NCBI GenBank assembly: GCA_903850545.1
Contig: CAINLW010000059.1
Location: 1-39,272 of the forward strand
Direction: 5' to 3'
DNA from: an uncultured bacterium
GTDB taxonomy: Bacteria > Patescibacteriota > Minisyncoccia > Phycocordibacterales > GWA1-40-21
DNA length: 39,272 nt
The notes beneath the pieces were generated by a model, which was given only the letters and a program-made list of their open reading frames with translations, was not told the origin of the DNA and ran no database searches. The position numbers and the translations under genes were made by a program. Shown here piece by piece: positions 1-39,272 of this stretch (the first letter of the stretch is position 1; each line of letters opens with the position of its first letter).

Positions 1-58
1 ACTACGTCCTTCATCGCTTATTAGAGTCAAGGCATCCACCGTGCGCCCTTAAATTTCC
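1..58 (-). rRNA. 23S ribosomal RNA, 5' end (truncated by window start)
   Basis: Reverse complement reads AAGGGCGCACGGTGGATGCCTTGACTCTAATAAGCGATGAAGGACGTAGT, matching the universally conserved 5' end of bacterial 23S rRNA. The exact mature 5' end is estimated. Confidence 0.93.
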
Positions 59-376
59 CATTAGGAAATTTAAAAACCACAATCTTTAACTAGTTTACAT
101 CGTAAACTAATAAATTTGTTTTAACCTGTTATATGGAATCAATTCCGTATAACAGTCTCGTCAAAATTAATTGACGAATTTTTTTAAATCGTATCAATCT
201 CTCTCCAAGAAAAATTGATCGATTCACCTGCCTGTCTACAGTATCTATAAAAGACCCAATCCACTTCGCGTGGAAAATTGGTGATACTATGACAGAATGA
301 AGATATAAATTTTAGTTATCCTCTTTCGAGAATCTCTGAAATCTTAATCTTATTTTTCAAGTTTCAGTCTTTCCGT

Positions 377-403
377 AAAAAAAACCGCTTTTGAGCGGAA
401 TCT
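377..403 (-). terminator. Terminator-like hairpin in the 23S leader
   Basis: Minus strand: TTCCGCTCAAAAGCGGTTTTTTTTACGG, a GC stem followed by 8 T. Confidence 0.6.
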
Positions 404-478
404 AGAGGCAACACTATAAATAATGTTGACTATATTCCCCGCTTTGATTGGTTTTTATATAACATATCTGTAGAAACG

Positions 479-506
479 AGTATATAGGAAAGCAGAATAA
501 AGTCAA
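479..506 (-). promoter_or_regulatory. Predicted sigma70-type promoter for 23S rRNA
   Basis: Minus strand TTGACT (506-501), 16-nt spacer, TATACT (484-479). Confidence 0.6.
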
Positions 507-650
507 GGAAAAAAAGGAGTGAAACGACTATTTTTTCCTGACCCCGTCACTATTTCCAAAAACGCCAAATAAACGCTATAATTGGCGCTAGAAAATCATT
601 ATCAAAATTTATACAGACATAATTGATAAAAATAGTGTTGGGGGTCAAGG
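502..650. repeat. Branched palindromic element, family A copy 1
   Basis: P1 GTCAAGGAAAAAA...TTTTTTCCTGAC (502-542) with loop GAGTGAAACGACTA; P2 CCCCGTCACTATTT (542-556) pairs with AAATAGTGTTGGGGGTCAAGG (629-650). Confidence 0.7.
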
Positions 651-720
651 AGTAATTGTCTACAGGTTATCCCCATGTATATTTTACGCCTTATTTTTCA
701 ATGTTATTTTGTATATTTAT

Positions 721-758
721 ATTAGAAAAAGCTGGATAATTCCAGCTTTTTCTAATTT
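721..758. terminator. Bidirectional intrinsic terminator downstream of ndk
   Basis: ttagaaaaagctggataattccagctttttctaatttt; perfect stem with flanking A/T tracts. Confidence 0.85.
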
Positions 759-776
759 TCATATTTTTTAAAATAA

Positions 777-1373
777 TTATTCTAAAATTCCCTTCAAATC
801 TGCGTCATATAATATTTCATCTTGAATATGTCTGTATTTAATAACTTCATGATCTTTGAACCATAAATTTATTTCGTTTTTTGCTTCTTCTACTGAACCA
901 GATGCGTGTACTAAGTTTCTGACAGCTCTTCCATCAATATCGGATAATTGATAAGAATCCAAAACATAATCTCCTCTGATGGTTCCAACATCTGAAGTTA
1001 AAGGTTCCGTTCCTCCAACTAATTTTCTGACTATACCAACAGAATGAACTCCTTGTAAAATCAAGGCGACAACTGGACCACAAGACATATATTTAACTAG
1101 GTTGTTTAAAACAATTGTACTACTTTCGATTGGATCGTCAGTTGGTGGTTTCAGTCCTTTTTTAATATAACCTGCAATTGTCTTTTCTCCAGTTTTTCTC
1201 ATCCATTCAGGATCAAGAGAATAATGCTTTCTAACCATTTCTCCTGAAGGAACAATCATTTTCATTGCAACTATTTTAAGGCCACTTCTCTCAAACCTTT
1301 CTATTATTTCTCCTACTAAAGACCTTTGAATTCCGTCCGGCTTTATCATCACAAACGTTTTTTCTGTTTTCAT
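777..1373 (-). CDS. ndk: Nucleoside diphosphate kinase
   Basis: KTFVMIKPDGIQRSLVGEIIERFERSGLKIVAMKM N-terminus; NLVHASGS active-site His motif; longer than the roughly 150-aa classical enzyme. Confidence 0.92.
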   Translation of the reverse strand: MKTEKTFVMIKPDGIQRSLVGEIIERFERSGLKIVAMKMIVPSGEMVRKHYSLDPEWMRKTGEKTIAGYIKKGLKPPTDDPIESSTIVLNNLVKYMSCGPVVALILQGVHSVGIVRKLVGGTEPLTSDVGTIRGDYVLDSYQLSDIDGRAVRNLVHASGSVEEAKNEINLWFKDHEVIKYRHIQDEILYDADLKGILE

Positions 1374-1455
1374 ATTTTTATTTTTAATAATTGTTAATAA
1401 TTTAATTTCTTATTCGTAGCCATTCGTATCATTCGTTCATTCGTATATTTGTATA

Positions 1456-4266
1456 TTAATCTGAAAATTTCGGCATTACTGGTTCAGGTTTTTTATATCT
1501 ATCTATCATCCTCTGCTCAATTTCCGCTCTATCCCGTCCAAACTTAAGATACGACAATTGCTTTATTTTTTCAATCCTTTCTATGTCTTCTTTGGAAGTG
1601 CTTTGTGGTGGAAAATTTGTCGACATACTAAAAGGTTTTGTTGGCACACCTTTTGAAAGCAACTTGATGTAGGAAGTATGATTCTCAATATTCATTAAAT
1701 CTTTTGTAGTAAAAACAGGTGCAAGCTGTTTTGCCAAAAACTCTGCATCTTCTGGGCTCACACGGAAAACATCTATGGTACCGACGTTTCCAAAAACAGA
1801 ATTTTTTATCTTTTCGTCAAGTTGGGAAATATACTGGTGAGCAACATTCAGTGACAACTTATATTTTCTTGCCTCGGAGAAAATAGAACAGATAGAATCT
1901 GTTGAGACATTTTGAAATTCGTCAATATATAGATAAAACGGTGCTAATTCTTTTCCAAAAGAATCAACTCTTGAAAGTGCAGCCATCTGTATTTTACCAA
2001 CGATAACAAGACCAATAAGGTTTGCGTTGATATCACCGAGTCTGCCTTTAGATAAGTTAACTAAAAGTATTTTTTTATTATCCATAATTTCTCTAAAATT
2101 AAACACGGACTTTTCTTGAGAAATTATTGGACGCATAATATCGTTTGACAAAAACACATCAAACTTTGATGAGACGTACGGCACGAAGTTGGCTAGACCC
2201 TGATCCCCTGTTGTCTTTACAGCGCTTTCCCAAAACTGTCTTACAAGAGGATTCTTACATTTTAATAGTTTCATGTCCCTAAAGGTTTTATCAGACAAAA
2301 CACGGCTGATATCCAAAAGAGTGCAACCAGAATCTGGGTCTTCCATAACAAGTAAAGCTGAGTTTCTAAAGTATTGTTCGAACATTGGACCTCCTCCTCC
2401 ATTGGCTGACATATCAAAAAGTTTTTTAAAAATGGACATCATTTCATTTACCACGAAAGTTTTTTGTTCCGGAAATCTTGGATCAAACTCAAGCATATTC
2501 AAACCCATTGGTCTAGGAATATATCCCGGATCAAAATAAATGACATCATCATATCTTTCCGGCGGAATAAACGCTAAAATCTCTTGAATATCTGTGCCGT
2601 GTGGATCAATAAAACATACCCCATCGCCATTTAAAATATCTTGGCGTATCATGGTTTTCAAAATAGTAGTTTTACCAGCACCAGTCTGTCCAATAGTATA
2701 AAAATGCCTCAATCTATCTTCAGGAGCCATTCTTATTTCTGTATCTACATTTCTATAGTGATTAGTTCCAAGAAGAATCCCCTCATTTGGCAAATCTACT
2801 GGAGCTGGTGCAGATATTGCTTCTGTTTTTTTAAGTTGAGATGCACTACTAAAATCGGCTTCGGGCAAGTGCATTATTGTTGTAAGCTCTTTTAAGTTTA
2901 TACAAATTTTCTTATTTTCATCAAAAACCCTGAAAGCAAAATCTTGTGACATTTTTAACAAATCTTTTCCTTCAATTTTTTTGAATTCAAACTTATTACC
3001 ATGTGTATTTTCAAATTGATTAAATGCTGATTCTATGTCTGAAAGTATATCCAAAGCATCTTTTTTATTTGCTGCAGATGCCATAATTCTTACGTTTATG
3101 TTCGCAAGAGGACTACCTATTTTTAATTTTATGTTTTCTATCGAAGGAGCATTTAAGGCTGTATTATCTTCTTTTTTATCATCCTTCTTTTCATTTTTTA
3201 TTACATCTTTTCCGAGTTGTTTGATAATTCCAAAAAAAGAAGAATCGGCTTTTAGTAAAGCATCTTTAAATTTCAAACCCTTCTCCATTTCCTTAAGAAC
3301 TCTCTTGAAAAATTCTATCTTTTCTGATTTCTCTGGTTTTACAATTATTTGTATCGAAGCTCCTTCGTTTTCTTTGTCAACTTTTGAAAAACTATTGAGT
3401 AATACGTTGAGCGGATCATAATCAAATTGCTCATACATTTTTATTGGATAGATGTCATGTTTAGAAAAAGAAACCGAAGATCCTACATATTCACCAGATT
3501 GGTTAAAAATATTATAATCATCTTTTTTCTCAACAACTCTCACTTCAGGAAAAACAGACTGAACCTGTTTTTCAAAAAGAGATCTTTTTGAATCCGGAAT
3601 CGCTATATAAAATATAATTTGATTGCTAAAGTTGGCCTTAGCAAGTTCGATAACAAAATATCCAGCGCCGTCCTTATCATTAGTTTCAACCGAAAACATA
3701 CCGGAATAAAACTGTTCCATTTTTGAAATAATTTCCTTTAGTTGTTTATTTTTTTGTGTATCATCTTGCTTTACAACGCTGGGAAGAGAAACCTCAAAAA
3801 GTGTCATTTTTATAGCTTTCAAAATCGGTCCTTTTTCTTTTTTGTCTGCTACCTGAAAACCAGCCTTTACATATTGGACTAAAAATCTATGAAAGTCTGA
3901 TTCAAGATGTGGACTATTCATTTTAAGAACAACTGATAAGGCATTTAGAATCCCTTTTTCTTGTAACAAAAGAACTAATTCCCCCATTTGGGCATCGTGA
4001 GTTTCTGGCTTTAAATCAAGCACTATTGATTCAACTTCGTGAGATTTCAGAGCATAACTTTCATGCAAAACATCTTTTGGATTTTGCTGTCCATGTTCAA
4101 CAACTTTTTGCTGAATAATTTCTTCGCGAGGAACAGATTCGCCATTTTCTGCTAATTTCTTTTCGCGCTCTGTTACCTTCGCGCGCAAATAATTCAGCTC
4201 CTCATCTGGAGTTTTAAATTTTTGTTCAGGCCCATGATTTCCAAATTGTTCTACCATAATAGGCAC
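1456..4266 (-). CDS. TraD/VirB4-like ATPase (HerA/DUF87-type, type IV secretion DNA-binding domain)
   Basis: Walker A GQTGAGKTTILKTMI, FIDPHGTD, Walker B FYLYIDEFQNV; long N-terminal region. Confidence 0.8.
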   Translation of the reverse strand: MPIMVEQFGNHGPEQKFKTPDEELNYLRAKVTEREKKLAENGESVPREEIIQQKVVEHGQQNPKDVLHESYALKSHEVESIVLDLKPETHDAQMGELVLLLQEKGILNALSVVLKMNSPHLESDFHRFLVQYVKAGFQVADKKEKGPILKAIKMTLFEVSLPSVVKQDDTQKNKQLKEIISKMEQFYSGMFSVETNDKDGAGYFVIELAKANFSNQIIFYIAIPDSKRSLFEKQVQSVFPEVRVVEKKDDYNIFNQSGEYVGSSVSFSKHDIYPIKMYEQFDYDPLNVLLNSFSKVDKENEGASIQIIVKPEKSEKIEFFKRVLKEMEKGLKFKDALLKADSSFFGIIKQLGKDVIKNEKKDDKKEDNTALNAPSIENIKLKIGSPLANINVRIMASAANKKDALDILSDIESAFNQFENTHGNKFEFKKIEGKDLLKMSQDFAFRVFDENKKICINLKELTTIMHLPEADFSSASQLKKTEAISAPAPVDLPNEGILLGTNHYRNVDTEIRMAPEDRLRHFYTIGQTGAGKTTILKTMIRQDILNGDGVCFIDPHGTDIQEILAFIPPERYDDVIYFDPGYIPRPMGLNMLEFDPRFPEQKTFVVNEMMSIFKKLFDMSANGGGGPMFEQYFRNSALLVMEDPDSGCTLLDISRVLSDKTFRDMKLLKCKNPLVRQFWESAVKTTGDQGLANFVPYVSSKFDVFLSNDIMRPIISQEKSVFNFREIMDNKKILLVNLSKGRLGDINANLIGLVIVGKIQMAALSRVDSFGKELAPFYLYIDEFQNVSTDSICSIFSEARKYKLSLNVAHQYISQLDEKIKNSVFGNVGTIDVFRVSPEDAEFLAKQLAPVFTTKDLMNIENHTSYIKLLSKGVPTKPFSMSTNFPPQSTSKEDIERIEKIKQLSYLKFGRDRAEIEQRMIDRYKKPEPVMPKFSD

Positions 4267-4348
4267 AATTATATCATATTAAATTAATATTTTGCACGTA
4301 TTAAAATAGTGTTCTTTACAAAGATAAAAATATTTTTTAATAAAGATT

Positions 4349-5119
4349 CTAAATTTTAGTCAGAATTTCAGGTTCGCCATTTGTTATTACAACTGTATGT
4401 TCAAAATGCGCGCTTCTTGAACCATCTTTTGTTTTGAAAGTGTATCCGTCTTTTTCTATAAAAATTTCTTTCTTGCCAACATTCAACATTGGTTCTATCG
4501 CGATAGTCATTCCAGATTTTAGTTTGTCTCCACGTCCCCTCTCTCCGAAATTTGGAACGTAAGGATCTTCATGAACACTATACCCGACTCCATGTCCACA
4601 CAAATCTTCTACAATAGAAAAACCATTTGCTTTAGCAACTCTTTCAACTGCATAACCAATATCTCCAGTGTGTTTATTCCCTTTTGCAGCTTTTATTCCA
4701 GCGTATAAAGCTTCTTTTGTAACATTAAGAAGTTTTTGTGACACTGAATCAATTTTTCCAACCCCAACCGTAATAGCTGAATCCGTAACAAGTCCAGCAT
4801 GAGTAAGACACATATCTAGAGAGACAATATCTCCTTCATTCAAAATTCTTGGATTTTCATTCGGAATACCGTGAACTATTTCATCATTTATTGAAACACA
4901 GATAGATGCGGGATAAGCTCTCTTAGCGCCACTAGGTTTATAGTTTAGTGTTGAAGGAATATCACCTCTTTCTTTTGCAAGTTCATTTGCTAGATCATTT
5001 AATTCTGAAGTTAAAACTCCAGGTTTTACCGCCTTAGCAACTTCCTGCAATATAAAAGCTAAGCGTTTTCCACCTTCTCTCAGTACTTCTATTTCCTCTG
5101 CTGATTTTATCGTTATCAT
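4349..5119 (-). CDS. map: Type I methionyl aminopeptidase
   Basis: CVSINDEIVHGIPN, GDIVSLDMCL, CGHGVGYSVHEDPYVPN, MTIAIEPML, SAHFEHTVVIT metal-ligand motifs. Confidence 0.96.
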   Translation of the reverse strand: MITIKSAEEIEVLREGGKRLAFILQEVAKAVKPGVLTSELNDLANELAKERGDIPSTLNYKPSGAKRAYPASICVSINDEIVHGIPNENPRILNEGDIVSLDMCLTHAGLVTDSAITVGVGKIDSVSQKLLNVTKEALYAGIKAAKGNKHTGDIGYAVERVAKANGFSIVEDLCGHGVGYSVHEDPYVPNFGERGRGDKLKSGMTIAIEPMLNVGKKEIFIEKDGYTFKTKDGSRSAHFEHTVVITNGEPEILTKI

Positions 5120-5157
5120 GATTCTCTTTTAATATACTCTTTAGACTGTAAAAATCA

Positions 5158-5183
5158 AACCCCCGTTTTAGACGAGGGTTTAA
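5158..5183 (-). terminator. Hairpin terminator between adk and map
   Basis: aaacccccgttttagacgagggttt: CCCTCGTCTAAAACGGGGG stem on the minus strand followed by T-rich sequence. Confidence 0.55.
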
Positions 5184-5187
5184 AATA

Positions 5188-5808
5188 TTATTTATTAAAA
5201 ACTTTTGAGACAAGTTCTTCGTGTACTTTTTCTATAGTTTGCTCACCATTTACATCCAAAAAATCACAATCTTTATTTTGTCTAAAAAAGTTAGCACAAG
5301 GAAGAACCTCTTCTACAAACCAGCTCATTCTTTTATTTATTCCTTCTTCTGTATCGTCTTTTCTTCCCCTTATCAAAAGCCTGTCTCTTGCTGACTCATC
5401 GCTTATGTTTATATAAACAACCTTATATCTTGGTGTTTTATAAAACTTTAGTGTTCCATCGAGTAATATTGCTTCCGGAAGCTTTCTTGGGCATCCATCA
5501 AAAATAATATTCTCTTTTCCCGAAAAATTTTTGTTTAAATAGTTTGTCCAGAGATAAATAACAATGGACTCCATTACAAGACCTCCAGAATTGTGTACCT
5601 CTTTTGTAAGTTTTTCTAAATAAGTATCGCCTTTCATAAACTCTCTTATAAAAGCACCTGATTCAACATGGAGTGTTTTATTGTTATTTAACTCTTTAAG
5701 TTTCTTTTTTAAAAGCTCAACTTGTGTACCCTTTCCGCAACCAGATTTCCCCATAATAATGGTAATGACCGGTTCCTTCTTTTCTTCTTTTTTAAATATA
5801 TTTAACAT
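5188..5808 (-). CDS. adk: Adenylate kinase-like nucleoside monophosphate kinase
   Basis: P-loop IIMGKSGCGKGTQ, FDGCPRKLPEA, secY-adk-map gene order. Confidence 0.85.
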   Translation of the reverse strand: MLNIFKKEEKKEPVITIIMGKSGCGKGTQVELLKKKLKELNNNKTLHVESGAFIREFMKGDTYLEKLTKEVHNSGGLVMESIVIYLWTNYLNKNFSGKENIIFDGCPRKLPEAILLDGTLKFYKTPRYKVVYINISDESARDRLLIRGRKDDTEEGINKRMSWFVEEVLPCANFFRQNKDCDFLDVNGEQTIEKVHEELVSKVFNK

Positions 5809-5810
5809 TT

Positions 5811-5943
5811 ACCCGAGAAAATTTTTATTGATGAAAATGTTATTGTTTTACAAGCTCATATTTCTAATATTTAACCTAGTTTAATATATAAACTAAATTT
5901 TATAAAAGCATTTTCAATAACGTCAATAAAAACTTTAACGGGT
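5811..5943 (-). repeat. Palindromic element, family B copy 1 (adk leader)
   Basis: Minus strand ACCCGTTAAAGTTTTTATTGACGTTATTG...CAATAACATTTTCATCAATAAAAATTTTCTCGGGT, ending 2 nt before the adk ATG; TATAAT at 5951-5946 just upstream. Confidence 0.8.
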
Positions 5944-5992
5944 GAATTATAGCACGATTAGTTTCAAGGTTCTAGGTTCTCATAAATTCAAA

Positions 5993-6026
5993 AGGGTTTC
6001 CGCTTTGCGGAAACCCTTTTGGTTGT
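5993..6026. terminator. Bidirectional hairpin terminator
   Basis: aaaagggtttccgctttgcggaaaccctttt. Confidence 0.7.
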
Positions 6027-6043
6027 ATTTTCCTAATAGCTAT

Positions 6044-6208
6044 AAGCTAATTAGTCCCAGTAACAATTTTTTATGTTTAAAAACACCAAAACACTTAGAC
6101 AGAGAGGTTTAGCCTATTCGGCCTCGTGTTTTGTATAGAAAAACAGAGCTAACTGTAATTGATAGTTTGTCTCATTAACTACCAAAAATTGTTACGGGAT
6201 TAATATTT
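6044..6208. repeat. Orphan branched inverted repeat between secY and adk
   Basis: Outer stem TAGTCCCAGTAACAATTTTT / AAAAATTGTTACGGGATTA enclosing CAAAACAC...AGAGG...CCTCGTGTTTTG. Confidence 0.65.
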
Positions 6209-6221
6209 TGTAACCACAAAA

Positions 6222-6247
6222 AAATCGCTTCCATAAAGCGATTTTGT
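6222..6247 (-). terminator. secY downstream terminator
   Basis: Minus strand AAAATCGCTTTATGGAAGCGATTTTTTTG. Confidence 0.8.
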
Positions 6248-6259
6248 GTGGACAAAATT

Positions 6260-7531
6260 TTAATATTCTCTCATTGTTATCTGAGCCTCAATTTTCTTTA
6301 TCAAATCTATTACAACTGAAACGACGATAAGTAGGGCTGTTCCTCCAACGGCGATTGAATTCATATTTGAAACAGATTGAACAATAATAGGCAAAACAGC
6401 AATTACACCCAAAAATAATGCTCCCACTAAAGTAATTCTTGTTAGAACTTTGGCCAAATATTCTGAAGTTGAAGCTCCCGGTCTTACTCCCGGAACAAAA
6501 GCTCCACCTTGCTGAAGATTTTTTGATATTTGATCTGGATCAAAAGTGACAGCTGTATAAAAATATGTAAACAAAACAACCAAAACAAAGTACAAAATTC
6601 CATGTATCCAAGAATTTATAAGGAGGTCATAGATAGTTGTAGAAATGTTATTTATCATTACACTCACAATACTTGCTTTAGATAGAAATTGAAATATCAT
6701 TTGAGGAAAAAGCAAAATAGACATTGCAAAGATAATTGGAATAACACCCGCTTGGTTTAATCTTAAAGGTAGATATGTTGAAACTCCTCCAGAAACTTTT
6801 GAACCAGTTATTCTTTTTGCATAAGTAACTGGAATAGGTCTTTCTGCTTCCGAAATATATACAACTCCGTAAATGACTGCTAAAAACACAGCTCCTAAAG
6901 CCAAATATACTGGTATCTGACCTATATCAAAAGCTGCGCTCATTTGAGCAATACTTGTAGGTAAACGCGCTACTATACCTGCAAAGATAAGCATAGATGT
7001 CCCATTGCCAATACCGAATTCAGTCATAAGTTCGCCTATCCACATCATTAATATTGAACCAGCAACGATAATCAATAAATTCAAAGAAAAATCAAAAGCA
7101 CTGGCGTGAGTAATAACTGATGATCCTTCTAAAAGTTTTAAAAAACTAAAACCCTGCACCAAAGCTATTGGAACAGTAAGTATTCTTGAAATTTGAGTAA
7201 ACTTTTTTCTTCCGATTTCCCCCTCTTCTTGATACATGGTCTTTATCCTTGAAGACATCATTGTAAGAAGCTGCATTATAATAGATGCTGTAATATAAGG
7301 ACCAACTCCAAGCATCACGATGGAAAGTTTACTCATTCCACCTCCTGAAAAAACGTTTAAGAAGCTTAGAAAATCATTCGAAAAAAAAGCGTTTAATTTA
7401 CCTGCGTCGATACCTGGAATTGGAATGGTAGCCAATAATCTAGAAATAAGTAAAGCACCGAGAACAAAAAAAATTCTGTTTCTCAGTCCTTTGTCTTGAA
7501 AAATTAACTTAATTTTATCAAAAAAATCCAT
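6260..7531 (-). CDS. secY: Preprotein translocase subunit SecY
   Basis: ATIPIPGIDAGKLN, GVGPYITASIIMQLLT, QAGVIPIIFAMSILLFPQ, multiple TM segments. Confidence 0.97.
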   Translation of the reverse strand: MDFFDKIKLIFQDKGLRNRIFFVLGALLISRLLATIPIPGIDAGKLNAFFSNDFLSFLNVFSGGGMSKLSIVMLGVGPYITASIIMQLLTMMSSRIKTMYQEEGEIGRKKFTQISRILTVPIALVQGFSFLKLLEGSSVITHASAFDFSLNLLIIVAGSILMMWIGELMTEFGIGNGTSMLIFAGIVARLPTSIAQMSAAFDIGQIPVYLALGAVFLAVIYGVVYISEAERPIPVTYAKRITGSKVSGGVSTYLPLRLNQAGVIPIIFAMSILLFPQMIFQFLSKASIVSVMINNISTTIYDLLINSWIHGILYFVLVVLFTYFYTAVTFDPDQISKNLQQGGAFVPGVRPGASTSEYLAKVLTRITLVGALFLGVIAVLPIIVQSVSNMNSIAVGGTALLIVVSVVIDLIKKIEAQITMREY

Positions 7532-7539
7532 CTTTTGTT

Positions 7540-7971
7540 TTATTTAACAGTACCTCCTGCTTTCTCTATTTTTGTTTTTGCTTCGGCAGAAACTTTACAA
7601 CCAGAAATATTGAACTTCTTTGAAAGATCTCCAAGTGCCAAAATTTTCACCTTTGGATTCTTTCCGAGTCTTGTTTCCAAAACCTCTTTTTTAACTAATA
7701 TTGCTGGGGTAATAGAACTTCCTGTTGGAAAAATTGCTTCTAATTGTCCGACATTGACTGCAATATATTTTTCCTGGAAACCTTTAAAAGAATAACCCCT
7801 TAATTTAGGCATTTTCTTGATAATATCTCTCCATTCTGGTCTTACTTTGTGACCAGCTCTTGCTGTTTGACCCTTTCCTCCTCTACCTGAAGTCTTTCCT
7901 CTTTTTCCACCTCTTCCTACGATAGCGGTCTTTCTATTTTTTGTAACTCTTTTAAGATTGTGTATTTTCAT
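7540..7971 (-). CDS. rplO: 50S ribosomal protein L15 (uL15)
   Basis: RGGKRGKTSGRGGKGQTARAGHKVRPEW; downstream of rpsE. Confidence 0.95.
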   Translation of the reverse strand: MKIHNLKRVTKNRKTAIVGRGGKRGKTSGRGGKGQTARAGHKVRPEWRDIIKKMPKLRGYSFKGFQEKYIAVNVGQLEAIFPTGSSITPAILVKKEVLETRLGKNPKVKILALGDLSKKFNISGCKVSAEAKTKIEKAGGTVK

Positions 7972-7981
7972 GGTCGTAAAA

Positions 7982-8668
7982 TTATTTTTTTATTTCAGTT
8001 TTGACTTCTTTGTTTTCTACCTTTGTTTCTATTGGTGCTACTACTGGATTTCTCTTTTTATCAAAAACTGAAAGTGCGATAATTGCTGCTCTTGCGATAT
8101 TTAATTTGTTCTTTGATGGAGAAATTATTTTTGCTGTAACGTCTTTAATACCGGCAAGCTCAATAACACTTTTTAATGCACTTCCAGCACTAACTCCTCT
8201 TCCTTTCGCTGGCATCATAAGTACAACTCCACTACAATATTTTGCAGTTACATCATGAGGAATAGATGAAGTCTTTGTGAGGTTTAATTGCATAATGTTT
8301 TTCTTAGCATTTCTGTACGCTTTATCTATTGCCAAAGATGTATCATTTGCTTTGCCTGTACCTACTCCAACTGAACCTTTTTTATTTCCAACTACCATAT
8401 AAACACTAAAGTTCAATCTTTTACCTCCTTTTGTAACTCTAGTAACTCTTCGTATATTTAAAATTTTCTGATCAAATTCTGGCTTGACTCTTTCTGGTCT
8501 TCCGTGACCTCCTCTTCTTGGATTTTTTGTTCTATCTCCACCAAAATCAGATCTTGGTTTACTAAAAATAACAGCTCTTGGTTGAGTTTTTGCTGGAACT
8601 GCATTTGTTGGAGTTGTAGTTACCGGAGCAGTTGAAGTATTTGTTGTTGTTTTAGTTTCTATTTCCAT
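7982..8668 (-). CDS. rpsE: 30S ribosomal protein S5 (uS5) with N- and C-terminal extensions
   Basis: RRVTRVTKGGKRLNFSVYMVVGNKKGSVGVGTGKANDTSLAIDKA. Confidence 0.95.
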   Translation of the reverse strand: MEIETKTTTNTSTAPVTTTPTNAVPAKTQPRAVIFSKPRSDFGGDRTKNPRRGGHGRPERVKPEFDQKILNIRRVTRVTKGGKRLNFSVYMVVGNKKGSVGVGTGKANDTSLAIDKAYRNAKKNIMQLNLTKTSSIPHDVTAKYCSGVVLMMPAKGRGVSAGSALKSVIELAGIKDVTAKIISPSKNKLNIARAAIIALSVFDKKRNPVVAPIETKVENKEVKTEIKK

Positions 8669-8741
8669 TTTATTAAATTATTGATTTTCTGAATTTTATT
8701 TTTAATATTTAAACTTTATTTTTACTCTTTACTCTTTTATT

Positions 8742-9092
8742 TTAAAACTTCAAACCTCCTTCTCTTGCTCCATCAGCAAATGCTTTTACTTTTCCTGTAT
8801 AAATAAATCCTCCTCTATCAAAAACTACTTTTGATACCCCCTTTTCTATTGCTAATTTTGCTAATTCTTTTCCGGCATTTAAAGATTTTTCTACAAAATT
8901 CTTTCCTTTGCATTTATCTGCTGAATAAGCAGCTAGGGTAATTCCCTTTGAATCATCGATTATCTGACCATAAACTGAAGTGTTTGATTTGTATACACAA
9001 AGTCTAGGCATATCAGGTGTTCCAGAGATTTTGGCTCTGATTCTATTGTGTCTTATCTGTATTTTGGTCGCTTTGTTTGTTAATCTTTTCAT
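8742..9092 (-). CDS. rplR: 50S ribosomal protein L18 (uL18)
   Basis: RIRAKISGTPDMPRLCVYKSNTSVYGQIID; VVFDRGGFIYTGKVKAFADGAREGGL. Confidence 0.96.
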   Translation of the reverse strand: MKRLTNKATKIQIRHNRIRAKISGTPDMPRLCVYKSNTSVYGQIIDDSKGITLAAYSADKCKGKNFVEKSLNAGKELAKLAIEKGVSKVVFDRGGFIYTGKVKAFADGAREGGLKF

Positions 9093-9148
9093 TGTATTTA
9101 AATTTCGTTTTGTATTTTGTATACTATATACTAAATACTTATACTATT

Positions 9149-9682
9149 TTACGCTGTTTTCTTTCCTTCTTTTCTTCTAATTATTTCCCCTTCGAATCTA
9201 ATTCCTTTTCCTTTATATGGTTCTGGTTTTTTAATTGCCTTGATACCTGAAGCAAAACTTGTAACTAATTCTTTATCAATACCTGTTATGACGATTACTC
9301 CTTTTTCTGAAGAAACTTTTAGATTTTTTGGAATTGAAACTTTAACAGGATGAGAAAATCCAACTTTTAAGGTAATTTCTGTAGGTGTTACATCGGCTTT
9401 ATAACCAATACCTTCTACGATAAGTTTGTTTGTATATCCTTTATTTACCCCTTCAATCATATTCATAATATGTGAAGCGTAAGTACCCCAAAGCGCCTTG
9501 TTTTCTAAGGTTTCTTTTACTGGTTTAAGATCAATTTTATTTCCTTCTACTAAAATAGTTATATTTTTCTTGAAAGTTCTTGAAAGTTCTCCAAGAGGTC
9601 CTTTTACAGTAACAACATCCCCGTTAATTTTAACTTCGGTTTTTGCTGGTATTTCTATTCCTTTTTTTCCTAATCTTGACAT
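9149..9682 (-). CDS. rplF: 50S ribosomal protein L6 (uL6)
   Basis: MSRLGKKGIEIPAKTEVKINGDVVTVKGPLGEL; PEPYKGKGIRFEGEIIRRKEGKKTA. Confidence 0.97.
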   Translation of the reverse strand: MSRLGKKGIEIPAKTEVKINGDVVTVKGPLGELSRTFKKNITILVEGNKIDLKPVKETLENKALWGTYASHIMNMIEGVNKGYTNKLIVEGIGYKADVTPTEITLKVGFSHPVKVSIPKNLKVSSEKGVIVITGIDKELVTSFASGIKAIKKPEPYKGKGIRFEGEIIRRKEGKKTA

Positions 9683-9685
9683 TAT

Positions 9686-9764
9686 ATTATAATAAATTAT
9701 GAATTGTGAGTTATAAATTGTGAATTAAAATTTGTAATTTATAATTCATAATTTACAATTTTTT
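9686..9764. repeat. AT-rich intergenic inverted repeat (TTATGAATTGTGA-type)
   Basis: aaattatgaattgtgagttataaattgtgaattaaaatttgtaatttataattcataatttacaatttt is self-complementary. Confidence 0.6.
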
Positions 9765-9767
9765 TCG

Positions 9768-10157
9768 CTACCAAATCCTAAATAATACTTCTCCACCAAC
9801 TTTTTGTTTAACAGCTTCTTTATTTGTTAGAATACCTGCTGGTGTAGAAATAATTGTTGCTCCAAACCCATTTTTGAAAGGTCTGATATCTCCTGATTTT
9901 TGGTAAACTCTTTTTGAAGGCTTAGAAACTCTTTGAACTCCAGTAATTTTTGAAGATTTATCTGCTTTATATGCAAGGACAACTTCCAACAATCTGCCAG
10001 TAGTATTTTTTGAAAATGATTTGAGATATCCTGCCCTTACTAATGCATTTGCTATTGATTCTTTATTTTTTGAAGTGTAAACAGAAACAACCTCCTTGCC
10101 AACAAGGTTTGCGTTTTTAATTCTTATTATAAAGTCTCCTATATTGTCTGTTACCAT
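9768..10157 (-). CDS. rpsH: 30S ribosomal protein S8 (uS8)
   Basis: DNIGDFIIRIKNANLVGKEVVSVYTSKNKESIANALVRAGYL; GGEVLFRIW C-terminus. Confidence 0.95.
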   Translation of the reverse strand: MVTDNIGDFIIRIKNANLVGKEVVSVYTSKNKESIANALVRAGYLKSFSKNTTGRLLEVVLAYKADKSSKITGVQRVSKPSKRVYQKSGDIRPFKNGFGATIISTPAGILTNKEAVKQKVGGEVLFRIW

Positions 10158-10336
10158 GATGATTTTTTAATTCCAGGAATTTTTCCCTGATTAGCAAACT
10201 CTCTAAAACAAATTCTGCATAGATCAAAGTCTCTCATGTAGCCGTGCTTTCTTCCGCAACGATAACATCTCCTCACCACTCTTGAGGCAAACTTTACTGG
10301 TTTTTTTGATCTTGCTATAACTGATTTTTTAGCCAT
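10151..10336 (-). CDS. rpsN: 30S ribosomal protein S14 type Z (uS14)
   Basis: 61 aa, CYRCGRKHGYMRDFDLCRICFREFANQGKIPGIKKSSW zinc ribbon. Confidence 0.97.
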   Translation of the reverse strand: MAKKSVIARSKKPVKFASRVVRRCYRCGRKHGYMRDFDLCRICFREFANQGKIPGIKKSSW

Positions 10337-10382
10337 TTTTACTAATATTTAAAATAAAAAGCTCTTAAAAGCTTGTTTGAAC

Positions 10383-10411
10383 ATACTAGCAAGAAGTAAA
10401 TGTAAAGTCAA
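10383..10411 (-). promoter_or_regulatory. Predicted promoter of the rpsN-proximal operon
   Basis: Minus strand TTGACT (10411-10406), 17-nt spacer, TAGTAT (10388-10383); -10 region and leader CTTCTTGCTAGTATGTTCAAACAAGCTTTT duplicated at rpsS. Confidence 0.75.
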
Positions 10412-10461
10412 TTAGAATACCTGTCTGTTTATAAGACACTTCTTTATGATATAGTTCATAC

Positions 10462-10965
10462 ATGAAAATATACAAATTTAGAAAATATGACAAATCCTTC
10501 CCTACTCTTTTTAACCACGAAAAGAAAATGATAGAAAATGTTATTCTAAAAAATAGTCAAATAGAACATGTCGGAAGCACTTCAGTTCCAAAAATGCGAG
10601 GTAAAGGAGTGATTGATTTAATAATCTATTCTCCTAAAAATAAAACGATTGAGATAAAATCGGACTTAGAAAAACTAGGATACGAAGAGGGTTCTGTTGA
10701 TAAAGACAGAATCTTTTTAAAACGCGAATATAAAATTAAAAACAAAACTAGAAGGTTTCATACTCATATAATTTCTAACAAAAAACTTTGGAACAGCGCG
10801 ATTGTTTTTAGGAATTTTCTAATAAATAACAAAAAGGTCTTCGATAGATATGAAAAATTAAAGGAAAAAGCTATAATTGCATGCAATAACGATGGTAAGA
10901 TTTACAGAAAATTAAAAAATGGATTTATTAAAAAACAAATTAAAATAGCTCTGAGCAAATCATGA
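10462..10965 (+). CDS. GrpB/UPF0157 family nucleotidyltransferase-like protein
   Basis: EHVGSTSVPKMRGKGVIDLIIY matches the GrpB-family EHVGSTSVPGL..KPIIDI motif; 4-nt overlap (ATGA) with the next gene. Confidence 0.75.
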   Translation: MKIYKFRKYDKSFPTLFNHEKKMIENVILKNSQIEHVGSTSVPKMRGKGVIDLIIYSPKNKTIEIKSDLEKLGYEEGSVDKDRIFLKREYKIKNKTRRFHTHIISNKKLWNSAIVFRNFLINNKKVFDRYEKLKEKAIIACNNDGKIYRKLKNGFIKKQIKIALSKS

Positions 10966-11840
10966 ATATAACATTTATTTTTGTCATATTGGCCCCTATA
11001 ACTTATGGTTTGGTAAACATTATTGACAAATACTATTGTTCTAAAAAAATTAAGAGCCCTTTTAGCTATACAGCTGTTGTTGGAATTACTCATGTTATCC
11101 TTGGGCTTCTGATAGCTAGTTTTTTGGATTGGAATGAATTTACATTATCAATGCTCACAATTTCAATAATATTAGGTGCACTATATGCAGCTATGCTTTT
11201 GATATATTATTTTGCACTATATAATGAAGACGTCTCTTCAATCGTTGGAATTGATTATTCCTATCCAATAATTATCGCGATTCTATCTTTTTTTATCCTT
11301 CATGAAAATGTAGGAATTTTGGGATATTTTGCTTTGCTACTTATAATTTTTGGAGTTTTTAATCTACAAAAAAGAATGGTAAAAATTCGTCTAGATATGA
11401 GCATGTGGATTTTGGTTCTGATGCCTATCGTAACTGGAGTTTATGAATTTATTATTAAAATATCTACCGAAAATATTCCGGAATTAAATGCCCTCGCAAT
11501 AAATAGTATTGTTGCTGGAACAATTGTAATGTCAACTCTTTTTCTTAAAAAGGTCCGTGAAGATTTTCCTGAGGATATAAAAAATATTGGATTAGCGTTA
11601 GCAAATGAATCTCTTACTATTTTAGCAATATTATTTATTTTTCTGGCAATGAAATACTATCCGGCCACAATGGTTTCTTCTATTGGCACTTTGCAAATAC
11701 TTTTTGTACTAATCATTGAACAGTTTGTCTTAGTAAAAATTGGTGGAGTAACAAAAGATAAAATTTTAATGCCAAAATTAAGCGGGATTTTACTTATTGT
11801 TTCTGGAGTTATAATTATGACAATCGTTGGAATTGTTTAA
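10962..11840 (+). CDS. EamA/DMT-family transporter-like membrane protein
   Basis: About 10 TM segments in two repeated halves; ...VSSIVGIDYSYPIIIAILSFFILHENVGILGYFALLLIIFGV. Confidence 0.7.
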   Translation: MNITFIFVILAPITYGLVNIIDKYYCSKKIKSPFSYTAVVGITHVILGLLIASFLDWNEFTLSMLTISIILGALYAAMLLIYYFALYNEDVSSIVGIDYSYPIIIAILSFFILHENVGILGYFALLLIIFGVFNLQKRMVKIRLDMSMWILVLMPIVTGVYEFIIKISTENIPELNALAINSIVAGTIVMSTLFLKKVREDFPEDIKNIGLALANESLTILAILFIFLAMKYYPATMVSSIGTLQILFVLIIEQFVLVKIGGVTKDKILMPKLSGILLIVSGVIIMTIVGIV

Positions 11841-11859
11841 ACCAACCACTTTCTTAACA

Positions 11860-11887
11860 AAAAACCGCTTTTACGCGGTTTTTTAAT
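11860..11887. terminator. Bidirectional terminator between the EamA-like gene and rplE
   Basis: aaaaaaccgcttttacgcggttttttaat. Confidence 0.88.
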
Positions 11888-11889
11888 AT

Positions 11890-12465
11890 TTATTGTGTTT
11901 TCTTTTTTCCTTTTGCTCTTTTTGCTTCTTCTCCTTTTTTGAATGGGAAACCTAAGTATTCTAAGAAAGTTTTTGCTGAATTTTTATCTTTCACATTAGT
12001 AACTATTGTCATTGCAAGTCCAAAAACATCTTTCAATTCTTCATCGGCTGTTTCTGGAAAAACTGAATTTTCTTTCATACCAATCGTGAAGTTGCCCATA
12101 CTATCAATAGCATGCGCAGAAAGTCCTCTGAAATCTTTTGTTCTAGGCAAAGCAATGTAAACAAGCTTGTTTAGAAAATCAAACATTCTCTGACCTCTGA
12201 GTGTAACTTGGTATCCTACTGGATCTCCTTCTCTGACCTTAAATGTAGCAACTGACTTTTTGGCTATTTTAAGCATAACCTTCTGTCCAGAAATTTTTGT
12301 GAGCCTATCTTCAACGATTTTATTTTTGTTTTTATCTTTAAATGAACCTGTACCAGAACTCAAAACAACCTTCAAAACTTTTGGGGTTTGCATTTTATTC
12401 TTAAGTCCCATTGATTCTTTCAGGGATTCAAAAGCTTTATTCTGTTTTTCTCTTAATGATATCAT
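11890..12465 (-). CDS. rplE: 50S ribosomal protein L5 (uL5)
   Basis: TPKVLKVVLSSGTG; LRGQRMFDFLNKLVYIALPRTKDFRGLS. Confidence 0.95.
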   Translation of the reverse strand: MISLREKQNKAFESLKESMGLKNKMQTPKVLKVVLSSGTGSFKDKNKNKIVEDRLTKISGQKVMLKIAKKSVATFKVREGDPVGYQVTLRGQRMFDFLNKLVYIALPRTKDFRGLSAHAIDSMGNFTIGMKENSVFPETADEELKDVFGLAMTIVTNVKDKNSAKTFLEYLGFPFKKGEEAKRAKGKKKTQ

Positions 12466-12526
12466 GATGATTTGTATTTAAATTTTCGTAGGATTTCGTT
12501 AATATTCGTAGTTTTATTTTCGCATA

Positions 12527-12826
12527 TTATATTTCTTTACCGGTTTTCTTGTTTATTCTTACAAATTTGTCTCCTATAAATTTCTTTCCGACACGAGCTC
12601 TTTTTCCATTATCGTTGATCATAACATTTGAAACATTGATTGGCATGGTCTTGTCTATAACTTGACCTTTTGCTCCTGATTTTTTAGCTCTTTGATGTTT
12701 CTTACTAATATTTATACCTTCAACTAATACAGCATTTTTTGCTGGGAATGCAACAAGAACTTTACCAGTTTTCCCCTTGTCTTTTCCAGCTATAACTATT
12801 ATGTTGTCTCCTTTTTTAATTTTCAT
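12527..12826 (-). CDS. rplX: 50S ribosomal protein L24 (uL24)
   Basis: MKIKKGDNIIVIAGKDKGKTGKVL; VEGINISKKHQRAKK. Confidence 0.96.
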   Translation of the reverse strand: MKIKKGDNIIVIAGKDKGKTGKVLVAFPAKNAVLVEGINISKKHQRAKKSGAKGQVIDKTMPINVSNVMINDNGKRARVGKKFIGDKFVRINKKTGKEI

Positions 12827-12899
12827 TGTATTTTATATTTTGATTTTGTGTGTGGTATTCTTTATACCATATACTAAATACTTATACTGTATACTATTT

Positions 12900-13271
12900 T
12901 TAGACTATTTCTGGTGCAAGAGACACAATCTTTTTAAAACCTAATTCTGCTAATTCTCTTGGAATTGGACCGAAAACTCTACCGGCAATTGGATCCTTCT
13001 TTCCTTTTTCAATAATAACAACTGCATTTTCATCAAATCTTATATAAGAACCATCTTCTCTTCTGAAAGGATATCTTTGTCTAACGACAACTCCATAAAG
13101 AATATCGTGTTTCTTTGCCATCTTTCTTGGCTCAGCTTTTTGAACTGATAAGACAACGATTTCGCCAATCTTAGCCCATCTCTTTTTTGAACTTCCAAGA
13201 ACCTTAAAAACTCTGCCTATTTTGGCACCTGAGTTATCTGTTATTTTTATTATTGATCTTGGTTGTATCAT
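12900..13271 (-). CDS. rplN: 50S ribosomal protein L14 (uL14)
   Basis: MIQPRSIIKITDNSGAKIGRVFKVLG; RVFGPIPRELAELGFKKIVSLAPEIV. Confidence 0.97.
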   Translation of the reverse strand: MIQPRSIIKITDNSGAKIGRVFKVLGSSKKRWAKIGEIVVLSVQKAEPRKMAKKHDILYGVVVRQRYPFRREDGSYIRFDENAVVIIEKGKKDPIAGRVFGPIPRELAELGFKKIVSLAPEIV

Positions 13272-13291
13272 TGTAGTATATTAAAAATTAA

Positions 13292-13552
13292 TTATTTCTT
13301 TAAGACTTTGAATCTTTTGTTTTTTGAAATAGGGCTTGTTTCGATTATTTCAATAATTTCCCCATCTTTGCATGTATTTCCCTCATCATGAGCCATAATT
13401 TTATTTTGTTTTTTGATATATTTTCCGTACTTTGGGTGTTTCTTGAAAGAATCTATTGAAATAACCACTGTGTCTTTCATTTTTGTTGAGACAACAACAC
13501 CTTTCAATACTTTTCCATTATTCTTTTTTGTTACTGTTTTTTCCATTGTCAT
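13292..13552 (-). CDS. rpsQ: 30S ribosomal protein S17 (uS17)
   Basis: LKGVVVSTKMKDTVVISIDSFKKHPKYGKYIKK; ETSPISKNKRFKVLK. Confidence 0.94.
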   Translation of the reverse strand: MTMEKTVTKKNNGKVLKGVVVSTKMKDTVVISIDSFKKHPKYGKYIKKQNKIMAHDEGNTCKDGEIIEIIETSPISKNKRFKVLKK

Positions 13553-13558
13553 TAATTA

Positions 13559-13768
13559 TTATTTTTTACCTTTTACTTCTGCTTTTTTTACTTCATTTAA
13601 AATTGTTAGGATCTGAGCTATCTCTCTCTTTATATTTCTTCCGGCTTTAACATTTTTGGTTTTACTTCCTGATGTTCCAAATCTGAAGTTGCTTAAAGCA
13701 ACACCCTTATCTGAAAGCTCTTTGTCCAATTCTCCTGCTGTTTTTTTTCTTAAATCTTTAATATTCAT
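13559..13768 (-). CDS. rpmC: 50S ribosomal protein L29 (uL29)
   Basis: KDLRKKTAGELDKEL...REIAQILTILNE; position between rplP and rpsQ. Confidence 0.92.
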   Translation of the reverse strand: MNIKDLRKKTAGELDKELSDKGVALSNFRFGTSGSKTKNVKAGRNIKREIAQILTILNEVKKAEVKGKK

Positions 13769-13776
13769 GGTATTTT

Positions 13777-14193
13777 TTATCTTGCGAGAAATTTAGTATC
13801 TACTGGAAGCTTTGTTCCTCCCTTTCTAAGCATTTCTCTTGCTGAAGTTTCGTCACATCCATCTACTTCAAAAAGTACTCTTCCTGGTTTAATAATAGCA
13901 ACGTAACCTTGCAATTCTCCTTTACCCTTTCCCATTTTAACTTCGGCTGGTTTTTGTGTGTATGGATGGTCAGGGAAAATTCTTGTCCAAATCTTTCCAC
14001 TTTTACTCATTGAGTGCGCAATGGCTTTTCTAGCAGCCTCTATTTGTTGTGATTTGATTCTTCCACCCTCTGTAGCCTTCAATCCATAAGAGCCAAAAGA
14101 AATCTTTGTTCCTCTTGTTTCAACTCCAACTTTATCAGGATTTTCTCTGAATGTGTGAGCTTTTCTAAATTTTACTTTTTTTGGCATTAACAT
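13777..14193 (-). CDS. rplP: 50S ribosomal protein L16 (uL16)
   Basis: MLMPKKVKFRKAH; GSYGLKATEGGRIKSQQIEAARKAI; RIFPDHPYTQKPAEVKMGKGKGELQGYVA. Confidence 0.97.
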   Translation of the reverse strand: MLMPKKVKFRKAHTFRENPDKVGVETRGTKISFGSYGLKATEGGRIKSQQIEAARKAIAHSMSKSGKIWTRIFPDHPYTQKPAEVKMGKGKGELQGYVAIIKPGRVLFEVDGCDETSAREMLRKGGTKLPVDTKFLAR

Positions 14194-14205
14194 GGTATTT
14201 AAAAA

Positions 14206-14895
14206 TTATTTAGCTTTTGCGTTTGAAACTGCCCCGCCTTTGATGGCAAAAACATCTCCTTTATATATCCAAACCTTAATACCGATATCTCCGTATGTCA
14301 TATGGGCTTTCTCCTGTGCATAATCTATATCTGCACGAAGTGTCTGTAAAGGAACTCTGCCTTTTTTCATTTCTTCTGATCTTGCAATTTCGGCGCCTCC
14401 AAGTCTTCCTCCACAATAAAGCCTAATACCTTTGACATCTCTGTTGGCCATTACTTTCTCTACTGTTTGTTTCATAACTCTTCTAAAAGGCAATCTTTTT
14501 TCTAAACCTTCAGCTATCATCTGAGCTACTATAGCGGCGTTTGATTCCGGTGATTTGATCTCTTCTACGTCTAATTTAAAATCAAGAGGTATAGCGAGTT
14601 TATTTTTTGAAGCAAGTTTAAGTATGTCTTTTCTAAGTTTAACTGAACCTTCCCCACTTCTTCCAATAACAACTCCAGGTCTTGATGTTTTTATGATAAG
14701 TCTAAACGTCTTGTCGTTTCTTTCCATCTCAATACCACCAATATATTGACCTCTCATCTTTTTTTCAAGATATTCTCTAAGTGTTGTGTCCGCTCTCAAA
14801 AAATCTCTGTATTTTTGACCAGATGAAAACCATCGAGATTTCCAATCTTTGATGATACCCAATCTATGTGCGTATGGATGAACTGAGTGTGACAT
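14206..14895 (-). CDS. rpsC: 30S ribosomal protein S3 (uS3)
   Basis: VHPYAHRLGIIKDWKSRWF; SRPGVVIGRSGEGSVKLRKDI; GRLGGAEIARSEEMKKGRVPLQTLRADIDY. Confidence 0.97.
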   Translation of the reverse strand: MSHSVHPYAHRLGIIKDWKSRWFSSGQKYRDFLRADTTLREYLEKKMRGQYIGGIEMERNDKTFRLIIKTSRPGVVIGRSGEGSVKLRKDILKLASKNKLAIPLDFKLDVEEIKSPESNAAIVAQMIAEGLEKRLPFRRVMKQTVEKVMANRDVKGIRLYCGGRLGGAEIARSEEMKKGRVPLQTLRADIDYAQEKAHMTYGDIGIKVWIYKGDVFAIKGGAVSNAKAK

Positions 14896-14899
14896 ATTT

Positions 14900-15349
14900 T
14901 TATTTTTTAACTTCTGCTTTTGCTTTTACTTTTTTTGCTTTCTTTTCTACTGGTTTAACTTCTTCCTTTTTAACCTCGGCTTTTTTAGACTTTTTACCTT
15001 TTTTTGCTGGCATATTATCTATTGTATCTAATTGTAAAAAAATATGGCTTGTTCTTTTGTTTATTGGGTAGGCCATTCCTCTTGCTCTTGGCATTCGTCT
15101 TTTTAAAACCTGTCCTTGGTCTATTCTAAATTCTTTTATATAAAGTTGATCTGCTGAAATATTAAAATTATTTGAAGCGTTTGCAACAGCTGAATCTATC
15201 AAATCTGCTAATGGCTTTGAAGCTCTTTTAATCAAAAAAGCTAGGGTGTTTCTTACATCCTCTATCTTTTTTCCCTTCACTAGATTGGCAACTAACCTTA
15301 CCTTTCTTGGTGACTGTCTATAATCATTTAATCTTGCGGTAATCATCAT
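14900..15349 (-). CDS. rplV: 50S ribosomal protein L22 (uL22) with Lys-rich tail
   Basis: ITARLNDYRQSPRKVRLVANLVKGKKIEDVRNTLAF; PRARGMAYPINKRTSHIFLQL. Confidence 0.95.
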   Translation of the reverse strand: MMITARLNDYRQSPRKVRLVANLVKGKKIEDVRNTLAFLIKRASKPLADLIDSAVANASNNFNISADQLYIKEFRIDQGQVLKRRMPRARGMAYPINKRTSHIFLQLDTIDNMPAKKGKKSKKAEVKKEEVKPVEKKAKKVKAKAEVKK

Positions 15350-15354
15350 GATAA

Positions 15355-15696
15355 TTATTTTTTAGCGTCTGTTGATGCTTTAGCTGCCTTTGATGCTGTA
15401 ATTTCTGCTTCCTTTGCTGCTATATCAAGATCTTTCTGCATTTTACCACCGTGTCTAGTAAACTTTCTTGTTGGAGAAAATTCACCAAGTCTGTGTCCTA
15501 CCATATCTTCTGAAACCAAAACTTCTACATGTTGTCTTCCGTTGTGTACACCGAATAAAAAACCAACCATCTCTGGAGATATTTGGCTTCTTCTTGACCA
15601 TGTTTTAATAACGCCTGTTTCAATAGGTTTTTTACCCTCTATTTTTTTTAGAAGTTTTTCATCAACAAACGGTCCTTTTTTTAGTGATCTTGACAT
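15355..15696 (-). CDS. rpsS: 30S ribosomal protein S19 (uS19); ORF-track start at 15777 is over-extended
   Basis: [20 protein letters not shown] at 15696; the upstream 27 codons overlap the predicted promoter and leader. Confidence 0.95.
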
Positions 15697-15745
15697 AAAA
15701 TATTGTGTAAAATAAAACAAATAAGCTAAAAAAGCTTGTTTGAAC

Positions 15746-15774
15746 ATACTAGCAAGAAGACAAGAGAAAGTCAA
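15746..15774 (-). promoter_or_regulatory. Predicted promoter of the rpsS-proximal operon
   Basis: Minus strand TTGACT (15774-15769), 17-nt spacer, TAGTAT (15751-15746); same -10/leader as at rpsN. Confidence 0.78.
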
Positions 15775-15920
15775 CAAAACAACGAGCGTAATCGCGACTA
15801 TGTTTTGTTGACCCCCTCGCCTTTTTCACCGGTTGTCATATTCAAAAATACAATGGCAATAATTAGTTATAAACAAAATAAATACATAAATCACTTCTTT
15901 CAAAAAGGTGTTGGGGTAAA
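15770..15920. repeat. Branched palindromic element, family A copy 2
   Basis: P1 GTCAACAAAACA...TGTTTTGTTGAC with loop GAGCGTAATCGCGACTA; P2 ACCCCCTCGCCTTTTT pairs with AAAAAGGTGTTGGGGT (15902-15917). Confidence 0.7.
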
Positions 15921-15938
15921 ACAAAATATATTTCTAGA

Positions 15939-16034
15939 TTATTTAATTCCACCAGCTATACCCATAATCAAAAAACTAACACCAATGATTATTGCAAAAG
16001 TAATTAAAAATTTAAAAAAAGTGGAATTAAACAT
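15939..16034 (-). CDS. Possible 31-aa single-TM small protein
   Basis: Minus strand ATG...TAA translating to MFNSTFFKFLITFAIIIGVSFLIMGIAGGIK; not in the ORF track because of length. Confidence 0.4.
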   Translation of the reverse strand: MFNSTFFKFLITFAIIIGVSFLIMGIAGGIK

Positions 16035-16173
16035 GATTGATTTTTAATGAGCGAAGCGATTATAAAAATCATCACCCCGTCAAATTATTAATTAAGTAAG
16101 TATAGATTATACTAATAATACTTACATATTTTGGATAAAACAAAATAACAAACTATGCTTATTTGACTGGGGT
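16033..16173. repeat. Branched palindromic element, family A copy 3
   Basis: P1 TGATTGATTTTTA...TAAAAATCATCA with loop GAGCGAAGCGATTA; P2 ACCCCGTCAAATTA pairs with TTATTTGACTGGGGT. Confidence 0.68.
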
Positions 16174-16248
16174 TCTCTAAATTATTAATCTGCTCCCATA
16201 ATCGTATAAATACTGTCAAAAATTTTTACAGGTTAATTGTAACATTTT

Positions 16249-17856
16249 TTAAAAATTATAAAACAAGTGTGCAAACGACTTTGCACCATTTATTGGAAAA
16301 TTTATTACATTTAACCAAAAACTAGGAGTTGTTGTAGATTTTATTGATTCTAAAATTGTGGCTGTCTGCGAAACATTTTTAGTGTCTTGAGATTCACCAA
16401 CCCCTCCACTTGGTGTAATATTACTGATTTTGTCTGTTTGTTTATTTACTGACAATTTAATATCGGCAACCACTTTTTTGTCACTTTCTTGTTTTTTTGC
16501 AACAACTGATGATAAACTTTGTGTGTTCTCGATGATTTTACTTTGAACAGTTTTTTGTAAAATTGCGAGTGAAGTGTTTTGTTTTTCAATTTCATCACCA
16601 TCAAAATACGCAATCTCCCTACCCATAGGATTACTCATGGAAATTCTAACTGAGGAAGAACTGTTTCCAACAGGAAGAACAAATCCATACAGCGAAGGAG
16701 CAGTAAAAATATCTTCTTTTGAAATTATAATTTTATTACCAGCACTTATTATTGTGTCTTCTGGAAATACAAAATCTTTTTGCCCATTATTAATTTTCCA
16801 TTTTCCTATATTTATTTCAATATTGTTTTTGTTTGTTATTTCTACATCTCCATTTGCTAAATTTGTTACGGAAACATTTGGAAAATTGACTTTTACAATA
16901 GTTCTAGAAACTGAAATGTAATCCCCACAAACTCCATTTAAAACCACTTGGTATTCTCCAGGATATTTATATGTGTGATTGACAATTTTACCTTCTGCAG
17001 AAAGACCATCACCGTATGACCATTTGAAAGTCGGTGTACATTGAATGTTTTGAGAAAGCTTATATTTTGCATCGAACTCTATTGGAGAGCCCACCAAAGT
17101 CGTTCTTTCGCGTCCAGCACTTGTCTCAAACGCAGTTTTTTCATTATAATCGCTTAAATCTTCTTCGGTTGAATGTGCTGAAACATAAACAATTCTTTTA
17201 ACAACTTTTGTGGTTTGAGTTGTGGTGCTTGTTGTGGTTGATGTTGAGCTCGTCGTACAACTTTGTGTAAGTTCAGGCGACCCACCACTACAACCGTCAG
17301 GAGTTTGAGTTAAAATCGTTCTTTCTTGAGTATCACTTAAACATATTCCCCACTCTGAATATGTGAATGAGGTGCAAATGTTTGAAGATACTGTGCCAAT
17401 ATTTATGATTTGTTCAACACTATCAAAAACTATTCCACTTTTTGATTTCGCCGAAACAGTAATTGTATGCTGTCCATCAGTCAATCCTTTATAATAAAAA
17501 GATCGGCTGGAGTTTCCAGAACTTATATAAACACTGGAGGTTGAAAAACCACCTGATAAAGTTGTAATACTTTTCCATGTATCTTTATTCGAAGAAAATT
17601 CACCGTTTCCTGAGGTAGATAAATTAAGATAAATCGTCTCAGTTGCCTTAGTTGTAGTACTGTCTTGATCTTCAGCTTCGATTTTTATAGGACCAGATAC
17701 TTGTCCAACTTCTAAAGTTTGTGTTTCACTAACAAAAGAAATCTTATAAACACTTGCGTAAACATTATTTACAAATACAAAATTAATAATAAAAATGACA
17801 AAAGAAACTGAGACAAAAAAGAACAAGTGTTTATTTTTTAACATCTTATTGATCAT
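16249..17856 (-). CDS. Secreted PKD-like and lamin-tail-domain (LTD) protein
   Basis: N-terminal signal/TM (HLFFFVSVSFVIFIINFVFVNNVYA); PKD-like WSYGDGLSAEGKIVNHTYKYPGEYQVVL; LTD-like VEITNKNNIEINIGKWKINNGQKDFVFPEDTIISAGNKIIIS; Thr/Ser-rich linker. Confidence 0.7.
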   Translation of the reverse strand: MINKMLKNKHLFFFVSVSFVIFIINFVFVNNVYASVYKISFVSETQTLEVGQVSGPIKIEAEDQDSTTTKATETIYLNLSTSGNGEFSSNKDTWKSITTLSGGFSTSSVYISSGNSSRSFYYKGLTDGQHTITVSAKSKSGIVFDSVEQIINIGTVSSNICTSFTYSEWGICLSDTQERTILTQTPDGCSGGSPELTQSCTTSSTSTTTSTTTQTTKVVKRIVYVSAHSTEEDLSDYNEKTAFETSAGRERTTLVGSPIEFDAKYKLSQNIQCTPTFKWSYGDGLSAEGKIVNHTYKYPGEYQVVLNGVCGDYISVSRTIVKVNFPNVSVTNLANGDVEITNKNNIEINIGKWKINNGQKDFVFPEDTIISAGNKIIISKEDIFTAPSLYGFVLPVGNSSSSVRISMSNPMGREIAYFDGDEIEKQNTSLAILQKTVQSKIIENTQSLSSVVAKKQESDKKVVADIKLSVNKQTDKISNITPSGGVGESQDTKNVSQTATILESIKSTTTPSFWLNVINFPINGAKSFAHLFYNF

Positions 17857-17962
17857 ACTAACACTCGCTCCACCACTACCCTAATTTTCTTTTGGCTTTT
17901 ATGTTGATAACTTTTTTTTAAACACTTTAAAGAAGCTTTCTTTCAAAAATAATTCAAAAGAA

Positions 17963-17995
17963 AAGCCCGGTCACTTTTGCGACTGGGCTTTTTCA
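17963..17995. terminator. Terminator 2 downstream of the surface-protein gene
   Basis: aaaagcccggtcacttttgcgactgggcttttt. Confidence 0.85.
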
Positions 17996-17999
17996 AAAC

Positions 18000-18027
18000 A
18001 AAAACCACCCTTTCGGGTGGTTTTTGT
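18000..18027. terminator. Terminator 1 downstream of the surface-protein gene
   Basis: aaaaaccaccctttcgggtggtttttg. Confidence 0.88.
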
Positions 18028-18077
18028 AACCTATTCTTCTATGGCGAATCCCACAGATAGAATCACAAGTGGTTATA

Positions 18078-21000
18078 TTAGTCTGTAACGACTACTGATA
18101 AGTTTACGTTGTATTGAGATGTACTCAAGTTTGCACTACTTGTTATAGCAGTTAGGTCTCCTTCTACATCAACCCATTGGAATGATGTAGCTACGCCCAA
18201 ACCTGTTGTAACCTTGTTAACATCTGTTGTTCCTGAAAGACTTAGTCCATCAGCATAAACATCAAGTGTCTCACCCGTAACATCATATGTTCCTGAGAAC
18301 ACGGCTGTTACTGTTTGACTTGTAATTGCAGAACCCGCTGTTATACCTGTTGCAACAGTAGTACCTGCAGAATTCTTGATATTTACTACAGTTCCTGAAG
18401 CTATTCCAGAACTATTACCAACAACTGCAAAGGTCAAAGGAATTTGTGTAAGTCTTACAAGAGAACCTGTAGAACTTATATTCATTCTTGCAACCAATTT
18501 ATTGTTGATAGCGCCTGTGCCTGGAGTTACTAATGTAACTGTTGGCATACCTGCAACTACGTACATATTGTTTGTAGCATTTGCTGACGTAGGATATGTT
18601 GTTGTTGAAGTATTTCCTGACTTGTACTCAATAGAAACTACTTGAACTCCTACTGGTAGATTTGACTCAACACCTGAATTTGTTGTTGTTCCAACTTTTC
18701 TGTATGAAACTACAACTGGGAATGCTGTACCTGCTAGATTGTTTTGTACTAGGATAGGTGCAGACGTGAAATCAAGAGTTGTTGTTGCATTTGCTTCTGT
18801 AATATCAACTGTCTTTCCACCAAATGTGATAGAAGAGATAGCTGTTGATGTAGAAACTGTCAACTTTACTGAAACTTTCTTTATTTCAACTGGAGCACTT
18901 ACAGCTTTTAATGTAAATGTACCTGCTGCATTTCCTGTAGTATTACCTACAACAAATTTTGTTGCTGGTGAAACTGATGAAAGAGCAATGTTTGCTAGAG
19001 TACCAGAAGTAACAGACATTGTTTGTCCTGTAGCGCTCTGATCTAGATCGATATTGCTGAATTTACCATTTCCAATAACTTGTATTGAAGTAGTTGCTGT
19101 ACCTGATGATATATTGTTTACATCAGCATATACTTTAACTGTTCTTGAAGAATCAGCGGCAATTTCAAAATTACCATTTGGTAATGTGATATTGTTTACT
19201 GATTGTGGATTAACTGGGGTTGAAGCGCCAACACCTGAAATTTCAACTGTTAAGTTTGAAAGATCTGTTGTTGCGATAGTACCACCCAAATTAACTGTAA
19301 TTGATCTAATTATAGCTATTTCTGAAGAATCAGCTTTAACTACGAATGAACCTATCAAGTTCTTTGAAGAACTTGGTAATAGAACGCTGTCTCCATCTGA
19401 AACACTCTTTGTAACTGTCATTCCTGCTCCAACTACTGTCATTTGAGGACCAGTCTTTGCTGATGCTGGAATATTTCTTGTAGCAAATGAATACAAACCT
19501 TGTGTGTTCAATGAAGATGCTGTAAGTGTTCCTGTAACTACTGTATTTACTGCAATGTTTCCAACTAGGTTTTTCATATCAGCTTTCAATTCAAGAGAAA
19601 CTGATGTACCTGCTGGGATTGTGTAATTTACAGTATATGTCTTATCAACACCTAGGTTATCTTGTGTGCTTCCGATTTGCATACCGTTAGCAAACAATGA
19701 AACACTCTTTGTTGTTGTTGAAGTCTTTACTAGGAATGATGATATTTTCATATCTTCACCGTAAGCCTTCATTGTCCATTTACCGATAACAGCTTGTGAT
19801 GATCCAGTAACAATGTTACCAGAAATTAGAGAGGCATCATCTTGGAAGGTAATGTCTCCTTGTGAAACTGTCATTTTAGCTGTTGTAACTGGCTTTCCTG
19901 AAATGTTTGGAGTAACTCCAACATTGTAATTTGAACAGATCAAACCAATATCTGCAGCGTTTTGGATAGAAACTGTAAAGTCTCTAGTTGAACCCTTTAT
20001 AACATCAGCTCTAACTTCAAGATTCTTTGAACCTGTTTCTATTTTATAAGAATAAGCTCCTAGATCAAAAGTCATGTAACCATTTGTATCAATGCCTGCT
20101 GCTGTTGCAACTTGAACTCCACCTACGTAAAGTTTCAAATTTGTTAGTGAATCCATTGGGATTGAACCAACAACTTTAAATGCAGCTCTTGTCAAATAGG
20201 CTGCTTTGTTAGAAACAACCATTGGTGCTGACCAAATTGTGTAATTCAATGTACCTGCTTGAACATTCACAGCCGTAGCTGGAGTTGATGAAGCGGCAGC
20301 TGCAATAGTAACTGCAGCTAATTCACTTGCTGTTGGACTATAAACTGTCATCATTGCGCCACTTACTGGATACAATGCTTGAACTGGAACGTTTGTTAAA
20401 ACGTTAGTTAAAGAAACTCCAACTAACTCGCTACTGGTTAAACCAGAAACTATATCAGCTCTTACTGATATTGTTCTTGATGAACCAGCTGGAACTGTAA
20501 ACAATCCTGTACCAGCATTAAACATTACTTTTCCTGATGAAACTGAAGCTGAATCTGTAAGTCTTACTGCTCCCTCATAAAGATAAACAGCGTTTAATGT
20601 TGAATCTCCTGCAACTCCAATCTTAGACAAAGTTACATTTGTAACAACAGCTGGAACAGCTGATGTATTTTCAAATGTATATTCTGCTAGATTTGCTGCT
20701 GCTTGAGAAGAAAGTAGGGCACCTGCTACAGGTGATGTAGGAGCTAGCGAAACTTTCAAATCTACTCCAGTAACATTTGTACCTGTTGTGGTAGTTGTTG
20801 TTGTAGTAGTTGTTGTAACTGAACCGTTTACTGTTGCTCTTGTTTTAGAACCAAAGTATCCAGCTGCTGGTGTGATTCCTTTTTCCAACTGATATTTTAT
20901 AAGAGCTGCTTTTGTTAAAGAGCCAAAATATCCTGTTGCTGGAGAAATTCCTAGCAAATTTTGTAATGCTGTAACATCAGCACCTTTTGAACCAACTGTA

Positions 21001-21248
21001 AGGTCTGTTGCAAAAGTATAACCTGATGTTGCTGAACCTGTTGTTGTTACTGTTCCTGAAGTTGGTTGTCCATTCAAAGATGCAGTGACGTTAGCAACAG
21101 TTGTTGCATCAGCTCCAAAAGATTGAAGCAATGAAACAATTGCGCTTACTTGAGCAGATGTTAATGCTGCAGCTTGTGCAACGCTTCCACCCACCATTGA
21201 AAGTACCAATGCAAATGATGCAATGATACCAATTAATTTTTTACTCAT
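18078..21248 (-). CDS. Large secreted surface (S-layer-like) protein with N-terminal peptidoglycan-binding domain
   Basis: Signal peptide LIGIIASFALVLSMVGGSVAQAA; PG-binding-1-like TDLTVGSKGADVTALQNLLGISPATGYFGSLTKAALIKYQLEKGI; poly-Thr linker; many beta-rich Ser/Thr/Val/Ala repeats. Confidence 0.8.
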   Translation of the reverse strand: MSKKLIGIIASFALVLSMVGGSVAQAAALTSAQVSAIVSLLQSFGADATTVANVTASLNGQPTSGTVTTTGSATSGYTFATDLTVGSKGADVTALQNLLGISPATGYFGSLTKAALIKYQLEKGITPAAGYFGSKTRATVNGSVTTTTTTTTTTTGTNVTGVDLKVSLAPTSPVAGALLSSQAAANLAEYTFENTSAVPAVVTNVTLSKIGVAGDSTLNAVYLYEGAVRLTDSASVSSGKVMFNAGTGLFTVPAGSSRTISVRADIVSGLTSSELVGVSLTNVLTNVPVQALYPVSGAMMTVYSPTASELAAVTIAAAASSTPATAVNVQAGTLNYTIWSAPMVVSNKAAYLTRAAFKVVGSIPMDSLTNLKLYVGGVQVATAAGIDTNGYMTFDLGAYSYKIETGSKNLEVRADVIKGSTRDFTVSIQNAADIGLICSNYNVGVTPNISGKPVTTAKMTVSQGDITFQDDASLISGNIVTGSSQAVIGKWTMKAYGEDMKISSFLVKTSTTTKSVSLFANGMQIGSTQDNLGVDKTYTVNYTIPAGTSVSLELKADMKNLVGNIAVNTVVTGTLTASSLNTQGLYSFATRNIPASAKTGPQMTVVGAGMTVTKSVSDGDSVLLPSSSKNLIGSFVVKADSSEIAIIRSITVNLGGTIATTDLSNLTVEISGVGASTPVNPQSVNNITLPNGNFEIAADSSRTVKVYADVNNISSGTATTSIQVIGNGKFSNIDLDQSATGQTMSVTSGTLANIALSSVSPATKFVVGNTTGNAAGTFTLKAVSAPVEIKKVSVKLTVSTSTAISSITFGGKTVDITEANATTTLDFTSAPILVQNNLAGTAFPVVVSYRKVGTTTNSGVESNLPVGVQVVSIEYKSGNTSTTTYPTSANATNNMYVVAGMPTVTLVTPGTGAINNKLVARMNISSTGSLVRLTQIPLTFAVVGNSSGIASGTVVNIKNSAGTTVATGITAGSAITSQTVTAVFSGTYDVTGETLDVYADGLSLSGTTDVNKVTTGLGVATSFQWVDVEGDLTAITSSANLSTSQYNVNLSVVVTD

Positions 21249-21865
21249 ATCTAATTTGTAATTTTTAAATTAAAAGAAAAAACTTTCCCGAACATTAACT
21301 AATAAATAACTAATAACGTTGGAAAGAATTAACTTTATTTTCTCATCAGTGAACTCTCGCGAGCAAAATAAAAGTTTCGACTAAAAACTATTTATTTAAA
21401 TCTGATGAATATCTCTGTTCTCAAAAATTTTAAAATATTATTTCAAAAAATTTGAGATAACACACGGCCGACATATTGCACGCGTGACTTTCTTCCTACT
21501 ATTTCTTCTTTCCCGTATTCTCAATCACACGATTATCTTGAGCAGATAAAAGTTTTTATTATGAATGAGTTCGACACAAGTTTGAAGAATTAGTTGACAT
21601 AACTAAAACTGACTTTCTGTATTTCCGACATATTCAATTGTCAAAGTTCTCGACCACTGACAAATGGGTTTGAGCAAACCCGAATCAGTATTCTGTATTG
21701 GTGATTAGTTTTTTCAAACTAACCAGATTAGACCGCCTTTCAGCCGTCTAAAATTGCAAGGTTTTAAATCGTTTTTATGCAACTTAATTCACCTTGTTGT
21801 GTATTATATATCTTGTTTGTAAAACAAGCAAAATACATAACTGTGGATAACTCAAAAACAGGTTG

Positions 21866-21912
21866 TAGAAAGTAGCTTCTTAGCTTTTTAGGAATAGAAT
21901 TCCTAAAAAGAA
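21866..21912. repeat. AGCTA-type intergenic repeat with perfect hairpin
   Basis: gttgtagaaagtagcttcttagctttttaggaatagaattcctaaaaag; reverse complement TTCCTAAAAAGCTAAGAAGCTACTTTCTACAA recurs at about 26509-26536 (one mismatch). Confidence 0.65.
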
Positions 21913-22273
21913 TAACGATACTAACGACAACTTTCTTTAAGATCCACGAGGAGCTATTGTTGCATATTTGGGGTGAAAAAACAAGCATTGAATATGCAAA
22001 AATAAAAACTACGAATAATAACGAAACCCTGCGAAAACCACCAAACGGAATCCGTCTTTGCGAGCGGAGTGTTGAAAAGCGAATACATGGAGCTTTTCAA
22101 AGACGGACTGAGCGAAGGCGAAGGAGTCGGGGTCGGCATAAATTTTCAGCAGAAAATTATATGTGATGCAATCCAGGTTAATTAAAGAAATTTTCCGAGG
22201 AAAGACCTCCAAAAGGCAAAAAGAAGGACTCACCTCAAATGAATGAGGAAGAATTACCTCTAAATTAAAGAAT

Positions 22274-22308
22274 TCAAAGGACGGCAGGCGAAGCCTGCCG
22301 TCCTTTAA
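22274..22308. terminator. Strong bidirectional terminator
   Basis: aaaggacggcaggcgaagcctgccgtccttt: 14-bp perfect stem. Confidence 0.88.
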
Positions 22309-22345
22309 TCAAATTTTCTACCACCTAACAACTAGTAGCTAAAAG

Positions 22346-23176
22346 CTATTTCATAAAGTATTTTGACCATCTTCTCTCCCCTTCTTTTTTCAAAAGTCCT
22401 TTAGAAACTAAACTTAGAAGCTCCCTCTGTATCGTCTTTTCGCTACAATCATTTATATTCTTGGCAAAATCTTTAATCGTCAAACCGACACCACTTTTCA
22501 ACATTGATAAGATAATCTCTCTTCTACTATCTTTGTCCTTTACAACTTTTTCTGAATTCGTATTTTTTATTAAAGACTTATTTTCATTCGTATTGTCTAG
22601 GACACTGTCCTTTTGTCCTTTATCATTGTCCTTTACTGTATCATCCGCCATTTTATTATTTAAATTTTGTAATCGTGATCCGGACTGAAAAGCTTGCTCA
22701 GGAATATAGTTGTAATCGCCATCAAAAAGATTCGGTTCAAATGCGATTTTAGCTGATGAATAATTTGTAGAAGAAGTAACAAGAAAATCAGCAAGTTTTT
22801 TAAGTTCTAAAGTTATTATTTGATGATTCATTTTTGACATCATTTTCGTATTTTCTGCAATATCAAAAATGATTGATGTTTCACTAATCGCTGACAACAA
22901 ACTTTTCTGATATGCTTCCTCACCCCAAACTCTATCAGACATAGCCAAAACCGTTCCTAACATCTCGTTTGCAAGAGTTCTTGTTCTCTCCTTCATTGGC
23001 TCCTTATCAGACATATGGCTAGTTAGTAAATATATTGCTCTGACTAATCTTTCTGTCTTTTGAAAAACAAAAAGTCCGTAAGAATCACCAGCAAACAAGA
23101 TAGTAATATCCGCCCTAACTACTGGGTTGTTTTGATTTTGTGAGCTAATTAAATTATTTTGGTTATTATTATCCAT
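22346..23176 (-). CDS. Hypothetical protein with C-terminal winged-HTH (DeoR-like) domain
   Basis: SRREIILSMLKSGVGLTIKDFAKNINDCSEKTIQRELLSLVSKGLLKKEGERRWSKYF; N-terminal about 160 aa alpha-helical. Confidence 0.65.
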   Translation of the reverse strand: MDNNNQNNLISSQNQNNPVVRADITILFAGDSYGLFVFQKTERLVRAIYLLTSHMSDKEPMKERTRTLANEMLGTVLAMSDRVWGEEAYQKSLLSAISETSIIFDIAENTKMMSKMNHQIITLELKKLADFLVTSSTNYSSAKIAFEPNLFDGDYNYIPEQAFQSGSRLQNLNNKMADDTVKDNDKGQKDSVLDNTNENKSLIKNTNSEKVVKDKDSRREIILSMLKSGVGLTIKDFAKNINDCSEKTIQRELLSLVSKGLLKKEGERRWSKYFMK

Positions 23177-23594
23177 AATCTATGTCTTATACTTGTCTTT
23201 TAATAAAAAGTCTTTTACTTTTTCATTTGTCCATTAAATTTGTCTTAAAGAATTTCACGGACAAATTCATAATTTGTACAATGATAATATGTCCGTTATA
23301 AAAAGTAAAGAGGTTTTTGCTACTGGAAAACAAAATTGGTTGAAGTAGCAATAGTAAAAACAGAAAAATACTTTAAGTTTGTCTTTGCATGTGTTGCGGA
23401 GCAATCCAAATTAGTATTAGTTTCGATTTAAATTACTTACTTAAATAATCGCCCTTTCACAGTACCTTGCGTAAACGAAGACTTTCACTTCCTAAAGCTA
23501 GACCAATAAAAAAAATAAGCAAAATAATTGCAAAATTTTATACTGTTTATAATCAAATTATACAAGAAATTTTATTTATTTTTTGTTATAATTA

Positions 23595-23729
23595 ACCCGT
23601 TAAAGTTTTTACTGATGTGTTGAAAATGAGAAGTAAAAAATGCATTTTTTTATAAAAATAGCTAGATAACAAACTTCACTGTCATTTAACATCAACACCC
23701 TATTTTCGTCAGTAAAAATTTTCTCGGGT
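23595..23729 (+). repeat. Palindromic element, family B copy 2 (ftsK leader)
   Basis: TATAATTA-ACCCGTTAAAGTTTTTACTGA...TCAGTAAAAATTTTCTCGGGT-AAACATC-ATG. Confidence 0.82.
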
Positions 23730-23736
23730 AAACATC

Positions 23737-26013
23737 ATGGCAATAAAAAACAAAGAAAAAAAGAATCCTAAATCAACTCCAAAGGAAAATATTTTAAGCA
23801 GTATAAAAAACGAAACCAAACAAGGAATTATTGCGGTCGCTTTTTTTGTACTTGCAATTATTTTTACACTCGCTTCAATTAAAACTGGGGCTGATGGAAG
23901 CTTTGCAGGCCCAGTTGGTAAAGAGATCTATCACCTACTCTCCATACTTTTAGGTATTGGATATTTCTTAATTCCTATATTCTTTCTTATGCTTAGTATT
24001 TCTTTTTTTAAAGTTGAAGAAAGAGATTTTAATAAGTTAAAATTTTTTGGCGCTATATTATTTTTTATTTCAGGACTTGGAATGATTGATCTTGTATCAA
24101 AACACTACTGGACAGCTCAGGGTGGCATGCTCGGTGGAGTTATTTCTTCACCATTATTAAAAATGTTTGATTTTTATGCCAGCGCAATTATTTTGTTAGC
24201 AATACTTATTATCTCCTGCCTTATATTATTTGAAACAAGGATTACAGTCGAATCAATAATGTTTTGGAGAAAAGACAAAAAGGAAGATGACGACGATATA
24301 AAAGTAATTGCTGACAAAGCTGAAGCAGATGAAAAGAAAGAAGAAAAAGCTGAAGAAGAAAAAGAGGAAAGAAAAGACAAAAAAACATCAAAAGGTGTTT
24401 TCATCAAAAAAAATGAAGAAGACGAATCTGGAATAAAATTTAATCCAAAAGCAGTTGGAAATACAAAATATGTTCCTCCCCCACTATCACTCTTAGAAGA
24501 TGACAAAGGAAGAATCGTTTCTGGAGACATAAAAGCAAACGCAAATATCATAAAAAGAACTTTGCAAAACTTCGGTATAGATGTAGAAATGGATGAAGTT
24601 TCTATCGGGCCATCTGTTACAAGATATGCATTGAAGCCGGCCGAGGGGGTAAAAATTTCTAGGATTATGGGGTTGCAAAACGACCTTTCCCTTGCGCTTG
24701 CCGCTCACCCTCTGAGAATCGAAGCTCCAATCCCTGGAAAATCTCTTGTAGGAATTGAGATACCAAACTCGGTAAAGTCTACAGTCGGACTTGCTAACCT
24801 TATCGGCTCAGAAGAATTCCAAAAATCAGACAAACCCCTACTTATTACACTTGGAAAAGGAATTTCTGGAAAATCACATTTTGTTAATGTCGCCAAAATG
24901 CCACATGTGCTTGTTGCCGGAGCAACTGGAAGCGGTAAGTCTGTAACGATACATGCAATGATTACCTCCCTACTTTACAGAAACTCACCGGAAAATTTGA
25001 GATTTATTATGATTGATCCAAAAAGAGTCGAACTTACTTTATATAATAAAATTCCCCACCTTCTCACTCCAGTTATTACTGATGCAAAGAAAACCATTCT
25101 CGCTTTAAAATGGGCGACGAAAGAAATGGATCGTAGATATGATCTTTTGGAATTTCATGCTGCAAAGGATATAGATTCGTATCATAAAAATGTTTTAGCA
25201 CCTGAAATTAGAAAGATTGAGGAGTTAAAGAAAAAAGGTACTTATGATCCATCCAAGCACGTCGTACCAGAAACTATGCCTTTCATCGTTATTGTTATAG
25301 ATGAACTTGCAGATATTATGATGGCCTATCCAAGAGAACTCGAGGCTGGAATCGTGCGCTTGGCCCAAATGAGCCGTGCTGTCGGTATTCACCTCATTAT
25401 CTCAACACAAAGACCAAGCGTTAATGTCATTACCGGTATAATTAAAGCAAACATCCCTACAAGAATCGCGCTTCAGGTTGTATCACAAATAGATTCAAGA
25501 ACGATTTTGGATACTCCTGGTGCTGAAAAGCTTCTCGGGGCTGGAGACATGCTTTATATGGGAGGTGAGATGTCAAAACCTGTGAGAATTCAATCGGCTT
25601 TTGTTTCAGAAAAAGAAGTAAAAGATGTTGTTAAATATTTGGTAGATTCATACAGAGATGAGCTTATCGGCGGAGAAATTGACCTTACCGCTGTGACAAG
25701 TGGTGGAAGTGAAGATGATGGTGTTGGAGTATTTAACAGCCTAGAAGACGATGGTGGTGATGAACTTTATGAACAAGCAAAGGAAGAGGTTTTAAAAGCA
25801 GGAAAAGCATCTACTTCATACATACAGAGAAAACTTCGTGTCGGATATTCAAGAGCAGCCAGACTTATTGATTTGCTTGAACAAAAAGGAGTAATTGGTC
25901 CTGGTGATGGGGCAAGAGCGAGAGAGATAATTGGTAACGACAATAATTCTGAAACAACTGAGAAAGAAGTTAAATTGGAGGGGGTGGAACATAAAGATGG
26001 AGACTATTTGTAG
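23737..26013 (+). CDS. ftsK: DNA translocase FtsK/SpoIIIE
   Basis: HVLVAGATGSGKSVTIHAMITSLLYRNSPENLRFIMIDPKRVELTLY; gamma domain ASTSYIQRKLRVGYSRAARLIDLLEQKGVIGPGDGARAREI. Confidence 0.96.
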   Translation: MAIKNKEKKNPKSTPKENILSSIKNETKQGIIAVAFFVLAIIFTLASIKTGADGSFAGPVGKEIYHLLSILLGIGYFLIPIFFLMLSISFFKVEERDFNKLKFFGAILFFISGLGMIDLVSKHYWTAQGGMLGGVISSPLLKMFDFYASAIILLAILIISCLILFETRITVESIMFWRKDKKEDDDDIKVIADKAEADEKKEEKAEEEKEERKDKKTSKGVFIKKNEEDESGIKFNPKAVGNTKYVPPPLSLLEDDKGRIVSGDIKANANIIKRTLQNFGIDVEMDEVSIGPSVTRYALKPAEGVKISRIMGLQNDLSLALAAHPLRIEAPIPGKSLVGIEIPNSVKSTVGLANLIGSEEFQKSDKPLLITLGKGISGKSHFVNVAKMPHVLVAGATGSGKSVTIHAMITSLLYRNSPENLRFIMIDPKRVELTLYNKIPHLLTPVITDAKKTILALKWATKEMDRRYDLLEFHAAKDIDSYHKNVLAPEIRKIEELKKKGTYDPSKHVVPETMPFIVIVIDELADIMMAYPRELEAGIVRLAQMSRAVGIHLIISTQRPSVNVITGIIKANIPTRIALQVVSQIDSRTILDTPGAEKLLGAGDMLYMGGEMSKPVRIQSAFVSEKEVKDVVKYLVDSYRDELIGGEIDLTAVTSGGSEDDGVGVFNSLEDDGGDELYEQAKEEVLKAGKASTSYIQRKLRVGYSRAARLIDLLEQKGVIGPGDGARAREIIGNDNNSETTEKEVKLEGVEHKDGDYL

Positions 26014-26093
26014 GTAAATAATTATGAACTGTAAATTATGAATGGTAAATGACAAATTTCATAATTAATAATTAATAATTAATAATTTACAAA

Positions 26094-26447
26094 ATGACTG
26101 ACCGACACGCAACAAAAAGATTACTAAAGACATTAGTTATTTCAATAATACTACTTTTTTTGTTAGGTTATACGACATATGAAATACAAAAAGTAATGTT
26201 TGGCCCAAGAATAGAAGTTACCTCCCCCGTAAACGGATCCTTAATATCAAATTCATTTACAGAAATATCTGGCGTTGCAAAAAATATCAAAGATATCAGT
26301 ATGAATGACAGAAAGATTTTTATAGATGAGCAAGGTAATTTTAAAGAACATATATTATTGTCCTATGGGTACAACGCGATCACTATAAAAGCCACTGATA
26401 AATTTGGAAGAAATACTGAAAAAATGGTTGAGGTGATATATAAATGA
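26094..26447 (+). CDS. Membrane-anchored Ig-like (glucodextranase-B-like) small protein
   Basis: N-terminal TM LVISIILLFLLGYTTYEI, then VTSPVNGSLISNSFTEISGVAKNIKDISMNDRKIFIDEQGNFKEHILLSYGYNAITIKATDKFGR. Confidence 0.6.
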   Translation: MTDRHATKRLLKTLVISIILLFLLGYTTYEIQKVMFGPRIEVTSPVNGSLISNSFTEISGVAKNIKDISMNDRKIFIDEQGNFKEHILLSYGYNAITIKATDKFGRNTEKMVEVIYK

Positions 26448-26453
26448 ACAGGA

Positions 26454-26543
26454 CGTAGCTTATTAGCTTGTAGCTTATTAGGAAATCTAATTAATACATT
26501 TTTTCCTAAAAAGCTAAGAAGCTACTTCCTACAAGCTAACTTA
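26454..26543. repeat. AGCTA-type intergenic inverted repeat
   Basis: gtagcttattagcttgtagcttattaggaaa...tttcctaaaaagctaagaagctacttcctacaagctaa. Confidence 0.65.
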
Positions 26544-26655
26544 TGATATAATTGTTTAGAAAATTTATTAGTTTTAACAAAATCAGCCTAAAACATTTTG
26601 ACCTTATAACAAATACTGATTTGTTCAGGCACGCAAAACGTTCGGCGAACCAAAT

Positions 26656-27738
26656 ATGAAAAAGAAAGAGAGAAAAGCAGAAAAAGAAATAATGACAGAC
26701 ATTGCGATTGAAGAAGTAAAGATTGAAAAAACTGAGGTTGAAAAAAAGTCCGATAAAGCAAGTGCAAGTAAAATTGCCGATGCTATTGACGCCATAAAAA
26801 CAAAATTTGGAGACGATTCTATTATGATGCTCGGAGACAAACCGAGATTGAATATAAATGTAATCCCTACTGGTTCTATCGGCCTAGATGCCGCACTTGG
26901 AGTCGGCGGATTTCCTCGTGGAAGAATTATTGAGATATTTGGTCCGGAATCTTCTGGCAAAACTACCCTAGCCCTCCACGCTGTAGCTGAAGCTCAAAAA
27001 ATAGATGGCGTTTGTGCATATATAGACGCAGAGCATGCAATGGATCCAGAATATGCAAAAAAGCTTGGTGTAAAAATAGACCAGCTTTTAATATCTCAGC
27101 CAGACAACGGTGAACAAGCACTCGATATCGTGGATAGTTTGGTTCGTTCAGGAAAAATAGATATTATTGTTATAGATTCAGTTGCAGCACTTACTCCAAA
27201 AGATGAAATTGAGGGAGATATGGGTGCATATCATGTAGGAAAACAAGCAAGATTGATGTCACAGGCTTTAAGAAAGCTTACGGCCATAGTCGCGAAATCA
27301 AAAACGATTGTAATATTTATAAATCAAATAAGAATGCAAATCGGCATTATGTTTGGTAATCCTGAAACAACTCCTGGAGGAAAAGCCTTGAAATTTTACA
27401 CTTCTGTAAGATTGGATATTCGAAGAATTGCCCAAATTAAAAAGGGTGATGAAATAATGGGCGGACGTTGCAGAGTAAAAGTTGTAAAAAATAAAGTTGC
27501 AGCCCCTTTCAAACAAACAGAATTCGACCTTATGTATAATGAGGGTATTTCAAAAGAAGGAGAAATATTAGCCTTAGGAGAAAAGATGGGTTTTATCAAA
27601 AAATCTGGTTCTTCTTATGAATATAATGGCGAAAAAATCGGCCGTGGATATGATTCGGCTAGGACATTCTTAAAAGAAAATCCAAAAATCGCTGAAACAA
27701 TATTAAAGGAAATAAGAGTAAAATTAAAAGAAATTTAA
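26656..27738 (+). CDS. recA: Recombinase RecA
   Basis: [79 protein letters not shown]. Start could instead be ATG 26692. Confidence 0.97.
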
Positions 27739-27788
27739 ACTAGGTTCTAGCTTCTAGGTGCTAGGTTATAGAAGATACAAATACAAAT

Positions 27789-27826
27789 CAAAACAAGTTT
27801 CCGCTTCGCGGAAACTCGTTTTGATT
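27789..27826. terminator. Bidirectional terminator between recA and efp
   Basis: caaaacaagtttccgcttcgcggaaactcgttttg. Confidence 0.82.
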
Positions 27827-27841
27827 TCATAAACTTTATAA

Positions 27842-28414
27842 CTATTTCCCCGCTCTCCCTACATAATCCCCTGTTTCTGTATTTACAGTAATTATCTCGT
27901 TTTCGGTAATAAATAACGGTGCATTTATGATAGTTCCGGTTTCAAGAGTAATTTGTTTTTGACCACCGCTAGATGTATCCCCTTTTACTGCTGGTGGTGC
28001 TTCTGTAACCTTAAGATCAACTTTGATTGGAAGGTGTACTCCGATAACTTTTTCATTAAAAATCATTGTCTCAACTAGAGAATTTACTTTCATGAAATTT
28101 ACTGGATTACCGATCATTTCGGCTTCAAGTTTGAATCTGTTTGATGGGTCTTTTGGATCGCAGAACCAAAATTCGCCTTTGCTCTTATACATGAATTTTG
28201 CATCTTTATAATCTATATCAGCTTCTGCTATTTTTTCTGATTGGTGGAAAGAGATTTCAGTAATTTTGCCTGTAATTAAATTCTTAAGCTTTGTGGCATT
28301 AACTGGTTTTCTCTGTTGTTTACGAAACACATGAGAATGCAAAACTTCGTAAGGTTGTCCTTCATGAAGAATGATTTTTCTTTCTACTGCTTCGCTGTAA
28401 TCTAATATTGCCAT
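27842..28414 (-). CDS. efp: Elongation factor P
   Basis: VLHSHVFRKQQRKPVNATKLKNLITGKITEISFHQSEKI; C-terminal ETGTIINAPLFITENEIITVNTETGDYVGRAGK. Confidence 0.93.
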   Translation of the reverse strand: MAILDYSEAVERKIILHEGQPYEVLHSHVFRKQQRKPVNATKLKNLITGKITEISFHQSEKIAEADIDYKDAKFMYKSKGEFWFCDPKDPSNRFKLEAEMIGNPVNFMKVNSLVETMIFNEKVIGVHLPIKVDLKVTEAPPAVKGDTSSGGQKQITLETGTIINAPLFITENEIITVNTETGDYVGRAGK

Positions 28415-28493
28415 TGATTTTATTTATTATTAACTGTTAATAGTCTTGATTCTAGCGGAATTTTGACCAAAAAACAAGGCAAAATTTTGTATT

Positions 28494-28517
28494 AAAAAAC
28501 CGCCGATTGGCGGTTTC
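28494..28517 (-). terminator. rpsF-ssb-rpsR operon terminator
   Basis: Minus strand AGAAACCGCCAATCGGCGGTTTTTTAAT. Confidence 0.88.
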
Positions 28518-28523
28518 TAATAA

Positions 28524-28724
28524 TTATCTAGCTACAAACGGTAGAAGAGCCATAAACCTTGATCTCTTTATTGCTTCAGAAAGTTGTCTTTGGCTTCTTG
28601 CTTTAACATTGGTTTTCTTTTTACCCTGGACTCTTGCATGCGGATTCAAAAACTTCTTCAAAAGTTCTATATCTTTGTAGTCAACATACTTTATATTATT
28701 TTGTGAAAAAAAACATTGTTTCAT
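28524..28724 (-). CDS. rpsR: 30S ribosomal protein S18 (bS18)
   Basis: IKYVDYKDIELLKKFLNPHARVQGKKKTNVKARSQRQLSEAIKRSRFMALLPFV. Confidence 0.95.
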   Translation of the reverse strand: MKQCFFSQNNIKYVDYKDIELLKKFLNPHARVQGKKKTNVKARSQRQLSEAIKRSRFMALLPFVAR

Positions 28725-28766
28725 TTTTATATTGTATTAATTATTTTTACTATTTTCTTTTTTAGT

Positions 28767-29222
28767 TTAGAATGGGATATCTTCTGGATTAATTTCTTCT
28801 GTTGGGTATTCTATTGTGTCCATTTGTGGAACTTTACTCTCTGGTTTTACTCCTATTGAGTCCTTCATGGTAACTTCATTGCCTCTCTCACCTCCACCTG
28901 GTCCAAATTGGAAATTTTCTACTATTATTTCAGATCTATATTTTTTACTTCCATCATTTTTGTCATCCCAGCTCCTATTTTCAATTCTTCCTTCTATAAA
29001 AACTCCTCTTCCTTTTTTCAAATACTGAGCCATTATTTCTGCTTGTTTACCAAAAGATACGATATTATGAAAAGTTGTACTGTCTTGCTTTACACCATCT
29101 TTATTTTTCCATGTTCTGTTTGTAGCTAGGCCGAATGAAACAACTTTAATACCAGATGGCAAAGATTTAAGTTCTGGATCTCTTGTTAAATTACCGAATA
29201 GAAAGGCTTTATTTAAATACAT
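28767..29222 (-). CDS. ssb: Single-stranded DNA-binding protein
   Basis: MYLNKAFLFGNLTRDPELKSLPSGIKVVSFGLATNRTWKNKDG; acidic tail EEINPEDIPF. Confidence 0.97.
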   Translation of the reverse strand: MYLNKAFLFGNLTRDPELKSLPSGIKVVSFGLATNRTWKNKDGVKQDSTTFHNIVSFGKQAEIMAQYLKKGRGVFIEGRIENRSWDDKNDGSKKYRSEIIVENFQFGPGGGERGNEVTMKDSIGVKPESKVPQMDTIEYPTEEINPEDIPF

Positions 29223-29237
29223 TTTTGTTGTTATAAA

Positions 29238-29741
29238 TTATGCTTCCTCTGCTACTAATGCATCAATTGATTTGTCTATTTCTTCTATTGAGGCTGGCTT
29301 TACATCATTTTCTGTTTTCTCGACTTTCAGTGTTTTAATTTTTGCATCTTTGTCTGAAAAAATAGTAATTTTTGGAGAATACATTGTATTTTCTCTAACT
29401 GTTTTGATAATAAGATATCTAAGAACAGACTCGTTATTTTTCATACTTAAGTCAATATTTCTTACGTCACCTTCTTCACCAAGTTCAAACTTTATAAATC
29501 CAAAATATGCTTTATCAAAAACCTTATATGTTCCACCGAAAGCTTTTTTAATAGAATAAGCCAATGGTCTAAGTTTTGGAATTTGTTCTGAAATAATAAT
29601 AGCCTTTTCTTTTGTTAAAAAGGCCTTGATTTTCTCAACCTCTCCTGGAATATTTTCTTCTGATACAGAAGAAAGGACATGATATCCGACTTCGTATATC
29701 TTTTCCTCGTTATTTCTTGCAACTTTTGCTTTTTTACTCAT
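29238..29741 (-). CDS. rpsF: 30S ribosomal protein S6 (bS6); start taken at the internal Met (track ORF starts at 29777)
   Basis: YEVGYHVLSSVSEENIPGEVEKIKAFL...RPLAYSIKKAFGGTYKVFDKAYFGFIKFELG; rpsF-ssb-rpsR order. Confidence 0.85.
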   Translation of the reverse strand: MSKKAKVARNNEEKIYEVGYHVLSSVSEENIPGEVEKIKAFLTKEKAIIISEQIPKLRPLAYSIKKAFGGTYKVFDKAYFGFIKFELGEEGDVRNIDLSMKNNESVLRYLIIKTVRENTMYSPKITIFSDKDAKIKTLKVEKTENDVKPASIEEIDKSIDALVAEEA

Positions 29742-29826
29742 GTCTGAAAGATTAGCACAGGTTAAATCAAAAATCAAATATCAAAAACGAAACTTAAACC
29801 GATATTGAACATTAAAAACTATGATT

Positions 29827-31095
29827 TTAGAAATGGAGTATATCTTTAAATTCTTTATCGTCCTCAAATTTGCCCACTATGGCCAAATTTAATCCTTCGT
29901 TCTTAAAAATTCTTTCCGCGACAAATTTTATTTCATTTGCGGTAACAGCTTTTATTTCTTTAATAATATCTTCTGGTTTTTTTAAATCTTTTCTTAAAAC
30001 TTCTTGTCCTCCAATATACATCGCTAATGAATCCGAGGATTCCAAACCTAAATTTAAATGCCCTATTAAATGTTGTTTTGCTTTATTAAGTTCCTCAGGT
30101 TTGACTAACTCGTTTTTAATATTATTCATTTCCGCCAAAATCGTAGTAATCGCTTCCTTAACTCTTTTACTATCTACTCCTGCAAACACCGCAAAAAAGC
30201 CGTGGTCTGTATATTCACTATTATCTGCACCAACATAATAACAAATGCCCATTTCATCTCTCATTTTTTGGAATAACCTCGAGCTCATTCCTCCAGACAA
30301 AACGGCATCCATTACCATTATTATCGGATTATATTTGTTGTAAGTATTGAAAGATCTTGTTCCTAATATAAGATGTGTTTGATCAGTATCTTTATAGTGC
30401 AAAACTACCTGTGGTATTTTTTGACTCTCCACAACTTTTTCTTTTTCATCTTTTTTCCACTTTCCTATATTTTTAAAAGCGTTTGTAACTTTTTTAAAAA
30501 CTTCTTTTTCATTTATTTTTCCTGAAACAATTACTGTCGTAGCTGAAGCCACATAATGCTTACTTCTATAATCAATAAAATCTGTTCTTTTTATTTTTTG
30601 AATATTTTCCTTTGTACCAGCAATTTCCCACCCAGCAGGATGATTTCCATATAATAGTTTATGAAATTCTGCGCTTGCAATTTGTCTAGGCAAATCTTGA
30701 TACATATTTATTTCCTCAATAATAACCCCCTTCTCCTTTTCTATTTCCTTTTCTGGAAAAATTGGGTTTAGATACATATCAGAAACAACATCAAGAATAA
30801 TATTTAAATTTTTATAATCAGATTTAGCATAATATCCTGTGTATTCTTGCCCTGTAAACGCGTTATATTGAGCGCCAATGGTGTCCAATTCCCTTGTTAT
30901 ATCAATTGACGATGGGCGTCTAGAAGTGCCCTTAAAACACATATGTTCAAGGAAGTGTGAAATACCATTGTTTTCCTTATTTTCATATTTTGAACCTGTC
31001 TCAACAAGCACAAGCACTGTGGTTGTAGGATTTTCTTTCATCGGAACCGTAATAATCCTCATCCCATTTTTCAATTTCTTTTTTGTGTAATTCAT
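29827..31095 (-). CDS. M16 family zinc metallopeptidase (processing-peptidase-like)
   Basis: ISHFLEHMCFKGTSRRPSSID (HxxEH); C-terminal M16 domain MRDEMGICYYVGAD. Confidence 0.92.
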   Translation of the reverse strand: MNYTKKKLKNGMRIITVPMKENPTTTVLVLVETGSKYENKENNGISHFLEHMCFKGTSRRPSSIDITRELDTIGAQYNAFTGQEYTGYYAKSDYKNLNIILDVVSDMYLNPIFPEKEIEKEKGVIIEEINMYQDLPRQIASAEFHKLLYGNHPAGWEIAGTKENIQKIKRTDFIDYRSKHYVASATTVIVSGKINEKEVFKKVTNAFKNIGKWKKDEKEKVVESQKIPQVVLHYKDTDQTHLILGTRSFNTYNKYNPIIMVMDAVLSGGMSSRLFQKMRDEMGICYYVGADNSEYTDHGFFAVFAGVDSKRVKEAITTILAEMNNIKNELVKPEELNKAKQHLIGHLNLGLESSDSLAMYIGGQEVLRKDLKKPEDIIKEIKAVTANEIKFVAERIFKNEGLNLAIVGKFEDDKEFKDILHF

Positions 31096-31129
31096 GCGGT
31101 AATTTTATCATAATATCGCACAAACATAA

Positions 31130-31166
31130 ACAAAAAGGCGGTCACTTTGTGACCGCCTTTTTGTTT
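31130..31166. terminator. Bidirectional terminator downstream of glyS
   Basis: aaaaaggcggtcactttgtgaccgcctttttgtttt. Confidence 0.88.
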
Positions 31167-32575
31167 TAGAATTTTTTATTAAAATATTCTGACAAACTCT
31201 CTATTTTTATTCTTTCTTGAGTTCCGGTATCTCTGTCTCGCACTGTAACCATTCCGTCCTTTTCTATCGTTTCAAAATCCACAGTCACACAATAAGGCGT
31301 TCCGATTTCATCTTGTCTTCGATATCTTTTTCCAATATTTCCATTGTCATCAAACATTACTGAACCAAATTCATTTTTCAAATTTTTATATACTTCCCTC
31401 GCCTTTTCTACCAAAATTGGTTTATTTTTCAAAAGTGGAAATACTGCAATCTTTACCGGCGCTATTTTTGGATTAAATTTTAAATAGACTCTTTTTTCTC
31501 CACCAAGTTCATCTTCTGTATATGCATAATCCAAAAACATAAGTACCAATCTTCCCAAGCCAACAGAAGTTTCAACAATGTGTGGAATAAATCTTTCTTT
31601 GGTTTCTTCATCAAAATATGAAAGATCAACACCAGAAAACTTTGAATGTTGTGACAAATCCCAATCTCCTCTTGCGTGAATACCTTCTACCTCTTTAAAT
31701 CCTCCGAAACAAGTAAAGTTATATTCAACATCATAAGCTTCCGAAGCATAGTGGGCCAGCTTTTCATGTTTATACCACCTAAGTTTTTCTTGAGGGATTC
31801 CGTTTTCAAGATACCATTTCATTCTGGTATCTTTCCACATATTATATTTTTCCTCCGTATCTTTCTTACTAATAAAATATTGCATTTCCATTTGCTCGAA
31901 CTCTCTTGTTCTGAATACAAATTGTCTGGCAGCTATTTCGTTTCTAAAAGCCTTTCCAACCTGAGCAATACCAAAAGGCAACTTCGGATGCAAAGAATCA
32001 ATAGTGTTTTTGTATTGTAAATAAATACCACCACAGGTTTCTGGTCGTAAATAAACTACATTTTCTTCTTTGAGCTCATCTGTAGGTGAACCAAAGTTTG
32101 ATTTTATCATTAAAGAAAACTTTTTAGCATCTGCTATATCTGTTTGACCACAACTGGTGCATTTTAATTTCTTTTCTGCCTTTAGTTTGTTTAATTCACT
32201 ATTGATAAAATCTATCGGCATTTTATCTGCAACAATTCCAAAACTTTCTAAAACAGTGTCTGCGCGCATCCTGTTGTGACATCTTCTGCATTCAATAAGT
32301 GGATCATCAAAATTACCAACGTGTCCTGAAGCTATCCATGCGGTTGGTTGCATAAAAATAGCGCTATCAAGCTCATAAACATCCTCTCTGGCGTCTATCA
32401 TGTTTTTAGTCCAAGAGTCTCGAATGTTATTTTTCAATAATGAACCATAGTGACCGTAATCATATACTCCACCTAATCCGCCATATATTTCAGACCCTTG
32501 AAAAATAAATCCTCTTCTTTTGCAAAGAGAAATTATTTCTTCCATCCTTTTGTTCTCTAATGTTTCTTTTTTCAT
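31166..32575 (-). CDS. glyS: Glycyl-tRNA synthetase, alpha2 (eukaryote/archaea-like) type
   Basis: CKRRGFIFQGSEIYGGLGGVYDYGHYGSLLKNNI; LRPETCGGIYLQYKN; AARQFVFRTREFEQMEMQYF; ETSVGLGRLVLMFLDYAY. Confidence 0.95.
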   Translation of the reverse strand: MKKETLENKRMEEIISLCKRRGFIFQGSEIYGGLGGVYDYGHYGSLLKNNIRDSWTKNMIDAREDVYELDSAIFMQPTAWIASGHVGNFDDPLIECRRCHNRMRADTVLESFGIVADKMPIDFINSELNKLKAEKKLKCTSCGQTDIADAKKFSLMIKSNFGSPTDELKEENVVYLRPETCGGIYLQYKNTIDSLHPKLPFGIAQVGKAFRNEIAARQFVFRTREFEQMEMQYFISKKDTEEKYNMWKDTRMKWYLENGIPQEKLRWYKHEKLAHYASEAYDVEYNFTCFGGFKEVEGIHARGDWDLSQHSKFSGVDLSYFDEETKERFIPHIVETSVGLGRLVLMFLDYAYTEDELGGEKRVYLKFNPKIAPVKIAVFPLLKNKPILVEKAREVYKNLKNEFGSVMFDDNGNIGKRYRRQDEIGTPYCVTVDFETIEKDGMVTVRDRDTGTQERIKIESLSEYFNKKF

Positions 32576-32607
32576 TATATATATAATCTACTTTAAAATT
32601 GCTCCTT

Positions 32608-32648
32608 TTGCCAGTGCCTAATTTTGGCAAAGCCAAAATTAGGCACAT
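32608..32648. terminator. Hairpin terminator
   Basis: tgcctaattttggcaaagccaaaattaggca: 13-bp perfect stem. Confidence 0.65.
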
Positions 32649-32663
32649 ATAAATTTTTTAATT

Positions 32664-34586
32664 TTATTGCACTATCTTCCCCACATCATCTACATATTCT
32701 GGATCAGAAGTAATATTTGTTGTAACGGGGTTCTTAACTTCGCCAATTCTCGCACCAGAATATGCATCTGTTCCACTTATCGTCGCCTCATTCAATAAAT
32801 TTAGTTCTGTTCCAAGTTGAGAAATTGAAGGAACAATAGCAACTTGAAAAGATGCGGTTCTAGGCGAATAATTAGTACCTGCCCCACTCCTCATATCTCC
32901 GATATTCCACACCACTTCTCCTGTTCCTTTATCATAAGTAACTTTTTCCGAATCTGGACTCGTATATCCTGTCCAAGTCACGTTCGGAGGCAAGAATGTT
33001 GAAACTCTAGCAGAAGTTAAATTATTAAATGAATTTGAGGCCGTCCAGGTAATAGTATAGGTCGATTCATTGTCTACTCGTGGTGGAAACGGCCCGCTAT
33101 TTTCAAAAGGTCCAATAGTTCTGAAACCTCTAGACATAAGTTTTAAATTCGAGGAAACTTTTAATATCCTTGAGTCAGAATATAAAACTTCCTGTTCAAC
33201 AGACCCGTTCACTCCCGCTTTATTGCCCAAAACAGTAAAACCAAGATTTATGGAAGAATTAGCAAACGAAATAAGTGACTTTGAAGATGGCAACAAAGTT
33301 TTTAATGAAAAATTAATATTTCCTTCGTCTGAAGGATTAATAGTAGAAAAGGCTGAATTACTACTTTTATCAAAAGTGATGGAATTATCAAGAGAATTAT
33401 AAAAACCTCCATCAATCTTAACGGATTCCTTATCTAAAGTTTGTCCACTAAATTTTACTTTTATAACCATGTCATAAATCGACTCGGTTAAATTATTTTT
33501 CCAATAAAGACCAACGCGATTTTCGTCTCCGACATCAATTGGAACTTCCTTACTATTTTGATTATTTATATTTACATCAAGTCCTATCGAGGATTTTTTC
33601 AATGATACTGTAAAAATGTATACTGCAAGAGGAGTGCCGATAATACTATTGTCATCCTTGCTCGGTGTCCCCAATGTAAATTTAAAAGTTTTTTCCTCAC
33701 CATCTTGTCCAGTAACAATTCCGGAAATTCTTATGTTTCTTTTTGCTCCCACTGCCAAATCTCCAATGTCAAAAACACTTCCGTCTGAACTCGACGGTAC
33801 TGGGTTTGAAGAAGACAAAGTAAAACCAAATGGATAATCAGCTTTCAATATTAAATTCTTTACAATGTTTGTTGAGTTAGAACCGACATCGATGGAAAAA
33901 TCAGCAACCTGATTTGCGCTTATTTCAGATGGTCCGGTTACTTTAATATCTACTGGAGATGATGCAATTTTAACATTAAAATCTTTTTCTTTGCTAAAAA
34001 TAGCGTTGGAACCAGAAACTCTATACTCAACAGTTACTTTTATAATTTTTTCTGTATTTTCCTCTCCATAAAGCACAGATTTTACTATTCTTTTTTCACT
34101 TTTTCCTATATTTATATTACCAAGAGTTTCACTGTATCTTTGCAAATCAACAGTTTGATCTGTCGCATTTTTTGTTCCTACAGGATATTCAATTCGTAAA
34201 TCAACAACTTTCAAATCTATATTATTATTATTTTTTACTTCAACATCTAAAGATAATTCATCTCCACCGGCAATAGACATCGGACCACTTATCAATACAT
34301 CTATATTGTTTCCAGAAACAACATTGTTTCCAGTAAAAAACTTTGAAAAAGTAAAGCTGAGAGCTAAAACAAAAAAAACAAAAGCTCCTAAAAGGATTTT
34401 GTTATAAGGAATTTGAAAACTACTTTCAACCTGTTCTTCTTTTACATCCCACGATGTAGGAGTTTTAGAATCAATTCCTCCCTGAAGCGAATGTCTTTTT
34501 TTTACAAAAATACCATCAGTAGTTTTAGAATACAAAGATTCTTGCACTTTATCTATATTGCTTATTTTCTCATTTGAATCCATCAT
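32664..34586 (-). CDS. Single-pass membrane protein with DUF11/CARDB-like beta domains
   Basis: TM ILLGAFVFFVLALSFTF; VLISGPMSIAGGDELSLDVEVKNNNNIDLKVVDLRIEYP; repeats of similar beta-sandwich modules. Confidence 0.6.
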   Translation of the reverse strand: MMDSNEKISNIDKVQESLYSKTTDGIFVKKRHSLQGGIDSKTPTSWDVKEEQVESSFQIPYNKILLGAFVFFVLALSFTFSKFFTGNNVVSGNNIDVLISGPMSIAGGDELSLDVEVKNNNNIDLKVVDLRIEYPVGTKNATDQTVDLQRYSETLGNINIGKSEKRIVKSVLYGEENTEKIIKVTVEYRVSGSNAIFSKEKDFNVKIASSPVDIKVTGPSEISANQVADFSIDVGSNSTNIVKNLILKADYPFGFTLSSSNPVPSSSDGSVFDIGDLAVGAKRNIRISGIVTGQDGEEKTFKFTLGTPSKDDNSIIGTPLAVYIFTVSLKKSSIGLDVNINNQNSKEVPIDVGDENRVGLYWKNNLTESIYDMVIKVKFSGQTLDKESVKIDGGFYNSLDNSITFDKSSNSAFSTINPSDEGNINFSLKTLLPSSKSLISFANSSINLGFTVLGNKAGVNGSVEQEVLYSDSRILKVSSNLKLMSRGFRTIGPFENSGPFPPRVDNESTYTITWTASNSFNNLTSARVSTFLPPNVTWTGYTSPDSEKVTYDKGTGEVVWNIGDMRSGAGTNYSPRTASFQVAIVPSISQLGTELNLLNEATISGTDAYSGARIGEVKNPVTTNITSDPEYVDDVGKIVQ

Positions 34587-34644
34587 GCCCAGTATTATAA
34601 CACAATATTTATCTCATAAAAACATTTTATATATGCCAAACAAA

Positions 34645-34682
34645 GCCACACTTTGAAATCCTGACAAAGCGTGGCTTTACCC
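34645..34682. terminator. Hairpin terminator downstream of recO
   Basis: aaagccacactttgaaatcctgacaaagcgtggcttt. Confidence 0.65.
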
Positions 34683-34699
34683 AATCACAGATAACTTTT

Positions 34700-35284
34700 T
34701 TATAAATGTGTCTCGTTTAAAGCATTATTTATATCCAAAATAGCCATTTTTTTCTTATTATCAAACCGATTTAAAGTTTCTATTGATAATTCATTGTCTT
34801 TTACAAAGTCTAACAAATCAAAGGATTCTTTAAAATAACCAAGATGATACAAAATTCTGAGTACAGTAATAGTTTCTAAATTTTTAATATTTTGCAAAAC
34901 TAATTCATTTTTTGATAGAAAATTATAAAAAGACTCGACACTAGAATATAGTCCTTCGTTTTTTTCTTCACCATGAAGTAATCTCAAAAGTAAAGAGAAA
35001 ATGTTTTTTACAGTTATAAGTTTATTGGTGTTTTTTATAAAATCCCCTCTTTCTATAGTTTCGACACTGGTTATTCGCCAAACGTGTTTACCTTTTACCA
35101 AAGAAATTTTTATTAAACAAAAATCTTGCAAATGCCCTTTCAGTTTTGATTTATCCAAACGCACGCCTTGTGCCACTGCTTTTATAAAACCCAAATCTTG
35201 AGTAAGCAAGAAATAATATTTATTCGCCTCCCCTATCGGCGAGCTTTTTATAATTATAGCTTTGGTGGTATAGATGTGATGCAT
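34700..35284 (-). CDS. recO: DNA repair protein RecO
   Basis: YTTKAIIIKSSPIGEANKYYFLLTQDLGFIKAVAQGVRLDKSKLKGHLQDF. Confidence 0.85.
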   Translation of the reverse strand: MHHIYTTKAIIIKSSPIGEANKYYFLLTQDLGFIKAVAQGVRLDKSKLKGHLQDFCLIKISLVKGKHVWRITSVETIERGDFIKNTNKLITVKNIFSLLLRLLHGEEKNEGLYSSVESFYNFLSKNELVLQNIKNLETITVLRILYHLGYFKESFDLLDFVKDNELSIETLNRFDNKKKMAILDINNALNETHL

Positions 35285-35286
35285 TT

Positions 35287-35423
35287 ACCCGAGAAAATTT
35301 TTGCCAATAAAAATTGTTTGTTCCGACTTTATCATAGATATTATTATATCACAGCGTTTTATCTACACATTTTTATCTCCTTAACTCAATTTTTAACAAA
35401 CATTGGCAAAAACTTTAACGGGT
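35287..35423 (-). repeat. Palindromic element, family B copy 3 (recO leader)
   Basis: Minus strand ACCCGTTAAAGTTTTTGCCAATGTTTG...CAAACAATTTTTATTGGCAAAAATTTTCTCGGGT, ending 2 nt before the recO ATG. Confidence 0.82.
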
Positions 35424-35430
35424 GAATTAG

Positions 35431-35553
35431 TCTAAAGTCCATAAAGTCAAAAAGAATTTAATATTATTCATCAATGACAAAGAGTGTTTTCGCTTTGCGA
35501 AAACCCTTTTTGTTTTTTGACTTTACAGACTTTATGAACTTTAGACTTTTGAC
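35431..35553. repeat. Nested intergenic inverted repeat around a terminator hairpin
   Basis: GTCTAAAGTCCATAAAGTCAAAA / TTTTTGACTTTACAGACTTTATGAACTTTAGAC flanking gtgttttcgctttgcgaaaaccc. Confidence 0.65.
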
Positions 35554-38500
35554 TAGTTTATAACAACTCTTGCTTTCAATCCCTCAAGTTCGATCAATTC
35601 TCCACCTTCCATTTTTTCAAAGCTAATTTCTTTAAGTCCTGTGGTCTTTGAAATTTCATTGTTAAATTTTGTAAAAAATTTCTTGCCAACTTCGTCTGTA
35701 TCAACAACAAGCGTGACTATATCACTTGGATTTAATTTTTTCTCCTTCCTCATTTCCTGAACTGCGCGGACAACATCTCTCATCATTCCCTCTTCTTTTA
35801 ACTCCTTTGTTAGAACTGTATCAAGTTCAACATCTGTTGAAATATTTTGATCAAAAATAATTTCTTTTACATTTACTTCTTCTTTTATTAACGCTGTGTA
35901 CTCATCTGTCAATTTCAACTTTTTACCCGTTAAAGTTTTGACTGACACATTAGACTGGTCGTCTAATGTAAGGAAAACTTCAGGTTTTCCATCAGTCAAA
36001 ATTTTCTCGGGTATACTTTTGACTTTTAGACTACTTAAGGGTTGTCGGACTTTCATTCCAGCTTTTGCGCGAGCTTCAAGTCCGAGAGATACTGCCAATC
36101 TCGTTTCCTTCATGTTTTCCAAAATTTCGTTTTCCTCTTTGGAAAGTTCGCCAACATATTCTTCCGTCCAATTTTCAAGATGTACACTCTCCTTTTCCAT
36201 TCCGCCAGTTATCTTCAAATATAAATCTTCAGCAAAAAAAGGCATTGAAGGAGCAACGAGTTTAGAAAATTCAAGAATAACAGTTCTTGTAGTAAACATT
36301 GCTGAATGTCGATCTTCTGGATCTTCAGATTTAAATCTGTCACGAGACCTTCTCAAAAACCATGTGGAAACATCATCAACAAAATCTCCAATAGGTCTTG
36401 TGGCTCTATCGAGCTCATTGTTATCTGTAGCTTTTGTGATTTGTGTCGCTGTCTCTTTTAATCTTGCAAGAATCCATTTATCCAAAATATTTTTGGGTTG
36501 TGAATATTTTTCTATCTTATTTAAATCCAAGTCAAAACCACCATACATTTCAAAAAAAGAATAAACATTTTGAAATCTCATAATAATTTTCTTTAAAATT
36601 TCATCTACTCCTTTGTTCGAAAATTTCAAATCTTCTGCTCGCATTGCCGGAGATGATAGTAAATAATACCTCAAAGCATCTGCACTATAACTTGTAACAA
36701 CATCCATAGGGTCAGGATAATTATTCAATCTCTTTGACATTTTTTGTCCATTTTCAGCAAGAACCGTTCCATTTACAATAACACTCTTATATGAAGATTC
36801 TCCAAAAAGAGCGACTGAAAGAACTATCATTGAGTAAAACCATCCTCTTGTCTGATCAACTCCTTCTGCAATAAAATCTGCAGGATATCCGATTCCTTTT
36901 GCCGGATTAAATTTATCTAAATTTTCAAATGGATAGTGAGATTCGGCATAAGGCATCGAACCTGATTCAAACCAACAATCAAAAACTTCTGGAACCCTTT
37001 TCATTTCCCCACCACATTTACATTTCAAAGTGACCTCATCAATAAATGGTCTATGTAAATCAAGTTCGTAATTTCTATTGTGAGGAATTGGTGCAAAAAG
37101 AATTTCTTTTATTTCAGAATTTTCAATAAACGGTTCACCTGCTTTTCTTATAGTTAATGCTTGTTCTGGGGTCATACCAAACACACCAGCAAACATTAAC
37201 CAGATAGGAGTATTATGACCAACAACTAAGATGTTTTTACCTTCATTTTTTTTATCAACATCATACATAAATTCTGTTATCCTGTTTTTAACAGTCATAT
37301 AATTTTCTCCGCCCTTTGGAGTTTTCGTAAATTTTGCTTCTCGAGATTCAAAAAAAGCTTGGTATTCTGCGTCTGATTTGCCATCCATTTCACCCACAAA
37401 TATTTCATGTAATCGTTCATCAAAAATAATTTGATCTTTTGGATAACCGATTTTATCTGCAATTACTTCTGCTGTTTCTTTCGTTCTTAAAAATGGAGAG
37501 CAGTAAATAACATCTATTTTTCCACTTTCTTTTGTAAGTAATTTTGAATCAATAAGTTTTTCTCCAGCTACTTTTGCTTCCTCTTTTCCCTTCTCTGTAA
37601 GATGATGTTTTGTTTTGGGATTTGAACTAAGGATTTTTAAAACATTACCTTCAGACTCCCCATGTCTTACGACAACAAAAGTATTTCTGCCACCAGTTTT
37701 TTCTTTTATATCTTGAATCGAACCAATAAATTCTTTTGTTGGACAACAATTACATCTCCAAACTGGAAGCGGTGCACCCCAAAATCTCGATCTTGATATT
37801 GACCAGTCACGAGCTCCCTCAAGCCACTTTCCAAATCTTCCATCTCCGATTTCCTCCGGAACCCATTTAACTTTTTTGTTTGCCTCCACGAGTTTATCTC
37901 TAAATTTGGTAACTTCAACAAACCATGAGCTCATTGCGTAATTTAAAAGTGGTGTATCACATCTCCAACAATGTGGATATGAGTGAATAAATTTTTCCTT
38001 TGCATAAAGAGTTCCTTTTCCAGCCAAAAACTTTATAACTTCAATGTCAGCAGCCTGAGGATTCTCTTTTGGTTTTACTTTTTCTTCATTAAAATCTTTA
38101 ACTTCTTTTTTGAATCTTCCGTCCATTCCGACATGCTGGATAAAAGGTAGTTTTTTTTCTTTACCAAGATTCATATCATCTTCTCCAAAAGCAGGTGCAA
38201 TATGAACTATTCCCGTACCATCCTCAGTGGTTACAAAGCTGGCATCATATACTTTAAATCCATTTTCTAGGTTTTTTAATTCTGAATTATTATAATAATC
38301 AAAAAGTGGTTTATATGACATTCCAATCAAAGCTTTTCCTGGGATTTTTTCTAAAATCTGATGCGATTCAACAATTGTAGAAAGTCTTGATTCAGCCAAA
38401 ATAAATTTTTCCTCGCTTGCCACGAGGTCAGCAGACTTTTCGTGGACTAGTTTTATTTTTACATAATCAATATCAGGATTTATGGCTAAAGCAACATTTC

Positions 38501-39218
38501 CAGGAAGAGTCCACGGGGTTGTGGTCCACGCCAAGAAAAATGTACCAGGATCTTCAACTAATTCAAATTTTACTGTAACTGAAATATCGGTAATGTCTTT
38601 GTATCCTTGAGCAACTTCAAAATTTGAAAGTGTAGTGCCACAATGAGGGCAAAGATGCATAGATTTAAAACCTTCATAGACTAAACCTTTATTATTTAAT
38701 TCTTTAAATATCCACCAAACTGTTTCGGTATATGATGGGTTCATTGTTCTATAATCATTTTCCATATCAACAAAACGACCCATACGGGGTATAATTTTTT
38801 TCCACTCATCTGCATAGATAAAAACTTTTGTCCTAGCGATATCATTAAATTTCTCCAAACCAAAATCTTCAATGTCTTTTTTTGATTTTAAACCTATTTC
38901 TTGTTCAACTATATTCTCAATCGGAAGACCATGAGTATCCCATCCCCATCTTCTAGCTACATACTTTCCTTTCATCGTCTGGTACCTGCCAACATAATCT
39001 TTCATTGTTCCTGCAAGAATGTGTCCATAATGCGGAAGTCCTGTTGCAAACGGTGGGCCGTCATAAAACACAAATTTACCATTTGGAGCATCTTTTTCCA
39101 AAGTTTTTTTGAAAATCTCTTTTTCTTGCCAAAATTTTAGAATTTCCTCTTCTCTTTCAGCTATTTTACTTTTTACCACAACCTTTTCTTTTTTTTGTTC
39201 TTTATTATCTTCAGTCAT
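35553..39218 (-). CDS. ileS: Isoleucyl-tRNA synthetase with inserted histidine-phosphatase domain
   Basis: GLPHYGHILAGTMKD (HIGH), GWDTHGLPIE, NGQKMSKRLNNYPDP (KMSKS-like), WFESGSMPYAESHYPFE; inserted VVVRHGESEGN...VVGHNTPIW. Confidence 0.96.
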   Translation of the reverse strand: MTEDNKEQKKEKVVVKSKIAEREEEILKFWQEKEIFKKTLEKDAPNGKFVFYDGPPFATGLPHYGHILAGTMKDYVGRYQTMKGKYVARRWGWDTHGLPIENIVEQEIGLKSKKDIEDFGLEKFNDIARTKVFIYADEWKKIIPRMGRFVDMENDYRTMNPSYTETVWWIFKELNNKGLVYEGFKSMHLCPHCGTTLSNFEVAQGYKDITDISVTVKFELVEDPGTFFLAWTTTPWTLPGNVALAINPDIDYVKIKLVHEKSADLVASEEKFILAESRLSTIVESHQILEKIPGKALIGMSYKPLFDYYNNSELKNLENGFKVYDASFVTTEDGTGIVHIAPAFGEDDMNLGKEKKLPFIQHVGMDGRFKKEVKDFNEEKVKPKENPQAADIEVIKFLAGKGTLYAKEKFIHSYPHCWRCDTPLLNYAMSSWFVEVTKFRDKLVEANKKVKWVPEEIGDGRFGKWLEGARDWSISRSRFWGAPLPVWRCNCCPTKEFIGSIQDIKEKTGGRNTFVVVRHGESEGNVLKILSSNPKTKHHLTEKGKEEAKVAGEKLIDSKLLTKESGKIDVIYCSPFLRTKETAEVIADKIGYPKDQIIFDERLHEIFVGEMDGKSDAEYQAFFESREAKFTKTPKGGENYMTVKNRITEFMYDVDKKNEGKNILVVGHNTPIWLMFAGVFGMTPEQALTIRKAGEPFIENSEIKEILFAPIPHNRNYELDLHRPFIDEVTLKCKCGGEMKRVPEVFDCWFESGSMPYAESHYPFENLDKFNPAKGIGYPADFIAEGVDQTRGWFYSMIVLSVALFGESSYKSVIVNGTVLAENGQKMSKRLNNYPDPMDVVTSYSADALRYYLLSSPAMRAEDLKFSNKGVDEILKKIIMRFQNVYSFFEMYGGFDLDLNKIEKYSQPKNILDKWILARLKETATQITKATDNNELDRATRPIGDFVDDVSTWFLRRSRDRFKSEDPEDRHSAMFTTRTVILEFSKLVAPSMPFFAEDLYLKITGGMEKESVHLENWTEEYVGELSKEENEILENMKETRLAVSLGLEARAKAGMKVRQPLSSLKVKSIPEKILTDGKPEVFLTLDDQSNVSVKTLTGKKLKLTDEYTALIKEEVNVKEIIFDQNISTDVELDTVLTKELKEEGMMRDVVRAVQEMRKEKKLNPSDIVTLVVDTDEVGKKFFTKFNNEISKTTGLKEISFEKMEGGELIELEGLKARVVIN
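35925..36012 (+). repeat. Palindromic element, family B copy 4 (inside ileS reading frame)
   Basis: ACCCGTTAAAGTTTTGACTGA + hairpin ACATTAGACtggtcGTCTAATGT + hairpin GGAAAACttcagGTTTTCC + TCAGTCAAAATTTTCTCGGGT. Confidence 0.85.
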
Positions 39219-39272
39219 ATTTACATATTATCAATTAAATAGAAAAAAGAAAGGGCGGGTTTTGCGGAAGCA

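Follow-up and report, generated by a model that had tools for sequence, protein, structure and literature searches.

Structure of the palindromic insert in ileS

The stretch of DNA analysed here (39,272 nt, hereafter called the window) is part of a 985-kb draft genome in 64 contigs. It carries ileS, the gene for isoleucyl-tRNA synthetase (IleRS), on the minus strand at 35553..39218, where an ORF of 1221 aa was assigned with Pfam. Inside this gene and antisense to it lies a palindromic element of 88 nt (ACCCGTTAAAG...TTTTCTCGGGT; 35925..36012, plus strand), recognized by its fold and by its copies elsewhere in the genome, and hereafter called SHORT. The original prediction placed an in-frame palindrome here, and the ORF indeed runs through the element without interruption. 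Together with 2 additional nucleotides, the element constitutes an inserted unit of 90 nt (35925..36014, minus strand), which corresponds to 30 codons and to IleRS residues 1069-1098, with the peptide IPEKILTDGKPEVFLTLDDQSNVSVKTLTG that had been predicted. In the IleRS of the window, a histidine-phosphatase domain (37152-37676, minus strand, residues ~515-689; PF00300, E 3.7e-31) is inserted as well.

SHORT folds in the following manner. The outer arm of the basal stem P1, ACCCG (35925..35929), pairs with CGGGT at 36008-36012, and these two pentamers are the fixed foot of the element. A conserved TT/CT internal loop, seen in both the alignment and the fold, separates the outer arm from the inner arm AAAGTTTTGACTGA (35932..35945), which forms 14 bp with 35992-36005 and is likewise based on fold and alignment. 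P1 encloses hairpin 1 (35947..35969; 9 bp, loop of 5) and hairpin 2 (35972..35990; 8 bp, loop of 3) in the fold. RNA folding against shuffled sequences gave -41.8 kcal/mol (z -10.6) for the plus strand and -38.8 kcal/mol (z -8.4) for the ileS-sense minus strand, and no shuffle matched the stability of the element on either strand. The three-way junction of P1 and the two hairpins, which had been proposed from the letters of the sequence, is thus reproduced on both strands.

The site is directly seen to be empty in relatives. IleRS matches are present in all 60 relatives searched, and the same-genus enzymes align to residues 4-1068 and then to residues 1099-1220, back-to-back, with nothing between. 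The insert is missing from every IleRS C-terminus read (29 of 29 relatives), and the length of the loop at this site is variable. At the DNA level, the G002 orthologue reads AAAGTAAAAAGT joined directly to GAAAAATTA, while the window reads AAAGTCAAAAGT, the 90 nt and AAAAAGTTG; when the 30 codons are dropped, the window IleRS matches that of G002 over 160 residues without a gap. The relatives read contain no homologous protein segment lacking the palindrome, a finding that would have pointed to ordinary protein sequence, and the inserted DNA is a repeat that occurs elsewhere. One detail of the original prediction falls, namely that short ACTTTT-like flanking repeats might be a target duplication. 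The inserted stretch is precisely 90 nt long, and the AAAAGT-like sequence on either side has a counterpart in the empty G002 orthologue; these flanks are therefore ancestral codons, and not a duplication.

How is the insert accommodated in the protein? We predicted the structure of the C-terminal 342 residues of IleRS with AlphaFold2 from an alignment of 29 rows (mean pLDDT 86.7). Within this fragment, residues 192-216 and 218-220 are the only ones with a pLDDT under 50, and the insert occupies its residues 190-219, in the connection between a strand and a helix. In the solved IleRS structure 8c8u, a short connection is found at the same position. The insert is thus predicted to be a disordered loop within a confidently modelled domain, and the simplest reading is that it would be a translated and tolerated loop of the enzyme.

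Further coding copies of SHORT

Using covariance models and a scan for the end motifs, we located SHORT copies in the genomes G000, G002, G003, G004, G007, and G020. Five more of them lie in frame within genes, spread over two sister genomes: in an rnhA-like gene (L082), a gene for an HI0933-like flavoprotein (L083), leuS (L090, in G004), typA/bipA (L096), and a Mur-ligase-like gene (L108), which was named from sequence reading and whose copy is diverged but still paired. Pfam confirms the host families IleRS, RNase H, HI0933-like, LeuRS, and BipA. All six coding copies are antisense to their genes, 88 nt long, free of stop codons and read in one common frame, and their peptides form one family of the type [I/L/S]PEKILTDGKSEIFRALDKKSNASVKTLTG, with the stretch IPEKILTDGKPEVFLTLDDQSNVSVK in the ileS insert and SPEKILTDGKSEIFR in the TypA insert. 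Paired changes preserve the palindrome among the coding copies (GACTGA/TCAGTC, GCCTGA/TCAGGC, ACCTGA/TCAGGT, and GGCTGA/TCAGCC). The matching length and the open frame occur together in 6/6 coding copies, as compared to 4/18 non-coding copies (a count that excludes those on C100, C9, C93, and C48 of G004), giving a Fisher value of ~0.0016, calculated by hand (210/134596 = 0.0016) as a simple statistic on copies that are related to one another.

The empty-site comparison with G002 covers five of the six genes. The joined flanks give a gapless junction for ileS, typA, and the HI0933-like gene, and a junction with a one-residue offset for rnhA. For leuS, no clean empty orthologue was found; the G002 match, at 52% identity, is possibly a paralogue, which makes the empty site less direct there. 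The LeuRS of G004 also contains an inserted NUDIX domain (PF00293; L090, residues ~414-535) besides the palindrome insert.

Two SHORT copies have their interior flipped relative to the termini: one at L039 15905-15993, which precedes a lemA-like gene, and the other at L069 1501-1588, which precedes an ATG. Several intergenic copies (L047, L046, L044, L125, L126, and L128) are nested in another repeat, with flanks of the type TTCGTAG...ATTCGTTC or AAATTCGCAT. TTCGTAG-like motifs are also present at 12483-12520 and 22000-22037 of the window.

LONG elements ahead of start codons

Was the original prediction right that the same family also occupies gene leaders? Related copies with common termini are indeed found there, but they constitute a separate subfamily, hereafter called LONG, with a different, pseudoknotted interior, and on account of this interior the copy in ileS and those in the leaders cannot be counted as a single family. 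The window contains three LONG elements. Those at 5811..5943 (minus strand) and 35287..35423 (minus strand) join a start codon as CGGGT-AA-ATG, the ATG belonging to an adenylate-kinase-like gene (5188-5808) and a recO-like gene (34700-35284), respectively, while the third, at 23595..23729 (plus strand), lies ahead of ftsK (23737-26013). A TATAAT hexamer stands 2 nt upstream of the first and the third.

LONG is mostly 131-141 nt in size. It is oriented in the sense direction, usually with an ATG 2-9 nt downstream, in dozens of genes. Flanks were analysed for 64 distinct copies of 120-150 nt; they follow the pattern TT[A/C]-element-AAA, and in 33 of the 64 copies a TATAAT (0-1 mismatch) is located exactly 2 nt upstream. 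The elements are missing from the G002 orthologues, as exemplified by TCTTA-element-AA-ATG in G001 versus TTCTTA-ATG in G002, and in G002 the commonest distance from an exact TATAAT to the ATG is 6-8 nt, as in leaderless genes. Some copies stand in tandem, separated by 2 nt, including two in the leader of ileS in G003 (L050 2157-2427), the gene that in the window harbours a SHORT copy internally. Only 4 orthologous gene groups with LONG are common among G000, G001, G003, and G004, out of more than 50. The sites are thus mostly species-specific, so LONG looks mobile, and a vertically inherited regulon is ruled out.

An H-type pseudoknot can form in most LONG copies. Its two sides covary: the 5′ and 3′ halves of the same copy pair with a score of 11.97, as compared to 8.15 with permuted partners, and 0 of 5000 permutations reached the score of the true partners. 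This is a simple statistic that ignores the kinship among the copies, and paired changes in inverted repeats can also arise at the DNA level. The LONG copies may serve as leaders. A tentative extension, which we consider possible though doubtful, sees LONG as a mobile 5′ leader with a pseudoknot. It would settle precisely ahead of a start codon, with either an upstream stop codon or a leaderless promoter (TATAAT, 2 nt away) on its other side, and would then control how translation of that gene begins or how its 5′ end is processed; SHORT would be a pseudoknot-free derivative that turned into a protein-coding palindrome.

Mobilization, interpretation and known systems

Among the 297 genomes of the order, the elements were found only in this genus, in one further member of its family (G007), and in two genomes from elsewhere in the order (G020 and G101). 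Phages gave no SHORT or LONG matches, and viral contigs gave no match to the exact LONG-plus-ATG pattern. In an Rfam search of the window and the element-bearing loci, the elements matched no family, including ribozymes and introns. The same search yielded a group I intron match beside two tRNAs, downstream of an element in G007 (L057 2662-2885; 49.6 bits, just under the cut-off of 50), and, where the contig of the window ends (window 1-62, minus strand), part of a bacterial LSU rRNA (E 1.2e-4, below the gathering score).

The elements possess terminal inverted repeats, as in a MITE of a DDE transposon. Each insertion adds the element plus 2 nt, and these 2 nt do not consistently repeat the other flank, as they would in a target site duplication. 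Among the element matches of G000, no pair of ends encloses an ORF as a full-length transposon would; the other genomes were partly read. A PF01797 (Y1/RAYT) match was found neither in G001, which is 95% complete and has many LONG copies, nor in G020, both of which bear elements, and a RAYT/Y1 transposase is thereby ruled out as the motor. The common termini of SHORT and LONG suggest one recognition system, and we infer that a putative trans-acting enzyme probably moves both forms by recognizing the common terminal stem.

We therefore arrive at the following explanation, which we hold with high confidence as a whole. SHORT would be a non-autonomous, MITE-like palindrome that entered, as a unit of 90 nt, a variable loop on the surface of the C-terminal part of IleRS. 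The sole antisense frame left open by the 88-nt length would be translated, producing a disordered loop of 30 residues that the enzyme would tolerate. SHORT elements have likewise entered five or more further conserved genes in sister species, and the LONG sister, with its common termini, lies at start codons. The genomes of the genus are all incomplete draft assemblies of 20-140 contigs, and the evidence throughout comes from sequence.

Could the peptide never be made? The byp elements of yeast mitochondria are inserts that ribosomes skip, and the ileS palindrome might similarly be bypassed in its folded state or excised from the mRNA. The great stability of the mRNA-sense fold (-38.8 kcal/mol) fits such a process, as does the resemblance of the LONG relatives to functional structured RNAs. 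However, neither skipping nor excision needs an open frame, and every coding copy keeps the gene frame free of stops within its 90-nt unit, whereas most non-coding copies would break it; moreover, the Rfam search assigned no ribozyme or intron to the elements. The open frame and the multiple-of-three length thus argue for translation, bypassing or removal being a formal option that we regard as very unlikely, and we take it as probable that ribosomes read the insert and that the enzyme tolerates it.

If the peptide is made, the loop might have been domesticated, that is, retained for a function of the host protein such as binding or regulation. The conservation of one peptide family over six genes with intact frames speaks for domestication, but none of the relatives read shares the insertion in ileS, the segment is predicted to be disordered, and the host genes are functionally unrelated, which makes domestication very unlikely. 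An ordinary lineage-specific protein loop whose DNA is palindromic by chance would suit a naturally variable IleRS loop; it is refuted by the repeat family, with near-identical DNA in unrelated genes and intergenic sites, the z of -10.6 and sites empty in all relatives compared, and we assign it a negligible probability. The preferred explanation, a tolerated coding palindrome, has wider meaning. A case in Patescibacteria, in which several essential enzymes have both filled and empty sites, would indicate that selfish DNA compatible with translation has evolved repeatedly in reduced genomes. The LONG elements raise the question of how dozens of copies of a mobile structured RNA can stand before the start codons of normally leaderless genes without silencing them. 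The literature searched yielded nothing on leaderless translation in the candidate phyla radiation or on Taylorbacteria repeats.

Which known systems do these elements resemble? Dispersed palindromes with a conserved foot also characterize the REP/RAYT system (PMC3733652), although no GTAG/CGTC foot is seen here. The Correia/NEMIS elements of Neisseria exist as 107-bp and 155-bp forms, of which the short one has an open frame and enters ORFs, while the long one almost never does, and they carry target site duplications and TA termini (PMC2229807). The two related size classes here, one short and coding and the other long and non-coding, recall this arrangement without a claim of membership; however, no duplication is seen, and LONG has a pseudoknot and lies in the sense direction next to start codons.

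The closest likeness is to the Rickettsia palindromic elements (RPE; Ogata 2000, 2002), described in reviews as palindromes of ~100-150 bp that are inserted in frame and translated in conserved, mutually unrelated genes, each family having its own conserved peptide and intergenic copies occurring as well; for one RPE-bearing enzyme, activity is reported with the insert in place (PMC2229807, PMC10969869). Wolbachia palindromic elements are likewise described as palindromic repeats that encode protein within a reduced genome (Ogata 2005; PMC2229807), again in another phylum and likened here by description alone. As in RPE, a short repeated palindrome with stable hairpins interrupts several unrelated protein genes without a frameshift, relatives have empty sites, and the copies share one reading frame in which the peptide is conserved. 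The RPE-like reading originally given to the ileS insertion is borne out by the ileS empty sites, and the five additional copies that lie in frame in the two sister genomes make the comparison apt; it concerns anatomy and consequence and not sequence, and membership is not claimed. The present elements differ from RPE in the phylum, the length of 88 nt or 30 codons, the three-way junction, the ACCCG...CGGGT foot, and the LONG sister at start codons. What is new beyond the earlier-described protein-coding palindromes of Rickettsia and Wolbachia is the lineage, the coupling to a pseudoknotted sister family close to start codons, and the precise 90-nt unit. Since the range of the elements is narrow, we assume an origin independent of RPE, and the analogy supports viewing the elements of Patescibacteria as a probably convergent, RPE-like case.
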